A stretch of 64,000 bases of DNA from assembly GCF_001578185.1 (NCBI RefSeq), contig NZ_CP011008.1, forward strand, positions 3,004,001 to 3,068,000. Reading direction: 5' to 3'. This DNA comes from Peribacillus simplex (lineage in GTDB: Bacteria > Bacillota > Bacilli > Bacillales > DSM-1321). Positions 1 through 64,000 of this stretch are shown piece by piece. Numbering within the stretch: position 1 is the first letter of the stretch; each line of letters starts with the position of its first letter. The notes under the pieces were generated by a model that made no database searches, was not told the origin of the DNA, and saw only the letters and a list, made by a program, of their open reading frames with translations. The position numbers and the translations under genes are program-made.

Positions 1-1250
1 GTAAATAAACCAACTTGTAAGCCGAACTTCGTATCATTGGCCTGACAAAAAGCCTCCTCGATGTTATCGAAAGGAATGATGCTGATCACCGGCGCGAACA
101 CTTCCTGGCAGACTACCTTCATTTCCGGTTTCACATCTATTAATATAGTAGGTTCTAGAATCGAATCCCGCCTTTTCCCTCCATAAACCACTTTGGCACC
201 TAGACGCTCAGCCTCCTGAATCCATTCTTCCGCACGCCTTGCTTCATTCTCGGAAATCATAGGACCAATGTCCGTGGAGGAATCTGCAGGATTTCCGACC
301 TTCATGCCCTGTGCCACCATGACTGCCTTCTCCACAAACACATCGCAGATATCTCTATGAACGTAGATGCGCTGCACAGAGATGCAGGCTTGCCCTGCAT
401 TCACATACCCCCGGGTGACACAGAGCTCAACTGCTCTGTCTAAATCATGGACATCCTTGTGAATGATATTCGGGGAGTTATTCCCTAATTCCAAAGTTAC
501 CTTACGAATTCCCGTACTGCTCTTAATGTGCCGTCCTACGCTGGGACTCCCTGTAAAAGTGAACATCGCAATTCGTTCATCCTCCAAAAGATATTGACCT
601 GTTTCCTGCCCAAACCCGTTGACCACATTCAGAAAACCTGCGGGCAATCCAGCTTCGGAAAAGATTTCTGCTATCTTACATGCAATGAGCGGCGTCAATT
701 CAGCCGGCTTCAACACGATTGTATTTCCCGCTGCCAACGCAGGAGCCACCTTGTGGATGGTGAGATTGAACGGGAAGTTAAACGGGGTGATCGCACCGAT
801 AACTCCAACAGGAACCCGGATGGTGAAAGCCATCTTATTGTCGTTTCCAGACTGCCCCAAAGGAACGCCTGTACCGGCAATCCGTTTTGCTTCTTCCGCT
901 GATGCAATCATCGTTTGCATTCCTCTATCGATTTCCCCCCTGGCATCCTTCAATACTTTACCGACTTCCTGAACCAGAATCATCGCCAGCTCTTCTTTTC
1001 TTTCTTTCGCGATTTCAGCTGCACGCATTAAAATCTCGTAGCGTTGATCGAAATCTAGCTTTCTCGTATTAAAGGTTTCCAATGCATTGGTCACCGCATC
1101 AGAAACAATTTCGCGGGATGCCCTGCCAATCCGGGCAATTTCTTCTTTGTTATATTTGTTCATAACAGCGATTGTATGTTGATCGGATATCCATTGCCCA
1201 TTTATGAAATGGCCATAAAATGCATTTTTTCTACTTAGCGATGTGCTCAT
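1..1250 (-). CDS. NAD(P)-dependent aldehyde dehydrogenase, 3' end cut by window
   Basis: Oxidises an aldehyde to the acid with NAD(P)+; substrate not identifiable. The reading frame is open from ATG at 1250 to the window edge (416 codons; family about 475-490 aa, so roughly 60-70 C-terminal residues are missing). AAAGGAGGAA lies 7-16 bases before the start. Visible family motifs: the Rossmann-type stretch around residues 150-230, the general-base Glu in LELGNNSP near residue 255, and the catalytic Cys289 in NAGQACIS. The sequence resembles lactaldehyde/phosphonoacetaldehyde-type dehydrogenases more than GabD, which is inference. It is divergent from the GntR regulator at 1840, its likely controller. 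Confidence 0.9.
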   Translation of the reverse strand, partial: MSTSLSRKNAFYGHFINGQWISDQHTIAVMNKYNKEEIARIGRASREIVSDAVTNALETFNTRKLDFDQRYEILMRAAEIAKERKEELAMILVQEVGKVLKDARGEIDRGMQTMIASAEEAKRIAGTGVPLGQSGNDNKMAFTIRVPVGVIGAITPFNFPFNLTIHKVAPALAAGNTIVLKPAELTPLIACKIAEIFSEAGLPAGFLNVVNGFGQETGQYLLEDERIAMFTFTGSPSVGRHIKSSTGIRKVTLELGNNSPNIIHKDVHDLDRAVELCVTRGYVNAGQACISVQRIYVHRDICDVFVEKAVMVAQGMKVGNPADSSTDIGPMISENEARRAEEWIQEAERLGAKVVYGGKRRDSILEPTILIDVKPEMKVVCQEVFAPVISIIPFDNIEEAFCQANDTKFGLQVGLF

Positions 1251-1839
1251 TGAAGATTCCTCCTTTGAAAAATAACGATCACATTTTTTCACTTCACAGT
1301 TATTTCTGCTAATTCAATAAATTTCAATCAAGAAAACGGCAAGCATAAAGCGCTTCCATTTTAAACTTAAGATTTTGCCTGCCCATCCATACTCTTTAAT
1401 TGTTGTTTATAGAATCCTGCTCAAAAATAGTATGTAATCATTTTCGAAAATATATCATATAATATATGATTTTGTAAATATTTAAAATTAAAAAGATTCT
1501 GTTTTCTTGAACAATACCTTATAAATAAAGGCTTTGTGATTTTAAAAAATATCGACAGATTAAATAATCCATGTTAATTTGAACAATATTATATATAATT
1601 TTTTTACAAAACTTACGAATATAATATATAATTATCAGTAATGAGGATATTTTTTGTAGCTATCCAGCAAACTATAGGTCCCCTTATAAACTCTCTATTC
1701 TTGATATCAATATGGTTTCGCCTTATCTTATTGATAGGGGCAACAAGAAGAAAGCTACTTCAGTAATAATTTAAGTTGATACATCTATATGAAATAACAC
1801 TCGCTCTCATAGAAATTTTTTTAAGTTAGGGGCATTTCG
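1251..1839. promoter_or_regulatory. Divergent intergenic region with 17-bp palindrome
   Basis: This 589-bp, very AT-rich stretch separates the aldehyde dehydrogenase and GntR starts. A perfect 17-bp palindrome ATCATATAATATATGAT lies at 1454-1470, about 200 bp upstream of the dehydrogenase; related AT-rich imperfect repeats occur near 1585-1635. GntR/FCD regulators bind short AT-flanked palindromes, so this is a candidate operator. AT-rich DNA produces chance palindromes, hence the modest confidence. No coding sequence is visible. Confidence 0.4.
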
Positions 1840-2505
1840 ATGATAAAGGAAAAAGAACGCGGGGAGACAACGGAATATGTCTACAATTTATTAAAAGAAA
1901 AGATTTTTGTATGGGATTTATCGCCGGGACAAAAAATCAATATCAGCCATTTAACCCGGGAAATCAACATTAGCGCCATACCTCTCAGAGAAGCATTATC
2001 TCGTCTGAACTCTGAGAACTTAGTCATCTTAGAACCAAATAAGGGGTATCGGGTCAGTGACATATTAGATACTGAAAATATGGCGAAAATGTTGGAGGCC
2101 CGGATATTACTGGAGACGCATGCGGTCCGGAATATTATCCGCTTAAATAATGTAAGCGTGACGGAAGAAATGGCCGCGCTTACAGATGAAATGTTTTCCA
2201 CAAACACAGGTGCTTCCAACAAAAAAATACTAGATTTTACTCATTTAGATCAACAATTTCATAATGCCATCATGAACGCTGCAGGAAACCCGTTTTTATT
2301 TGAAGCATATAAAGGCATGCACTGTCATCTTCATATAGGCCGGTTTTATCACGTCAAAGGTGAGATCGACCAAAAAGACGCACCATCGGAACATATGGAA
2401 ATCATTGAGGCCATCCGGACAAGGGATGTATACAGAGCCGAGATTGCGATCTCCAGCCACATACAGGATTCCATAGATCGTTTATTGGAGAGGACAAAAA
2501 GATAA
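1840..2505 (+). CDS. GntR-family regulator, FCD (FadR-like) subfamily
   Basis: Ligand-responsive DNA-binding repressor or activator of 221 aa. Residues 8-75 form the winged helix-turn-helix with the typical ISAIPLREALSRL recognition segment; residues 80-215 form the all-helical FCD ligand domain, with its characteristic metal-site pattern: Asp/His in LDQQFHNA, the HCHLH segment, His in SEHMEII and His in ISSHIQDS. The ATG at 1840 follows a TTAGGGG ribosome binding site. Head-to-head with the aldehyde dehydrogenase, so it probably controls that gene and itself. The effector is unknown, probably a small organic acid as in the family. Confidence 0.88.
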   Translation: MIKEKERGETTEYVYNLLKEKIFVWDLSPGQKINISHLTREINISAIPLREALSRLNSENLVILEPNKGYRVSDILDTENMAKMLEARILLETHAVRNIIRLNNVSVTEEMAALTDEMFSTNTGASNKKILDFTHLDQQFHNAIMNAAGNPFLFEAYKGMHCHLHIGRFYHVKGEIDQKDAPSEHMEIIEAIRTRDVYRAEIAISSHIQDSIDRLLERTKR

Positions 2506-2706
2506 TGCTTGGAGGCTATTGAGGATAATCTTCTTCGGATATCAGTTATTGTAATCGCTTTGATCAAATTTCAGGAATATGCAAGTGGATTTAAACAGAC
2601 ATTACCATCTCAAATGCTTAAGAAAGTGACAGAAAAACATGTGAGAGATTTATGCACCAAGAAGAGAAGAAAACAAGTTAATCAAAGGGATGAAACCAAA
2701 GGCAAG

Positions 2707-2743
2707 AAAAAAGAAGCCTTTTGATGCTTCTCTTGTTTTGAAA
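2707..2743. terminator. Hairpin after gntR
   Basis: AGAAGC (2712-2717) pairs with GCTTCT (2726-2731), extended by CAAG/CTTG. The T tract is imperfect on + and better on -. About 200 bp downstream of the GntR stop. The intervening 2506-2706 and the following 2744-2990 carry no convincing gene. Confidence 0.5.
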
Positions 2744-2991
2744 GATGATGGATCGATTGGATTTTACTATGAAAGGGTATATTACGAATGATTCGCTGAA
2801 TGAATCCACTTACTGCTATAACCTTTTCTGATTTTGTTCTCCAAAGAAAAGAAAGAGTATATGCAATAAATCCAAACGAAAAAAGTAAAAAATAACAAAA
2901 ACCCTATAACTAATTTGCCCCTTATTCTTTTTGTGGGTCGTGGGTTTCACTTTATGAAAAAACCTCTTTCAAAAAAAGATAAATAGAGCAC

Positions 2992-3028
2992 CAAAAAAAG
3001 CGATTTTACCTTAACGTGGGCAAAATCG
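2992..3028 (-). terminator. Intrinsic terminator of the adhB-cotF operon
   Basis: Read on the minus strand, CGATTTTGCC pairs with GGTAAAATCG (one G-T pair) and is followed by CTTTTTTT. It lies about 200 bp beyond the adhB stop; nothing recognisable is coded between them. Confidence 0.7.
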
Positions 3029-3232
3029 TCTTTTCTGGCTTAATTTGAATAAGGTAAATGTAGCTCCCAAGACAGGGGTGTTCACTTTTCTTAAATCTTC
3101 TTCTATGCGTATTTCAACCAGAAGTAAAAAATTACTCCAAAAAGTTAAAAAAGGGTTTGATATCTTCCCTTCTTACTCATAGTCCATATTCATAGTTGTA
3201 AAATCTATTTTTCCAAATGAAAACAACCTTCT

Positions 3233-4369
3233 TTATGGCTTAAGGACCACTTTAATACATCCATCTGTCCTTGTATCAAATACTTCATACCCATGCTTTG
3301 CTTGGTCAATTGGAAGTACATGGGTTACTACATCGCCAGGATCTACTTTTCCTTCTGATATTAGTTTATAAAGGTAGGGCATATAAGGAATAACAGGAGC
3401 CTGTCCGGTTTTTATATCCACGTTTCTTTGGAAAATATCTCCTAGAGGGAATCCATTATAACGGCCGCCATAAACACCTGTTATTTGTATGGTTCCCGCC
3501 TTACGCACTGCTTGGGACGCAATTACAATCCCTCCCATGGCTCCCCCGTGTAATTTAAGACCCGATGCAAGATATTCCATCGGAGTCATTTTGCCACTCA
3601 TCCCGGAACAGTCAATAACGATATCTGCACCACCTTTAGTGATTTCTTTAAGGTATTCGCCAGTGTTTTCATATTGTGCAAAATTTACGGTTTCGACTTT
3701 ATTCGTCCTTTTTGCATGCTCTAAACGATAATCGAGATGGTCGACAGCAATCACTCTTTTCGCCCCTTTAAACCAAGCGAATTTTTGAGTAAGCAGACCT
3801 ACGGGACCACAGCCTAAAACGATAACCGTATCGCCAGATTTAACACCTGCGTGATCTACACTCCAGAATGCTGTGGATGCTGCATCAGCGAGCAACACCA
3901 ATTTTTCATCTTCTACCTCGCAGTCTTCTGGGATTTTGAAAGGGGTAAAGTTTCCATAAGGAACACGCATATATTCAGCTTGCCCTCCCGCATACCCACC
4001 AGTTGTTTCAGAGTATCCAAAAAAACCACCCATTTCCCCATGAGGATTTGAATTATCGCACTGACTTGTAAGGTCGTGGTCGCAATACCAGCAGCTCCCG
4101 CAGCTAACGTTAAAGGGGATAATGACCCGGTCTCCCTTCTTTACCTTAGTTACCCCTGGTCCAACTTCCTCAACAACCCCCATGGGCTCATGACCAATCA
4201 CATAATCTGTAGGCATATTGGGAATTAATTGATGAATCAAGTGCAAATCGGAGCCGCAAATCGCTGAACTGGTGACTTTTACAATAATATCATCCGAATT
4301 TTTGATGTTGGGGTCTTTAACTTCTTTAACCTGTACATTTTTATTGCCCTGGTAAGTTACGGCTTTCAT
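3233..4369 (-). CDS. adhB: Zinc-dependent alcohol/formaldehyde-type dehydrogenase, AdhB-like
   Basis: Medium-chain dehydrogenase of 378 aa resembling glutathione-independent formaldehyde dehydrogenases. Catalytic zinc ligands are Cys38 in AICGSDLH, the His-Glu pair in IGHEPMG and a downstream acidic residue; the structural zinc set is CGSCWYCDHDLTSQC. The nucleotide-binding glycine motif is VLGCGPVGLL, near residues 185-195. ATG at 4369 follows AAAGGAGGAA. It is the third gene of a minus-strand unit behind two CotF-like genes, the arrangement known from the B. subtilis yraG-yraF-adhB-yraE-yraD region, suggesting a role in sporulating cells or spores. The symbol rests on family and synteny only. 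Confidence 0.85.
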   Translation of the reverse strand: MKAVTYQGNKNVQVKEVKDPNIKNSDDIIVKVTSSAICGSDLHLIHQLIPNMPTDYVIGHEPMGVVEEVGPGVTKVKKGDRVIIPFNVSCGSCWYCDHDLTSQCDNSNPHGEMGGFFGYSETTGGYAGGQAEYMRVPYGNFTPFKIPEDCEVEDEKLVLLADAASTAFWSVDHAGVKSGDTVIVLGCGPVGLLTQKFAWFKGAKRVIAVDHLDYRLEHAKRTNKVETVNFAQYENTGEYLKEITKGGADIVIDCSGMSGKMTPMEYLASGLKLHGGAMGGIVIASQAVRKAGTIQITGVYGGRYNGFPLGDIFQRNVDIKTGQAPVIPYMPYLYKLISEGKVDPGDVVTHVLPIDQAKHGYEVFDTRTDGCIKVVLKP

Positions 4370-4384
4370 GATGGTTTTCCTCCT

Positions 4385-4747
4385 TTATTTATTTGGCGTT
4401 GCGAACATGCCGAGTCTGTCAGTATCATTCGGGAAAAGATTCATTCCAGCGATACTAACCGCCAAATCGGCTGATTTCAAATCTAATTCCACCTGTTTAC
4501 CTACATCGTTCGGATAAAGCCAGCCCTTCCTGATCATTAAATCGGATAACTCACCATGTAAGTCAATGGATTGCTCCATTTGCTGGTACAATGCTTTTCT
4601 CAATGCGGGATTCGCTGTTTCAGATAATGCAATACCATAAGTATGAATCCCACTTTTGATCGAGAGTAGAAAATCTAGCGCGAAAGAGGAATCAGCCATT
4701 TCCGGCATATGTTCAGCACCTTGAGGATCTAAAAAATCCATTTCCAT
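4385..4747 (-). CDS. CotF-family spore coat protein, long form (YraF/YraD-like)
   Basis: Small helical protein of 120 aa. Residues 20-95 show the Coat_F pattern: a run AxDFLxSIKSGIHTYGIAL followed by a LHGELSDLMIRKGWLYP segment. CotF-like proteins are minor spore coat constituents. ATG at 4747 follows GAGGTG. It lies 12 bp after the short CotF-like gene and 15 bp before adhB, so the three are co-transcribed. It is paralogous to the plus-strand protein at 5368, which shares DFLIS/LSAKSGI and YHPHDL-type segments. Confidence 0.82.
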   Translation of the reverse strand: MEMDFLDPQGAEHMPEMADSSFALDFLLSIKSGIHTYGIALSETANPALRKALYQQMEQSIDLHGELSDLMIRKGWLYPNDVGKQVELDLKSADLAVSIAGMNLFPNDTDRLGMFATPNK

Positions 4748-4759
4748 TTAAATTTCACC

Positions 4760-4975
4760 TCATTTTTCATAATTTGTCCGGGCTTCAGTATAAAACCCCT
4801 TTAGCTCGTTTATAGCAGCTATAGATTGTTGTACGTCTTTTTCCATTAATGCTTTTAAGTCATTGTCAAAGCAAATGCCTTGCATTAATTTTGATCTCAT
4901 TAAACCTATTGTTTTTAAATTCAAAATTTCATGCGTTTCCATGGTTTCATGAAATGCCAAGCTTTCATTTTCCAT
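4760..4975 (-). CDS. CotF-like short protein (YraG/YraE-like)
   Basis: 71-aa helical protein with FHETMETHEILNLKTIGLM, matching the HETLEAHEILTFKSLCLT segment of the plus-strand paralogue at 5165. In the Coat_F family this short form is often encoded next to a longer partner. First gene of the unit with the long CotF-like gene and adhB; GGGAGGTGAG precedes the ATG at 4975. Function in the spore coat is inferred from family. Confidence 0.75.
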   Translation of the reverse strand: MENESLAFHETMETHEILNLKTIGLMRSKLMQGICFDNDLKALMEKDVQQSIAAINELKGFYTEARTNYEK

Positions 4976-5164
4976 ACGCTCACCTCCCTAATCCATATAT
5001 ATCAAAAATACCTTTCCCGGTTCATCTGTTTGTTATACGGATTATTGATATATAAGTAGTTTATTTCCCAAAATACACGTTACCTTTACATATGATGATG
5101 TATAAAAACTATTGTATTACGAAAGATATAGAAGGGAATTCTCAAAGAAATGGAGTGAAAAATC

Positions 5165-5368
5165 ATGATTAAAAATTTAGGACTGCATGAGACTTTAGAG
5201 GCGCACGAAATTTTAACTTTCAAGAGTCTTTGTCTAACAAAGTCCTCTACAATGAGCAGTTTAGTGCAGGATACAGAACTACAAAATATTCTATTAAAAG
5301 ACATGAGCACTGGAACACAAGATATTCAAACACTGCAGGAAATTCTGACGAATAGAGGGGAACAGTAA
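5165..5368 (+). CDS. CotF-like short protein, divergent copy
   Basis: 67-aa paralogue of the 4760-4975 product: LGLHETLEAHEILTFKSL near the N-terminus. ATG at 5165 follows a GAGTGA site. Its stop TAA overlaps the next start by one base (TAATG), so translation of the pair is coupled. The 189 bp between this gene and its divergent counterpart must hold both promoters; SigK/SigG-type sites were not assigned. Confidence 0.75.
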   Translation: MIKNLGLHETLEAHEILTFKSLCLTKSSTMSSLVQDTELQNILLKDMSTGTQDIQTLQEILTNRGEQ

Positions 5369-5667
5369 TGACAAATTTTTTGCAAAATATGGCAGGCATG
5401 GGTGGCATGACTGATCAGGTGATTGCAACGGACTTCTTAATATCCGCAAAATCTGGAATTAGAAATCTTGCTTTTGCCATTACAGAAACAAAAACACCTG
5501 AATTGAAAGCAGCCTTAAGAGAACAGCTTCGTGTCGCTGTAGAAAGACACGGAGAGATAAGTAACTATATGATTTTAAAAGGTTACTATCATCCACATGA
5601 TTTAAGTGAACAATTACAAGTTGATATAAATACAGCAAATACAGCCCTAAACCTTCCTCAACAATAA
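5368..5667 (+). CDS. CotF-family spore coat protein, divergent long copy
   Basis: 99-aa Coat_F protein, with ATDFLISAKSGIRNLAFAIT and HGEISNYMILKGYYHPHDL, closely resembling the 120-aa minus-strand protein but lacking its Asn/Pro-rich tail and acidic start. A Met/Gly-rich N-terminus precedes the helical domain. One-base overlap with the preceding short partner. A strong terminator follows 57 bp downstream. Confidence 0.82.
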   Translation: MTNFLQNMAGMGGMTDQVIATDFLISAKSGIRNLAFAITETKTPELKAALREQLRVAVERHGEISNYMILKGYYHPHDLSEQLQVDINTANTALNLPQQ

Positions 5668-5724
5668 AGCCTACTCATGGAGGTGAGAACAGACAGATCA
5701 CACAGGGCATCGGGCGAACGGAAA

Positions 5725-5767
5725 AAAGCAATGAATTTCTCAACCTTGAGATACATTGCTTTTTTTT
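5725..5767 (+). terminator. Terminator of the plus-strand cotF pair
   Basis: AGCAATG (5727-5733) pairs with CATTGCT (5754-5760), with inner TTCTCAA/TTGAGA pairing, and eight T follow. Confidence 0.92.
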
Positions 5768-5871
5768 AGGGGTATTTTATAGGAAGTGGTTAGCAAAGTT
5801 AATAGTTGTAATGTAGATGATCCAATCTAGATGCTGTTGTTTTAACGAATTTTACTTCTTTCATACTAGGG

Positions 5872-6015
5872 TTAAATCGATTTCTTCATGCCACACTCTC
5901 TGCATTTACGAATATATTTAACCGAACTTTCAAACTAAGTTTTACCGCAATTGTCATAGCGACCACTAACGTCAGGATAATCTTCGTGGTCATAAATAAT
6001 TACCTTCTGGATTTT
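5872..6015 (-). pseudogene. Decayed small zinc-ribbon gene
   Basis: On the minus strand one frame reads IYDHEDYPDVSGRYDNCGK, an in-frame TAG, then FESSVKYIRKCRECGMKKS and a stop. The two half-ribbons C..G and CRECG with conserved-looking flanks are far too protein-like for noise, and the frame is broken by one internal stop and by a second stop at 6016-6018. I recall similar Bacillus small proteins of unknown function ending in CGMKK, but cannot verify it. No start or ribosome binding site survives. Confidence 0.5.
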
Positions 6016-6641
6016 CTACAGACAAAGTAAAATCACCTTCACTATTTTATTTGATTATATAAGACAGGAATGCGGAGCAAGCCTGCCTTTGTATAATTTC
6101 TAAACTTTACCTTGCACTTAATCTTTAAACTCTATTATGCCAGCTGGCTTTATTCAATTATTTTCTTCAATCCCTAGAAGCAAACCAAATTCATCTTTTC
6201 ACAATCCAGTTATCAATATACGATGCAGTAATAAATAGATAACCTTGAGCCCTGCAATCGTTTACCAATCTGATATTTTGAATTTACTTTTTTTACAATT
6301 CCTTCCGGTCTTCACTATGTGTTCAAACTTAGCTTTTTCAACTAAACTACCTCTCTAGTTCCATAAGAAACTCCTATGGCGGCGCTCCTCGCCGCCACCA
6401 TCTACTACGAAAATCTAAACTCAAAATTGAGTCTAACCCATAAACCCCTTGACGATAATGATAACAATACAACCAGGCTGAACTTTTTTTGCTGCATCTT
6501 AAGGAAGATATACCCTGTATAAGAAACTGGTTGTGACAGTATGGAAGAACCATTTAGTGTACTGCTAGTACGTATACAAAAATTTTTGCAACAAATCTAC
6601 TGTCATATGTATTGTTAATCTTTTATTGAGGTGATTCTCCT
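6016..6641. other. Non-coding stretch upstream of the IS110 remnant
   Basis: No intact gene is visible. It includes an unusually GC-rich short hairpin, GGCGGCG-CTCCT-CGCCGCC at 6378-6396, in otherwise AT-rich DNA. The last 180-200 bp before the transposase start is where IS110 elements encode their bridge RNA; I did not find a clear terminal boundary. Confidence 0.4.
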
Positions 6642-7850
6642 ATGGAAGCAATGATTGAACGATGTGCTGGCCTAGATGTACACCAAGAAACAGTGGTAGC
6701 CTGTGTATTATTTGGTCCATTAGATAAAAAGCCAAAAACCTCTATTGAAACGTTTTCAACTACAACTACGGGACTCTTGGCTTTAAGTGATTGGCTCGCT
6801 ACCCTTCAGGTAACCGATGTTGTGATGGAAAGTACCGGAGTCTACTGGAAACCAATATGGATATACTCGAAGGTTCTTTTCACCTTGTTCTTGCCAATGC
6901 CAGGCATGTCAAAAATGTTCCAGGGCGTAAAACTGATGTGAAAGATGCCGAATGGCTTGCCAAGCTTCTAAGATGCGGACTTATTGAAAGCAATTTTGTC
7001 CCACCGGAGGATATTCGTGATTTACGAGATCTTACTCGTTATCGAAAAAAATTGATTCATCATCGCACATCAGAGCAGAATCCCATTCACAAAATTCTTC
7101 AAGATGCTAATATCAAGCTAACATCCGTTTTATCAGACATTTTTGGTGTATCGGGACGCCGTATCCTCGAAGCGATTCTAAACGGTGAAAAAATAGAGAG
7201 CGATGGTCTTCGAAAAATGGTGGATTGGCGAACAAAAGCAAGTATTACTGACATTGCCAATGCAATTAATGGTCGTATTCGCCGTCATCATCGTGATATG
7301 TTGCGATACCATTGGGAGCATATGAGTTATTTAGAAAAAGCCATAGAAGAATTGGAAAAACAAATTGATCAACTCCTGTCCCCATATCGTAAGGAACTAG
7401 AATTATCGGATGGTATACCTGGTGTGAACAAAGCTGCCGCAGCTACTTTTATTGCAGAGATGGGTGTTGATATGTCCGTATTTAAGTCGGCTAAACACCT
7501 TGCCTCTTGGGCTGGTGTGAGTCCCGGAAATTACGAAAGTGCTGGTAAAAGAGTAAAACCACACAAGGTAACAAAGCTTTGAATGTGTATTAGCGACATC
7601 AAGGCAAAATAATCGAATTGCTTCTCATCGAAAAAGAATTACCAAACGACAGGGAAAAATGAAGGGACGAATCGCTTCTGCCCATTTACTAGTAACAATT
7701 GCTTACAACATCTTAAAAACAGGTGAACCTTATCATGAACTAGGCTCAAATTACCTTGAAGAAAAACAAAATAACAAAGAATTAAAAATGATCGAATATC
7801 TAAAAAAGAAAGGCTATTCAATCGCTCCATCTAAACAACAAACTGCATAA
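6642..7850 (+). mobile_element. IS110-family transposase, broken by frameshifts
   Basis: A DEDD-type recombinase gene lying in three frames. Frame one (6642-6866) has GLDVHQETVVACV with the first Asp and VMESTGVYWKP with the Glu. A shift near 6866 leads to frame two (to 7582) with KTDVKDAEWLAKLL and the Tnp_20-type end GIPGVNKAAAATFIAEMG and HLASWAGVSPGNYESAGKR. One or more shifts near 7550-7585 lead to frame three (to 7850) with SAHLLVTIAYNILKTGEPYHELG. Joined, this covers a typical full-length 400-aa IS110 transposase, so the copy is complete but dead. GAGGTG precedes the ATG at 6642. Confidence 0.9.
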
Positions 7851-7948
7851 TCAGTTAATATAACGACATAGTACATTTACACCCTGCAAAAAAATGAGGA
7901 TATGAAGGGTTTATTTTAGCATGGCTTTTTTACTAATGTGTTTTCATA

Positions 7949-7973
7949 CAAAAAAGCTGCCTTAAAGACAGCT
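7949..7973 (-). terminator. Minus-strand terminator-like hairpin
   Basis: On the minus strand AGCTGTC-TTTAA-GGCAGCT followed by TTTTTT. The adjacent 7974-8010 stretch looks like other Bacillus intergenic repeat debris. No intact gene feeds it; the DUF1524 remnant at 8439-8892 is the nearest minus-strand coding sequence. Confidence 0.55.
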
Positions 7974-8094
7974 CCGATCTTCCGCTAACGTACCCATTAG
8001 TTTAAGTTAAACATTTCACAAATTCGCTAAACATATGAGTTGTTCTTAATCATTTAGGCATTCTATTAATTCATGTTCCAAAATATTCTATACG

Positions 8095-8300
8095 GAAACG
8101 ATAATTAGGCTTCCAAAAGAAATGTTGGAGAATAATGAAGAAGAAATTTTTAAAGCCGCTTTAGTCGGGTTTACGATGATGAATCTTATTTTGTCGAAAA
8201 AATGTATGATTTTGCACTCAAGAAAGCATCCAATTTAGCAAAAATAAAACGAGATTTCTCCGCATATCTGGATCTTAACACGCAAGCTAAGAAGGATTGA
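8095..8300 (+). pseudogene. Frameshifted remnant of an unrecognised gene
   Basis: Two frames join into one plausible protein: IIRLPKEMLENNEEEIFKAA followed, after a shift near 8174, by YDDESYFVEKMYDFALKKAS and NLAKIKRDFSAYLDLNTQAK up to TGA at 8298-8300. Charged, helical, with a codon pattern like genuine genes. No start is visible and I do not recognise the family. Confidence 0.45.
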
Positions 8301-8301
8301 C

Positions 8302-8415
8302 CTAATAAAATACGGCTTTAAACACACGGCTAATTTAGGATTAGCTGCTAAAAGAATCGATGTTCATCTGCTCGTATATTACCTAACAACAACAGTAAAA
8401 AAAGCAAACACTCAA
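8302..8415 (+). pseudogene. Possible C-terminal tail of a DDE transposase
   Basis: One frame reads KYGFKHTANLGLAAKRIDVH and LLVYYLTTTVKKAN, matching the general pattern (G-L-x-K-V-x-x-Q-x-x-L-T-x-x-x-x-N-x-K-K) seen at the end of many DDE transposases. Only about 35 residues remain and the match is by eye. Confidence 0.22.
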
Positions 8416-8438
8416 CAAAGATTGATAATTATAGCCCC

Positions 8439-8892
8439 CTACTGCAAATTATTGAAATCCCATATCTTTTTAGCAATGCCCGCAAGAAACACTCTCCTTA
8501 TATTTATTTCTTCAAAGGTCCATTTGTCTTCTTTGCAAATTTCTTTGGTTAACATGATGATAGATTGCTCATATTTTTTTCTTTTCAAGAAAAGGATAAT
8601 TAGATGCTGTAATGTTTAATTCGCTTCCACGCAGCGTAAGGTTACCGATTCTATTAACAAACATTGAATATTCAGAAGCTCTTGTTCCTGGTTCTTTTTT
8701 CCAAGAATTTTCAATGACTTTATTTCTTTTCCTTAGTAATTCCCTCGGCATAATATGTTCGATGTGAACATCACTTCGATCACTTACAGTTTTTTCTCTC
8801 GTGTTGTTTGTTAGTGCATTTTCTATCATTTCTAAGCTATATTTCGTTTGTGCTGACCTTGTAAAATCCGGGTTCTGGAAGTTTAGATAAAA
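8439..8892 (-). pseudogene. Remnant of DUF262/DUF1524 (GmrSD-like) protein, C-terminal part
   Basis: The minus frame reads FQNPDFTRSAQTKYSLEMIE, then VHIEHIMPREL, the HNH-type motif of DUF1524, then NRIGNLTLRGSELN, which is also typical. A shift in an A-tract near 8576 leads to YEQSIIMLTKEICKEDKWTF and VFLAGIAKKIWDF ending at TAG 8439-8441. Proteins with DUF262 plus DUF1524 act as type IV restriction (GmrSD) or related defence nucleases. Everything N-terminal to about residue -140 from the end, including the DUF262 NTPase-like domain, is absent. Confidence 0.75.
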
Positions 8893-9080
8893 TTAAGTAT
8901 CAGCTGGGGTTCTCCTCTTAAGAAGGTGACATCGTCACACAAATAAGCATAAAATTTTTTAACCAATGCAATTAAATTCAGATGATCAAATAGATAAAGT
9001 TTTAAGTGCATCCACATATAAGTTTCAAACATTTAGTACTAGCGAAACTAAAAAAACAATTTAGGCTTTATTAAAAAGCA

Positions 9081-9118
9081 AAAAATCAACAACCAATCAT
9101 CCTTGGTTGTTGATTTTT
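9081..9118. terminator. Perfect 16-bp bidirectional terminator
   Basis: AAAAATCAACAACCAA (9081-9096), loop TCATCC, then the exact complement to 9118. U-tracts form in both directions. It stands 200 bp downstream of the floT stop (minus) and just after a 32-codon plus-strand ORF (8966-9064) that I do not trust. 8893-9080 otherwise holds nothing recognisable. Confidence 0.85.
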
Positions 9119-9317
9119 AATTATTCTTCGAATCTTTTGTTCTATTTCAACTTTTTCATTTAATCAATTTTATTTGTCAATTGAGTATTACTGAATGAAA
9201 ATGGATCCCTGTTGGTTTATTCTCTATAAGTAGGTCCATAATATATCTGTATAGGAAATATATCAGCGTTAGTTTTATGTGTTAAACAGTATGATTTACC
9301 ATTTATTCTCTTAATTG

Positions 9318-10850
9318 TTACTCTTCCTTGCTTGCTGCCATATTCATGCTCGCTTCGACATTCTCCTGGCTGATGGTGGTGAATGGTAAATTTCGTTTTC
9401 CTGAGAAATTCTCAAGCAAGTCTTTGACATCAATTCCCGAAGATGCCTTTAATGACTCTTGCAATGTTGCCATTAAATCCGTTGCATATCCTGTCACTTT
9501 ATTAGCCCCGCCATTCGCACCGCTTCCGCCTGTGTCCACTACAGTGATTTTGTCTATATTACTAAGCGGGCTAGCAACTTGTTTTGCATATTCAGGCAGC
9601 ATTTTCAAAATCATATCCATTACGGCGGCTTGCCCGAACTGTTCAAAAGCTTCAGCTATTTTCTGCTTGGCTTCTGCTTCTGCTACCCCTTTTAACCTGA
9701 TGATTTCCGCTTCTGTCGTACCTTGTGCCCTTTGGGCATCCGCTTTAGCAAGACCGTCCATTCGAACACGTTCCGCTTCCGCTTTGGCCATGGCTTCAAT
9801 TTTATACTTATCGGCATCCGCTTCTGTAATCTGTTTCATTTTGTTTGCGGAAGCTGCCTGCTCTACCGCATAACGATCGGCATCCGCCTTTTTCTTCACT
9901 TCTGAATCATATTGCTTTTCACGACGAAGGATTTCTTTTTCTTCCAGCTCAATCTGCTTTTGCCGTTCGATGATCCTGATTTGCATTTCCTGTTCGGTTA
10001 CATCCTGTTTAGACCTGGCAGTTTCAAGATCGTAAGCTTGGTCAGCCCGTGCCTTGGCAATATCCTGCTCACGACGGAATTCCGCAACCTTTAGCTTGTT
10101 GATTTTTTCGGCTTCGGCTATTTCTGTTGCCCTTTCAAGTTCGGCACGCTGGGCTTCCTTCGAAGCTTCGGCTCGCTTGATTCGCGTTTCTTTCTCGGCA
10201 TCGGCGGTAGCTATATCGGCATCCCTTTTCACTTGAGCAATCCTTGGCTTACCTAGCGATTCAAGATATCCATTTTTGTCACGAACATCTTTAATCGTGA
10301 ACGATACGATGATGAGTCCCATTTTAGCCAAATCCTGCGAGGCTACCCTCTGTACTTCCTGGGAAAACTTTTCACGGTTTTTATAAATTTCCTCGACTGT
10401 CATCGAACCAAGGATTGAGCGAAGATGTCCTTCCAATACTTCCCGCGCTTCCTGTTCACGGTCATCTTTCGATTTACCAAGGAATTGCTCTGCTGCTGTG
10501 GCGATATCGGTGATTGAACCGCCAATCTTGATGATCGATACACCATCAGCCATGACAGGGACACCTTGTTCTGTATATACTTCAGGAGTCGAGACCTCAA
10601 GTTTGCTTGACAACAAGCTCAATGGTTCCGCTTGCTGGAACACTGGCAAAACGAAAGCACCTCCACCGCGGACGATTTTAATTTTATTTCCTGATTCGTC
10701 GATGTGGACATTCTTGCTGCCCAAGTAACTTCCAGTCACTATCAAGGCCTCATCAGGACCAGCAGTACGGTATTTCGTAACAAACACAGCAATAAGTGCG
10801 ATTAATAAAAATGCAACAATGGCGACAACAATCCAAATTAAACTAAACAT
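9318..10850 (-). CDS. floT: Flotillin FloT (YuaG-like) lipid-raft scaffold
   Basis: 510-aa SPFH/prohibitin-family membrane protein that organises functional membrane microdomains. An N-terminal hydrophobic segment (residues 3-25) anchors it; the SPFH domain spans about 30-200 (RTAGPDEALIVTGSYLG, PVMADGVSIIKIGGS). A long coiled coil with the flotillin Glu-Ala repeats (KAEAERVRMDGLAKADAQRA) runs to about 420; the C-terminus includes FGQAAVMDMILKMLPEYAKQ. It lies 17 bp behind yuaF and is read with it from the SigW-type promoter upstream. Confidence 0.95.
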   Translation of the reverse strand: MFSLIWIVVAIVAFLLIALIAVFVTKYRTAGPDEALIVTGSYLGSKNVHIDESGNKIKIVRGGGAFVLPVFQQAEPLSLLSSKLEVSTPEVYTEQGVPVMADGVSIIKIGGSITDIATAAEQFLGKSKDDREQEAREVLEGHLRSILGSMTVEEIYKNREKFSQEVQRVASQDLAKMGLIIVSFTIKDVRDKNGYLESLGKPRIAQVKRDADIATADAEKETRIKRAEASKEAQRAELERATEIAEAEKINKLKVAEFRREQDIAKARADQAYDLETARSKQDVTEQEMQIRIIERQKQIELEEKEILRREKQYDSEVKKKADADRYAVEQAASANKMKQITEADADKYKIEAMAKAEAERVRMDGLAKADAQRAQGTTEAEIIRLKGVAEAEAKQKIAEAFEQFGQAAVMDMILKMLPEYAKQVASPLSNIDKITVVDTGGSGANGGANKVTGYATDLMATLQESLKASSGIDVKDLLENFSGKRNLPFTTISQENVEASMNMAASKEE

Positions 10851-10867
10851 AAATGACCTCCTACCTC

Positions 10868-11398
10868 TTATTCATTCTCATGGGGCATGACATAGACAAC
10901 CCCATTTTTAACTTCGATGATCAAGACTTTTGTATCCGAAACAATTCCTTCATTCTTATAACTGGCCGCAGTTTTCGCAATGCTCCCGCTGATGCTTTCG
11001 ATTAAGACTTCCCCAAACCCATCAACCGGGACTGATGTCAGAACCCTGCCAACCCTGCCTCTCAGGTCATTGTCATGAAACGTTAAGCTTTCCTCCGCCG
11101 ATGAGATGGGAATCAACACAAATACATTCAATAGGGTGACGATTGTAAATGAAATGAGCAGGGAAATCACGGCAATCATCACACCATTAAGTCCTGTAAG
11201 CGATTCAAGCAAAAAGCCACTCGCAAAAAATACGGTCAAAAAACTAAAAATGAGGGTTGGATTAAATATATCCGGTAATTCCAGGCCAGAAAATATATCA
11301 TTAAACAAGATAAATAGGAATGTTAGCCCCCCGAATATAATTAATCCATATAAATAGACTGTTTCTAATGGAACTCCAAATAACTCCATCTCTTTCAT
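10868..11398 (-). CDS. yuaF: NfeD-family membrane protein YuaF
   Basis: 176 aa. Three to four membrane segments occupy residues 12-115 (YLYGLIIFGGLTFLFILF, IAVISLLISFTIVTLLNVF), followed by an OB-fold domain (DNDLRGRVGRVLTSVPVDGF, TKVLIIEVKNGVVYVMPH). NfeD proteins are obligate partners of flotillins and help place them in membrane foci. First gene of the pair with floT; ATG at 11398 follows AAAAGGATG. Confidence 0.92.
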   Translation of the reverse strand: MKEMELFGVPLETVYLYGLIIFGGLTFLFILFNDIFSGLELPDIFNPTLIFSFLTVFFASGFLLESLTGLNGVMIAVISLLISFTIVTLLNVFVLIPISSAEESLTFHDNDLRGRVGRVLTSVPVDGFGEVLIESISGSIAKTAASYKNEGIVSDTKVLIIEVKNGVVYVMPHENE

Positions 11399-11515
11399 CC
11401 TTTTAATTCGATTTTTCTTTACCGCTTATACTATTAAGACCGAGGATAAGCGTTTTAACTACCTTTTGAAAGAAATATGGCAATAATCCCCCCCCATTTA
11501 CTTCACTTACCATTA

Positions 11516-11542
11516 ATACGAATGACGTTACAGAAAGTTTCA
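11516..11542 (-). promoter_or_regulatory. SigW-type ECF promoter of yuaF-floT
   Basis: On the minus strand TGAAAC (11542-11537), a 16-base spacer, then CGTAT (11520-11516), an excellent match to the ECF sigma-W consensus. It lies 118 bp upstream of yuaF. B. subtilis yuaF-floT-yuaI is a known SigW operon, which supports the call. Confidence 0.85.
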
Positions 11543-11550
11543 TTTTTTTT

Positions 11551-11569
11551 CCAGGTTTTACGAACCTGG
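11551..11569. promoter_or_regulatory. Palindrome between the yuaF and bioY promoters
   Basis: CCAGGTT-TTACG-AACCTGG, 7-bp perfect arms. No T tract follows on either strand, so it is not a normal terminator. It lies between the SigW promoter and the bioY -35; operator or insulator is possible, chance also. Confidence 0.35.
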
Positions 11570-11609
11570 GCAACAACTATGCCCTTATAAAATAAAATTC
11601 ATAATATCA

Positions 11610-11638
11610 TTGACAGTGTTTACTTATCATATTAAAAT
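11610..11638 (+). promoter_or_regulatory. SigA promoter of bioY
   Basis: TTGACA (11610-11615), 17-base spacer, TAAAAT (11633-11638). This puts transcription start near 11645, after any TTG start at 11610, and therefore excludes the longer bioY reading frame. Confidence 0.82.
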
Positions 11639-11645
11639 TCTTTAT

Positions 11646-11676
11646 ATGTTAACTCGTTTGATAACCAGGTTTACAA
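11646..11676 (+). promoter_or_regulatory. BirA-type biotin operator
   Basis: ATGTTAACT (11646-11654) and GGTTTACAA (11668-11676) are inverted half-sites like the BirA box (TTGTWAACC...GGTTWACAA); the right half is a full match, the left has two mismatches. Placed at the transcription start of bioY, where a biotin-charged BirA would block it. Confidence 0.65.
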
Positions 11677-11690
11677 TAGGGGGAAGCACG

Positions 11691-12263
11691 ATGAGGGAAA
11701 GTCACGAGAAATTAAGAATGATGATGGTTACAGCCTTATTTGCAGCACTTATAGGGATCCTTGCCCAAATTACAATTCCACTGCCGTTAGTACCGATTAC
11801 AGGACAGACTCTAGCTGTTGGGCTGGCAGCCACTATACTAGGTTCACGTTATGGAACCTCTTCCGTTTTATTATACTTGTTCATAGGAGCTGCAGGAGTA
11901 CCAGTGTTCGCTGAAATGTCTGGAGGACTAGCTAAGATATTCGGTCCGACTGGCGGTTATTTATTATCCTATATCCCGACAGTTTATATTACCGGGCTGA
12001 TATTGGAAAAAACACGTTTCTCAGTTGCAATGGCTTTCCTTGCAAATATAATCGGGATGTTCATAACGTTGATCATCGGTACGATTTGGTTGAAATATAT
12101 GAGCTCATTATCATGGACAGTTGCATTTGCCAGCGGTTTTGCCCCATTTATAATCGTAGGCATTTTAAAAGCATTCCTTGCATCTTGGCTTGGGATTACG
12201 ATCCGTTCAAGGTTAGCATCAGCTAATATGCTGCCAAAAAAAAATACACCACTTTCCCAATGA
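11691..12263 (+). CDS. bioY: BioY biotin transporter substrate-binding (S) component
   Basis: 190-aa integral membrane protein with about six hydrophobic segments (MMVTALFAALIGILAQITIP, SSVLLYLFIGAAGVPVF) and the BioY signature GGLAKIFGPTGGYLLSYIP. It captures biotin and works with the shared ECF ATPase/EcfT module or alone. I start at ATG 11691 because GGGGGAAG precedes it and the promoter lies inside the longer TTG frame that begins at 11610. A strong terminator follows, so it is a single-gene unit, regulated by biotin through the operator. Confidence 0.92.
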   Translation: MRESHEKLRMMMVTALFAALIGILAQITIPLPLVPITGQTLAVGLAATILGSRYGTSSVLLYLFIGAAGVPVFAEMSGGLAKIFGPTGGYLLSYIPTVYITGLILEKTRFSVAMAFLANIIGMFITLIIGTIWLKYMSSLSWTVAFASGFAPFIIVGILKAFLASWLGITIRSRLASANMLPKKNTPLSQ

Positions 12264-12277
12264 TGCAAATGGGTAGA

Positions 12278-12316
12278 TGAAAGAGAGGGTGCCGCTTGCG
12301 GTACCCTCTCTTTCAT
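12278..12316 (+). terminator. Terminator of bioY
   Basis: AAAGAGAGGGT-CC... pairs with ...GTACCCTCTCTTT around a GCTTGC loop; U-rich tail follows. Confidence 0.85.
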
Positions 12317-12354
12317 CTTGTTACTTTTTCAGCCATCATTTTCAATCACTTGCA

Positions 12355-12389
12355 CAAAAAAAGAATCTTAGAAAAAGACTCTTTTTTTT
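12355..12389 (-). terminator. Terminator of the yusW-like gene
   Basis: AAAAAAAGAATC (12356-12367) with GACTCTTTTTTT (12377-12388), one mismatch; the U tract serves the minus strand. 12390-12562 has no gene. Confidence 0.6.
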
Positions 12390-12562
12390 ACAAGTATTTA
12401 TTACGGTCCTATCCCCATAAGTCCGAATATGAAATGCAAATGTATGTTATCCCCTTTGCTAACCGTAATCATTTTACTATAGTTACCGCAATTTGACAAC
12501 TATTGAAGAATCGTGAAAAGGCTACCATTTATAACTTAAGATAATATAATAAATGGATTTAG

Positions 12563-13022
12563 TTATTTATTATTCACTGTATATTCTTTTTTCGTACCAT
12601 CATCGAACACGACCTCTAAATCAAATTCTTCATAGGCATCCTTCAAATCAAAAACACTTGTCACTTCTTGAATTACTTGCTCATCTGTTGAATCTTTAGT
12701 GAATGTCAATTTATCTAAAATCGGTGTTAATTCTTTCATTGCTTCATCACCGTGAACTTCATGTTTGTTTGATTTATCTTCGATTGAAGCTTCGGTTTGG
12801 GCTCCCATGGTTTCATTCAGCTTCGTATTCGTTATCAGTTCCCACATAATCAACTTCTAATTGAAAACCCTTGAAAGTGAAAGGCACCTTTTCATTATTA
12901 TCCGTTCTTGTTTCAGGATTTGTTTCCGGTGGATTTTTCACTTCATCGTTTTCTCCCCCACACCCGGCCAAAACAAGCATAGCGGCAAACGGAACAGATA
13001 ATATTTTGATTGATTTTCTCAT
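12563..13022 (-). pseudogene. YusW-like lipoprotein, split by a frameshift
   Basis: Frame one starts at ATG 13022 behind GGGAGG with a lipoprotein signal (MLVLAGCGGE, lipobox Cys at residue 21) and reads VPFTFKGFQLEVDYVGTDNE before ending at 12813. The other frame continues from about 12815 with GAQTEASIEDKSNKHEV, LTPILDKLTFTKDSTDEQVI and EFDLEVVFDDGTKKEYTV to 12563. Together they follow the YusW domain organisation (about 150 aa). Either a real one-base indel or an assembly error; the product would be a secreted lipid-anchored protein of unknown function. Confidence 0.75.
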
Positions 13023-13143
13023 TTATTAGCCATTCCTCCCTAATCATTTGTATCCTTATTGATTACCTAAAAGGGGTCATTCAAAACTACAGGAATCTTT
13101 CAGGTATCATAAGATCGATCAAGTAAAGAATCACTAGAAGTGA

Positions 13144-13788
13144 TCATAGAGGAAGGATATAAAACAATACTGCAAAAAAATGGGTGGCAGAACCCCCAAG
13201 CACAAAAACATGCCAAACGGCGTGATGAAACGGAAAACCGCGCCATACATAAAAGATAGCTCCAAACGTATAAAGCAAGCCCCCTGCTATCAGTAACTGG
13301 ATACCTTCTGAGGGCATCGCTGCTGTAAGAGGTCCCCAAACGATGACGATCATCCACCCCATCGCAATATAAAGAAGCGTCGAAAGGAATAGGAACCTTT
13401 TAACATAGAAAGCCTTGAAGACGACGCCGATGATTGCAACTCCCCAAATTATTCCAAGCAGTGTCCAGCCTAGTGAGCCTTGAATCACAAGGACCATGAT
13501 GGGCGTGTATGTTCCTGCAATGAATATATATATGGCTGAATGATCAAAGATTTCGAATATATCCTTTGTTTTCCCCTCTGGAAAACTATGCACTAATGTG
13601 GATGAGACATATAAAAGAAGCATGGAAGCGCCATAAATCACTGAAATGACTACATGCCAAGGCGATCCTTTTTGGACTGAGAATATTATTAAAAACACAA
13701 GAGCGACGATACTCAACAAAACACCAACACCATGGGTTATCGCATTGACCACTTCTTCTTTTTTTGTATAAACATGTGTATTAGCCAT
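13144..13788 (-). CDS. trhA: PAQR/hemolysin III family membrane protein TrhA
   Basis: 214 aa with seven predicted membrane helices. Family residues are present: ITHGVGVLLSI with the first His, SSTLVHSFPEG, FEIFDHSAIYIFIAGTYTP with Ser/His/Asp of the metal-dependent core, and FHHAVWHVFVLGGSATHFF near the end. Members are thought to be metal-dependent ceramidase-like hydrolases or membrane-homeostasis proteins; B. subtilis YplQ is the likely counterpart. ATG at 13788 follows AAGGAGCTG. Single-gene unit. Confidence 0.9.
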   Translation of the reverse strand: MANTHVYTKKEEVVNAITHGVGVLLSIVALVFLIIFSVQKGSPWHVVISVIYGASMLLLYVSSTLVHSFPEGKTKDIFEIFDHSAIYIFIAGTYTPIMVLVIQGSLGWTLLGIIWGVAIIGVVFKAFYVKRFLFLSTLLYIAMGWMIVIVWGPLTAAMPSEGIQLLIAGGLLYTFGAIFYVWRGFPFHHAVWHVFVLGGSATHFFAVLFYILPL

Positions 13789-13912
13789 ATTACAGCTCCT
13801 TAATCCAGATAAAAATTTTCAACATTCTCCTAAATTATACATTATATTTTCCAAGCAATATAGAAAAGTGAATATAGCTTGATTAACACTTCTAATTAGT
13901 GAGGGGGATAAA

Positions 13913-14492
13913 GTGCAATTAGAAAAGTTGGTCGCTTTCCATAAAACGCTTGGTGATGTGACCAGGATTAGGATTATATCCATTCTGGCAAACGGTCCAA
14001 AACACGGACAGGCTCTTGCGGGAATATTAAAATTGACTGCCCCAACCATTTCACACCATTTAACGAAATTAAAGGACATTAATTTAGTGAAGGATCGGAG
14101 AGAAAAAAATACGGTATATTATTTTTTGAATGAAGATGTCCTAGAGCATTATTCTTCAGCATTACCTAAAATCATTTCAAATAAGGGGGACTCCAGTAAA
14201 TTGGATAAACAAAAGCTGATTTTAGAGTATAAAAAGATCCTTGAAAACTTCTTTACACAAGATGGTCGACTAAAAACCATACCAGCACAAAGAAAGAAGA
14301 AAATGATCGTTCATTGCAGGCCTTTTGGAAAAGGGACGTAAATATCCAGAAAAAGAATTGAATGAATTCATCCAGTCATTCCATGATGATTACGCAACGA
14401 TAAGACGTGAACTCATTATCGGAAGCATCATGTACCGGGAAAACAGCATTTATGAACTGAATCCCCGCGAGATGTGGGCTGAAATCATTTAA
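13913..14492 (+). pseudogene. ArsR-type HTH regulator fused to DUF2087, frameshifted
   Basis: GTG at 13913 follows GAGGGGG. Residues 1-75 form an ArsR winged helix (FHKTLGDVTRIRIISILANG, TAPTISHHLTKLKDINLV). After KKKMIVH the first frame runs out at 14341, while the next frame carries AGLLEKGRKYPEKELNEFIQ and FHDDYATIRRELIIGSIMYR, a clear DUF2087 domain ending at TAA 14490-14492. Intact homologues have both domains in one chain of about 190 aa, so a single-base indel near 14308-14315 has broken this one unless it is a sequence error. No metal-binding Cys pair is seen. Confidence 0.75.
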
Positions 14493-14510
14493 GAGTTAGT
14501 TTTAAACATG

Positions 14511-14546
14511 AAAAACCGGCCTCCCTAGTTGGTGAGACCGGTTCTT
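14511..14546. terminator. Bidirectional terminator between arsR-like gene and ykvT-like gene
   Basis: AAAACCGG.CTC pairs with GAG.CCGGTT; T tracts on both strands, best for the minus-strand gene. Confidence 0.82.
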
Positions 14547-14556
14547 GAAATGTAGT

Positions 14557-15156
14557 TTATATGGCAAAATGGTGGCCACCAATGATTTTGATTACCTCTA
14601 ATTGTTTCATCCATTTGCTGTCCGAAATACTGGGATTCCAAAAATACAAGGCATCATTTGTGTAGCCATGAATTGCCAATGCTTCATTGACAGCCTTCTT
14701 GGCATCATCTCCGGCTGCTTTGTTTATACTGCCATCAGCAACGGGCGAGAATTGGTTTTTTTGATAGATCACTTCCCGGACCGTATCAGGGAATTCTTTG
14801 CTATCAAGGCGATTCAAAACTACTCCTGCCACCTCGACCTTTCCTCTATAAGGCTCCCCTTTGGCTTCTGCATGCACAAGCCTTGCTAATAATTCTTTAT
14901 CTTTTTCATTCATTACATGTGGAATAATCAATGTTTTACCAGGTTCTGCAACATTATTCACATTATTATTGACTTCTTTTAACTTTTTGATTGGGACACC
15001 ATACCGCTTTGCAATATCCCATATCGATTCACCTTGTTTAATGACATGTTTGGTTGCTCCATCAGAAGCTATACTGGTCGTTCCCTTAGGAATAGCTATC
15101 CCAAGTACGATGACACTTAGAGTCATTATCACGGTTATTAATACTGATAATTTCAT
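14557..15156 (-). CDS. LysM plus SleB/CwlJ-type cell wall hydrolase (YkvT-like)
   Basis: 199 aa. Signal or anchor segment at residues 3-22, LysM peptidoglycan-binding module at about 37-80 (VIKQGESIWDIAKRYGVPIK, EPGKTLIIP), Hydrolase_2 domain at 85-199 with LVHAEAKGEPYRGKVEVAGV carrying the putative catalytic Glu and the C-terminal IIGGHHFA. Cleaves cortex or wall peptidoglycan; the domain order matches B. subtilis YkvT. Possibly acts in sporulation or germination. ATG at 15156 follows GAGGAGGTTACAAG. Confidence 0.88.
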   Translation of the reverse strand: MKLSVLITVIMTLSVIVLGIAIPKGTTSIASDGATKHVIKQGESIWDIAKRYGVPIKKLKEVNNNVNNVAEPGKTLIIPHVMNEKDKELLARLVHAEAKGEPYRGKVEVAGVVLNRLDSKEFPDTVREVIYQKNQFSPVADGSINKAAGDDAKKAVNEALAIHGYTNDALYFWNPSISDSKWMKQLEVIKIIGGHHFAI

Positions 15157-15275
15157 CTTGTAACCTCCTCGTTAAGCATCTTCCTAGGATAACAGACCAT
15201 ATGGGAGAAAACAGTGCTAAATTTTTCCCAAGGAAATCAAGGAAAAATTTTCACGGGTCAATTAACTTAGAAATT

Positions 15276-15842
15276 TTAAAGATTCCCCTTCCATTCCTCA
15301 CGTAGTATACCCATTCTGATTGAATCATAATAATAACCATCATAATAACGGCATTTTCTCATTCTTCCCTCTATTTGCATGCCTACCTTTTCCCCAACAG
15401 CCATCATACGCTCATTACCTGACCATGTCGTCAGTCCAACCCGTTCAATCTCCAAGTTTTCGAATAAATAGTCTATGAACATCATTAACGCTTCTGTTCC
15501 ATACCCGCCATTCCAGTACTTTGGCTCAAAAATCGTAATCCCTATTTCCAGCCAACGTGAGGGTTCATGTTCCCAGTAATATACAACAGAACCTATTATT
15601 TGATCGTTTTTTTCCATTAATAGCTCGGAGTAAGCCCCCATTTTCCCATCATTGGTTCTGTGCTTCGTTTCTTTTTCGATATAAGTATGGTAATCCATGA
15701 GTTCAAGAGGATAGTAAGGTGCATCCCACTTTTTCCATTCTGGTTTGACTTCTCCATATTTCAGGCTCCATAAACGTTTTAAATCGGCTTGTTTAACGTT
15801 CCTCAATATTACTTTTCTTCCTTCAATCCAAACATCGTCCAA
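15276..15842 (-). CDS. GNAT-family N-acetyltransferase (RimJ/RimL type)
   Basis: 188 aa acetyl-CoA dependent transferase; the CoA loop is EPKYWNGGYGTEALMMFIDY and the C-terminal part VGLTTWSGNERMMAVGEKVG is typical of RimJ/RimL-like N-acetyltransferases acting on proteins or small molecules. I start at TTG 15842 because GGTAGGAGGAAG stands just in front; the longer frame from TTG 15866 would translate that Shine-Dalgarno as EEVGGR. Substrate unknown. Confidence 0.82.
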   Translation of the reverse strand: MDDVWIEGRKVILRNVKQADLKRLWSLKYGEVKPEWKKWDAPYYPLELMDYHTYIEKETKHRTNDGKMGAYSELLMEKNDQIIGSVVYYWEHEPSRWLEIGITIFEPKYWNGGYGTEALMMFIDYLFENLEIERVGLTTWSGNERMMAVGEKVGMQIEGRMRKCRYYDGYYYDSIRMGILREEWKGNL

Positions 15843-15881
15843 TCCTCTTCCTCCTACCTCTTCCAAGATATACCTTCCATT

Positions 15882-16286
15882 TTAACGGTCGACACATAAT
15901 TTAATAAAATATTGCCTATCTCTGGGACCATCGAATTCACAAAAATATATCCCTTGCCATGTACCAAGGATTAAACTTCCCTTATGGATGATTACCTGTT
16001 GTGAAGAACCAACCGTACTTGATTTCAAATGGGCAGCCGTGTTTCCTTCCTTATGTAAATCCAATGTATGATTCCATGGGTGTTGCTCATCCAATCTTCT
16101 TAGCATATCCTTTTTGACATCGGGATCTGCATTTTCATTAATCGTGATCCCTGCTGTCGTATGCGGACAATATATAAGAGCTAACCCCTGTTGTATCCCG
16201 TTTTCATTGATGAATGCCTGTACTTCTGCCGTAACATCAATCATATCATCCCTTTTAGTTGTTTTTAAGGTGTTTTTCTTCAGCAT
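15882..16286 (-). CDS. YjbQ/UPF0047 family protein (YugU-like)
   Basis: 134 aa. Signature residues: LIYCPHTTAGITINENADPD, HPWNHTLDLHKEGNTAAHLK and WQGIYFCEFDGPRDR. Family members form trimers with a His-rich metal site and have weak thiamin-phosphate phosphatase activity in E. coli; the cellular role is unsettled. 39 bp upstream of the GNAT start, so they may share a transcript. GAGTGGACGTAC precedes ATG 16286. Confidence 0.9.
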   Translation of the reverse strand: MLKKNTLKTTKRDDMIDVTAEVQAFINENGIQQGLALIYCPHTTAGITINENADPDVKKDMLRRLDEQHPWNHTLDLHKEGNTAAHLKSSTVGSSQQVIIHKGSLILGTWQGIYFCEFDGPRDRQYFIKLCVDR

Positions 16287-16388
16287 GTACGTCCACTCCT
16301 TTGTCCTTTTAAATCTCCTTTACCCATAAACATGACATTTATGCTTTAATATTGGATATATAAGTAGCCAAGAGGGGGTAAAAAAAAA

Positions 16389-16757
16389 GTGGGTTTCATT
16401 TTTAAAGCAATCGATCATTTCCAATTAGCATCTCCCAAAAATACCGAGGACCAATCAAGGAAGTTTTTCAAAGAGATTCTAATGTTTCGGGAAGTGGATA
16501 AGCCTGCATCCTTAAAGTCAAGTGGAGGAGTATGGTTCGAATCAGGATCGATCAAAATTCATGTTGGAACGGAAGATCAGTTCATTCCCGCGAGAAAAGC
16601 CCATCCAGCGCTTGAAGTAGAAAATCTTAGAGACTTTAAACAACATTTAATAACTAATCGTGTTTCTTTTACAGAAGACAAAAGGTTACCTGGGGCGAAC
16701 CGCATCTATATATCCGATCCCTTCGGCAATCGGATTGAAATTTTGGAATGGATATAA
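16389..16757 (+). CDS. VOC/glyoxalase-like protein
   Basis: 122 aa, one vicinal-oxygen-chelate unit of two beta-alpha-beta-beta-beta modules: AIDHFQLASP (metal-type His) at the start, HPALEVENLRDF in the middle, ISDPFGNRIEILEW (metal-type Glu) at the end. Starts at GTG 16389 behind AAGAGGGGG. Reaction unknown; related proteins include fosfomycin-resistance and glyoxalase enzymes but also many uncharacterised ones. Confidence 0.85.
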   Translation: MGFIFKAIDHFQLASPKNTEDQSRKFFKEILMFREVDKPASLKSSGGVWFESGSIKIHVGTEDQFIPARKAHPALEVENLRDFKQHLITNRVSFTEDKRLPGANRIYISDPFGNRIEILEWI

Positions 16758-16758
16758 T

Positions 16759-16790
16759 AAAAGCGGGTCCATAAAATTGGACCCGCTTTC
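16759..16790. terminator. Bidirectional terminator, VOC gene / fruA
   Basis: AAAGCGGGTCC and GGACCCGCTTT form an 11-bp stem around ATAAAATT; convergent genes on both sides. Confidence 0.9.
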
Positions 16791-16801
16791 TTCATTATTT
16801 A

Positions 16802-18694
16802 TTATTTTTGTTTCTTTTTCCAGAATCCCAACATTAAAGCGGTAATGAGGGACCCTATTAAAATGGCCAGCAAATAGAGAAAAGGATGGTTGACAAGGGG
16901 GATGACAAAAATTCCTCCATGTGGTGCTGGCAGAGTTACACCAAAAGCCATTGACAGGGCTCCTGCTGTCGCTGCCCCTACTACACTGCTGACGATAACG
17001 CGCAATGGATCCGCCGCCGCAAAAGGAATGGCCCCTTCTGTAATGAATGAAGCACCCATGAAATAATTTGTGAATCCTGATTTCCTTTCCGTTTCACTGA
17101 ATTTGCTTTTAAAGAATGTAGTTGCAAAGGCAATCCCGAGAGGAGGTACCATTCCACCTGCCATGACGGCAGCATGAGGCCCGAAACTATGAGCTTCAAT
17201 AGCTGCAAGTCCGAAAGTGAAAGCGGCTTTATTCAGGGGTCCGCCCATATCTACAGCCATCATACCTCCTAGAATCAATCCAAGCAAAATAGCATTCGTA
17301 CCTGATAAACCTTGTAGCCAGTTGGTTAAGCCTGTGTTAACTGCGGTTACTGGCCCATTTATAACAAATATCATGATTAAGCCTGTAATTAACATGCCGA
17401 ATACAGGATAGAGTAAAACCGGTTTAATGCCTTCTAGTGTATGCGGTAACCTAGAAAACAGCTTTCGTAAAAATAAGACGACATAACCTGCAAGGAAACC
17501 GGCGATTAGTCCGCCAAGAAAACCGGCATGAGCCTGTGCTGCCAATAATCCCCCTACCATACCGGGAGCAAAACCAGGACGGTCGGCTATACTTGAAGCA
17601 ATGAATCCAGCAAGGACTGGGACAAGTAAGAAGAATGCACCACTAGTTCCCCCGCCAATATCACTTAATGCTTTGGCAATGGGATTATAATCAGGATTTG
17701 CCGGATCGGCTGCCTCGATCCCAAAAAAGAAAGAAAGCGCAACCAAGATTCCGCCCCCGACGACAAATGGAAGCATATTACTTACCCCATTCATTAAGTG
17801 CTTGTAAATCCCCAATCCTCCTTTTGCTGAATCACCTTCATCACTTTTATCATTTCCAGTTCCTTTATAAACAGGTGCATCCTGATTAATGGCTCTGGTT
17901 AACAGCTCCTCGGTCTTCCGGATCCCATGGGCAACAGGGACAATAATGACGTGCTTTCCATTAAAACGATCCATTTCCACCTGCTTATCCGCTGCAACGA
18001 TAATCGCATCCGCCTCATCAATTTCTGCAGCGGTTAAACCATTTTTGATTCCTGTCGATCCATTTGTTTCCACTTTGAAATCGATTCCCATTTCCTTCGC
18101 TTTGGCCTTTAATGCATCAGCAGCCATATAGGTATGGGCAATTCCTGTTGGACAAGCTGTAACGGCAAGGATTTTCCCTTTGTTGTTACCGCTGGCAGCA
18201 TCACTTGATTGCTGCTCTTCTTTTTCTTCTTCATCTGCTTCCATCTCTTTTTGATTGATTATCTCTAACACTTCTTCACCAGAAGAAGACGAGATCAATC
18301 GGTCTCTGAATTTTTCATCCATCAGTAATGAAGAAAGCCGGGAAAGGGTTTCCAAGTGATCCGCATTCGCTCCTTCACTTGCTGCAATCATAAAGAACAG
18401 ATGAGCTGGCTGACCGTCAAGCGATTCATAATCCACTCCATTAACCGATTTTCCGAAACAGATGGCAGGTGTCCTAACAGCATTTGTTTTAGCATGTGGT
18501 ATCGCTATTCCTTCACCAATCCCTGTTGTGCTTTGTTGTTCACGTTTTAAGATAGCGGCTTTGAAAGCCTCCACATCGTTTAACCTGTCAGCCTCGGCTA
18601 ACTTCCCTGACAGTTCATCAATGACAGCTTGCTTTGTAGCACTTTGTAGATTGATTACGATTGTATCCAATTTCAACAAGTCTGTAATTTTCAT
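16802..18694 (-). CDS. fruA: Fructose-specific PTS enzyme IIABC
   Basis: 630 aa. Imports fructose and delivers fructose 1-phosphate. IIA domain at 1-145 with phospho-His in GIAIPHAKTN; IIB domain about 170-270 with phospho-Cys in VTACPTGIAHTYMAA; IIC membrane domain about 305-630 with VVGGGILVALSFFFGIEAAD and the conserved GAIPFAAADPLRVIVSSVVG near the sugar site. A Glu/Ser-rich linker joins IIA and IIB. Third gene of fruR-fruK-fruA, 4 bp after fruK, whose end contains its AGGAGG. Confidence 0.96.
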   Translation of the reverse strand: MKITDLLKLDTIVINLQSATKQAVIDELSGKLAEADRLNDVEAFKAAILKREQQSTTGIGEGIAIPHAKTNAVRTPAICFGKSVNGVDYESLDGQPAHLFFMIAASEGANADHLETLSRLSSLLMDEKFRDRLISSSSGEEVLEIINQKEMEADEEEKEEQQSSDAASGNNKGKILAVTACPTGIAHTYMAADALKAKAKEMGIDFKVETNGSTGIKNGLTAAEIDEADAIIVAADKQVEMDRFNGKHVIIVPVAHGIRKTEELLTRAINQDAPVYKGTGNDKSDEGDSAKGGLGIYKHLMNGVSNMLPFVVGGGILVALSFFFGIEAADPANPDYNPIAKALSDIGGGTSGAFFLLVPVLAGFIASSIADRPGFAPGMVGGLLAAQAHAGFLGGLIAGFLAGYVVLFLRKLFSRLPHTLEGIKPVLLYPVFGMLITGLIMIFVINGPVTAVNTGLTNWLQGLSGTNAILLGLILGGMMAVDMGGPLNKAAFTFGLAAIEAHSFGPHAAVMAGGMVPPLGIAFATTFFKSKFSETERKSGFTNYFMGASFITEGAIPFAAADPLRVIVSSVVGAATAGALSMAFGVTLPAPHGGIFVIPLVNHPFLYLLAILIGSLITALMLGFWKKKQK

Positions 18695-18698
18695 AAAG

Positions 18699-19619
18699 TC
18701 AGCCTCCTGTTAGTTGATTGATATCAATTTGCGGTAATAACTCTTCGATTTTATCCAATGTACCAAGATCTGATGAAAAGGCTGTAGCACTTCCTGCTGC
18801 AAGACTGAATCGGAAAGCAGATAAAATATCCTCTGTCTTTTCATATGTCCCGATGAAACCGGCCACCATCGAATCCCCGGCACCCACTGAGTTGAGGACT
18901 TTTCCTTTTGGCACATTAGCGGAATATGACTCACCACCGGAGCAAAGCACAGCACCCTGTCCTGCCATTGAAACGATAACGTTTTGTGCTCCTGATTGAA
19001 CCAATTTAGAACCGTATTCGATAGCATCATCAACCGTTCTAATTTCAGTAGAAAAAAGTTCACCCAATTCATGGTGATTAGGCTTTATCAAAAATGGCCG
19101 ATATGGAAGGACACTTAGTAATTCCCTCCCACTCGTATCCACCACCACCTTAATGCCATTATCAGAACAAGACTTTGCCATGGCTTCGTATACATCCGAA
19201 GGGACGCTTGGAGGGATGCTACCTGACAAAATGAGAATATCATTATTTTTCAACTGTTCAATCTGACTAAATAATTGTTGATAATCCCCTTTTGAAATAA
19301 CTGGCCCTTGGCTATTGATTTCAGTCTCCAGCCCTGTTTTCAATTTAATGTTTATTCTTGTATCTCCTGTTATCTCTGTAAAATCCGTGAAAATCTCTTC
19401 CTGTCTTAAAAACCTTTTTACAAATTCACCTGTTTGTCCACCTATGAAACCTAAAGCTGTCGTACTATTTCCAATCCTTTTAAGCATCCTGGAAACATTA
19501 ATCCCTTTCCCTCCAGGGAATTTGGCATCATAACTAGTTCGATTCACCTTGCCCATTTTAAAACTCTCCACCTCGACCAGATAATCGATGGATGGGTTAA
19601 GTGTCACTGTATAAATCAT
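18699..19619 (-). CDS. fruK: 1-phosphofructokinase
   Basis: 306-aa PfkB-family kinase that converts fructose 1-phosphate to fructose 1,6-bisphosphate. PfkB motif one is FPGGKGINVSRMLKRIG (residues 34-50); motif two with the catalytic Asp is NSVGAGDSMVAGFIG (about 248-262). Its ATG overlaps the fruR stop by one base (TAATG), indicating translational coupling. Confidence 0.96.
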   Translation of the reverse strand: MIYTVTLNPSIDYLVEVESFKMGKVNRTSYDAKFPGGKGINVSRMLKRIGNSTTALGFIGGQTGEFVKRFLRQEEIFTDFTEITGDTRINIKLKTGLETEINSQGPVISKGDYQQLFSQIEQLKNNDILILSGSIPPSVPSDVYEAMAKSCSDNGIKVVVDTSGRELLSVLPYRPFLIKPNHHELGELFSTEIRTVDDAIEYGSKLVQSGAQNVIVSMAGQGAVLCSGGESYSANVPKGKVLNSVGAGDSMVAGFIGTYEKTEDILSAFRFSLAAGSATAFSSDLGTLDKIEELLPQIDINQLTGG

Positions 19620-20371
19620 TAAATGGTCACTACCTTTACCTTTGGATTTTTATGGAGCTGAGCAACAGCCTCTTCATCATTGCTGTCAGTAAGGATTATG
19701 GCATCGCTTACATCTGCCACCTTAGCGAAAGTAGCTTCATTCAATTTTGTACTGTCAGCAAGCACGTAGGTTTCGTTAGAGAGTCGTAATGCCATCTTCT
19801 TCAGTAGAGCTTCTTCCGGATCTGGTGTTGTGAAACCCAATTCTTGATGGATGCCGTTCATTCCCAAGAAACATTTATCGAAACGGTATTCATTCAAAAA
19901 TTGTACAGCATTACTTCCTATAACCGCATTTGTCGAGAATTTAATCGTTCCGCCCACTAAGACTGTTTTGATTTCCAATTCAATAAGTTTTGGAATATGC
20001 ATAAGACCATTTGTCATGACCGTTATATTCTTATCCTTTAAGTAAGGAATCATTTCTGCAGTGGTTGTGCCTGCATCAAGATATATACAATCATTTTTCT
20101 CTATGAATGAAGACGCAAGCTTTGCAATCAGTTGTTTTTCAGCTATTGCTTTGTTTTGCTTTTCTATAGTCGTTGGTTCAAGGCCTTTTCTTTGAAGTAA
20201 AGAGGCCCCGCCATGCACGCGTTTCAAGAGCTTCATTTCTTCGAGTTGCACTAAATCTCTCCGAATGGTCGACTCCGAAGCATGTAACTGATCTACAAGC
20301 TCCTGAAGCTTAATCGTTCCCTGTTCTTTAAGGATCGATAAGATGAACTGGTGCCTTTCTGTTGTCAACAA
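19619..20371 (-). CDS. fruR: DeoR-family repressor of the fructose operon
   Basis: 250 aa. N-terminal DeoR helix-turn-helix at about 5-57 (LKEQGTIKLQELVDQLHASE, STIRRDLVQLEEM) and a C-terminal phosphosugar-sensing domain (IYLDAGTTTAEMIPYL, VLVGGTIKFSTNAVIG). Fructose 1-phosphate is the usual inducer. Starts at TTG 20371 or the adjacent TTG 20368, both behind GAGGTGGGA. First gene of the operon, so it autoregulates. Confidence 0.93.
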   Translation of the reverse strand: MLTTERHQFILSILKEQGTIKLQELVDQLHASESTIRRDLVQLEEMKLLKRVHGGASLLQRKGLEPTTIEKQNKAIAEKQLIAKLASSFIEKNDCIYLDAGTTTAEMIPYLKDKNITVMTNGLMHIPKLIELEIKTVLVGGTIKFSTNAVIGSNAVQFLNEYRFDKCFLGMNGIHQELGFTTPDPEEALLKKMALRLSNETYVLADSTKLNEATFAKVADVSDAIILTDSNDEEAVAQLHKNPKVKVVTI

Positions 20372-20398
20372 TCAATCCCACCTCACTTTAATATCATC

Positions 20399-20485
20399 AT
20401 CATATATGAAAACAAAGGAATAATCAATCACAAACGTTTAAAAATATTCAAATACATTCAAAAATACCTCCAAAAACATTCACAA
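20399..20485 (-). promoter_or_regulatory. fru operon promoter and upstream repeats
   Basis: Minus strand: TTGATT (20427-20422), 17-base spacer, TATGAT (20404-20399). Just upstream, at 20440-20485, a GAATG/GAATA motif recurs three times in direct orientation (GTGAATGTTTTT, TTGAATGTATTTGAATATTT), the kind of repeat DeoR-type regulators bind. No good CcpA cre site: the best candidate near 20430 has four mismatches. Confidence 0.65.
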
Positions 20486-20563
20486 CAGAGACAAAACCTT
20501 TGCATGACCCCCATTATCTTTTTTTCAATGAAAATATGCCTTTCAGTTAAACTCATTCACAAA

Positions 20564-20600
20564 AAAATCCCCCATGTCATTATGACATGGGGGGGTTTTT
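20564..20600 (-). terminator. Terminator of odhAB
   Basis: CCCCCATGTCAT and ATGACATGGGGG form a 12-bp GC-rich stem followed on the minus strand by ATTTTTTT. Confidence 0.93.
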
Positions 20601-20608
20601 ATGATTTA

Positions 20609-21886
20609 TTAGCCTTGAAGTAAAAGTTGTTCTGGATCTTCTAGCATATCTTTGATAGCTACTAAGAAACCAACCGCTTCTTTTCCATCAACGATACGAT
20701 GATCGTAAGATAATGCAAGGTACATCATTGGTCTGTTTTCGATTTGATCTCCAACAGCGATTGGACGCGTCTTAATTGTATGCATGCCCAAAATCCCAAC
20801 TTGAGGGGCATTCAAGATTGGTGTAGATAATAGGGAACCGAAAGTCCCTCCGTTTGTGATGGTAAAAGTACCACCAGATAAATCTGAAAGTCCCAGTTTG
20901 TTGTTACGCGCTTTAACAGCCAAATCAGAAATGTTCTTTTCGATTTCAGCAAAGCTTTTGCGGTCAGCATCCCTTACCACCGGAACGACAAGACCTTCAT
21001 CAGTGGATACGGCTACACCGATATCATAAAAGTTCTTTTTCAGGATATGGTCGCCTTTGATTTCTGCATTCAATAACGGATATTTTTTCAATGCGCCAAT
21101 GACCGCTTTAGTGAAGAATGACATGAAACCAAGTTTAACATCATTTGTTTTCACGAAAGAATCTTTATGGCGGCTACGCAATTCCATGACTGCAGAAAGA
21201 TCGACTTCGTTAAAAGTAGTAAGCATGGCTGCTTCGGATTGTACTTGAACTAGACGTTTGGCAATGGTTTGACGACGGCGAGTCATCTTAACCACTTCAA
21301 TGCGATCATCATTCACTTCAACAGGAGCTGCTGCTTGTTTAGCTGCAGGAGCTTGTGTTGGAGCTGCAGAAGATGCAGCAGGTGTCACAGGTGCATTATT
21401 TGCTGCTTCTACATCTTGTACACGTACACGACCTAGTGGATCGACTACAGGCACTTGAGTCAAGTCAATTCCTTTTTCACGAGCCAATTTCCTTGCAGCT
21501 GGTGAAGCAATGACTTGTTGATTGGATGATGCTTCTTTCGTTTCAGCTTTAGGAGCCTCTTTAACAGGAGCAGCTTGTTCCGCTTTAGCTGGTTCTGCTT
21601 TGGCTACTTCAGCCTTAGGAGCTTCCGCTTTTGGAGCTGCTGCAGCTGAACCATTTTCATCAACGATAGCGATAGCCTGTCCAACTTGGACAGTATCGCC
21701 TTCTTCTGCTAATTGTTCCGAAAGAGTACCCGTATAATCTGAAATGATTTCCACGTTTACTTTATCCGTTTCAAGTTCAAGGACATATTCGCCTTTTTCA
21801 ACATGATCACCGGGTTGTTTTAACCATTGCGCAATAGATCCTTCAGAAATTGATTCTGCTAATTCAGGTACTTTTACTTCAGCCAT
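20609..21886 (-). CDS. odhB: Dihydrolipoyllysine succinyltransferase, E2 of 2-oxoglutarate dehydrogenase
   Basis: 425 aa. Lipoyl domain at 2-77 with the lipoylated Lys in [11 protein letters not shown]; an Ala/Pro/Lys-rich linker with KAE repeats; E3/E1-binding domain around 130-170 ([20 protein letters not shown]); catalytic domain with active-site [14 protein letters not shown]. Transfers succinyl to CoA in the TCA cycle. I take ATG 21886 ([16 protein letters not shown]), one base after the odhA stop and behind GGGGGAG, rather than the longer frame at 21904 that would start inside odhA. Confidence 0.96.
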
Positions 21887-21887
21887 T

Positions 21888-24740
21888 TTATTTCTCCCCC
21901 TCATTATTGCGTGTAATTGCTTGAGTCATAATCCGTTGTTGTTCATTTTTATGGACAAGCGGATCTCCCTCAGCCGGGCTTGATCTGCGCTTCCTTCCTA
22001 TATATGTCACTGAAAGGTTTCCAGGAGCCGCTGCATTAAGGCGAGGTTCAACAAATGTCCAAGCCCCCATGTTCTTAGGTTCTTCTTGAGCCCAGAAGAT
22101 CTCTTTAAGATTTGTATATTTTTTCAAAGCTTCTTGAACGCCAGTGAACGGGAATGGATAAATTTCTTCGATACTGATGATTTGCAACCAGTCCGTTTTT
22201 TGTTCAGTTGCCGCTTTTTCACGAAGTTCAACCGCCAATTTACCTGATGCAAAAACAATGCGTTCAACCGATTTAGGTTTTTTGCCTAAAGCTTTAGTTT
22301 CAACGAATGATTCAAAAGAGCCTTCACTGAATTCTTCAGCTGTAGAAGCCATCACTTGATTACGAAGCATACTCTTCGGTGTCATGATGACAAGCGGACG
22401 AACTTGCTCTTGATCCAAAATCTTAGCTTGTCTTCTAAGGATATGGAAGTATTGAGCTGCCGAACTTAAGTTAGCAACTGTCCAGTTGTTTTCAGCCGCT
22501 AATTGAAGGAAACGTTCTAGGCGTGCACTTGAGTGCTCTGGCCCTTGTCCTTCATAACCATGTGGAAGCAGCATGACAAGACCTGATTTTTGACCCCATT
22601 TTGCACGGCCAGCCGCAATGAATTGGTCAAAGATCACTTGTGCTGTATTTGCGAAGTCACCGAATTGGCCTTCCCATAATACTAGTGCCTCTGGAGCAAA
22701 TACATTATAACCATATTCATAAGCTAGAACTGCCGTTTCAGTAAGCGGGCTGTTATGAACAGCGAAAGAAGCTTTAGCAGTTTCAAGTGTGTGAAGTGGT
22801 GAATATGTTTTTCCATTAACACTGTCATGTAACATGATATTACGTTGAGCGAATGTTCCACGCTCTGAGTCTTGTCCTGTCAAACGGATTGGAGTACCGT
22901 CACTCAATATGGATGCAAATGCCAGTGTCTCGGCATGAGCCCAATCAATTTTACCGTCAGCACCAAAGGAATCCAAGCGACGTGATAAAATCTTACCTAA
23001 TTTTTTATTAGGAGTGAATCCTTCCGGCCACTTAACAAGTTCTTCGTTAATTGAAACCAGTTCTTGTTTCGGAACAGCCGTTTCAATGGCTGGAAGTCCT
23101 CTTTCAATAATCCCAGGAGGATTACATTCTTTAGAAGCTTCCGGTTTATTTCCGGAAATTTTCGCATATGCATCCGCAAGCCTTGTATCCACTTGCTCAG
23201 CAATTGCTTTAACTTCAGCTTCAGTGAACTCACCAGATTGAATGAGTTTCTTCCCATAAAGCTCTTTGACAGTTTGGTGCTTATGAATTAATGCATACAT
23301 TTCAGGTTGAGTCACCAATGGCTCATCCATTTCGTTATGGCCGAAACGTCTGTAACCGATCAGGTCGATCAAGAAATCTTTATTGTATTTTTCGCGATAT
23401 AGGTTCGCAAGGTTCACCGCAGCCATACATGCCTCTGGATCATCTGCATTCACATGTACGATCGGCACTTCAAAGCCTTTTGCCAAATCACTGGCATATA
23501 GAGTTGAACGTGAATCTTCACTTTCCGTTGTGAAACCAATCATGTTATTGGCGATGATATGGATAGCGCCGCCAACTTGATAACCGCGTAAACGGCTTAA
23601 GTTAAACGTTTCAGGAACAATACCTTCACCTGGGAATGCTGCATCACCATGAATCAGGATTGCAAGTGATTTGGAAATGTCTTGGACAGGGAATCCTTTT
23701 TCTGAACGGTCTTCTTGTGCCGCACGAGAATACCCTTCCACGATTGGACCGACTACTTCCAAGTGACTTGGGTTATTGGCAAGTGTAACCCTTGCTTTTT
23801 GTATGTTAGCATTAGTAATCTGTTTATCCAGACCTAAATGGTATTTAACATCACCAGTCCATCCGTTGTTAATGCCTGTTGAACCTTCGGAAGGAACCAA
23901 ATCTTTATTAGGTGAATGTTGGAATTCAGAGAAAATGACCTCATATGGCTTTCCTAGTACGTGTGCAAGCACATTCAAACGTCCCCGGTGAGCCATGGCA
24001 ATATTTACATTCCCTGTTCCATTTTGAACAGTTTGTGAAATCATTTCATCTAAAATCGGCACTAGGGCGTCTAGTCCTTCAATGGAGAAACGTTTTTGCC
24101 CCACATATGTGCGGTGAAGGAATTTCTCGAAACCTTCAACTTCATTCAATCGCTTAAGTAATAGTTCTTTTTTCTCTTTAGCCACTTCCGGGAACATTTT
24201 TCCGGATTCGACCATATCAGTAAGCCATTGCTTTTCGTCCAAGTCATTAACATGGTGAAATTCAAAGGCTATCGTTTTTGTATAAAGTTGTTTTAGGTAT
24301 TGAACGGCTTCGTATCCGTCTTTCACGTTTTCAGGTGATTCTGGACAAATTAATTCAGCCGGTATTTTCCTTAAATCATCTGCGGTCAATCCATATTTTT
24401 CAAAGTGAATTTGTTCCGTATCTAGAGCTTCTTCTTTTAAAGGATAAATATTTGCTGCAAGATGTCCGTATGCACGGATGTTTTCTGCTAACGTAACTGC
24501 AGACATTATTTTCTTCATTGGAAGAACTTCTCCAGTTTGTACAGTTGGTGCACTTACGATTGTTGTTTCAGCCGATACATCGAATGAAGGAGGACCTGAT
24601 ACTTCAAAAAAGTTTTTCAGTTCCGGATCTACTTCTTCCGGGTTGGCTTGAAATAGATCGTATTGCTCCATGACATACCCAAGGTTTGGACCTGAAAAAG
24701 TTTTCCATGGGTCGTATGCCTTAGCGTCCTTGATGGTCAT
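21888..24740 (-). CDS. odhA: 2-oxoglutarate dehydrogenase E1 component
   Basis: 950 aa, thiamin-diphosphate enzyme that decarboxylates 2-oxoglutarate and feeds OdhB. N-terminal segment [17 protein letters not shown], ThDP region with [15 protein letters not shown] and [10 protein letters not shown], and the transketolase-like C-terminal half ([34 protein letters not shown]). ATG 24740 follows GGGGG; a TTG 15 bases further up would place the Shine-Dalgarno inside the coding region. First gene of odhAB. Confidence 0.96.
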
Positions 24741-25105
24741 TTTGTAAACCCCCAAATTTTTCTCATAATTTTTTGCATTTCGTTTTATCTATCCCCAAAT
24801 TTCTTTCTTCTAAATTTTCCCCAAAAATATGATATATAATTAACAACTTTGGTTATTGAATAATAAAATTTTAAAGGATAAAACGTTTTCAGATGTTATA
24901 TTAACATGTTTTTGTCGAAATATCCAAAGGTTAAACAACTTTATGCAACCTTTTTTTAACTATATTTCTGTTTAATTCGTCAAATTACGCTTAAAATTGA
25001 CTTTTTTGCTCATTTAAGCCTTTTTTTCGCTAAAAAAAGATTTTTGTATTTTTGTATATCGTTTATATTTCAGGTATATTTAACTAGACTGAAAACCCTT
25101 ACAAG
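24741..25105 (-). promoter_or_regulatory. odhA upstream region
   Basis: About 365 bp, extremely AT-rich, with many T tracts. It must contain the odhAB promoter and the end of the dioxygenase transcript. I could not assign a confident -35/-10 pair, cre site or terminator. Confidence 0.35.
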
Positions 25106-25876
25106 TCAATCAAACTTCCAAGCTGTTAAACTCAGATTGCCATATTGAAATGTTCTGTGAAGGAGAGCCGATTTTTTGTTGACATCTCCTGCTCCCATTG
25201 CGATGATCAATGGAATGAAATGCTCTTTGGAAGGCACAGCATCTGTACTATAAGGAGCGATTTTTGCATAATTAAACAAAGATTCCAAATCCCATTTCAT
25301 GATTTTCTCTTCAACCCAGTTCTCAAAGTTGATTGCCCACCCCTCTGCAACATGCATATCCTCCTGAATATGGGTGAAATTATGGACAATTCCACCGCTC
25401 CCGATGATTAAAACATTACTTTCCTTTAATTCCCTCAAAGTTCTCCCGATTTCATACTGCTTGTCCAATGGAAGTGCAGGACTAATGGACATAGATACGA
25501 TCGGGATGTCAGCTTCAGGATACATAATGTGCAAAAGCCCCCATGCTCCATGATCTAGGGGGCGCCTTTCATCAAGTTGCCCCCATACACCTATCCTTGA
25601 CAATAAGGTTAAAATTCGATCGGACAGCTCCGGGCACCCCGAAGCAGGATATGTTATCTGAAATATTTCTTCAGGATACCCTGCAAAATCATAAATGACT
25701 TCATGCTTCCCTACCGCTGAAATCATCTGATCTTCACTTTCCCAATGTGCTGACAAAATAACGATGGCAGTAGGTTTTTCCATACCCTTCATATAATCCT
25801 TCAAAAAAGTAGTATAGCCATTTTTTTCCAGAGCTAATAAAGGTGTTCCATGTGATAAAAACAATGATGGCATCAT
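25106..25876 (-). CDS. Class III extradiol ring-cleavage dioxygenase (DODA/YgiD-like)
   Basis: 256 aa. Metal-site His in SLFLSHGTPLLAL, ILSAHWES with the second His, DHGAWGLLHIMYP with the catalytic His, and GSGGIVHNFTHI. These are the DODA-type ligands (zinc or iron), as in 4,5-DOPA dioxygenase. The natural substrate in bacilli is unknown. ATG 25876 or the adjacent ATG 25873; the Shine-Dalgarno AAAGGA is distant. Stands alone between odhA and the deacetylase gene. Confidence 0.88.
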   Translation of the reverse strand: MMPSLFLSHGTPLLALEKNGYTTFLKDYMKGMEKPTAIVILSAHWESEDQMISAVGKHEVIYDFAGYPEEIFQITYPASGCPELSDRILTLLSRIGVWGQLDERRPLDHGAWGLLHIMYPEADIPIVSMSISPALPLDKQYEIGRTLRELKESNVLIIGSGGIVHNFTHIQEDMHVAEGWAINFENWVEEKIMKWDLESLFNYAKIAPYSTDAVPSKEHFIPLIIAMGAGDVNKKSALLHRTFQYGNLSLTAWKFD

Positions 25877-25956
25877 AGAAACGATAAATCCTTTCGCAAA
25901 AGTAATCTAATCTCTTATCTTATACCTTAAATTACTTAACATAAACAATGTGTTCA

Positions 25957-26724
25957 TCAATTAAATTGTATTTTTGGGGTTGTCTCGTCAATAGTATCAA
26001 AGGTATACCCTTCTTTTTTAAGATATTCAATAATATCAGGCAATGCCTTCACTGTATTTTTCATACTATTGATATCATGCAGCAAGATATTAACTTGCTT
26101 TTGATCTTTCGTGCCTTTTTGTACGGAAGTAATGATTTGTTGTTCACTTATTGATGGACTGATCCCATCTGTCGAATCAATCGTCCAATCGAAATAAATA
26201 TACCCTTTTTCCATTAGTTGTTGAAGGATTCCATTAATGATGGGTTTAGTTGCAGCCTGATGCCTAAGACGATTATTGGAACCGCCAGGAAGGCGTACAA
26301 TACGGCTTTTAACCCCAAACTCCTTTTGCAGCATGGTTTCAAGCCTATTCAAATCTTGAAAGAAGCTCTCGGTCGATCGATAAACGATGGAATAATCATG
26401 TGTATAAGAATGAAGGGCAATCGCATGACCTCGGGAAATCATTTCCTGATAGCATTCCTTTGCGTATGGTTCTTCGTTACCTTTAACGAAAAATGTGGCC
26501 TTAACATGATAGCGGTCCAAAATATCTAATATCTCCATCGTATTCAAAGAAGGTCCATCATCGAAAGTCAAATAAGCGACTTTCTGATTTTCCTTACTTT
26601 TTAGGATCGGTTCCATCTCTTCGGGAACCATTGCATGTACATGAATGGCCAGCACATCCGTCAATAACAAAAAAATAATGAAAGAACATACTATGGTGAG
26701 AAATAATTTAAGCGGATTCTTCAT
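25957..26724 (-). CDS. Polysaccharide deacetylase (NodB domain), membrane anchored
   Basis: 255 aa. One hydrophobic segment at residues 5-27 (FLTIVCSFIIFLLLTDVLAI) precedes a NodB domain: motif one TFDDGPSLNTMEIL with the catalytic/metal Asp pair, motif two HAIALHSYTHDYS with the His ligands, motif three RLPGGSNNR, and a late LLHD. PdaA-like enzymes act on wall glycans. I choose ATG 26724, behind GGAAGGGG; the frame continues upstream to 26865 but there it translates a hairpin and the end of metH. Confidence 0.85.
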   Translation of the reverse strand: MKNPLKLFLTIVCSFIIFLLLTDVLAIHVHAMVPEEMEPILKSKENQKVAYLTFDDGPSLNTMEILDILDRYHVKATFFVKGNEEPYAKECYQEMISRGHAIALHSYTHDYSIVYRSTESFFQDLNRLETMLQKEFGVKSRIVRLPGGSNNRLRHQAATKPIINGILQQLMEKGYIYFDWTIDSTDGISPSISEQQIITSVQKGTKDQKQVNILLHDINSMKNTVKALPDIIEYLKKEGYTFDTIDETTPKIQFN

Positions 26725-26784
26725 ATGCTGCATCCCCTTCCTTTTGACCATTAAGATGTACCATTCAAGAGGTTTCATGCGCAA

Positions 26785-26815
26785 TAAGGCAGCGGTAAAA
26801 AATACCGCTGCCTTA
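26785..26815 (-). terminator. Hairpin between metH and the deacetylase gene
   Basis: TAAGGCAGCGGTA (26785-26797) and its exact complement (26803-26815), 13-bp GC-rich stem with an A/T loop, 10 bp after the metH stop. The T tail on the minus strand is poor (TTATTG), so termination may be partial. Confidence 0.65.
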
Positions 26816-26824
26816 TCCATATGC

Positions 26825-29800
26825 TTACCGATCGACATTAAAGTAACGAGCTTCCGGATGTGCAAAAACTATGGCTGAAACGGAAGCCTCAGGTTCCATC
26901 ATGCATCCTTCAGTCAATTCCACGCCAATATCCTGAGGTTGTAACAGGCGGAATAGCTTTTCCTGGTCCTCCAGATTAGGACAAGCTGGATAGCCAAATG
27001 AAAATCTTTGCCCGGTGTACTTAGCGGCAAACCGCTCTTTCATAGACATTTCAATCGGATCGCTTATACCTAAATCATCACGCATTAATTGATGAATTCT
27101 TTCCGCAAACCCTTCAGCCGTTTCGAGAGCAAGTGATTGAAGGGCGTGATTTTTCAAGAAATCACCTTCAAGCTTTAGTTTTTCTGCCCATTTTCTGATC
27201 CCTTTTCCGGCGGTTACCAGGAAGAAACCAACATAATCCATTTGTCCGGAGGAAACCGGTTTCGCGAAGTCCGCTAAACAAAGGTGCGGATTGGTATCTT
27301 GCCTAGGAAAGTCAAAAGTCTCCAATATCTCCAGGTGATTTTCCGGGTTGTAAACCAATAGTTTGTCTCCTTCACTTTGAGCAGGGAAAAATTGATAAAT
27401 TGCATGCAAGCCGTAGTCGGGTTCCGTCTTTAAGAATTCGATCAATTCATCAACAAGCGCATTCAGCTGCACTGCTTTTTCATTCCCTTGCTTTAGCAAT
27501 TCGGCGAGCTTACCTTTTAAGCCCAAATGATGTCCAATCAGCATTTGCCTATTAATGTATGGCTGGATTACATCCAATGGATAGTTTTTCAGGACGTGAC
27601 GTTTGATATCACGCGGTTTTTGAACAGGCACATTACTCAAGGGCGCAGCTGCAGACTGCTTCCGAACAGGTTTTTCCATCGTGGCAGCAATGGCGGCATT
27701 GACTTTCGATTTTTCTCGTTTCTCGACTAACTCTTTTAAATACACCACTTTTTTGTCAGTGTCATGTAATATATTCGTTACAGCTAAACCATCCATCGCA
27801 TCTTTGGAATATAAAACAGGTCCTTCATATTCTGGTGATATTTTAAAATCGGTGAATTTACGGGATAGCGCTGCCCCTCCCACTAAAATAGGGGTATCTA
27901 TTCCCGCCTGCCTTAAATCCTGTGCGGTTAAAACCATTTGCTGTGCTGATTTAACCAGTAACCCAGATAGGCCAATGATGGTTGGCTCATGTTTTCGAAC
28001 CTCTTCAATGATTTGTTGCGGTGCGACCTTGATACCTAAATCAATGACTTCATAGCCATTATTGGATAGGATGATATCCACTAAGTTTTTCCCGATATCA
28101 TGTACATCCCCCTTGACAGTAGCTAAGAGGATTTTTCCTTTTTTAGCGCTATCTTCAGAGTTTTCCATTAGCGGTTCAAGGTGAGATACAGCCGCCTTCA
28201 TTGCCTCTGCACTCTGAAGCACTTCTGCGACAATAAGTTGGTTGTCGTTAAATAACCGACCCACTTCACTCATCCCATCCATCAATGGTCCATTGATGAT
28301 TTCCAATGGGGTATCACCGCGCTCAATTGCTTTATTTAAATCATCAATTAATCCTTCTTTCGTTCCTTCGATAATATAGTTACCTAAACGTTCGTCCAAT
28401 GGCAGGATAACACCATTATCCTTCTTCTCCGCTTTTTTACCACGATAGAACTCGGTAAAGATACCTAAAGTTTCTGTAGATGTCTCAAATAGGAGTGCCT
28501 CAGCCAATTTCACTTCCTCTTCAGGTATCAGAGCGAAACGTTCAAGTTTTTCTGTATTAACGATAGCATAATCGAGACCTGCTTTTGTACAATGGTAAAG
28601 GAAAACGGCATTTAGAATTTCCCTTCCCCTTGCTGGCAGACCGAATGAAACATTCGAAATGCCAAGTATCGTTAAGCATTCCGGATACTTTTCTTTGATT
28701 GCCTTTATTCCTTTCACCGTTTCTAAAGCAGATCCGATATATTGTTCATCTCCCGTCCCTACAGGAAATACCAGCGGATCAAAAATGATGTCACTTTTGT
28801 TTAGACCATATTTATTGACAAGCAAATCCACCGACCGTGTAGCCACTTCCAATTTCCGTTCAGCATCGACGGCCATCCCAATTTCATCAATCGTTCCTAC
28901 GACAACGGCAGCACCATATTGATGGATGAATGGTACAATTTTTTCAAAGCGTTCTTCACCATCTTCAAGATTAATGGAATTAATGATGGACTTTCCTTGT
29001 GAATGTTTTAATGCTTGTTCAAGTACGGCTTCATCTGTAGTATCGATGACCAAAGGGACTTTCACTTTTTTGACGACCTCTTCTACGAACTCCTTCATAT
29101 CGCCAAGTTCATCCCCATCAGGATCAGCAAGACAGATATCAATGACATGGGCGCCTTTTTTCACCTGGGCACGTGCAATTTCAGCGGCTGGCTCGTAATG
29201 CTTTCCACGAATCAGCTCCTTGAATTTTCGAGATCCGATAACATTCGTTCTCTCACCAACGAATAAAGGGCGCATTGAATCATCATAAATGAGCGGCTCT
29301 ATGCCTGATACGGCATGACCATGGGCTGAGGTCGTAATAGCACGGGGCTGAATGCCTTCGAGGACCCTGGAAAGTTCTTTAATATGCTCTGGTGTCGTAC
29401 CACAACAGCCCCCAATGATATTGACCCATCCCTTTTCGGCAAATTGCTTCATTTTCTCCGCAAGGGAAGTCGGTGACTCATGATAGTGACCCTCTTCATC
29501 CGGGAGCCCAGCATTCGGATAACAACTGATGGCGCTATTTGCTATATCTGCAAGTGTCCTGATATGGTCTATCATGAACTCCGGACCTGTTGCACAATTC
29601 AGGCCGACAGCCACGGGCTTCATATGTTCAACCGATAAATAGAAAGCTTCTATGGACTGGCCAGCGAGTGTCGTGCCCATCGGTTCGATCGTACCTGATA
29701 TGATGACAGGCACATCTTTTCCTGTTTTAGCGAAGGCTGCTTTGATTCCAGAAAAGGCAGCCTTGACATTAAGCATATCCTGACAGGTTTCCACCAATAG

Positions 29801-30274
29801 CAAGTCCACCCCACCATCCAAGAGACCAAGTGCCTGTTCTTCATAGGAATCGGTTAAAATATCAAAAGTCGTTCCCCCTGTTACGGAAAGCGTTTTTGTA
29901 GTGGGACCCATCGAGCCAGCCACATATCTTGGCCAATCTTCATTTGAATACTTTTCACATGCTTTAACGGCAAGCTCGGCTGAAATTTTATTAAGCTTGT
30001 AAGCGATTGTGCTTATTTGGTATTCTTCAAGCACGATGCTTGTCGCTCCGAAGGTATTTGTTTCGATGATATCAGCGCCTGCTGCTAAATATTTTTCATG
30101 GATGGATTGGATGATTTCTGGTTGTGTCAGTGATAAATACTCATTGCAGCCCTCGAATTGTTCCCCGCCAAAATCCTCTGCTGTTAAATTCTCCGCTTGG
30201 AGCATGGTCCCCATCGCTCCATCAAGAAGGAGAATCTTAGTATCCAACTGTTCTTGAATCGCTTTTTTATTCAT
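26825..30274 (-). CDS. metH: Cobalamin-dependent methionine synthase
   Basis: 1149 aa. Moves methyl from 5-methyltetrahydrofolate through cobalamin to homocysteine. Modules in order: homocysteine-binding barrel ([11 protein letters not shown]; zinc Cys pair in [11 protein letters not shown]), pterin-binding barrel ([17 protein letters not shown]), B12 cap, B12-binding domain with [14 protein letters not shown], and the SAM-binding reactivation domain ([18 protein letters not shown]). Slightly shorter than E. coli MetH (1227 aa). Overlaps the yitJ end by 8 bp, so co-transcribed behind the S-box. Confidence 0.97.
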
Positions 30275-32117
30275 GTACTGCCACCTCTGATGTTTGTTTA
30301 CTATCGACTTTTCTAATATATTTCGTAAGTTCCGCCGTCATTTCATAGCGAAGGAACGGTGTGATTAAATATATGCCCTTAAATTTTTCCCTTGCCGCGT
30401 CCACTAGCTCTCGTGCGATATTCACCCCTTCAATCCTTGACTTTACAGGGTCATCCCCCGCTAAAGCCATAGCCCTTCTAACATTATCAGGCAATTTGAT
30501 GCCTGGGATCTCATTATGGATGAATTCGGCGTTCCGTGTGCTTGTCAAGGGCATGATACCGATGAAAATCGGGGTCTCTAAATGTTTTGTAGCTTCATAT
30601 ACCTCTTCAATCTGCTCAACCGAATAAATTGGCTGTGTCAAAAAGGATTGAGCACCACATGCAATCTTCTTTTCCATTCTCTGAACAGCTTTATCCAGAT
30701 ATTTCACATTGGGATTAAAAGCGGCGGCAATTTTAAAATTTGCCCGTTGGCCCAAACTTTGACCGGAATAGGAAAGTCCTTCATTAAATTGTTTGACCAT
30801 ACTTATCAGGTCAAACGACGATAAATCATAAACCGAAGTGGCACCTGGGAAGTCCCCAATTTTAGAAGGATCTCCGGTGATGATCAATAACTCATTCAGC
30901 CCCACTGTCTGCAGACCCATTAAATGTGACTGCAGGCCAATTAAATTTCGATCCCGGCATGTTATATGCACCATCGGCGTTACATTCAATTGGTTCTTCA
31001 GTAAATTAGCCAGTGCATCATTCGATATCCTTGGTGAAGCAAGTGAATTATCCGCTAATGTAATTGAATCGACCCCTGCTTTTTTCAAAACCTCAGCACC
31101 AGTCATGAAACTCTCTATTCCCAACTTTTTCGGTGGATCAAGTTCAACTAGTATCGTCCTTTCAGTTTTGGCCTTTTCGTAAAGTGGGATTTCCAACTCT
31201 CTATCAATCACTTCAATTATTTCTATTTCACGGGTTTTGGTAATTTTCTCTTTTACTGGTACCAAACTTCCAATTGCATTCTTTACAGCTTGAATATGCA
31301 AAGGAGTCGTTCCACAGCAGCCTCCTATGATCGTGGCACCTTGCTCACGCAGTTCGAGGGCACTTGAACCGAAATATTCCGGCACAGCTTTATAGACAAG
31401 CCTTCCATCCACATAATCCGGAAGGCTGGCATTAGGATAAATGGCAATCGACGCTTGCTTTGGCAAACTTACTTCTTCCAAGGCCCTAATCATATGATGT
31501 GGACCGAGACGGCAATTCACCCCAACAACATCGGCACCCAATTGCTCAAGTTTTTGAAAGGCTTCATTTAAATGGATTCCATTTTGAAGATTACCCAGTT
31601 CATGCATCGAAACATTTGCGATGATCGGCAGTCCAGTTTCATTTTTAACGATTTGCAGGACGGTTTCAAGTTCTTCCAGGTCATAGAATGTTTCTAGGAG
31701 AATCCCATCAGGATTTTCCATCAGCAGACTGTATAGCTGTTCTCGAAAACCTCGCTTTATCTCTTCAATGCTTAAATCCGATTTCCTGATACTCCGCTGT
31801 GCCCCTATGGTACCGAAGACATATGCCTTTCCTTTTGCCGCTTTTTTAGCAAGGATGACTCCCTGGCGATTGATTCTGCTTACTTCATCTTCTAGTCCAT
31901 GGCGTTTCAATTTGTTGAAGTTGGCACCGTAGGTATTCGATTGAAGGATATCTGCACCAGCTTCCAAATAGGCACGGTGGATGGACACTATTTGATCTGG
32001 GTTCGTACAGTTTAATTCCTCATAACATTGATCGATGCCATTAGAGTACAGTAAGGTCCCCATTGCCCCTTCCCCAACCAGCATTCTTTCTTTCACTTCT
32101 TTACGAAAATTCATCAT
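30267..32117 (-). CDS. yitJ: Bifunctional homocysteine S-methyltransferase / methylenetetrahydrofolate reductase
   Basis: 616 aa. N-terminal homocysteine methyltransferase domain ([14 protein letters not shown]; zinc Cys pair in [12 protein letters not shown]) and C-terminal MTHFR domain ([58 protein letters not shown]). It makes 5-methyl-THF for MetH. The starts ATG 32117 and 32114 follow AGAGAGGA; a start further up is unlikely. First gene after the SAM riboswitch. Confidence 0.94.
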
Positions 32118-32173
32118 TACATCCTCTCTCAAAAACAATCCTGTTTTTGTCGTTTTCTATGAGTATGAGAGAA

Positions 32174-32315
32174 AAGAAAAAAAACCTTCTCAAAGAAGAA
32201 GGTTTTTTGAAACATTCTCCTCATCTATCAAGCTCTGCTTGTTGGATTTAGCACCTTTGCCTAAGCTGGTTGCTGAGGTTTCTTCGGGCCAGTCCCTCCA
32301 CCTCTCTCGATAAGA
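32174..32315 (-). promoter_or_regulatory. SAM-I (S-box) riboswitch of yitJ-metH
   Basis: Minus strand: CTTATCGAGAGAGGTGGAGG, then GGGACTGGCCCGA, GAAACCTCAGCAACC, AAGGTGCTAAATCC and AGATGAGGAG, the canonical S-box blocks in order. The expression platform is a terminator at 32174-32212, AAAAAACCTTCTTC pairing with GAAGGTTTTTTTT. With SAM bound, transcription stops before yitJ. 57 bp from the terminator to the start. Confidence 0.96.
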
Positions 32316-32427
32316 TCCATTTATATAATTTTCACAAGATTTCAAAATTTGATTATATTTAATTTACATTAATAATCTGTCAATTTCAATACCTGATCGT
32401 CATTTTTTTCACTTTTGCAAAAATCAT

Positions 32428-33090
32428 TCAATCTTTTGCAGCTTGAACTCTCTTTAATATCCTTTGTTTCCAGTCTTCCGCTAACGAATCCAGTTTAAGT
32501 AAAGCGTTTGCGCCTTCCAGCCCATCTCGTTTATGAAGGATCACCTCTGCTGCATAATGAACTGAAATTTTTTCTTGCAAACGATCTATTAGCACGATTT
32601 CGTTTTGTTTATTTATCGTTCCTTCTTGAAGTACTTTTGCAAAATAACCAGTGAAACTCGTTTTTAGCACGAGTTCCAAAAACTTAGGTTCTTGATTGAA
32701 GTGGGAAATGGTCGAACAAGGAATCCTCCCCTGGTTAATTTGAACAATCACTTCGCCTATTTGATAAATATCGCCGATATATGTTGATACCTCCGTCATC
32801 CCCGCTATGGTTAAATTTTCACCGAATGCAGGGATATCCAGCTTTTTAGAGAATTTTTCATTCCATAATGAATAATGCTCAAAGGGGTAAAAGCACAAAG
32901 CCCGATCAGGACCTCCATGGAACTTTACATTACCTACCCCATCACCAATTATGCCAGATCTAGTTACTATCACATTATCCCGTGCTTGTTTATCCATGGC
33001 TGAAAAGATATCGATATTTGAAAAATTTTCCTGTTTGGGCCTTCCGGCATGAAGCGATTTGATTTTTCCATTTTCCATTTTTAACATCAT
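32428..33090 (-). CDS. MOSC-domain protein (YflK/YiiM-like)
   Basis: 220 aa. MOSC domain with GDGVGNVKFHGGPDRALCFY and the conserved Cys in INQGRIPCSTISHF, which in this family binds the molybdenum cofactor or carries sulphur; a 3-alpha domain lies at the end (EVILHKRDGLEGANALLKLD). E. coli YiiM reduces N-hydroxylated compounds. The exact start is uncertain among ATG 33090, 33087 and 33078: GGAAG directly abuts the first two and stands 12 bases before the third. Confidence 0.88.
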   Translation of the reverse strand: MMLKMENGKIKSLHAGRPKQENFSNIDIFSAMDKQARDNVIVTRSGIIGDGVGNVKFHGGPDRALCFYPFEHYSLWNEKFSKKLDIPAFGENLTIAGMTEVSTYIGDIYQIGEVIVQINQGRIPCSTISHFNQEPKFLELVLKTSFTGYFAKVLQEGTINKQNEIVLIDRLQEKISVHYAAEVILHKRDGLEGANALLKLDSLAEDWKQRILKRVQAAKD

Positions 33091-33266
33091 CTTCCGTTCA
33101 TTTTAATTTATATCATCCCATATGTTTAAATTATACTAAAAATCCATTTTTTCTGTAATTATTTATGAGAATATAGTGGATCGGAACACAAAATCCCCCA
33201 TGATCCGTTAAGCGGTCGAATATCATTGATTTCCAGAAAAAATCATAGGATAGTTTAGTAATTTTG

Positions 33267-33296
33267 TTGCTATTTCAGAATTAAATATGGTAGAAT
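33267..33296 (+). promoter_or_regulatory. Promoter of the candidate small RNA
   Basis: TTGCTA (33267-33272), 18-base spacer, TAGAAT (33291-33296) with an extended -10 TGG. Predicted start near 33303. Confidence 0.55.
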
Positions 33297-33302
33297 ATGA
33301 AC

Positions 33303-33395
33303 ACAATATATAGTCGAAAACTACAACCGTTCGCCTATATGTTGATTTTCACGATTGAATTCCTCATTGTCGCTCTTTAGGGAGCGAATTTTTTT
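33303..33395 (+). ncRNA. Candidate stand-alone small RNA, about 93 nt
   Basis: Between a SigA-like promoter and an intrinsic terminator, with no open reading frame inside. CAATATATAG (33304-33313) pairs with CTATATGTTG (33335-33344; one G-T pair); within it TAGT-CGAAA-ACTA offers an inner hairpin. The 3' end is TCGCTC-TTTAGG-GAGCGA followed by seven T (33370-33395). Divergent from the MOSC gene and convergent with ku. No known family recognised. Confidence 0.5.
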
Positions 33396-33549
33396 GCCTT
33401 CATTTGCATCCACTATTTTCTTTTAATCCCATTAATCGGATCACATCTTGATCCAATACCTATTTGTACATGCATTACTTATGTAATTTTAACGAATTAT
33501 TTCTTTGTAAAGTCTTTCATAATCTTGCCATTCCCTTGGCTAAAACGAG

Positions 33550-33592
33550 CAAAAAGCCGAGCGACATAATGCGTCTTCCGCTCAGCTTCCTG
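33550..33592 (-). terminator. Terminator of ku
   Basis: Minus strand AGCTGAGCG ... CGCTCGGCT followed by TTTTTGC, immediately after the ku stop. 33397-33549 shows nothing recognisable. Confidence 0.75.
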
Positions 33593-33594
33593 TT

Positions 33595-34437
33595 TTATGC
33601 TTGTTTCTTTTTTTTCGGTGCCGCTTTCTTTCGGGCCGTCTTTTTCTTTTCCGGTTCATCATGTTTCGTTCGGTCAATGGATGCCTGTAAAGCCTCCATT
33701 AAATCTGTTACATTGTTGGAAACTGGCTCTTTTGTTTTGGCTGTAATCGTCGTTTGTCCCGTTTTCTTCGATTCAATCAATTCAAGTAATGCGGTTCGAT
33801 AGTCATCGGTGTATTTTGCCGGATCGAAAGTAGTCGTTAATTGATCTATCAATAACACGGCAGTATCTATTTCCTTTTTTACAATGGTATCATTAGCAGG
33901 GATATTCGGTACATCCGCTGTTGAGCGAACTTCATCCGGATAATGGATCGTTTCCATCACCAAGGTATTATCAACGACTCGAATTACCGCCATTTGTTCT
34001 TTTGAGCGAATGATTATTTTCGCTAACCCTACCTTATCCGATTCCTTGAGGGCCTGCCTCAGAAGGGAATAAGCCTTTATCCCTCCATCATTAGGCGACA
34101 TGTAATAACTCCGGTTAAAATATATGGGATCTATTTCTTCTATTTTAACGAAATCCACAATTTCCACGGCTTTTTCTTCGTTTTGTTTTTTCAGTTGCTC
34201 TAGTTCATTGTCTTCCAAGACAACAAATTTTCCCTTTGTATACTCAAAAGCGCGGACTATATCATCCTTACCCACTTCTTTCTGGCATACCGGACAAACT
34301 TTTTCGTATTTAATCGGTGAATGACATTCCTTATGCAACGTCCTTAAAGAAATATCCTTATCCTCCGTTGCAGCATGAAGTTTAATCGGAATGTTCACCA
34401 AACCGAATGATATGCTCCCCTTCCACATCGTATGCAT
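33595..34437 (-). CDS. ku: Non-homologous end-joining protein Ku
   Basis: 280-aa ring-forming DNA-end binding protein that recruits LigD. Signature at the start MHTMWKGSISFGLVNIPIKL, then LHKECHSPIKYEKVCPVCQK and FEYTKGKFVVLEDNELEQL; a lysine-rich tail (KKKTARKKAAPKKKKQA) as in long-tailed bacterial Ku. ATG 34437 follows GAGGTGACGAAT; the frame continues 32 codons further up without family similarity. Divergent from ligD. Confidence 0.95.
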   Translation of the reverse strand: MHTMWKGSISFGLVNIPIKLHAATEDKDISLRTLHKECHSPIKYEKVCPVCQKEVGKDDIVRAFEYTKGKFVVLEDNELEQLKKQNEEKAVEIVDFVKIEEIDPIYFNRSYYMSPNDGGIKAYSLLRQALKESDKVGLAKIIIRSKEQMAVIRVVDNTLVMETIHYPDEVRSTADVPNIPANDTIVKKEIDTAVLLIDQLTTTFDPAKYTDDYRTALLELIESKKTGQTTITAKTKEPVSNNVTDLMEALQASIDRTKHDEPEKKKTARKKAAPKKKKQA

Positions 34438-34586
34438 ATTCGTCACCTCATAACTTATTTTTAAAGAGAAGAACAATTTTATTATTCCCCTTTGTTCAAA
34501 AAAAACCGAAAAAACAATTGCCAACACTAACACTTCGTTTTTTTGGCAAAATAATGTTAATCAATTATTTGCGGAGGTAAAACTAA

Positions 34587-36431
34587 ATGAAACCAATGCT
34601 GCCAACCTATTACCCTGAAGCCCCCACCTCCAAAGATTGGCGTTATGAGGTCAAATATGACGGCTTTAGGGCAATTTTAACGATAGACTCCGATACGATA
34701 AGCATCTCGAGTCGAAACGAGAAGGAATTATCACCACAATTCCCAGAAATCATTGCTTACATCAAAAATTTGGACCTGGAAGATTATCTCCCGCTACAGT
34801 TAGATGGAGAGTTGGTTTGGCTTACCAATCAAGCAAAGGCCGACTTTTTCCAAATACAGTGGCGAGGGCGCCTTGGGAAACAATCCTTAATTTCAGAAAA
34901 AGCTCATTTTTCGCCATGCCGGTTTATTGCGTTTGACCTGATTCGCATCAACGGAAAAGACATAGCTGCTAAACCTATGGAAGAACGAAGGGGATTCATG
35001 CTGAATATGGGTGAAGCACTTGGTTTTCCTATGCCGCCTGACCCCAACGATAAGGCTTTGATCCAATTAATTGAGAGTTTTGACGTTTTGGATAATGCCT
35101 TGAATAAGGTCATCCTATTAGATGGCGAAGGGGTTGTCGCTAAGGAAGTTCGGGGTACTTGGCAAGAAGGAAAACGTACTTCATCTTGGATCAAAGTGAA
35201 AAATTGGAAGACCGTTTCTTGTTTCATTACAGCATTGCACAAAGAAAATGGTTACGTTTCCCTCGCAGTTTTAAAAGAAGGTGCCGCAACGAAAATCGGA
35301 AGTGTTAAAAATGGACTGAGTGCTCAAGATAAAAGGATATTGCATGAGCTGATCAAGCAAAATGCATCAGATGAAGATGCACAATTTTTTTATATCCATC
35401 CATCCATTTGCATCGAAGTTCAATTCCTACACGTATATGAGGAAAATGAATTGCGTGAACCTCAGTTTTCGCAATGGCTTTTACAAACGGCTCCCGAAGA
35501 ATGCACCTGGGAGAAATTCGTGATAGGCCAGTACACGTTTCCAGATACTGTACAAATAACCTCCAAGGATAAACCGCTTTGGATAACTGGTAGAAAAAAG
35601 GTGGTAAAAGTTGAATACCTCCATTATTTAAGAGAGGTTTCATCCTTCTTCTTACCTTTCTTAAAGGATAAACTGCTTACGACAATCCGTTATCCTCATG
35701 GCACTATGGATAAAGAAAGATTTTTCCAGAAAAACAAACCTGATTATGCGCCGGCCTTTATTAAAACGTTCATGGATGTGGATATCGAGTATATGCTGTG
35801 TAACGATATTGAAACGCTTCTTTGGTTTGGTAATCAACTTGCATTGGAATTCCATGCCCCATTTCAGAAAGCGGGTAAAACAAGACCAGACGAAATCGTC
35901 CTGGACTTAGACCCTCCTTCCATCGAATTTTTCTCATTGGCGATAAAGGCCGCACAGGAAATTAAAAAAGTGATGGAATCATTAAGGATAAAGGCTTTTG
36001 TAAAAACGTCAGGTAACAAAGGACTGCAAATTCACATCCCTCTGCCTGATGACAGGTTTACTTATCAGGAGACACGCATATTCACCGACTTTCTCGGCGA
36101 CTACCTAACCAGTTCCAACCCAAATGATTTTACAACGGAAAGAATGAAAATAAATCGGCATAATCGACTTTACTTGGACTTTGTGCAGCATAGTGAAGGA
36201 AAAACCATAATTGTTCCTTATTCCCCACGCGGAAATTCTTTCGCGGGTGTGGCCACACCTTTGTTTTGGAAGGAAGTGGACGAAAGTCTCCAGTTGAAGG
36301 ACTATACGATTGAAACCGTACCAAACAGATTAAAAAGGGAAGGGTGTCCATTTATGGATTACAGACTTGTCGATAATGGCCCAGCCTTTTTGGAAGTATT
36401 GTCGTTCCTAAAACAAAAAAAGACCAACTAA
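34587..36431 (+). CDS. ligD: NHEJ DNA ligase/polymerase LigD
   Basis: 614 aa. ATP-dependent ligase domain at the N-terminus (adenylated Lys24 in EVKYDGFRAIL; LDGELVW; DGEGVVAKE; SWIKVKNWK) and archaeo-eukaryotic primase-type polymerase domain at the C-terminus (VLDLDPPSIEFFSLAIKAAQ with the catalytic Asp pair; FVKTSGNKGLQIHIPLP). No phosphoesterase domain, as usual in bacilli. ATG 34587 follows GCGGAGG. The last codons (Lys-Thr-Asn-stop) lie inside the terminator that became the direct repeat of the IS insertion. Confidence 0.96.
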   Translation: MKPMLPTYYPEAPTSKDWRYEVKYDGFRAILTIDSDTISISSRNEKELSPQFPEIIAYIKNLDLEDYLPLQLDGELVWLTNQAKADFFQIQWRGRLGKQSLISEKAHFSPCRFIAFDLIRINGKDIAAKPMEERRGFMLNMGEALGFPMPPDPNDKALIQLIESFDVLDNALNKVILLDGEGVVAKEVRGTWQEGKRTSSWIKVKNWKTVSCFITALHKENGYVSLAVLKEGAATKIGSVKNGLSAQDKRILHELIKQNASDEDAQFFYIHPSICIEVQFLHVYEENELREPQFSQWLLQTAPEECTWEKFVIGQYTFPDTVQITSKDKPLWITGRKKVVKVEYLHYLREVSSFFLPFLKDKLLTTIRYPHGTMDKERFFQKNKPDYAPAFIKTFMDVDIEYMLCNDIETLLWFGNQLALEFHAPFQKAGKTRPDEIVLDLDPPSIEFFSLAIKAAQEIKKVMESLRIKAFVKTSGNKGLQIHIPLPDDRFTYQETRIFTDFLGDYLTSSNPNDFTTERMKINRHNRLYLDFVQHSEGKTIIVPYSPRGNSFAGVATPLFWKEVDESLQLKDYTIETVPNRLKREGCPFMDYRLVDNGPAFLEVLSFLKQKKTN

Positions 36432-36445
36432 TTGTTGGTCTTTCA
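36419..36445 (+). repeat. Left 27-bp direct repeat (terminator copy 1)
   Basis: AAAGACCAACTAATTGTTGG plus TCTTTCA, a palindromic terminator that overlaps the ligD stop codon. An identical copy in the same orientation is at 38186-38212, on the far side of the IS1182-family element. Confidence 0.9.
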
Positions 36446-36455
36446 GTTTGTAGAC

Positions 36456-36494
36456 AAAAGGGGTTCGGAATTAAAAAATTCCGAACCCCTTTTT
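36456..36494. terminator. Terminator in the left end of the IS
   Basis: AAAAGGGGTTCGGAATT (36456-36472) and its exact complement (36478-36494), 17-bp stem, serving the transposase from the minus side and blocking read-through from ligD. Confidence 0.9.
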
Positions 36495-36554
36495 AAGATT
36501 CCCTTTGAATTTTTGCCTGAAGTTAGGAGATTGGGGCTCTACGAGCCCACTATG

Positions 36555-37913
36555 TTAGGCCATTTTTGGACCTCCCCATGTCCAATTGGCCATTTTCTTT
36601 AAATTAATGGCAGCGAAAGTAAGCATCGCCTGCATCGACAATTTTTTAAGTCCCCTTAAAGTTGTCCAACGCATACCATGCTTTTCTTTTGCATCTGCGA
36701 ATACACGCTCAATCGTTTCTTTACGTTTCGCATATATAGTTTTTACATCTTGATGATGACGCAGATGATCTGCTTCTTCCACATGTGTTTGCCAAATATG
36801 CCGTGTCACCACTTTTTGATGGTCTTTGCTTTCTGTACACTGAGATAAAAATGAGCATGTCGCACAAGTGTGTTTGGGTGATTTATACTCGCGATAGCCC
36901 TCTTTATTGGTTGTTGAGTACTTTAATAGCTCTCCCGAAGGACAAAGGTAACAATCAAAATGTTCATCGTATACATAGTCCTGTTTGCGGAAAAATCCTT
37001 CTTTGGTGCGAGGACGTGTATAAGGTAAAGCCGGTATGATTTCTTTGTTAAATAGGTAGCTTGTAATCGCTGGTGTTTTATAAGCTGCATCTGCGGCAAC
37101 GGCTTCCGGTTTTCCAATTTTCTCAATCACTTGTTCAACTAGTGGCTCTAAGATCTGACTGTCATGTATATTTCCAGGTGTTACAATCGTTCCCAATACA
37201 AAACCGTTGCGGTCTGCGGCCGCGTGGAATGAATAGGCAAACTGTTTTGTTCGTTCATCTTTCACATAGTAGCCACTCTCAGAATCCGTTGTACTTTCTT
37301 TAATCTCTTTGGTCTCTTCTTTATCAAATTTATCTGATGGAAAAGGCTTCTTTCCATGGTTTTCACGATCTCGATTGATTTCTTCTTGAAGACGCCCTTG
37401 ATACGCTCGTGTTTCTTTACGAACGATTTTCTTTTCAAATTTCCGTTTATTCGCACTGGCTTTCACATGTGTGGAATCCACGAAAACGTGTTCAGCACTT
37501 ATTAACTTTTTATTAGCAGCTGTCATTAAAATGCGATAGAAAATCTGTTCAAACAGGTCTGTATCTTTAAAGCGTCGCTCATAATTTTTCCCAAACGTAG
37601 AGAAATGAGGTACTTTATCATGGAAACCATAGCCTAAGAACCAACGGTAAGCCATATTAGTTTCAACTTCTTCAATCGTTTTACGCATGGAACGAATACC
37701 GAAGGTATATTGAATGAATGTCAGTTTAACTAAAATAACTGGATCAATACTTGGGCGTCCTACCTCTGAATACATATCTTTCACCAAGTCATAAATGAAA
37801 GTGAAGTCAATGGCAGCCTCTAGTTTACGAACCAAATGGTTCGGTGGCACCAGTTGATCTAACGTAATCATTTCAAGTTGATCTCGCTGAATAGAGTCAT
37901 GTTTCGAAAGCAT
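36555..37913 (-). CDS. IS1182-family DDE transposase
   Basis: 452 aa, apparently intact. N-terminal dimerisation-type domain DUF772 (LDQLVPPNHLVRKLEAAID, DPVILVKLTFIQYTFGIRSM), DDE residues in AEHVFVDSTHVKASANK and VAADAAYKTPAI, Cys cluster CPSGELLKY...CATCSFLSQC, and the family end KHGMRWTTLRGLKKLSMQA. ATG 37913 follows GAGGTGATGAGG; in-frame starts at 37922 and 37919 overlap that site. Confidence 0.93.
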   Translation of the reverse strand: MLSKHDSIQRDQLEMITLDQLVPPNHLVRKLEAAIDFTFIYDLVKDMYSEVGRPSIDPVILVKLTFIQYTFGIRSMRKTIEEVETNMAYRWFLGYGFHDKVPHFSTFGKNYERRFKDTDLFEQIFYRILMTAANKKLISAEHVFVDSTHVKASANKRKFEKKIVRKETRAYQGRLQEEINRDRENHGKKPFPSDKFDKEETKEIKESTTDSESGYYVKDERTKQFAYSFHAAADRNGFVLGTIVTPGNIHDSQILEPLVEQVIEKIGKPEAVAADAAYKTPAITSYLFNKEIIPALPYTRPRTKEGFFRKQDYVYDEHFDCYLCPSGELLKYSTTNKEGYREYKSPKHTCATCSFLSQCTESKDHQKVVTRHIWQTHVEEADHLRHHQDVKTIYAKRKETIERVFADAKEKHGMRWTTLRGLKKLSMQAMLTFAAINLKKMANWTWGGPKMA

Positions 37914-37996
37914 CCTCATCACCTCAAGTTTTAATACTTCTATTTTAAAACAAAAGCGACTCAGGGCAAAAGTGTTTATCTAAAAGATAAGACAAA

Positions 37997-38121
37997 GTTG
38001 ATTGGAACGGAAGGTACGAGACTCCTGCGGGAAAAGCGCGTCTAGGGGAGACCCCGCAGGCGAAAGCCGAGGAGGCTCCCCGACCGCCCGCGGAAAGCGA
38101 GTGCCTGGAGTGGAAATCAAC
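37997..38121. repeat. GC-rich Bacillaceae dispersed repeat, about 125 bp
   Basis: Bounded by GTTGATT and AATCAAC, with internal CGAGACTCCTGCGGG, GAGACCCCGCAGGCG, CCGAGGAGGCTCCCCG and GCGGAAAGCGAGTGCCTGGA. I recognise this as a sequence present in many copies in Bacillaceae genomes; GC content is far above its surroundings and complementary blocks (CTCCTGCGGG / CCCCGCAGG; GAGGAG / CTCC) suggest a folded RNA or DNA. ORFs across it are spurious. Here it sits inside the IS, upstream of the transposase. Confidence 0.8.
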
Positions 38122-38185
38122 GGCCAAATTGTACAACTCATAAAAAATAGACAAACTCGTTTTCCTCGAGTTTGTCTACAGTCTG

Positions 38186-38212
38186 AAAGACCAACTAATT
38201 GTTGGTCTTTCA
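38186..38212 (+). repeat. Right 27-bp direct repeat (terminator copy 2)
   Basis: Identical in sequence and orientation to 36419-36445. It ends 2 bp before the dapF stop and acts as the dapF terminator on the minus strand. Confidence 0.9.
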
Positions 38213-38214
38213 AT

Positions 38215-39201
38215 TTATAATGTCGTTTTCAAATAACTTTGAACTTCATCCTGCAGCTTGGAGTATAAGCTTGTTTCCGATTCAAAAACCTGTTTTTCAA
38301 GCATTTTGAATTTTTCGGGCTGATCTAAGTTTATTTCAATCAATACCTTGAATTCATATGTTGCATTCCCGATTAAATCTATTGAATACTTTTGGCTTTC
38401 TTCATCATGATGGACGACGCATTTAACTTTTCCACCGTTATTATAGACAGATATTTCACTTTCCAACGAGTTAATTCCAACAGAGCATGTTACTAGGCTT
38501 GATGCTGACATCGCCGTTCCACATGCATTAGTGAAGCCTACTCCCCGTTCAAATGTCCGCACATAAATGCTCCCTGGTTCAAGCTCTTTCACAAAGCTGA
38601 CATTGACACCATCAGGGAAAAGCGCATTCGGTTGATTGACCTTTGTCGAAAGGTCTGCCTGCAAATCACTTTGCAAAACGTCACTATCGACGAGAGTGAT
38701 TAAATGTGGATTAGGAACCGCCAATGCCGAAAATAAAAGGGTATCATGAAGTTCCGGCATTGGTTCGTTTAGCAATTGTTCTTTTGCTAATACAAGAGGA
38801 AGATCCTTTACATTAAAACTTACCGGGGAAATTTCCACCTTGAAAGTCGGGATGCCCTCATAAATATCTTCCGTTTTCTCCACGAGTAGATTTGCCTTCA
38901 TCGTTTCCACAATCATTTTATCGAGCCCTAGAACGTCGTTCGCATAACGCGCAACACAGCGAAGTCCATTGCCACACATCGAAGCTTCCGATCCATCCGC
39001 ATTAAAGACACGCATCCGGCAATCAGCCTGTTCACTTTCCATTACAAACAAAATACCGTCCGCTCCAAGCTTTTCCCTATTGCATAGGGCCTTCGCGAAA
39101 TTTTTTCGCTCTTCTTCAGTAAACGTCAAGGCCGTAGTCAATTCATCAATTATTAAGAAATCATTACCTGATCCATGGCTTTTTAAACCTTCAATAATCA
39201 T
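38215..39201 (-). CDS. dapF: Diaminopimelate epimerase, long form
   Basis: 328 aa. Converts LL- to meso-diaminopimelate for lysine and peptidoglycan. Start GSGNDFLIIDE, first catalytic Cys in SMCGNGLRC, second in FTNACGTAMSAS. The usual DapF ends around residue 280; this protein has about 45 additional residues (NLDQPEKFKMLEKQVFESET...), probably helical. Convergent with ligD across the IS. Family call is firm; the tail is unexplained. A GAGGATGTGACAGG sequence precedes ATG 39201. Confidence 0.93.
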   Translation of the reverse strand: MIIEGLKSHGSGNDFLIIDELTTALTFTEEERKNFAKALCNREKLGADGILFVMESEQADCRMRVFNADGSEASMCGNGLRCVARYANDVLGLDKMIVETMKANLLVEKTEDIYEGIPTFKVEISPVSFNVKDLPLVLAKEQLLNEPMPELHDTLLFSALAVPNPHLITLVDSDVLQSDLQADLSTKVNQPNALFPDGVNVSFVKELEPGSIYVRTFERGVGFTNACGTAMSASSLVTCSVGINSLESEISVYNNGGKVKCVVHHDEESQKYSIDLIGNATYEFKVLIEINLDQPEKFKMLEKQVFESETSLYSKLQDEVQSYLKTTL

Positions 39202-39334
39202 CCTGTCACATCCTCTAATATGCTGCTAGTCATTTATCATTTTTTAATATTCTATATCATAGCATTTTCAGAATGGATGTGTCATCGAGTAATTCACAAT
39301 AAATCCATTTTTTTCGTCAAAAATATACAATAAG

Positions 39335-39376
39335 AAGAGCGGTTGGAATAAGAGAGAACTCATTCCAACCGCTCTT
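39335..39376. terminator. Terminator of the purine permease gene
   Basis: AAGAGCGGTTGGAAT and ATTCCAACCGCTCTT, 15-bp perfect stem, 10 bp past the permease stop; read from either side. Confidence 0.9.
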
Positions 39377-39384
39377 CCATAATA

Positions 39385-40686
39385 TTAACCGAGCATACTG
39401 ATGATGAAATAGACGATAAACATTCCAGCACTCACATACATCGGGGCTGACACTTCTTTCGCCTTTCCGGTAACAAGCTTCAAGAACGGGTACAGAATGA
39501 AACCGAATGCCATTCCATCCGCGATACTGTATGTGAATGGAATGATCGTGATGATCATGATTGCAGGTATACTCTCGGTTAAATCGCTGAAATCCAGCTT
39601 TTTAATGTTTCCGAGCATCAAAATGCCAATAATAATTAAAATGGGGGCAATGGCGCTATCAGGGATCACTTTAATCACTGGTATAAACAGCAAGGATAGA
39701 ATGAATAGCAAACCCGTCACCACTGAAGTAAAACCGGTTCTGCCTCCAGATGCGATTCCTGCTGCGGTTTCAACTGTTGCAACGGTAGGGCTCGATCCGA
39801 ATATACCTGAAAATAAAACGGAAACACTTGTCGCCTGCAGCGACTTTTTATAGGCGTCCTGGCGGTTGATACTGTCTACATGCCCGTGTACAAGACCAAT
39901 ATTTTCAAAAACAAGAACCATCGTCATCGCAAATACACTTATCCAGAATTCAATTCGGTCCGCTTCCATGAACGATAATGAAAAGAAGAGATCGCCGTAG
40001 GAAGCTGTGTCTATGCCTGAAAAATGGATTTCCGATAGTTGAACCGTCCCGAAACAATAGGCAATAAGGCTACCTGCCAGGATGGTAATCATGAAGTTAC
40101 CGGGGACATTCTTGATGAATAGCGTGATTGCCAGTAAAAAGGTTAACACCGTTGCACACACTGCTGGATCGCTTAAATCTCCCAATGCGACGATAGATGA
40201 TGAACCTCCCGTGATTATCCCGCCCTTCTCGAGACCGATTAGCATCAAGAACAAGCCAAGACCAACAGATATGGCTTCTTTTATCGAACTTGGAATTGAC
40301 TCACTGATTAACTTAGAGTATTTTGTAAAAGCAATGACTACAAAAATAACCCCTGAGATAAACACAGCACCAAGCGCCGATTGCCAAGATAGACCCATCC
40401 CTTGAACCATGGTATAAGCAAAAAGGGCATTTACGCCCATTCCTGGAACGAGGAGGATTGGGACATTCGCCCAAATTCCTATCATGACACAGCTTAAAGC
40501 AGATAAAAGAATCGTGGCAATCACTGCACCATTAACTGGTATGCCTGCTTCCGATAAAATCAGGGAATTCACGATGAGTATATAGACTATCGTAAAATAG
40601 CCGACGACTCCAGCAAGGATTTCACGCTTTCCATTCGTTCCATAGTCTGAAAAATGGAAAAACGCTTCCAAGTTTAATTTCTTCAT
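39385..40686 (-). CDS. NCS2-family hypoxanthine/guanine permease (PbuG/PbuO-like)
   Basis: 433 aa with 12-14 membrane segments. AzgA-subfamily features: YFTIVYILIVNSLILSEAGI, VPGMGVNALFAYTMV, IGLEKGGI and SSPTVATVETAAGIASGGRT, which holds the substrate-binding region. Imports purine bases with protons. The 156-bp upstream region does not show the xpt-type purine riboswitch I looked for. Solitary gene. Confidence 0.92.
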   Translation of the reverse strand: MKKLNLEAFFHFSDYGTNGKREILAGVVGYFTIVYILIVNSLILSEAGIPVNGAVIATILLSALSCVMIGIWANVPILLVPGMGVNALFAYTMVQGMGLSWQSALGAVFISGVIFVVIAFTKYSKLISESIPSSIKEAISVGLGLFLMLIGLEKGGIITGGSSSIVALGDLSDPAVCATVLTFLLAITLFIKNVPGNFMITILAGSLIAYCFGTVQLSEIHFSGIDTASYGDLFFSLSFMEADRIEFWISVFAMTMVLVFENIGLVHGHVDSINRQDAYKKSLQATSVSVLFSGIFGSSPTVATVETAAGIASGGRTGFTSVVTGLLFILSLLFIPVIKVIPDSAIAPILIIIGILMLGNIKKLDFSDLTESIPAIMIITIIPFTYSIADGMAFGFILYPFLKLVTGKAKEVSAPMYVSAGMFIVYFIISMLG

Positions 40687-40796
40687 GTTGTATCCTTATA
40701 AAATTTATCCCTCGCCCACCCGTTTGTATTAGTGACAAACTACACTTCGCGATTTTATCAAAAAAAAGGATAAAAATAAATAGTATGGCTTAAAAT

Positions 40797-40830
40797 TTGA
40801 AAAAAACTGCCGGAAATAATCCCGACAGCT
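40797..40830 (-). terminator. Terminator of the carbonic anhydrase gene
   Basis: Minus strand CTGTCGGG-ATTATTT-CCGGCAG followed by TTTTTTTC. Confidence 0.85.
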
Positions 40831-40842
40831 TCGATAAATATA

Positions 40843-41415
40843 TTATTTTTGTTCTTCCGCATACCCATCGACTATCAATTCCAGCTTCCCTGTATCGGGT
40901 GAAATGATAAGACCATGTACAGGAATATTTTTAGGTATTAAAGGATGTCCTTTAATCACTTCCACACTTTTCTTAACACTTTCATAAACATCATCAAATC
41001 CGCGAAGCCAACTGCGAATATCTATTCCTGCAGCTCCAAGGGTATCGATGGTGCTCTGTGGAATATCACGTTCAACCATTTTCCCTACTACAGAATCTGC
41101 ATCTACTGATGCCATTCCACAGTCATGGTGAGGTATGACGAATACTTCATCTGCCTTTAGCTCATAAATGGCAATCAGGATACTCCGCATGACACTTCCA
41201 AATGGATGGGAGACGATTGCCCCGGCAGTCTTCAGGATTTTGACATCGCCATTTTTGATATTCAAGGATTTTGGCAATAGTTCAACGAGCCGAGTATCCA
41301 TACAGCTTATGATGACCATACGTTTCTCAGGGAACTTATCCGTTCTATACTTAACATAATCACCTTTTTCTACAAACTGTTCATTAAAATTAAGAATCTC
41401 ATTAAGTAAACTCAT
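40843..41415 (-). CDS. Beta-class carbonic anhydrase (YtiB-like)
   Basis: 190 aa. Interconverts CO2 and bicarbonate. Zinc ligands: Cys and Asp in ISCMDTRLVELL, His and Cys in VIPHHDCGMASV. I start at ATG 41415 (MSLLNEILNFNEQF), with AAAGGTGG just upstream; GTG 41424 in frame lies in that site. Confidence 0.9.
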   Translation of the reverse strand: MSLLNEILNFNEQFVEKGDYVKYRTDKFPEKRMVIISCMDTRLVELLPKSLNIKNGDVKILKTAGAIVSHPFGSVMRSILIAIYELKADEVFVIPHHDCGMASVDADSVVGKMVERDIPQSTIDTLGAAGIDIRSWLRGFDDVYESVKKSVEVIKGHPLIPKNIPVHGLIISPDTGKLELIVDGYAEEQK

Positions 41416-41503
41416 ATTTACCACCTTTTATTATGTAATCAATCTATGTATCCTTCTATAATTATATCAAATATTAAAAGGATTTGCTAAAGGATAACAC
41501 TAG

Positions 41504-42298
41504 TCAATTTGAACGATGATTTAGAGTGGCTGCACAAAACCCAAAGACGATGATTTTAGGGATTTCATCAACATTGGATGAAAAAGAAAGTATGGGGGTA
41601 TTTGTCTTGAATCGTCTCCCCCATTCCATAGGCATCCAACCTTCTTGGTATGAAACGATCTTTTCCCCATCTTTTGTGGCTATCTCAAAAGAATTCACAC
41701 TCCCCGGCGTTTGAATGGGCATCCATTCTGTGCCGTCTTCCTTATATATCATTCCATTGATCTTCACGAATGAACGATTTTCTTGATACGATCCAATAAG
41801 GCCGCCTTGATCATCCATGATCGTCATTTTATTGAAAAGCCCTCTTTTGATATGGTACTTGGCTAACAAGCGCCCCTCATTGTCCACCAGTTCATATCGC
41901 TTGGCCAGGAGCATCGACAAGAAATTGGGAATCATCCACATGAACCACTTCATATTCAAATCACGTATCTCGCCCATTAGAGATCCATCAGGTGCAAAGA
42001 GAAGCAGCCGCAATGTCGGTGCTGGCATAAAAGTCAATAAAACATGTTCATTTTTTAATAACCCGGCATTCGTCCCGACGAATTCATCAGGCAATTCCTT
42101 AATTCTACTTTCATATATCCTGTGACTGATAAATTGGACAATACTAAATAAAATAAAAGGAAACGTTATCAATAGTATATTGCCAGGTATCAACGAAAAA
42201 ATATGGCAAATGAAAAATACAACGGCCAAAACAAGAGATATCCAAGAGGCATTGAAATTTGAATTGCTCGTTTTTTGATAATATTCGCGTATATTCAT
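41504..42298 (-). CDS. Membrane-anchored protein of unknown function
   Basis: 264 aa. Two membrane helices at about 17-35 and 38-58 (LVLAVVFFICHIFSLIPG, ILLITFPFILFSIVQFISH), then a soluble beta-rich region with repeated strand-turn motifs (LRLLLFAPDGSLMGEIRDL, KMTIMDDQGGLIGSYQENRS, MIYKEDGTEWM). The strand pattern is reminiscent of tubby/LURP-one-like barrels, a guess. Single gene with no telling neighbours. Confidence 0.7.
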   Translation of the reverse strand: MNIREYYQKTSNSNFNASWISLVLAVVFFICHIFSLIPGNILLITFPFILFSIVQFISHRIYESRIKELPDEFVGTNAGLLKNEHVLLTFMPAPTLRLLLFAPDGSLMGEIRDLNMKWFMWMIPNFLSMLLAKRYELVDNEGRLLAKYHIKRGLFNKMTIMDDQGGLIGSYQENRSFVKINGMIYKEDGTEWMPIQTPGSVNSFEIATKDGEKIVSYQEGWMPMEWGRRFKTNTPILSFSSNVDEIPKIIVFGFCAATLNHRSN

Positions 42299-42484
42299 AT
42301 TCTGCTCTTTTCCTCACCCCTTACAAGAAAGTTTGCCGCCTTAAGCGAACATTAATTAGCAGTACTACAAGCCGCCCGTCTTTCACTTCCTAAAGTGCAT
42401 TGAAGTTGTTATCATATTACTTTATTCGCTTTAATATGATCTATTCCCTTTTTAATGAAGGGCAATTCCCAACATGGTTCATAT

Positions 42485-42513
42485 AAAAAAGGACTCCAAA
42501 TACGGAATCCTTT
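42485..42513 (-). terminator. Terminator of the DUF4870 gene
   Basis: AAAAGGACTCC and GGAATCCTTTT with one mismatch; minus strand ends in TTTTTT. Confidence 0.75.
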
Positions 42514-42522
42514 TACATCATT

Positions 42523-42843
42523 CTATAAAATCCTAAAAATTAAGGGGAACCTGTAATCCGTTCCTTCATAAGCCCTTACAGCAGCAATGATGGTGAATAC
42601 GACTAAAGCTATCCCGATAACCGGCAATAGCAAGAATCCAATCAATACTATAGTAAGTATCCCTGCAACTATTGAATATACAGTGTAGGAAATGAAAAAA
42701 TTCAGGTATTCCCTTCCATGATAATCCACAAATTGTGACGAGTCCTTTTTCAATAACCAAATCACTAAAGGACCGATAAATGCTGTAAAAAAGCTGATTA
42801 CATAAATAAGGGCAGCAAACACTTTCTCATCTTTAGTAGGCAT
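42523..42843 (-). CDS. DUF4870 small membrane protein
   Basis: 106 aa with three to four hydrophobic segments. The family hallmark is ISFFTAFIGPLVIWLLKKDS followed by QFVDYHGREYLNFFISY. Function unknown; related proteins appear as Tic20-like domains. ATG 42843 follows GAGGAGGAGAAGAC. Confidence 0.85.
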   Translation of the reverse strand: MPTKDEKVFAALIYVISFFTAFIGPLVIWLLKKDSSQFVDYHGREYLNFFISYTVYSIVAGILTIVLIGFLLLPVIGIALVVFTIIAAVRAYEGTDYRFPLIFRIL

Positions 42844-43065
42844 AGTGTCTTCTCCTCCTCTCTCATATTAATAATTACGAATCAGTTGAAAAATAGTTTC
42901 ATTTTCCTTTCATTATATTCGAAAAAAGTAAAAATGGACTGCCTTTTCTTCATGAAACCCTATTGGCAATACATTTAACGAAAAATCCGAACATGTTCAT
43001 CCGTCTTGTGCATACAGATTAAATAATGGATTGTCCCATACCTTCTAGAATGGAGTGATGTTTTT

Positions 43066-43848
43066 TTGCTGAACGATTTTCAAGCCTTCATCCTTGGAAT
43101 CATTCAAGGCTTGACTGAGTTTTTACCTATTTCAAGTACTGGACATTTATATTTAGGACGGCATATATTCCATCTTGACGAGGCCGGCATTTTTCTTGAT
43201 ACCATGCTCCATATCGGTACATTGCTGGCATTATTGGTCGTCTACAAGAATGACATTATTTCGGTTTTGAAAAACCCTTTCTCCAAAATGACTCTGCTTC
43301 TCATTGCAGGGACGATCCCTGCAGTGATTGCCGGCATTTTACTTGGGGATTGGTTTGATGGCCTTTCAAAAACAGGGGTGACCATTGGCTGGGAATTTTT
43401 AGTGACCGGGCTGATTTTATGGGTAGCGGACGGTGTAAAAAAAGGTGGCAAGTCAATTAATGAAATTTCCATTAAGGATGCCCTGATCATCGGTACTTTC
43501 CAAGCTGCTGCCATCATGCCTGCTCTTTCGCGTTCCGGCCTAACGATAGCCGCAGGGCTCTTTTGCAGGCTTGATAGGGCCACGGCAGCTTATTTTTCCT
43601 TCTTGCTTTCAATTCCAGCCATTACGGGGGGCATTATATTTCAGATGAAACCAATAATTACAGGAGAAGTTCAACGGCTTCCAGTCACTGCGCTTTTCGT
43701 TGGTACCCTAGCCGCAGCAATCTTTGGTTATATTGCTGTAGTATGGATGATCGATTTCTTAAAAAAGCGTTCACTGAAAATATTCTCCATTTATGTATGG
43801 GCCCTCGGGGCAATCATTTTATTCATGCAATTCACAGGGAAGTTTTAA
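43066..43848 (+). CDS. uppP: Undecaprenyl-diphosphatase UppP (BacA)
   Basis: 260 aa membrane enzyme with about eight helices that recycles undecaprenyl pyrophosphate for wall synthesis; overexpression gives bacitracin resistance. Active-site motifs GLTEFLPISSTGHLYLG (Glu) and MPALSRSGLTIAAG (Ser/Arg). Starts at TTG 43066 behind TGGAGTGATG. A single gene; no obvious terminator, only a TCAAATTTCA/TGAAATTTGA hairpin at 43922-43960 without a T tract. Confidence 0.94.
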   Translation: MLNDFQAFILGIIQGLTEFLPISSTGHLYLGRHIFHLDEAGIFLDTMLHIGTLLALLVVYKNDIISVLKNPFSKMTLLLIAGTIPAVIAGILLGDWFDGLSKTGVTIGWEFLVTGLILWVADGVKKGGKSINEISIKDALIIGTFQAAAIMPALSRSGLTIAAGLFCRLDRATAAYFSFLLSIPAITGGIIFQMKPIITGEVQRLPVTALFVGTLAAAIFGYIAVVWMIDFLKKRSLKIFSIYVWALGAIILFMQFTGKF

Positions 43849-44049
43849 AGGAAGCATCAAGTTACCCTTGAAAAATCGGGCGAAGAAATCAGTTTTTCAT
43901 GAAAAAAAGCAAGCGTTTGCCTTCAAATTTCACCCTTCATAAAAAAGTTGAAATTTGACGAAAAAAAAAGGCAAAAAACCTATTCCCAAACCGATTTTTT
44001 TTTAGTATTATACCTTCGTAAGGGTCTTTTGATTTGTATAATTTCTGAC

Positions 44050-44200
44050 AATAAAAATAGGGAAGGCAAATGGTGCGCCACCGGTTTCCGGTTCTAGTGG
44101 GTTCGATTCCCACCCCGAAATTTTTTGATGAACGACTTAAAAAATTTCGAGGGTGGGCAGCGACTACGCATAAGAACTGCCCTCAAACGGAGGGACGGAA
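44050..44200 (+). promoter_or_regulatory. Structured leader of the GNAT gene, candidate translational switch
   Basis: A TATAAT box at 44037-44042 (weak -35 near 44015) should start a leader near 44050. Hairpins: GGTG-CGC-CACC (44072-44082), ACCGG-TTT-CCGGT (44080-44092), GTGGG-TTCGATT-CCCAC (44097-44113), identical in form to a tRNA T arm. CCCACCC CGAAATTTTTT (44109-44126) alternatively pairs with AAAAAATTTCG A GGGTGGG (44139-44157). GGGCAG (44155-44160) can pair with CTGCCC (44177-44182); CCCTC (44180-44184) can instead pair with GAGGG (44190-44194), part of the Shine-Dalgarno. Each helix excludes the next. Confidence 0.6.
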
Positions 44201-44755
44201 ATGTTAAAAAAGAGAGATTTCACAGATTGTTTTTCTCTTTATGAACAAATGACGCATCCAGATGTCTTCCCTTTCGTGCGCCATAAAGTAGATTCATATG
44301 AAGAATATGTTTTCATTACTAAGCAAACGATCGAGGCAGAAGATTCTGGGGAACTCATTTCACGAACAATCTTGGATGAATGGGAAAATCCCATCGGTTG
44401 TATTTCTTTATACGATATTGAAGATGGTGCAGGTTTCTTAGGCACATGGCTTGGCAAGCCTTTTCACGGGAAAGGGTATAATGCCATTGCAAAGGACGCT
44501 TTCTTTAAAGAGCTTTTTTTCGAGCTCGGTTTGGAAACAGTATTCATGCGTATTCGCAAAAAAAATATTCGCTCGATTAAAGCCGCGGAAAAGCTTCCCT
44601 ATGCTGTTAATGCCAACGAAACAAGAAAGTCTCTCTATGATCAGATCAATCATGAAGGAGATATCTTCGATTTGTATGAAATCCCGAAAGATTTATACAC
44701 CTTTCATATCCTTAGACAGCATGATGATGACGAACAGCAGTTACTTGAAGCATAA
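44201..44755 (+). CDS. GNAT-family N-acetyltransferase (RimJ/RimL-like)
   Basis: 184 aa. N-terminal KKRDFTDCFSLYEQMTHPDV, CoA-binding region FLGTWLGKPFHGKGYNAIAK and VFMRIRKKNIRSIKAAEKLP are typical. An unusual C-terminal tail rich in Asp/Gln (RQHDDDEQQLLEA) follows. Substrate unknown; the relatives include ribosomal-protein and aminoacyl acceptors. ATG 44201 follows GGAGGGACGG, which is the site sequestered in the leader. A terminator follows, so it is monocistronic. Confidence 0.85.
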   Translation: MLKKRDFTDCFSLYEQMTHPDVFPFVRHKVDSYEEYVFITKQTIEAEDSGELISRTILDEWENPIGCISLYDIEDGAGFLGTWLGKPFHGKGYNAIAKDAFFKELFFELGLETVFMRIRKKNIRSIKAAEKLPYAVNANETRKSLYDQINHEGDIFDLYEIPKDLYTFHILRQHDDDEQQLLEA

Positions 44756-44805
44756 AACGAAAAGCATTTTAAGATGGCTTTGTTTATCTTTTCATATAAT
44801 GGTCA

Positions 44806-44837
44806 GGAGCTTCCAATATTGGAAAGCTCTTTTTTCC
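44806..44837 (+). terminator. Terminator of the GNAT gene
   Basis: GAGCTTCCAATATTGGAAAGC-type hairpin followed by TCTTTTTT; one-base bulge in the right arm. Confidence 0.82.
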
Positions 44838-44961
44838 ATTTTCACAGGATGTTTAGGAAAGATTACTACAATTCCCTATTCATTTCAGGGATATTTTTTT
44901 ATAATGAATACAATTGACCCATTCCAAAATATATTCAAAGAGTCATTGAAAGGACCTAATC

Positions 44962-45354
44962 ATGAAAAAAACATTTGCTTTTATCGTGCAGCTTATCATG
45001 CTGCTCATCATTTGCAAGCTCGGCTATTATTTAGCCACTTTACTTCATTTACCTATTCCAGGCAACGTCATCGGCATGATTCTGTTATTCAGTTTATTAC
45101 AGATGAAGGTTATAAAAGTTGAGTGGATCGATCTTACTTCAGGATTTTTGGTAAAGCACCTAGCCTTTTTCTTCATTCCAATTTCAATCAGTTTAATGAC
45201 CATGGGATGGCTTTTCATGGAATTCGGTTTGCCATTGGCACTTACATTGGGAGTCAGCCTGATATTTGGATTCATCGTTTCGGCTTGGGCTGTTCAAAAG
45301 TTATCCAATAGAGGAGAGGTTAAGCGGCATGACAGCGCTCATCACAACATATAG
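44962..45354 (+). CDS. CidA/LrgA-family holin-like protein
   Basis: 130 aa, four membrane helices. Typical CidA/LrgA: LGYYLATLLHLPIPGNVIG, FLVKHLAFFFIPISISLMTM. Members form oligomers in the membrane, affect autolysis, and in B. subtilis a homologous pair transports pyruvate. Overlaps the following cidB-like gene by 26 bp, so translation is coupled. ATG 44962 follows GAAAGGACC. Confidence 0.92.
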   Translation: MKKTFAFIVQLIMLLIICKLGYYLATLLHLPIPGNVIGMILLFSLLQMKVIKVEWIDLTSGFLVKHLAFFFIPISISLMTMGWLFMEFGLPLALTLGVSLIFGFIVSAWAVQKLSNRGEVKRHDSAHHNI

Positions 45355-46012
45355 CATCTTGATAACCATCCTTTCCTATTACATAGGAAGGAAAATATAT
45401 GCTAAACATCCATCACCTTTTACTACGCCCGTATTTTTCAGTACGGTTACAATCATTCTCGTACTGCTGATCAGCGGTTTGAACTTCGAAGATTATTCAC
45501 CGGGAAAAGACATCATCACCTATTTCTTGGGGCCAGCTACCGTTGCTTTGGCCGTACCACTTTATAAAAACAGGAAGATAATCGTTAAATATGCAATGCC
45601 GGCAATCAGCGGCATGATTTTTGGTCTTATGGTCACATTGATCATTGCCTTAGCCATTGCTAAAGCATTTTCACTTCCGCAGTTCATACTCCAAGGATTG
45701 GCGGTTAAATCAATTACAGTGCCAATCGCAGTAGAAATCACGGAACTTTATGGTGGTAATTCTAATATTTCAGCAGCCTTCGTCATTTTGACTGGGGTGC
45801 TGGGTACGATGATCGCTCCAAAAATGATGGATAAATTAAACATTACGATGCCCTTTGCGCGTGGTATCGCATACGGTACGATCGCTCATGGCCTTGGAAC
45901 GGCTCAAGCCGCTCAGGAAAGTGAGTTTACCGGGGCAGTCGCAGGTGCGGCAATGGCTATTGCAGGTATCCTCATTTCCTGTTTCTTTCCGTTTATAAGT
46001 CATTTTCTATAA
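45329..46012 (+). CDS. CidB/LrgB-family membrane protein
   Basis: 227 aa with about seven membrane helices. Family signature AVKSITVPIAVEITELYGGN and IAYGTIAHGLGTAQAAQESE. Partner of the CidA/LrgA protein. I use ATG 45329 (MTALITTYSILITIL) behind GGAGAGG; a TTG at 45266 would only add residues lying in the cidA coding end. Confidence 0.92.
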   Translation: MTALITTYSILITILSYYIGRKIYAKHPSPFTTPVFFSTVTIILVLLISGLNFEDYSPGKDIITYFLGPATVALAVPLYKNRKIIVKYAMPAISGMIFGLMVTLIIALAIAKAFSLPQFILQGLAVKSITVPIAVEITELYGGNSNISAAFVILTGVLGTMIAPKMMDKLNITMPFARGIAYGTIAHGLGTAQAAQESEFTGAVAGAAMAIAGILISCFFPFISHFL

Positions 46013-46047
46013 AAGAACCGCAACGTCAATGACGTTGCGGTTCTTTT
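46012..46047. terminator. Bidirectional terminator, cidB / DUF2639 gene
   Basis: AAAGAACCGCAACGTCA and TGACGTTGCGGTTCTTT form a long stem; it overlaps both stop codons. Confidence 0.93.
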
Positions 46048-46195
46048 ATGATTTATCCTTTTGCAGGTCTTCATATAAACGTCTTAGAATATATGATTTA
46101 TACAGCTCCAGCTTTTTTTTCTCGATTGGATGATAGTTAATCCCTGCGGCTTTTAATTGCTGAATGAACCATCCTTTAGAATATTCATAAGCCAT
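46046..46195 (-). CDS. Small DUF2639 protein (YflJ-like)
   Basis: 49 aa: MAYEYSKGWFIQQLKAAGIN then HPIEKKKLELYKSYILRRLY. Matches the DUF2639 pattern (SKGW..QLK..G...P...KKLE.YK...L..LY). ATG 46195 behind a perfect AGGAGGGGG. Function unknown; homologues are found only in bacilli. Short, so easily missed by gene callers. 52 bp downstream of the murG-like gene on the same strand. Confidence 0.8.
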   Translation of the reverse strand: MAYEYSKGWFIQQLKAAGINYHPIEKKKLELYKSYILRRLYEDLQKDKS

Positions 46196-46247
46196 TCTAC
46201 CCCCTCCTCTGTTCGAAAAAGATATGCTTCAATGAGGGGATTGATAC

Positions 46248-47327
46248 TTATTTTTTTGCAGTCATTACTTCAAGTAATAATTCATACATTTCCGCTGCCG
46301 TTTTGAATGGGCGCTTTTGACGCATTTTCTCCTGATAACCTTCCGATTGATTCACTAAATCCGCTAATGTTGCATGAAAAATCCCCTCATTTAGATCCTC
46401 TTCTTGAATGACTTTACAAAATCCCTGTTTTTCAAAGCTAGAAGCATTTAAGATTTGATCTCCACGGGATGCATTGGCACTTAGAGGGATAAGCAACATA
46501 GGCTTTTGTAAACCTAGGAATTCAAATATTGAATTTGAACCTGCCCTTGATACGACGACATCAGCAGCAGCCAATAGATCGAATAATTCTTCATGTACGA
46601 ATTCAAAGGGAGCATATCCCCTTTGTTTCAATTCGTTTTTCACATTTCCCTTACCACAAATGTGAATAATTTGGTATTCCTTTAGTAGGGCATCAAGGTT
46701 ATCTGTAATCAAGTTATTGATTTTTACAGCTCCTAGGCTGCCGCCCATAACGAGTAAAACCGGTTTGTTATTCGTGAATCCACAAAATGCTTTACCAGCA
46801 GAAGCGTTACCTGTAAAAATCCCATCGCGCAATACAGCGCCAAGATACATGGCCTTCTCTTTCGGAAGATCTTTTTCCGTTTCTTGGAAGGTAGTGAAAA
46901 TTTTCGATGCAAGTGGCATCGCGATCTTATTAGCCAGACCAGGGGTATAATCCGATTCATGGATTGCAATCGGAATCCGCAGCATCCTGCCTGCCAAAAC
47001 GACTGGAACCGAAACGAAACCACCTTTAGAAAAAATGAAATCAGGTTTGGTCTTTTTTAATATTTTTCGTGCATCAAAAATCCCTTTTATGACCCGGAAA
47101 GGGTCTTTCATATTTTCAACAGATAGGTAACGTCGGAATTTCCCAACGGAAATCGTTTCATAACGGACCTCGGGAAATTCCGTTTCGATGATATTTTTTT
47201 CAATGCCTTTTTTTGAACCAATATAAGTAACATCCCAATCATGCTTCAAAAATTCCGGGATGATTGCTGCATTAACAGATACATGACCGGCAGAACCGCC
47301 TCCGGTAAATACTATTTTCTTAGTCAA
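46248..47327 (-). CDS. MurG-like UDP-GlcNAc transferase paralogue
   Basis: 359 aa, GT-B fold. KKIVFTGGGSAGHVSVNAAI with the glycine loop for lipid I, IFSKGGFVSVPVVLAGRMLR, HESDYTPGLANKIAMPLA, and VVSRAGSNSIFEFLGLQKPM, the UDP-binding motif. Makes lipid II from lipid I. In bacilli the main murG sits in the dcw cluster; this isolated gene resembles the second copy known in the B. cereus group, which is inference. Starts at TTG 47327 behind AAGGTGG. Confidence 0.88.
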   Translation of the reverse strand: MTKKIVFTGGGSAGHVSVNAAIIPEFLKHDWDVTYIGSKKGIEKNIIETEFPEVRYETISVGKFRRYLSVENMKDPFRVIKGIFDARKILKKTKPDFIFSKGGFVSVPVVLAGRMLRIPIAIHESDYTPGLANKIAMPLASKIFTTFQETEKDLPKEKAMYLGAVLRDGIFTGNASAGKAFCGFTNNKPVLLVMGGSLGAVKINNLITDNLDALLKEYQIIHICGKGNVKNELKQRGYAPFEFVHEELFDLLAAADVVVSRAGSNSIFEFLGLQKPMLLIPLSANASRGDQILNASSFEKQGFCKVIQEEDLNEGIFHATLADLVNQSEGYQEKMRQKRPFKTAAEMYELLLEVMTAKK

Positions 47328-47529
47328 TATTTCCACCTTCCAAACTTAAAAAATCACTTTGCATCCATATTACCATATATCCATGCCATTCATAACTTCA
47401 AAATGCAGTAAGTGAACCTTAAAATCCCATGATGAATGTAATTATCGATTATTTTTTCCTTTTTTAACATGAATATATTATAATCTTAGTATTCTACAAT
47501 ACTACAAGATACATTGGAGGAGTAATACA

Positions 47530-48642
47530 TTGCAAGAAGTTTCTGAATCTCTCCATCAATTTGATGGAATCGAAGCCTGGACCCAATTAGGAATTTCCAT
47601 AGGTATTTTTCTAATCTTCCTTTTGCTTCGGAAAGTATTTACTAAATATATTTTCAAATTCTTTCTTCGAATGGCAGAAAAACGTAAAGTTGAATTTGCG
47701 GCAAACTTAATGCTCGCTATCGAACAGCCGGTAAGATTGCTTATCGTTTTGATTGGTGTTATTATTTCGATGCACTACTTCCCGCTTGACTCGCCTTCGA
47801 CTGAATTAAGATTGAAAATATACAGATCATTTTTTGTCTTCTCATTCTTTTGGACGATTTTCAATATCAGTTCGATCTTAACTATTTTATTTCCGAAATT
47901 AGTAAGTAAATTTGGACTTGAAGTCGATCAAATCGTCATGCCGTTCTTTACGCAAATCATAAAGTTAATCATCATCGCTTTTGGTGCCTCCATTATTGCG
48001 GAGGAATGGGGTTTTAATGTCGATGGATTTGTTGCAGGGCTTGGTTTGGGTGGATTGGCTTTCGCTCTTGCCGCTAAAGATACCGTCAGCAATTTTTTCG
48101 GGGGTATCGTCATCGTCACCGAAAAACCTTTTACAATAGGAGATTGGATCAAAACTCCAAGTGTGGAGGGAACCATTGAAGACATCACATTCCGAAGCAC
48201 CAAAGTTCGGACTTTCGCCCAAGCTTTAGTTACGGTTCCAAATGCGACCCTTTCGAATGAACCGATCATTAACTGGTCAAAGATGGGTAAAAGACAGATT
48301 GCCTTCCATTTGGATGTGAATGTTACAACGCCAAAAGAAAAATTGGAAAAAATCATTAGAGACATAGAAAAAATGCTGATTGATCATTCAGAAGTACATC
48401 CGGAAACGATTCTTGTTAAGTTTGATGAGTTTAGTCATTCCGGCTTCAACCTTTACCTCTATTTCTTCACGAATGCGACTGACTTTGGAGGATATTTATC
48501 AATAAAAGAAGATGTGAACTTTAAAATAATGGAGATATTAGAGCAGGAAGATGTGCAAATTGCCATCCCTTCCCAGGCTTTCATTCTTCAAAAAGATTCA
48601 AATATAGAAGCCATGAATGATTTTGAATCCATGCGCGACTGA
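47530..48642 (+). CDS. MscS-family mechanosensitive channel (YhdY-like)
   Basis: 370 aa. Four to five membrane helices; the pore helix and beta domain have GLGLGGLAFALAAKDTVSNF and FFGGIVIVTEKPFTIGDWIK, then VEGTIEDITFRSTKVRTF. Opens on hypoosmotic shock. TTG 47530 follows GGAGGAGTAATACA, an ideal Shine-Dalgarno. Monocistronic with its own terminator. Confidence 0.93.
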   Translation: MQEVSESLHQFDGIEAWTQLGISIGIFLIFLLLRKVFTKYIFKFFLRMAEKRKVEFAANLMLAIEQPVRLLIVLIGVIISMHYFPLDSPSTELRLKIYRSFFVFSFFWTIFNISSILTILFPKLVSKFGLEVDQIVMPFFTQIIKLIIIAFGASIIAEEWGFNVDGFVAGLGLGGLAFALAAKDTVSNFFGGIVIVTEKPFTIGDWIKTPSVEGTIEDITFRSTKVRTFAQALVTVPNATLSNEPIINWSKMGKRQIAFHLDVNVTTPKEKLEKIIRDIEKMLIDHSEVHPETILVKFDEFSHSGFNLYLYFFTNATDFGGYLSIKEDVNFKIMEILEQEDVQIAIPSQAFILQKDSNIEAMNDFESMRD

Positions 48643-48677
48643 CAAAAAGACTTGCCCTAAAACGGCAAGTCTTTTTC
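48643..48677 (+). terminator. Terminator of the MscS-like gene
   Basis: AAAAAGACTTGCC and GGCAAGTCTTTTT, 13-bp stem with T tail, directly after the stop. Confidence 0.93.
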
Positions 48678-48769
48678 ATTTCAAATAAAAGCTTAAAACA
48701 TCACGCGCTTCTGTGATATAATTCTTTCATTGTGTTGAAAATTTCAAATATTTATATTGAGGTACTTTG

Positions 48770-50125
48770 ATGAACCAGACTTATACTGAATCGCAAAAGA
48801 TCCGTATGTTATTTTATATATTGATACCTATCCTGATAACTCAAATCGGCCTATATGCCATGACTTTTTTTGATGTAATGATGTCAGGGCAATACAGTAC
48901 GCAGGACGTTGCCGGCGTCTCGATCGGCAGTTCGCTTTGGACACCCGTGTACACGGGGCTAAGCGGGATATTGATTGCCTTAACGCCGGTGGTTTCACAG
49001 CTCGTTGGTTCCAGGCAGTCCAAATCCGTTTCCTATTCTGTGATGCAGGCCATTTATTTAGCTGTCGCTTTAGCCTTGGTCATTTTAATCATTGGGGCGT
49101 TTTCATTGAATCCCATATTGAATGCCATGGATCTTGAAGATAATGTCCACCGGGTGGCGCATGATTATTTGATCGCCCTTTCTATCGGGATCATTCCTTT
49201 ATTCGTTTATAATGCGTTGAGGTCATTCATAGATGCACTCGGGCAGACGAGGATCTCCATGATCATTACCTTGTGTGCACTTCCAATTAACGTCATATTT
49301 AATTACCTGTTAATATACGGGAAGTTTGGATTCCCGGAACTTGGAGGAGTCGGTTCCGGATACGCTACTGCCATTACTTATTGGTTAATTGCACTGGTTG
49401 CCATCATTGTAGTGGTGAAAATCAACCCATTTTCGACATATAAGGTTTTCAATGAATTTTTCCGGGTTTCCTGGAAAGAATGGCGTGCCCTATTATTGAT
49501 TGGGGTGCCTATCGGTCTGGCCATCTTTTTTGAAACTAGCATTTTTTCGGCCGTTACCCTTTTGATGAGTAAGTATGATACCGTGACAATTGCTTCTCAT
49601 CAGATTGCCATGAATTTTGCTTCACTGCTTTATATGATGCCGCTAAGTATATCCATGGCATTGACGATCGTCATTGGATTCGAAATTGGGGCATCCCGTT
49701 ATAAAGATGCCAAAGAGTACAGCTGGATTGGCATCTCGATGGCATTGACGATGTCGCTCGTTTTGTCGACCATCCTATTCCTCTTCCGCGAACCTGTCGC
49801 CTCTGTTTACACTAAAGATCATGAGGTAATGATGCTGACATCACATTTTTTAATCTATGCCATCTTCTTTCAGATATCAGATGCCCTGCAGGCACCTATA
49901 CAGGGTATATTGCGTGGATATAAAGATGTAAATGTCACGTTTGCGATGTCCCTTGTCTCATATTGGATTCTTGGGCTTCCCATTGGCTATTTCTTTGCAC
50001 AGTATACGGATATGGGAGCCTTTGGGTATTGGATCGGCTTAATTTCCGGCTTGGCCCTCGGAGCGATAGGGTTGGCTGCTCGTTTAAGGTTCATACAGCA
50101 AGTAAAGTATAAAAAAATGGCATAA
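48770..50125 (+). CDS. MATE-family multidrug efflux transporter
   Basis: 451 aa with 12 membrane helices in two halves. Start region LFYILIPILITQIGLYAMTF and DVMMSGQYSTQDVAGVSIGS, second half ILIPIGL-type segment LLIGVPIGLAIFFETSIFSA. Exports cationic compounds in exchange for Na+ or H+. ATG 48770 behind GAGGT; TTG 48767 in frame is less well placed. Single gene with a strong terminator. Confidence 0.92.
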   Translation: MNQTYTESQKIRMLFYILIPILITQIGLYAMTFFDVMMSGQYSTQDVAGVSIGSSLWTPVYTGLSGILIALTPVVSQLVGSRQSKSVSYSVMQAIYLAVALALVILIIGAFSLNPILNAMDLEDNVHRVAHDYLIALSIGIIPLFVYNALRSFIDALGQTRISMIITLCALPINVIFNYLLIYGKFGFPELGGVGSGYATAITYWLIALVAIIVVVKINPFSTYKVFNEFFRVSWKEWRALLLIGVPIGLAIFFETSIFSAVTLLMSKYDTVTIASHQIAMNFASLLYMMPLSISMALTIVIGFEIGASRYKDAKEYSWIGISMALTMSLVLSTILFLFREPVASVYTKDHEVMMLTSHFLIYAIFFQISDALQAPIQGILRGYKDVNVTFAMSLVSYWILGLPIGYFFAQYTDMGAFGYWIGLISGLALGAIGLAARLRFIQQVKYKKMA

Positions 50126-50163
50126 AAAAGAGTGGGGCTGGATTACACCGGCCCCACCTTTTT
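50126..50163. terminator. Bidirectional terminator, MATE gene / SDR gene
   Basis: GTGGGGCTGG and CCGGCCCCAC stem flanked by A and T tracts. Confidence 0.9.
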
Positions 50164-50174
50164 ACCCTAAACCA

Positions 50175-50948
50175 CTAGGCTTTATATAATTTCCCAAGAA
50201 CATCCTTAGCTCCTGTTACCGGTATGACGCTACCGGTAATGAAATCTGATTTTTCATCACATAGGAACGTGATGACCCTCGCTATATCCTCCCCTGTACC
50301 TGGTCTTCCGACTGGAACCGTATCATCCTTTTCTCCTCTTGCGACCCTAATTTCCTCTTCTTTCCAATCACCTATGATATCTCCAGGACAGACCATATTC
50401 ACGGTGATCCCATTTTTAGCTTCTTCGGCAGCCAAAGTTCTAGTTAAGGAGGTCAACCCGCTCTTTGCAGCGGCAAAAGCAGAACGATATATCCAGCCTG
50501 GTGCAGTTTCACACCTCTCAAACCCTAAAGTGATGACTCTGCCCCATCTTCTACTGCGCATTTGTGGAATAAGCTCCTTGGCAAAATAGAAAAAACCATT
50601 TAAATTTCCATCCATGATGTACTTCCATTCATCACTGCCATATTCAGTCATGGGCTTGCGATCATGCATATAAGGCCCTGCGTTATGAATGAAGATATCA
50701 ACATGGCCAAAAGCCTCCAAGACCAACTGCAAAATATTTCGGCAATCTTTCTCACTCGACGAGTCACCTTGAATCGCAAGTGCCTTTACATTGTACTTTT
50801 CCTGCAATTCATCCACTAATGCTAAGGCTGCCTTGTTACTTTTTCGATAAGTAATGATAATGGACATGCCATTATCCGCAAGTGAAATTGCCATCCTTTT
50901 GCCGATTCCCGTTGCTCCACCAGTAATAAAAGCTACTTTTTCATCCAC
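50175..50948 (-). CDS. SDR-family oxidoreductase (YtkK-like) with altered active site
   Basis: 257 aa. Rossmann glycine motif TGGATGIGKRMA, NAG motif in FIHNAGPYMHD. At the catalytic position the usual YxxxK reads FAAAK (IYRSAFAAAKSGLTSLTRTL), with Phe for Tyr, and the catalytic Ser segment reads TLGFERCE with no Ser. So either a neighbouring Tyr (five... residues upstream in the loop) takes over or the protein has lost dehydrogenase activity. Related to the FabL/YtkK group. ATG 50948 follows AGAGGGTAATCC. Confidence 0.85.
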   Translation of the reverse strand: MDEKVAFITGGATGIGKRMAISLADNGMSIIITYRKSNKAALALVDELQEKYNVKALAIQGDSSSEKDCRNILQLVLEAFGHVDIFIHNAGPYMHDRKPMTEYGSDEWKYIMDGNLNGFFYFAKELIPQMRSRRWGRVITLGFERCETAPGWIYRSAFAAAKSGLTSLTRTLAAEEAKNGITVNMVCPGDIIGDWKEEEIRVARGEKDDTVPVGRPGTGEDIARVITFLCDEKSDFITGSVIPVTGAKDVLGKLYKA

Positions 50949-51107
50949 AGGATTACCCTCTTTATCTAATGGATTTTACTTAATTATACATAAGTTTGAC
51001 CCGTTTTCTATAATTTAGTAATTATAAAAACGAACCTATAGGCTTTAGCCTGCATAAAATATAAGAAATAAACCTGTCAGACAATAAGCAGGAGAGAGGA
51101 ATTCAAT

Positions 51108-51575
51108 ATGTTTCCCTGGAATTCACTTTTTTCTTTAAAAAATAACCTGAACCAAAAGGACTTCATGAAAAATATGCAGCAAAGTGATGTACAATCGTTC
51201 ATTGAAAAGGTATTTTCACAGGTCATCCCTGACAATATGCAAGGTATGATGAACCATAGTGAAGGCGGGGCACAAAAAGAACATGCCAAATCCGAACATC
51301 CTTTACATGCAGATGTTTTTGAAACCCATTTAAATGTCTTTGTAAGAATTCCCATAGAAGATGAATCTTGGCTAAAGAAAATGAAACTTTACCATACCTC
51401 TAACCAATCCATCATTGAGGGGATTCCAGAGGAGTCAGATCGGCATGTCATAACGCTGCCCGCTCTTGTTAAGAAAAAAGGGGCATCTGCCCAATATAAA
51501 GAATCAACATTGGAAATACGCCTTCAAAAAAGTTTCAATACCCAGTATTCAGAAATCGATGTATCCGAGATTTGA
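51108..51575 (+). CDS. Hsp20-like protein, possibly spore germination/coat (GerT-like)
   Basis: 155 aa. Residues 55-150 look like a degenerate alpha-crystallin domain: HADVFETHLNVFVRIPIEDE, LYHTSNQSIIEGIPEES and STLEIRLQKSF; the N-terminal half is Gln/Asn/Met-rich. Spore proteins of bacilli such as GerT and CotM belong to this fold. ATG 51108 follows AGGAGAGAGG. I am sure it is a real gene, less sure of the role. Confidence 0.6.
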   Translation: MFPWNSLFSLKNNLNQKDFMKNMQQSDVQSFIEKVFSQVIPDNMQGMMNHSEGGAQKEHAKSEHPLHADVFETHLNVFVRIPIEDESWLKKMKLYHTSNQSIIEGIPEESDRHVITLPALVKKKGASAQYKESTLEIRLQKSFNTQYSEIDVSEI

Positions 51576-51579
51576 TTTG

Positions 51580-51620
51580 GCTTCAAGGGACCACACTAAT
51601 TTTCTGGTGCGGTCCTTCTT
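51580..51620 (+). terminator. Terminator of the Hsp20-like gene
   Basis: GGGACCACAC...GTGCGGTCC hairpin with one G-T pair, followed by TTCTTTCT. Confidence 0.75.
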
Positions 51621-51729
51621 TCTCTTGTTGCCAACAACCACCAGTCCATACAATTAGGTTTCGGCACATTACAAAAATCAATGGCTCAAATCATGCCATT
51701 CCATTAGAAGTAATTGATCAATTGCGTGC

Positions 51730-51766
51730 AAAAAAAGCACACCCCATGTTAATGGGATGCACTCTT
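51730..51766 (-). terminator. Terminator of the ykwD-like gene
   Basis: Minus strand AGTGCATCCCAT...ATGGGGTGTGCT followed by TTTTTTTGC. 51621-51729 holds nothing recognisable. Confidence 0.82.
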
Positions 51767-51777
51767 CTATTAATCTA

Positions 51778-52509
51778 TTATTTTCCGATGAATTGTTGAG
51801 TCCAGTAGTTACCAGATGCTACGTAACCTACTCCAATATGAGTAAAGCTAGGATTCATGATGTTTTCACGGTGTCCTTCGCTATTCATCCAAGCTTGTAC
51901 CACTTCTTCAGGTGTTTGTTGACCTTGTGCGATGTTTTCGCCAGCTGATGTATAGCTGATTCCGAATTGTTTCATCATATCGAATGGTGAGCCGTAAGTT
52001 GGGCTATTGTGATCAAAGTAATTTTTATCTTTCATGTCTTGAGACTTGATACGGGCAACTTTGCTCAACTTAGTGTCGATTTTAAGTGCTGCCAAACCTT
52101 GTTTTTCACGTTCTGCATTCGTTAATTTAACAACTTCTTGTTCATAAGCACTTAATTCAGAGCTTGTCTCTGCTTTTTTATCAGTAGATTTATCAGGTGT
52201 TACTTCTGGTGCTTCAGGTTTTGCTTCAGGTTTTGCTTCAGGTTTTGCTTCAGGTTTTGCTTGGTTCGTTGTTCCAACTTCTTGAACTGGTGTTTGAACT
52301 GGTGTTTGTTGTGCCTGTGCTGCAGGTAATGTGAAATTGTATTTAGTTAAGTATTGGTTAAGGACATTTTGCATATCCTCTTTATTCATAGTTTGATAAG
52401 TTACTTGTTTTACAGTATCACAGTTGGCTGCTTCTGCTTGGTTAACTCCTACTCCTGTGAATATAATAGCTGCAGCTGCTGCTGCTGACATAAACATTTT
52501 CTTTTTCAT
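51778..52509 (-). CDS. Secreted CAP/SCP-domain protein (YkwD-like)
   Basis: 243 aa. Signal peptide with SAAAAAAIIFTGVGVNQAEA cleaved after AEA; linker with four KPEA repeats (about residues 83-100); CAP domain at 118-243 (VVKLTNAEREKQGLAALKID, NYFDHNSPTYGSPFDMM, AGENIAQGQQTPEEVVQAWM, GHRENIMNPSFTHIGVGYV). Bacillus members are spore- or stationary-phase secreted proteins of uncertain function. GAGGAAATACGA precedes ATG 52509. Confidence 0.92.
   Translation of the reverse strand: MKKKMFMSAAAAAAIIFTGVGVNQAEAANCDTVKQVTYQTMNKEDMQNVLNQYLTKYNFTLPAAQAQQTPVQTPVQEVGTTNQAKPEAKPEAKPEAKPEAPEVTPDKSTDKKAETSSELSAYEQEVVKLTNAEREKQGLAALKIDTKLSKVARIKSQDMKDKNYFDHNSPTYGSPFDMMKQFGISYTSAGENIAQGQQTPEEVVQAWMNSEGHRENIMNPSFTHIGVGYVASGNYWTQQFIGK
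52211..52258 (-). repeat. Four tandem 12-bp units in the ykwD-like linker
   Basis: GCTTCAGGTTTT repeated four times without mismatch, coding Lys-Pro-Glu-Ala. A likely slippage-prone length polymorphism of the proline-rich spacer. Confidence 0.9.
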
Positions 52510-52958
52510 TCGTATTTCCTCCTGTGATGTTCATTTTGTGTTGTGTTTTGCTTCTGGAATTATCATATCATGCATTTTTCGTAATATATGCACCATCAAT
52601 TTCCATCAAATTCACAGGATGCGAATGAGAAAATATTTTTATCCAAGTTTCAGAGAAGTCTTGCAAAAATGCTTTAACTATCTATGTTTCTGCAAGTAGT
52701 ATAAATACCCACATTTTTCTAGCCACTCCTTGTCAATGGTAGTTACATAGAACCATTTCCATGGAATACTAATAACTTTTCGTTGACATATCGTTTCCAA
52801 GCTACTTATTATGACTTTCATTACTTTTATGTTACATTTTTTTCGTTTTAAATTCGACATTAGACTTCATCATTCACCCCTATCCCCCCATGAGGATTTT
52901 ACAAATAAAAAAACAATCCGGATTCCACCGAATTGTTTTGGTTTGGATTTTGCATTCA
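52510..52958. other. Intergenic region upstream of ykwD, with a terminator
   Basis: The region should hold the ykwD promoter. At 52908-52941 AACAATCCGG and CCGAATTGTT form a stem followed on the minus strand by TTTTTTT: the terminator of the ytkA-TCS operon. A 60-codon minus-strand ORF at 52678-52860 lacks a good Shine-Dalgarno and any family feature; I do not accept it. Confidence 0.7.
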
Positions 52959-53396
52959 TCATTTCATTTCATCATCATTCATCTCGTCCATATCCTTTTT
53001 TCCACCATTTTGTTCAGGAGGGCTTGGTTTGCCTATGACGAATTTCTCCTTTGGCATGTTGTGCATATCCCTTGCTGTTACGTGGGCATATACATAATAG
53101 GTTCCTTCTTCTTCAAAAGTCTTTTTCAATTCATAAATTCCGTTTTCTTTATGTTTTGCAGGAATCTTTTCATGGTCTTTGCTATTTGCAAGCCAAATTT
53201 CAAAGCTGACATCATCCGCATCTGTCACTTCTTCATCCCCATAAGTAACTTTTGCCTGAAACTTCACAGGCTCATTCACTTTGCCATGAATTGGATCGAC
53301 AGCTAAATCGACATTCAACATTTTCGGAATTTCCTCTTCCTTGCCGCATCCAGCCAATAAAATTAACGCCATGCAAAATAACATGATTCTTTTCAT
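52959..53396 (-). CDS. YtkA-like lipoprotein
   Basis: 145 aa. Lipoprotein signal MALILLAGCGKE (Cys at about residue 17); an immunoglobulin-like YtkA domain (VDLAVDPIHGKVNEPVKFQA, SFEIWLANSKDHEKIP, GTYYVYAHVTARDMHNMP) follows, then an Asp/Met-rich hydrophilic tail. Faces the outside of the membrane. YtkA/FixH-like domains occur near copper and cytochrome oxidase genes. Last gene of a four-gene unit behind the two-component pair. Confidence 0.88.
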   Translation of the reverse strand: MKRIMLFCMALILLAGCGKEEEIPKMLNVDLAVDPIHGKVNEPVKFQAKVTYGDEEVTDADDVSFEIWLANSKDHEKIPAKHKENGIYELKKTFEEEGTYYVYAHVTARDMHNMPKEKFVIGKPSPPEQNGGKKDMDEMNDDEMK

Positions 53397-53415
53397 TTTT
53401 GAACGTATCCCCTTT

Positions 53416-54831
53416 TTATGAATTCAATTCTTCTCCTATTATAGGTAGCACTACCCTGACTTTTGTTCCTATTTTTTCTTTACTTTCTATTTCGATATTG
53501 CCATTTTGCAATTCCACCAATTTTTTGACGATGGACAGCCCAAGCCCTGACCCGCCATCAAAACGGCTGCGTGCTTTGTTCACCCGGTAAAAGCGATTCA
53601 TTACATATGGTAGATCCGCTTCAGGAATCCCATTACCCGTGTCAGTAACCACCAGTTCGCAATTTTCTTTATGCTGAATCAAGGTAATATTGATTGATCC
53701 TCCAGGCTCCGTATACTGAATGGCATTGTCAAAAATGTTATGTAAGATTTGTTCCATCCTGCCTTCATCCCCAATAATAATCGGGTCCGGATCCAGATTG
53801 ATTTTCAAGTCCAATTGCTTTTCTTTTATTATAGGTTCATAAATCACTAGAACATCTTCAATAAATTGAGCAAAGGCAATCGGGGTTTTAAATAACATGA
53901 ATGGATCACTATCCATTTTTGATAAATCCATCAAATCTCCTACAAGCCGCTGCAGCCTAAGAGCTTCCCTTGAAATGAGTTGAAGGTATTTACGCTCCTC
54001 TTCATCATTTTTCACTACACCATCCAAAATGGCCTGCGTGTATCCCCTTACGTAACTAAGCGGGGTTCTAAGCTCATGTGCAACATTTTCAAGAAACTCT
54101 TTTTTTCTTTCTTCTTCCAAATGGATGGAGTTAGCCATATCATTAAAGGCTTTTGCCAGTTTACCTATTTCATCATGACTCCTTACCTGAACCTGTATGT
54201 CATAATTGCCCTCTGAGACTCGATGGGCAGCAGTCTCGATGTCCTTGATTGGACTGATTAGCTTTTTCAGCCATTTCGTAGTAAAAAAAATCGCGACAAT
54301 CAAGAATAAAAGAACCGCTGCCATCCACTTTGCAGCAAATTCCTTAAGCAAGACCGTAATAGAATCCACTGGAATATACGTATAGATGATGCCTTCGAGG
54401 CGATTTCCGTCAATCAGGGGTATGATGGCCGCTACGATGTTCTTTTCAAACCTTTTCTCGTACCCCTCTTTTTCAACGGCTTTCCCGTCTAAAAGCATTT
54501 GCCGTTCTTCTTCAGAAATGAGGGTGTCATAATTGATTTCAAAAGGGAGACAGGCACTCAATTCCCTGGGATTGCTGACGACAAAGACCTCGCTGTCATT
54601 CTTACTGTTAAACCATTCAACTTTTTGCTTGAAGTCTTCACTGATTTCACCGCCGGTATAATCCTCACCAAGCAATGACGCTTCATTGACTAAATCTGTT
54701 TTAAGCTTCTCCACATAAAGATTTTTATAATAATATTGGGAAAGGGAGTAAGCGAACAGCACGGACAGGATGATGGCGGTGATGATGGTAAGCCATAATT
54801 TAAAAGAGAGGGACCTCCATTTATTAATCAT
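53416..54831 (-). CDS. Sensor histidine kinase
   Basis: 471 aa. Membrane helix at 12-30, extracellular sensor about 31-160, second helix at 165-185, HAMP (SPIKDIETAAHRVSEGNYDI), HisKA with phospho-His in FLENVAHELRTPLSYVRGYT, HATPase_c with HNIFDNAIQYTE (N box), DTGNGIPEADLP and GGSGLGLSIVKKLVELQNG. Phosphorylates the adjacent regulator, whose stop it overlaps by 4 bp (ATGA). The sensor region contains a single Cys and no known fold that I recognise. Confidence 0.93.
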   Translation of the reverse strand: MINKWRSLSFKLWLTIITAIILSVLFAYSLSQYYYKNLYVEKLKTDLVNEASLLGEDYTGGEISEDFKQKVEWFNSKNDSEVFVVSNPRELSACLPFEINYDTLISEEERQMLLDGKAVEKEGYEKRFEKNIVAAIIPLIDGNRLEGIIYTYIPVDSITVLLKEFAAKWMAAVLLFLIVAIFFTTKWLKKLISPIKDIETAAHRVSEGNYDIQVQVRSHDEIGKLAKAFNDMANSIHLEEERKKEFLENVAHELRTPLSYVRGYTQAILDGVVKNDEEERKYLQLISREALRLQRLVGDLMDLSKMDSDPFMLFKTPIAFAQFIEDVLVIYEPIIKEKQLDLKINLDPDPIIIGDEGRMEQILHNIFDNAIQYTEPGGSINITLIQHKENCELVVTDTGNGIPEADLPYVMNRFYRVNKARSRFDGGSGLGLSIVKKLVELQNGNIEIESKEKIGTKVRVVLPIIGEELNS

Positions 54832-55514
54832 TTCTTTTCCTCTATCTTATACCCGATTCCCCAGACGGTTTGAATGTAATCGGCCGCGCTTAATTTCATT
54901 CGTAAAGTTTTGATATGGGTATCCACGGTACGTAAAGACCCCCCATACTCCCCGCTCCATACATTTTCAAGCAGTTGTTCACGGCTAAGTGCCTGACTTT
55001 TATGACGCATGAGGAATAAGAGCAACTCGAATTCTTTCAAGGTTAAATTGATAGGGGTCCCTTCCACCAAAACCGTTCTGGATTGTAAGTTTAAGCTAAT
55101 TTTACCGAATCGCACTTGGTTTAGATCCTCTTCTTTCAATGATAGTTTGCCTGTCCTTCGCAATACCGCTTCGACCCTAGCGACCAATTCTCCTGGATTG
55201 AACGGTTTGACGATATAATCGTCCCCGCCGAGCTTCAGCCCTTTCACCATATCCCACTCTTCACCTTTCGCACTGACAAATATTACAGGGATCTCCCAAT
55301 TATCACGAATCTTTTCACATACCGAGAAACCATCCATACCTGGCATCATGATATCCAGTAGGATTAAATCCACTTCATGTGTTTCAACCATACTAATGGC
55401 TTCTTTTCCATTCGCAGCTTGAAGGCATCGATAACCTGAGTTCAGCAAATACATTTCAACTAGATTTCGCATATCCTCTTCATCATCCACGACTAAAATG
55501 GTGTAAACATGCAT
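54828..55514 (-). CDS. OmpR/PhoB-family response regulator
   Basis: 228 aa. Receiver domain with acidic pocket (VDDEEDMRNLVEMYL), phospho-acceptor Asp in LILLDIMMPGMDGF, Lys in DDYIVKPFNPGELVARVEA; winged-helix DNA-binding domain in the last 100 residues (LKEFELLLFLMRHKSQALSR, TVDTHIKTLRMKLSAADYIQ). Cognate of the overlapping kinase gene; regulated targets unknown, probably including its own operon. Confidence 0.95.
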   Translation of the reverse strand: MHVYTILVVDDEEDMRNLVEMYLLNSGYRCLQAANGKEAISMVETHEVDLILLDIMMPGMDGFSVCEKIRDNWEIPVIFVSAKGEEWDMVKGLKLGGDDYIVKPFNPGELVARVEAVLRRTGKLSLKEEDLNQVRFGKISLNLQSRTVLVEGTPINLTLKEFELLLFLMRHKSQALSREQLLENVWSGEYGGSLRTVDTHIKTLRMKLSAADYIQTVWGIGYKIEEKK

Positions 55515-55519
55515 GTCAA

Positions 55520-56482
55520 CTACTCCCTCAACATCAATTGGAATGGACCTTCGCCGACTTTGATCGTTTTTTTAACATCGACTGTTCCAGCATCCACTAC
55601 ATACACTTCATCACTATCATATCCAGCTACGACCACATCTTCGTTAAAGTTCGCCATTTCAAAAGGGTTGACGCCGACCACCTTGCTTTTCACTTCCTCA
55701 TATTGATCATTCAATTTATATAAGGAGCTTGTGCCATGACTAAGGACAAAAATGCCTTCAGCATTCTCCAGGAACTTTATCGGCATGGTGGGAGCCTTCA
55801 ACTTTTTCTTCAACTCTCCCGTTTTTGCCGAATAAATATATAGATCTTCTTCCACTTGATCTCCATGACCGTGTCCTCCGATCCATATTTCATCCTTTTC
55901 TTCCCTCAATAATGAGCCAGTGCTGGAACTATGTATGGGAAATTCGAATTCAACCTTTTTCGTTTCAAGATTTATCACTGAACATTTGGTATCCCCAAAA
56001 TTAATTACATACAAGCGATTCGCTTGCACTCCCTGAAGAACGGTCAATGGGCTTTTACCGACACTGACTATATCCTGTTCCTCTCCTTTATCATTTAAAA
56101 AATAAATGGAGTGATTCGATTGATTGACTGCCACGATGCTTTTTCCATCATGTAATAACTGCATATTGACGATTCCTTTCCCAATTTCCCAACTGTTTAT
56201 CAGTTTTCCTTCTGATAAAGAGTACACTTGGACTTTCTCCATATCCTTTCCATAAAGCAGGATAGTATCTTTGTCTGCCAGGAGCAGGGCTCCGGTAAAT
56301 GGTTCTGAAATATCCCATTTGGCAAATGGATGATAGTTTTCATCTATGAAAGTCAGGGAGGTATCCTTGATATTGACTGTCGCCAAGAAAGATTTACTTT
56401 TATTTATTTTTGTAAATGTATTACTGCCATTACACCCAGTAAGCAGTAAGATGGCAAGAAAAAGCCCAATGCCCCACCTCAT
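55520..56482 (-). CDS. Beta-propeller (YncE-like) lipoprotein
   Basis: 320 aa. Lipobox LLLTGCNGS (Cys at about residue 17) and repeated propeller blades with V-x-V-x-N and G-x-x-P-x-x patterns (VSVGKSPLTVLQGVQANRLY, VVGVNPFEMANFNEDVVVAG, VYVVDAGTVDVKKTIKVGEG). First gene of the unit, 5 bp before the response regulator. Extracellular; a likely signal input or target of the kinase, inferred from the operon. Confidence 0.85.
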   Translation of the reverse strand: MRWGIGLFLAILLLTGCNGSNTFTKINKSKSFLATVNIKDTSLTFIDENYHPFAKWDISEPFTGALLLADKDTILLYGKDMEKVQVYSLSEGKLINSWEIGKGIVNMQLLHDGKSIVAVNQSNHSIYFLNDKGEEQDIVSVGKSPLTVLQGVQANRLYVINFGDTKCSVINLETKKVEFEFPIHSSSTGSLLREEKDEIWIGGHGHGDQVEEDLYIYSAKTGELKKKLKAPTMPIKFLENAEGIFVLSHGTSSLYKLNDQYEEVKSKVVGVNPFEMANFNEDVVVAGYDSDEVYVVDAGTVDVKKTIKVGEGPFQLMLRE

Positions 56483-56600
56483 ATTTTAAGCTCCTTATTC
56501 ATTAAATATCTATTTTTTTAAAATTTTAACAATGATTTGTGAAAAAAGTATGAAGCGGAAAAGAATATTCTCTAAACAAGCATCCGTATCACAACCGGAA

Positions 56601-56867
56601 TCATAACCTTTCCAATTCAGTGACATAGGATATGACGATCGCGTTTTTCATTTCTTCTGAAAGCGCAGAACCCATCACGCGTTTAATACAGAGGTAAAAC
56701 TTTTCCAGCACTGGTTTCCGGGCACGGGGGTGTGCATTTTCATCTAAAAGCTCGCGGCGAATGAGTTCCGATAATACTTCCCTTCCACCTCCATCCGCCA
56801 CCTTACGATTATTCCATAAACTTAAATAAGCCTCCAGTACCGCTTCTTGCCTGACATTATCTTTCAT
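56601..56867 (-). CDS. Small helical protein of unknown function
   Basis: 88 aa. MKDNVRQEAVLEAYLSLWNN, EVLSELIRRELLDE, PVLEKFYLCIKRVMGSAL: amphipathic helices, one Cys, no family recognised. I use ATG 56867, preceded by AAGGGAT; the frame is open up to 57014 but that part overlaps the divergent zinc-ribbon gene and has unlikely composition. Confidence 0.6.
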   Translation of the reverse strand: MKDNVRQEAVLEAYLSLWNNRKVADGGGREVLSELIRRELLDENAHPRARKPVLEKFYLCIKRVMGSALSEEMKNAIVISYVTELERL

Positions 56868-56977
56868 ATTATCCCTTCCATCCATCACTAATTTATACAT
56901 ATTATTAATCAAGTTTGTAAAGACTAACTTAATATTACGATTACGCAATAAAAAATTCAAAAAAAGGAGTGAGTAAT

Positions 56978-57220
56978 TTGTCTCAAGTATACCGCTGTCC
57001 GAATTGCCGGACAAATAAATCTCGCTTCAATCTCATTAAGCAAGTATCAACCCCCATTAAAAAGGATCCGCAATCCGGTGAGATCGTTGAACAATATTCG
57101 AACGATTCGCTTCAGCCTTTCCATCTAGCATATAATGGTCCAGAAATTCGGGTGCAATGTGCTGCTTGCGGATTAATTGAAGACGAAAAGACATTTGCCG
57201 CCTTTGGATTGCAACAATGA
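56978..57220 (+). CDS. Small zinc-ribbon protein of unknown function
   Basis: 80 aa. Two Cys pairs, YRCPNCRTNK near the start and VQCAACGLIEDE near the end, should bind one zinc. Starts at TTG 56978, 8 bases after AAGGAG; GTG 56969 would use bases inside that site. Function not known. Terminator overlaps the stop. Confidence 0.75.
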   Translation: MSQVYRCPNCRTNKSRFNLIKQVSTPIKKDPQSGEIVEQYSNDSLQPFHLAYNGPEIRVQCAACGLIEDEKTFAAFGLQQ

Positions 57221-57256
57221 AAATGGTCAGACCCATTTATGGTCTGACCATTTTTT
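57219..57256. terminator. Terminator after the zinc-ribbon gene
   Basis: AAAATGGTCAGACC and GGTCTGACCATTTT, 14-bp stem with T tail; also faces the ydaT-like remnant. Confidence 0.92.
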
Positions 57257-57291
57257 CAATCTTTTCCCACCGACATTCATTTTAGCTGCGG

Positions 57292-57427
57292 TCTATGGCA
57301 ATTGGAATGACTTTTCCATCCCCATATCCATCATCCAATAATGCATTCTCGATTTCAATGGCCCTTTCCCTAAATCCTCATCTAGATTTTTCATCGAAAT
57401 CGGATAATCATTCTTATTCCATGGCAA
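57292..57427 (-). pseudogene. YdaT-like small protein gene, frameshifted
   Basis: TTG 57427 behind AAGGAGGCGG starts MPWNKNDYPISMKNLDED; the frame then fails, while a shifted frame reads FRERAIEIENALLDDGYGDG and KVIPIAIDRS to TAA 57292-57294. Joined this follows the YdaT/DUF2188-related pattern (MPW..NYP.SMKNL...VR.KAIEIANALL..GY.EG.AI.IA). Intact members continue further, so the gene is both frameshifted and truncated. Confidence 0.7.
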
Positions 57428-57489
57428 TATTACCGCCTCCTTGATAAGAAAGTCTCCTTTTATGTTTCTCTTTAATGGACGGCAGACGT

Positions 57490-58416
57490 TTATTGGGCCG
57501 CTTTCGCTTCCAAAGCCTTCAACTGGCCGATGATAATTTCCCTATCCAACTTTTCACCGATAATGACGATATTCAATGGCATTTTCATCATTTCATTCAT
57601 ATACATCGGCATTCCGTATGAGTATTGGAATAAATGGGGGAGTTGTGAATGTGTAAAGGAAATGTATCCTTTCATTCGATAGACCGTTTCCGGAAGGCCC
57701 CTAAGCCAATCTTCAAAGTCAGTTTGTGCCACGGCACCCTCAAATGTGTGGACCACTGCAGTTAAATGCAAATGGTCGTGTACATCAAGCTTTTGATGGC
57801 CATTTTGCCGTTTTCTTTGCATCTGCTGCAACGATATCAAGGAAATGTCCGCATACTCCGTCAATAAACAAACAGCATCGGTGTTAAGCGCCTGTATCGA
57901 ATATATCAGCTGTGCGGCCTCCATCTCACTTACAAGGTCCACTTTATTCAATAATATGAAATCCGCATGGTGGATTTGCTCAGCAAGCAACTGCCGAAGC
58001 TGCGGAGACAGTTCTTCTCGATCGCGCCACCGTAGTAAATCGACGACCGTTATAATCCCTTTATAATCCAGTCTTTTGGCGAAAAGCGGCGACATGATGC
58101 CATCCAATACTTCAACTGGATGGGCTGCGCCCGTCGTTTCAATATATACGGCGTCCAGGTTGTTTTCAGTTAGCAATTCATGAAGCTGAACCTCCAGCTT
58201 ATCCTGAATGGTGCAGCAAATGCACCCGTCAAACAACTCCTTCAATGGCACTTCATCACCAATCAGGCCGCTGTCCACCGATACACTGCCGAGCTCATTC
58301 AAAAGGACGGCCACTTTCCTATTTGCTTCACTTTCCTGTTTTAATATATTTCGCAGAAGCGTCGTTTTCCCGCTGCCGAGAAATCCTCCTAATATGTAAA
58401 CTTCGGTTGTTTTCAT
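57490..58416 (-). CDS. CobW/COG0523-family GTPase
   Basis: 308 aa. Walker A GGFLGSGKTTLLRN; zinc-binding CxCC in LFDGCICCTI, the family hallmark; Walker B / guanine-specificity segments ITVVDLLRW and LLNKVDLV; C-terminal CobW_C domain with a His run (KLDVHDHLHLTAVVHTFEG). Metallochaperones for zinc, iron or cobalt; I saw no Zur-type box upstream, only TAAAATT/AATTTTA arms near 58440-58465. Its role here is unknown. Confidence 0.92.
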   Translation of the reverse strand: MKTTEVYILGGFLGSGKTTLLRNILKQESEANRKVAVLLNELGSVSVDSGLIGDEVPLKELFDGCICCTIQDKLEVQLHELLTENNLDAVYIETTGAAHPVEVLDGIMSPLFAKRLDYKGIITVVDLLRWRDREELSPQLRQLLAEQIHHADFILLNKVDLVSEMEAAQLIYSIQALNTDAVCLLTEYADISLISLQQMQRKRQNGHQKLDVHDHLHLTAVVHTFEGAVAQTDFEDWLRGLPETVYRMKGYISFTHSQLPHLFQYSYGMPMYMNEMMKMPLNIVIIGEKLDREIIIGQLKALEAKAAQ

Positions 58417-58502
58417 TTGTATCTGCTCCCATGATCCTGTAAAATTCGATTCCGTTAAATTTTATCATACTTATCTTTTAAAAGCACTTGCCCGAACCAC
58501 AT

Positions 58503-58531
58503 AAAAAAACCAGCCCGTAAGCTGGTTTTTC
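58503..58531 (-). terminator. Terminator of mtnWXBD
   Basis: AAAAACCAGC and GCTGGTTTTT around CCGTAA, 10 bp after the mtnD stop. Confidence 0.92.
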
Positions 58532-58540
58532 GACAATGAT

Positions 58541-59077
58541 TCATGCTTGAACTTCGTCTTTTTCGTAAATCGGCACCCATCCTGCCGCTGTAACGAAAAT
58601 ACGGACAGCTACAGTTTTTCTATCTTCTGCCAGCGTGAAATAATGCCGTGTGGATTCTGGTACACTTATAAGATCTCCTGGATTAAGCCGTACATCAAAC
58701 CACTGCTTATCGCTGCCCTCAATGGCAAAAATACTGGTTCCGCCTGCTATGAAACGCACTTCATCATCTTCATGGTGGTGTTCCTGCTTAAAGTTTTCAA
58801 GCATTTGATCCAAGTTTGGATTTGCATCGGATAATGTGATGATATCTTGAGCTTTATAGCCTCTTCTTTCGGAAATTTCCGCTATCTCAGATTTGAAAGT
58901 TAAAAGGATTTCCTCTTTGTCAGCATCTGTCAGATCGTATTTTTCCACAAGATGGGCCGGTAATTTCGAAATGTCCCATTGTTCATAAATAACCCCTTGT
59001 GTTTCTAAAAAGCCTTTTACCTGTTCACCGTTTTCAATAACCTCGTTTGTTTCATGGAACCTAATCATCGCCATCAT
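58541..59077 (-). CDS. mtnD: Acireductone dioxygenase
   Basis: 178-aa cupin. Metal ligands in FKQEHHHEDDEVRFIAGG (His, His, Glu) and a later His in STRHYFTLAED. With iron it makes 2-keto-4-methylthiobutyrate, the last step before transamination to methionine. ATG 59077 and 59074 both follow AGAGGGGG; 59074 has better spacing. Last gene of the operon. Confidence 0.95.
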   Translation of the reverse strand: MMAMIRFHETNEVIENGEQVKGFLETQGVIYEQWDISKLPAHLVEKYDLTDADKEEILLTFKSEIAEISERRGYKAQDIITLSDANPNLDQMLENFKQEHHHEDDEVRFIAGGTSIFAIEGSDKQWFDVRLNPGDLISVPESTRHYFTLAEDRKTVAVRIFVTAAGWVPIYEKDEVQA

Positions 59078-59097
59078 TCATCCCCCTCTAGGATCTT

Positions 59098-59727
59098 TTA
59101 TCTTAAAGAACCTGCAAACGCCTTTTGTTGATTAAGCAACAGTTGATATTGAAATAAAAATTCGCAAGCTTCAAGTATTCTTTTTGCTTCGAGTCCGCTT
59201 ATACCCCAAACCGTAATTCCATGATTGCGGATCAGCACGGCGCCAGAGTCTTCTTCGACATGTTGCTTGAACTTATCGGATAACTGTTGAATGTCAGCGT
59301 GATTATATATTATTGGAATCCGAAGCTCTGAATCTTCATCCCACCGTCCGGTCGCTTTTATGATTTCATGATTATGAAAAGAAACTTGACCTTCATCTCC
59401 GTACAATTCGGATATCACATTATTTTCAACTGTATGGACATGGAGTACACAGTTCGCATTGGTTTTCCCGTAAATAACGGTATGAAGCAAAGTTTCGGCC
59501 GATGGCCTTAGCTCCGTTTCTTCAACTGGTTTTCCTTTTAAATCCACCAATAAAAAGTCCGAATCCGATTGCTTCCTTTTATCCTTACCGCTTGCCGAAA
59601 TATAAAAGAAAGGACTTTTGGGCTCGCGGATGGACAAGTTCCCGCTTGTTCCCATAAACCAATCCCTTTGGGCCAGTTCAACTTTAATATCGGCTAGCTC
59701 TAGCCATTCTTCAGTATGTGTGTTCAC
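59098..59727 (-). CDS. mtnB: Methylthioribulose-1-phosphate dehydratase
   Basis: 209 aa, class II aldolase fold. Substrate/zinc region [16 protein letters not shown] with the His pair, and [20 protein letters not shown] with a third His. Starts at GTG 59727, whose GTGA overlaps the mtnX stop by 4 bp; AGGAGG lies upstream in mtnX. Confidence 0.95.
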
Positions 59728-60383
59728 GCCTTTACCTCCTCCCGCCGCTTTAAAATATCAATTACATCATAAAACGTCTCAAAACCTTGATGAGGAATCC
59801 CTTCTCTATCACAATTCTCAAGCAGCATGTCACGGGCGATGACAAAATCGGCCTGTTTTGCCGCTTCAAAATCCGTTACTGAATCTCCAATAACGAGCTT
59901 AAAATCACCCGCACTCGCAATTCCCCTCATAATTGATGGCTTACAGCAACCGCAATCATTATTACATTGGTCATCACAAGCGTGGGGCCACTCAATATAA
60001 ATTTTTTCCTTATTGAAAAATGCATGGTTGCAATAAACGGAATCTGCTGGCAAGATATCATTTAAAAGAGGTGCAATGAAAAAATCCATGCCTCCGCTTA
60101 CAATATATAAAGGGATGTTGGCTTTTTTCGTATACTCAACGAATTCATTAAATCCTGGACGAATGCCGGCCGTCTCGCATACATATTGAATGATGTCATC
60201 CTTCAAGCCACTATCAAGCAAGGAAAACATATCACCGACCCCTGAAGATATACTGATTTTTTGCTGAAGGACATCGTCTTTCAACTTTTCCCACTCCGGA
60301 GGCGCAAATTTTTTCATGATAGAAATGATATTATCTGTGTTGGTGATCGTTCCATCGAAATCGCAAAAGATGATCGGTTTCAT
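59724..60383 (-). CDS. mtnX: 2-hydroxy-3-keto-5-methylthiopentenyl-1-phosphate phosphatase
   Basis: 219-aa HAD phosphatase. Nucleophile Asp in [15 protein letters not shown], Ser/Thr motif in [12 protein letters not shown], acidic motif in [17 protein letters not shown]; Cys-rich stretch [15 protein letters not shown] characteristic of MtnX. With MtnW it replaces the fused MtnC enolase-phosphatase of other organisms. 6 bp behind mtnW. Confidence 0.95.
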
Positions 60384-60389
60384 TATTTC

Positions 60390-61622
60390 TTACAAGCCTC
60401 CCCATAAAACAAGAGCTTTTTTTAGTCCTTCTTCCTCAGCCGCCGCTTCTGATAGGTCCTTTCCTGCGAGTACGGCTTCAACAGCAGAACGGAAAGCCTT
60501 GGCCCCGCCCTCTGCTCCGTCAGGGTGTCCGTGAATTCCACCTCCGGCATTAATGACACTGTCCAGCCCAAAATCCTTGATCAGGTCGGGAACCATGCCT
60601 GGATGAATGCCTGCAGAAGGTACAGGGAAGGCCTTTTTCCATGAAAATTCATCTTTTGTAAGAGCTTCAGCAATCGCTAATGTTTCCTTTTTTTCAAGTG
60701 CGACATTTCCATAAGGTGATGGGAACAAGGATAAATCCGCTCCTGATAACCTCACTAATTTACCAAGCAATAATGGATAGCCGATCCCATAAAATGATGA
60801 AGATGCCAATGCCCCGCTATATGCGGGGTGCGCCATGATCGGTAGCTTGATATGATCATGTTCACTTAAGGCTTGCAATACATCCAAACCATATGTATGA
60901 ACGTTGAACAATAAAGCATCTGCCCCTGCTTCAGCCGCTTGCTTCGCCTTATCCAATAAATCAAATGTTTTCCCTGATAGATTGACAGCATATAAAGTTC
61001 GGTGGCCAGTGGTTTCAAAGACTTCATTCAATATTCTTTTTCCCGTTTTTATTCTATCGAAAAATGGAGTCTGTTCCTGGTCAAAGAGAATCTCATCATC
61101 TTTAACTAGGTCGACACCTCCTAATGCTTGTTGCTTCAGTTGCTCATTATGGAAGGTTAGATCCCTTCCTAATACACCTTTAAAGATGCTCATCACCAGG
61201 GGCCTGTTAAATACCTCAATCTTTTCCCTTATGCCTGTAATGCCAAATTGCGGTCCCGGGAACGCTTTTTGAATAGCACCGACAAAATCCAGGTCGATCA
61301 GTTTTATTTCACCGTCCAATGAAAGTTTGCCGAAGACCGTCGTAAGGATTGCAGGTAAATCATTAGAGAAATTCCCAGCCGGATAGGCAATTTTAATTAG
61401 CGAACGGTACACTTTACGATTAAAGTAGCCGTTTGCCCTCTCTTCTTCAGATAGTGGCGTTACGGATACTACACGTCCCTTATGCTTTTCCAGTTGCTTC
61501 TGGACCAATTGGGGCAGGTCCGTCCATGTCCCCACAGTCAAACCTAAGGCAATGCTCTCTGCTTTTTTCTCATGATTTCCATTAAAGTCATGAATTAAAT
61601 AAGTAGCGACTATCTCGCTCAT
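60390..61622 (-). CDS. mtnW: 2,3-diketo-5-methylthiopentyl-1-phosphate enolase, RuBisCO-like
   Basis: 410-aa member of the RuBisCO superfamily (form IV). Lys of the carbamate site region in [16 protein letters not shown], barrel segments [14 protein letters not shown] and [18 protein letters not shown]. Enolises diketomethylthiopentyl phosphate; does not fix CO2. First gene after the S-box; ATG 61622 follows AGGAGTGATC. Confidence 0.96.
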
Positions 61623-61686
61623 CTGATCACTCCTATTACACGTTAGTAAACTCTCGAAGTCATTAACCTGGCATTGCTCTAAATGG

Positions 61687-61882
61687 CAAAAGCCCCTTCA
61701 TATAAGAAGAGGCTTTAAAAAGCCATCTTCTTATCTCCCAGCCATTGGCTGCAAGAATTAGCACCGTGCCTTGTGGATTTCATGAAAATCCGGCGAAGAA
61801 TTCCGCCCCATTTTACAATGGAATTACGGTCGGTTGCTGGGCTTCATAGGGCTAGTCCCTCCACCTGCTCAAAATAAGAAAA
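61687..61882 (-). promoter_or_regulatory. SAM-I (S-box) riboswitch of mtnWXBD
   Basis: Minus strand: TCTTAT at 61880, AGGTGGAGGGACTAGCCC, GAAGCCCAGCAACC, a long extra P3 arm, GGTGCTAATTCTTGC, and GGGAGATAAGA closing P1 near 61728. The terminator AAAGCCTCTTC...GAAGGGGCTTT lies at 61687-61717; an alternative AAGAAGATGGCTTT/AAAGCCTCTTCTT antiterminator overlaps its left arm. SAM should turn the operon off. Confidence 0.95.
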
Positions 61883-62008
61883 CGCTGATATATAGTTACA
61901 AGTATCGAAATATTTAGAATTTATTTTGTATTCTGACAGGTAATCCATACTTTGTCAATACGTTTTTAACCATTTAACGGTGGGATACATTGGATACTCA
62001 ATCCTTCG

Positions 62009-63181
62009 TCAAAACAAGTTTAGTGTGCGAATTCGTTCCACAGCCTCTTTTAACCGCTCTTCCGAAGTCAGAAGCCCTACCCTTACGTAACCCTCGCCAA
62101 ATTCACCGAATCCATTCCCTGCGGCAACAGCTACGTGGGCATGCGTTAATAAATAGTCTGCAAAACTCTCTGACGTAAAACCTTTTGGTACCTTGAGCCA
62201 GGCAAAAAACGATGCTTCAGGAGCTTTGACTTCCCAGCCGATTGCCCTTAATCCCTCAATGAAAACATTCCTGCGCCCCTCATACATCTTCACTAATTCC
62301 TCTACACAGCTCTGCGAGTCAAGCAATGCACTTGCCGCTGCTTCCTGTATCGCCGGGAAGAGACTCACATAAAGATGGTCTTGTAATAGTTCAAGAGCCT
62401 CTATGACACTTTTATTCCCCATTGCGAAGCCAACTCTCCACCCTGCCATATTGTATGTTTTCGATAGTGTGTATATTTCTATTCCTACATCCTTCGCTCC
62501 CTTTGCCTGGAGAAAGCTTGTCGGTTTTTTTCCGTCGAACCCTATCGCTCCATAAGCGAAATCGTGGACCACACAAATTGAATGCTCTCTTGCGTGGGAG
62601 ACGGTTTCATCAAAAAAACTTTCAGTTGCAGAAGCACCAGTGGGATTATTCGGATAGTTCAAGAACATCATTTTGGCTTTATCAAGCACGTCTTTATGTA
62701 TAACTTTGTAATTCGGAAGAAAACCACTTTCTTCTGTCAAGGGCATGAATTCGGTTTTTGCCTGGGCTAACACTACACCTGAAAGATAATCCGGATAGCC
62801 GGGATCAGGAACCAGGATCGTATCACCTGGATTTAATAAACACTGCGGCAGTTCGACAAGACCTGCCTTTCCTCCAAAGAGAATCGCCACTTCACTATTT
62901 GGATCCAGCTTGACTCCATATTCACGTTCATAAAAGACGGCAGCGGCATCCTTTAAATATTGATGTCCCCGGAATGGTGAATATTTATGATTAATCGATC
63001 TTTCAGCGGCAGTCTGTAAACTTTTCACGATATGTTCAGGCGTCGGTTGATCAGGATTTCCCTGGCCTAAATTAATGACATCATGTCCTTGCGCCGTAAT
63101 CGCATTGACTTTTGCGACAAGTGAGGCAAAAAACTGCTTTGGCAGGTCCTGAAGCTTTCCGGATTTTTCGAATTGCAACAT
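62009..63181 (-). CDS. mtnE: Methionine-forming aminotransferase MtnE
   Basis: 390 aa, PLP aminotransferase class I. PLP Lys in YTLSKTYNMAGWRVGFAMGN, LNYPNNPTGASA and the tail VAVAAGNGFGEFGEGYVRVG with the carboxylate-binding Arg. Converts 2-keto-4-methylthiobutyrate to methionine, the reaction after MtnD. Separate from mtnW but adjacent, as ykrV in B. subtilis; divergent from mtnU. No S-box of its own visible in 63182-63280. AAGGTGTATAA precedes ATG 63181. Confidence 0.93.
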   Translation of the reverse strand: MLQFEKSGKLQDLPKQFFASLVAKVNAITAQGHDVINLGQGNPDQPTPEHIVKSLQTAAERSINHKYSPFRGHQYLKDAAAVFYEREYGVKLDPNSEVAILFGGKAGLVELPQCLLNPGDTILVPDPGYPDYLSGVVLAQAKTEFMPLTEESGFLPNYKVIHKDVLDKAKMMFLNYPNNPTGASATESFFDETVSHAREHSICVVHDFAYGAIGFDGKKPTSFLQAKGAKDVGIEIYTLSKTYNMAGWRVGFAMGNKSVIEALELLQDHLYVSLFPAIQEAAASALLDSQSCVEELVKMYEGRRNVFIEGLRAIGWEVKAPEASFFAWLKVPKGFTSESFADYLLTHAHVAVAAGNGFGEFGEGYVRVGLLTSEERLKEAVERIRTLNLF

Positions 63182-63280
63182 TTATACACCTTCTCTGAAA
63201 TTTCTTGAAATTCTAGTCACAAATGATATATGTTTATCATAGTCTTGTAAAGCATTTTTTACATGTGGGGGTTTTAAACG

Positions 63281-64000
63281 ATGAAGTGGAAAATAGCCTG
63301 TATTCAAATGGATATTGCCTTCGGGCAACCGGATATCAATTTTCAGGTTGCGGAACAATGGTTGGAAGAAGCAGCACGGTCAGAACCCGATATCGTCATT
63401 TTACCAGAGCTTTGGACAACTGGATACGACTTGACCAGGTTAAATGAGATTGCTGATGAAGAGGCAGAGAAAACGATGGAATTTTTAAAAACCCAGGCAA
63501 AGGAACACCAGTTTCACATCATTGGAGGTTCCATTGCCAAAAAAACAGGCAAGGGTATCTATAACACCATGATCATCATCAATAAGGATGGAAAACTCAT
63601 TAAAGAGTATGATAAGCTTCACTTATTTCAATTGATGGATGAACATCGCTACCTACAGCCAGGTGAAAAAGAAGGTTTATTCACTCTTGATGAAAAAATA
63701 TGTGCTGGATTCATTTGTTATGACATCCGCTTCCCGGAATGGCAGCGAGCCCATGCTGTTCAAGGTGCCGAAGTTCTATTCGTAACCGCAGAATGGCCTA
63801 AGCCGAGACTCGATCACTGGAGAGCCTTATTGATTAGTCGTGCCATCGAGAACCAAGCCTATGTTGTAGCCGTTAATCGTTCAGGTTCGGATATCAATAA
63901 TATATTTGCTGGTCATTCCTTGATTATTGATCCATGGGGAGTTATCGTAAGTGAAGCGGGAGAAGAAAACGAACTATTGACAGGCACCTTGGACTTCACT
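63281..64000 (+). CDS. mtnU: Carbon-nitrogen hydrolase (nitrilase superfamily) MtnU, 3' end cut
   Basis: 240 codons in the window, family about 260 aa, so some 20 residues are missing. Catalytic triad: Glu in VILPELWTTGYD, Lys in EYDKLHLFQLM, Cys in CAGFICYDIRFPEW. Probably an omega-amidase for the 2-ketoglutaramate produced when MtnE uses glutamine, which is family-level inference. Divergent from mtnE; ATG 63281 follows GTGGGGG. Confidence 0.92.
   Translation, partial: MKWKIACIQMDIAFGQPDINFQVAEQWLEEAARSEPDIVILPELWTTGYDLTRLNEIADEEAEKTMEFLKTQAKEHQFHIIGGSIAKKTGKGIYNTMIIINKDGKLIKEYDKLHLFQLMDEHRYLQPGEKEGLFTLDEKICAGFICYDIRFPEWQRAHAVQGAEVLFVTAEWPKPRLDHWRALLISRAIENQAYVVAVNRSGSDINNIFAGHSLIIDPWGVIVSEAGEENELLTGTLDFT

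Follow-up and report, generated by a model that had tools for sequence, protein, structure and literature searches.

tRNA logic is found in several mRNA leaders, among them T-box leaders and thrS-type tRNA-mimic operators, and at the thrS operator the product of the gene binds a tRNA mimic in its own mRNA. Riboswitch aptamers combine a fixed sensor with changing platforms, and the fold of one of them, the guanidine-IV riboswitch, differs from the tRNA-like leader described here. For the yjdF (azaaromatic) riboswitch, the part of PMC9142559 available to us reports that the tRNA-like fold opens the Shine-Dalgarno (SD) and raises translation upon activating ligands, and that tRNAs grafted into leaders also raise translation. 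The guanidine-IV riboswitch and its Gd4v variant, an orphan as regards its ligand, are leader RNAs controlling GNAT acetyltransferases, as described in the available part of PMC9788692.

Here we analyse the leader of a GNAT gene in a 64,000-nt stretch of DNA, called the window throughout, which belongs to a genome of 5.5 Mb; the nearest named GNAT loci are those of Peribacillus. A T-box binds tRNA, whereas in the GNAT leader the RNA itself is tRNA-like. The leader shares with yjdF a tRNA-like four-way junction and a D-loop/T-loop elbow placed in a 5' leader (PMC9142559, available part), but differs from it in having a longer chain of pairing strands (S2/S3/S4/S5) between sensor and SD, and it shares with guanidine-IV/Gd4v a position upstream of a GNAT gene (PMC9788692, available part). 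Judged by sequence comparison, it is probably a switch of a recognised sort, with a tRNA-like sensor, and it matches no Rfam 15 family.

Results

Comparison with known RNA classes

The earlier note, made from the letters of the window, had matched the leader to no riboswitch class, and this held: scanning the window leader against Rfam 15, at the gathering threshold and at E<=10, returned no family, and neither did an Rfam scan of nine other leader loci. Specifically, yjdF (RF01764) was matched neither by the window leader (E<=10) nor by the nine other leader loci (E<=0.5). Conversely, R1, a covariance model that we built from the tRNA-like part of the leader, had no match at six yjdF sites, and no yjdF riboswitch was matched in the window's genome. 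Neither T-box leaders nor, in the Rfam scans, guanidine-IV/Gd4v were matched in the window. For tmRNA we obtained just a 17-nt T-arm fragment in one locus (L139), which scored 15.5 bits where the gathering score is 47, and ARAGORN called none in the window.

A tRNA gene was also rejected. ARAGORN found 0 tRNA genes in the window and in loci L189, L170 and L062, the best Rfam match of tRNA type was tRNA-Sec at 14.8 bits (gathering score 47, E 5.4), and the alignments had no 7-nt anticodon loop, no 7-bp acceptor and no CCA/discriminator end. Searches of the open-access literature, judged by titles and the opening lines of abstracts, found no description of the leader. The terms 'GNAT' and 'tRNA-like' were absent from the available parts of four candidate-RNA papers (PMC11109978, PMC8632094, PMC6429828 and PMC2864571), and term look-up in the available parts of PMC9788692, PMC9142559 and PMC12945691 found no description of the leader either.

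Several other RNA-like features were seen along the way. The window has two SAM riboswitches (32218-32316 and 61728-61880, both on the minus strand) and a match to the Rfam 'sRNA' family S414 at 46626-46796 (+), which lies antisense inside a murG-like gene (46248-47336, -), so that this family may partly reflect protein-coding conservation; further S414 matches occur in L062 (4046-4219) and L191 (2611-2785). A tRNA-Sec-like sequence, its TCA anticodon read by eye, lies on the minus strand of L205 (G000:C2:75000-75500), in the second contig of the window's genome, and received no ARAGORN call.

The leader and its tRNA-like element

The leader sits on the plus strand upstream of a GNAT acetyltransferase gene (44201-44755, +; Acetyltransf_3, PF13302), presumably the regulated gene, and between two neighbours that we take from their sequences to be uppP-like (43066-43848) and LrgA-like. 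A promoter-like TTCCCA-17-TATTAT (43983-44011, +) scored 9/12 in a consensus scan, a weak score with 0.8 expected by chance; transcription from it would make the leader some 180 nt long. Downstream of uppP lies a long inverted repeat (43916-43975, with TTTGCC/GGCAAA and CAAATTTCA/TGAAATTTG) that by eye is perhaps the uppP terminator; the scan gave it no terminator score.

Alignment, pair counts and covariance-model matches delimit a tRNA-like element at 44060-44116, with all parts on the plus strand. It opens with an acceptor stub, GGG/CCC (44060-44062 with 44114-44116), followed by the junction J1/2, AA, and by a D-arm, GGC-AAATGGTGC-GCC (44065-44079), after which comes A44080. A variable hairpin, CCGG-TTT-CCGG (44081-44091), takes the place of the anticodon arm, and a variable loop of 5 nt, TTCTA (44092-44096), leads into a canonical T-arm, GTGGG-TTCGATT-CCCAC (44097-44113). 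The T-arm-like hairpin proposed earlier is real and lies where it had been placed (44097-44101 with 44109-44113), but it does not stand alone: the complete tRNA-like element to which it belongs starts at G44060.

The cloverleaf block was common to 30/32 upstream regions of GNAT orthologs, being absent from L054 and decayed in L060, and the hairpin between the two arms varied in sequence and length. Across 23 aligned elements, 97.7% of 345 pair cells were formed. Changes on both sides were found at 3/4 variable-hairpin pairs and 2/5 T-stem pairs, a result reached by 0/500 shuffles; further types of pair were no more numerous than among the shuffles (7 versus a mean of 8.9). For the D-stem and the acceptor stub, which showed no covariation across these 23 elements, the support comes from conservation.

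From 184 loci with the GNAT we set aside L054 and L060, which have no T-loop; among the remaining 182 there were 113 distinct leaders. The D-loop GG, the TTC and A of the T-loop and the junction AA were present in 100% of them, the GG of the D-loop and the full TTCGATT were kept at 99-100%, and an elbow made of the D-loop GG and a T-loop TTCRANN with its T-arm was found throughout the 113. The variable-hairpin block ranged from 10 to 18 nt with no fixed anticodon. Outside Kurthia only the GGG/CCC of the acceptor is common in the alignments, the remainder being the AU strand of S2 (below). Over 500 pairs drawn at random from 64 sequences, the 49-nt RNA core had a mean identity of 97.4% (lowest 81.6%) and the GNAT protein, for the same pairs, one of 61.4% (lowest 41.5%); conservation is stronger in the leader RNA than in the protein encoded after it.

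R1 also matched tRNA genes, weakly. There were dozens of weak matches, and the ten weaker ones that we checked were tRNA genes. Six checked weak matches (26.8-28.9 bits) were tRNA-Gly(TCC) or tRNA-His genes, in a locus set whose lowest strong match reached 63.5 bits. tRNA-Gln and tRNA-Met were matched in G025 at 36.1 and 33.6 bits, and two matches in G808, at 36.7 bits, lay at tRNA-Asn. These weak matches lend independent support to the tRNA-like reading of the leader. The T-arm and T-loop of the tRNA-Gly(TCC) and tRNA-His genes are the same as those of the leader element, which unlike tRNA genes has a 3-bp acceptor, no CCA and no anticodon loop of fixed size, and lies inside an mRNA leader. 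Comparison among leaders shows the tRNA-like element to be conserved.

Distribution of the leader and linkage with the GNAT

The leader proved to be conserved both in the genus, where 34/36 genomes carried it at 87-100% identity (in two of the 34 the match spans just bases 2-130 of the 149-base query), and across the sampled order, which we infer from the named loci to be Bacillales. In the order, R1 matched 317/397 genomes at E<=0.01; 13 of them had E above 1e-4, where the tRNA matches also fall, and setting these aside left 304 strong matches. The GNAT profile A3 matched 308/397 of the same genomes at E<=1e-50. Both leader and GNAT were present in 304/397, the leader alone in 0 and neither in 89, and the GNAT stood without a strong leader match in four (G037, G038, G039 and G189). 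At class level R1 was found in 34/398 genomes at E<=1e-5, 27 of which belong to the order and 7 to a single further family (f49), and at phylum level in 5/299, of which four were of the order or f49 kinds and the fifth (G808) was a tRNA. No leader match was found in phage records; among plasmid records a single match appeared, in Cytobacillus spongiae (690-kb replicon).

The same pattern was seen locus by locus, with the GNAT present at 66/66 strong R1 loci tested (65 distinct places, one being represented twice). The six weak-match loci had no GNAT and are tRNA clusters. Comparison of genomes and loci thus shows a linkage of the leader with one GNAT ortholog group. The exception is L213 (G113:C23:9500-13500), a third copy in its genome with an intact leader (R1 match at 2672-2751, minus strand) and no GNAT. 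The next gene on the same strand there, about 140 nt beyond the SD, encodes a 180-aa protein that by eye is membrane-like and UPF0316-like, and this leader may be a relic or may have been recruited to another gene. The window's genome also encodes a second GNAT of the same family (L202, G000:C1:4558242-4558763), 73% identical and without a tRNA-like leader. The commonest neighbour of the GNAT, an amidohydrolase, was near only 24/64 loci, and so no fixed neighbour offers a clue to the substrate.

The chain of competing helices

From the T-arm to the start of the gene, five strands on the plus strand can exchange partners, giving four mutually exclusive helices. S1, GTGGG (44097-44101), is the 5' strand of the T-arm. 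S2 (44109-44126) consists of the 3' strands of the T-arm and the acceptor followed by GAAATTTTTT, and pairs with S1 or S3. S3, AAAAAATTTCGAGGGTGGG (44139-44157), pairs with S2 or, through GAGGGTGG (44149-44156), with S4. S4, CTGCCCTC (44177-44184), pairs with S3, leaving the SD free, or with the SD, hiding it. S5 is the SD of the GNAT gene, GGAGGG (44189-44194). The earlier note had described a long helix of 18 bp (44109-44126 with 44139-44157, A44150 being the bulge) and the SD helix CCCTC/GAGGG (44180-44184 with 44190-44194), and both are there. Its third helix, GGGCAG/CTGCCC, can also be formed (44155-44160 with 44177-44182), but the conserved form is another register, the 8-bp GAGGGTGG/CTGCCCTC (44149-44156 with 44177-44184). 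The bulged A of the long helix pairs in this S3:S4 helix, which would explain why it is retained.

The folding energy of the window leader was -59.9 kcal/mol, against a shuffle mean of -39.9 (z -4.7), with 0/200 dinucleotide shuffles as good, and its minimum-energy fold contains the long helix and the SD hairpin. For comparisons downstream of the sensor, L057, L061, L062, L063, L158 and L159 were left out as having no S3 anchor pattern (L057 is canonical by eye), and the remaining 107 leaders were clustered into 65 non-redundant ones.

The AU half of S2:S3 was paired in 632/650 cells (97.2%, compared with 45-76% in slid controls), and 7/10 pairs had changed on both sides. Its GC half was paired in 452/520 cells (86.9%) and showed almost no covariation, and the outermost pair, C44109-G44157, was formed in just 32/65 leaders. 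All 8/8 pairs of S3:S4 were formed in 46/65 leaders, compared with a mean of 6.8 and at most 14 among shuffles, the register being the best for each leader and the shuffles being handled alike. Kinship among the sequences inflates such pair counts, and swapping partners between leaders is less exposed to it. Native S2:S3 pairings averaged -24.0 and swapped ones -21.4, native S3:S4 pairings -17.3 and swapped ones -15.0, with 0/5000 permutations as good in either case; for S4:S5 the values were -10.4 and -10.1, and 102/5000 permutations did as well (the S3:S4 and S4:S5 tests took 61 of the 65 leaders). This last result makes S4:S5 the least supported helix.

Comparison among leaders thus shows S2:S3 and S3:S4, both of which covary, and neither a lack of conservation nor an absence of covariation from every helix, either of which would have spoken against the earlier reading, was what we found. 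The ordered chain S1:S2/S2:S3/S3:S4/S4:S5 that it had proposed was supported by covariation and swaps in the 65 leaders and by constrained folding, more weakly for S4:S5 and the release of the SD. Taken as a kind of RNA, the leader has features of a riboswitch, a conserved sensor and alternative helices that reach the SD, and is weakest at S4:S5. Moreover, in Kurthia (L061-L063) the tRNA-like element is kept with a different downstream arrangement before the SD, so that, as in riboswitch aptamers, the sensor is constant while the platform differs. The S3, S4 and S5 words also differ in L158 and L159, and the f49 loci such as L189-L191 differ or fit poorly (5/8 S3:S4 pairs in L189).

Energetics and access to the Shine-Dalgarno

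Within 44149-44203, the computed energies were -16.5 kcal/mol for the SD hairpin, -15.6 for the 8-bp S3:S4 helix and -10.9 for the GGGCAG register. In 61/65 leaders, eight or more of the 10 AU pairs in the long helix were present in the minimum-energy fold, and imposing the tRNA-like fold cost a median of 8.0 kcal/mol across the 65. This margin in favour of the computed OFF state would keep the switch OFF unless a partner, tertiary contacts or kinetic trapping intervened. With the tRNA-like fold imposed, the SD was less paired in 44/65 leaders, unchanged in 19/65 and more paired in 2/65. The claim that the T-arm-like state is ON follows from the strand logic and agrees with the freer SD of those 44 leaders. 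The window's own leader is among the 19 unchanged, which speaks against the switch: even with S3 free of S2, its SD hairpin lies slightly, by 0.9 kcal/mol, ahead of the anti-anti-SD helix.

In a constrained fold of L001, the AU part of S2:S3 was compatible with the tRNA-like fold, and it may thus offer S3 a toehold for displacing the T-arm. At least 5 T follow the G-run of the SD in 12/65 leaders, where the OFF hairpin may also terminate transcription. In L148, L149 and L152 the S4:S5 stem is followed directly by T6-T8, resembling an intrinsic terminator that overlaps the SD.

The GNAT protein

The window GNAT matched PF13302 at E 2.4e-13. Five residues were invariant in 68 GNAT sequences (G90, G92, N94, N122 and S125), and from their motif we take them to bind acetyl-CoA. 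By profile, the solved structures closest to the protein were RimJ/RimL-like proteins, spermidine acetyltransferases and MccE (E 4.6e-7), an enzyme that acetylates microcin C after its processing. L154 (E 1.4e-5) and the window protein (E 0.0065) resembled the GNAT part of ileS_w_GNAT, far below the family cut-off. GNAT-fold enzymes that use aminoacyl-tRNA exist (PMC12945691, available part), and together with the likeness to MccE and ileS_w_GNAT they are leads that may point to aminoacyl chemistry. The GNATs are acidic, with a median net charge of -7 and a pI of 5.4 over 128 sequences, which does not favour them as binders of the leader RNA. A defence role was considered and rejected, PADLOC giving no match on 2 proteins.

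Discussion

On the comparative evidence, we consider it likely that the leader acts in cis as an RNA switch, sensing through its tRNA-like domain, and that its ON state is the tRNA-like fold held by a partner. When ON, this fold would hold S2 in the T-arm and acceptor stub, leaving S3 (GAGGGUGG) free to pair with S4 (CUGCCCUC) and the SD exposed. When the fold is not stabilised, the AU hairpin adjacent downstream would zip into the T-arm by strand displacement, S3 would be consumed by S2, and S4 would pair with the SD and shut translation; in some lineages, where a T-run follows the S4:S5 stem, the OFF state may also end transcription. We infer the direction of the switch, the strand displacement and the stabilisation of the tRNA-like state by a partner.

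As for that partner, we tentatively favour a small molecule bound at the invariant junction and elbow, probably one that the GNAT uses as a substrate or that induces it. The analogy is with yjdF, where activating ligands let the tRNA-like fold open the SD; the case for a small molecule falls somewhat short of even. A tRNA-handling protein (for example RNase P, RNase Z, an enzyme modifying the T- or D-loop, or the ribosome) comes next, as a rather unlikely partner. It would bind the element and report on tRNA supply or processing, and its binding, a modification or a cleavage 3' of the acceptor stub would separate S2 from S3 and turn the gene on. Such a protein would find the canonical elbow letters in nearly every leader, the weaker R1 matches that we checked are real tRNA genes, and tRNAs grafted into leaders do increase translation (PMC9142559, available part). 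However, the conserved acceptor is only 3 bp long and has no CCA, and the D-loop and junction appear more uniform than generic recognition of tRNA would need. To our knowledge, such an acceptor is not a usual substrate of RNase P or RNase Z.

We regard it as improbable that the GNAT, itself acting on tRNA or aminoacyl-tRNA, regulates its own gene by binding the mimic that its message carries, in the manner of thrS. The linkage of leader and GNAT in 304/304 genomes and the remote likeness, by profile, to MccE and the GNAT part of ileS_w_GNAT would fit such autoregulation, but the acidity of the proteins would not, and GNATs without the leader occur, namely in four genomes of the order, in the paralog L202 and at L054. 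Moreover, with the tRNA-like state as ON, binding by the GNAT would be a positive feedback, which argues against it. Attenuation by a leader peptide starting in the D-loop, where ATG is present in 58/65 leaders and TTG in 7/65, is very improbable and we rejected it: counted from the start, the T-loop can lie in any of the three frames (32, 21 and 12 leaders), the end of the reading frame scatters over 26 to 172 nt ahead of the gene in 58 leaders, in the other 7 the frame runs into the gene, and the start is poorly spaced from GGGAAGG. A degenerate tRNA gene with chance hairpins and no regulation, which the tRNA-like architecture and the GNAT-less copy L213 might suggest, is hardly credible given the 97% conserved core, the covariation and the fixed linkage.

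Returning to the switch with a tRNA-like sensor, a fuller account, which we put forward as speculative and think unlikely to hold in every part, would make it a tRNA-related class of gene-control RNA, unrecognised so far, that takes the tRNA fold as ON, senses an aminoacyl- or tRNA-related signal and switches on a GNAT acetylating compounds like aminoacyl-adenylate or aminoacyl-tRNA. What the comparison itself provides is a structured RNA in 304/397 genomes of the order, without an Rfam 15 match and better conserved than its protein. It is an example, beside yjdF, of a tRNA fold that would serve as a regulatory domain of an mRNA, with a strand-exchange chain clear enough for compensatory mutations, and it points to a regulated role for a widely kept, uncharacterised acetyltransferase.
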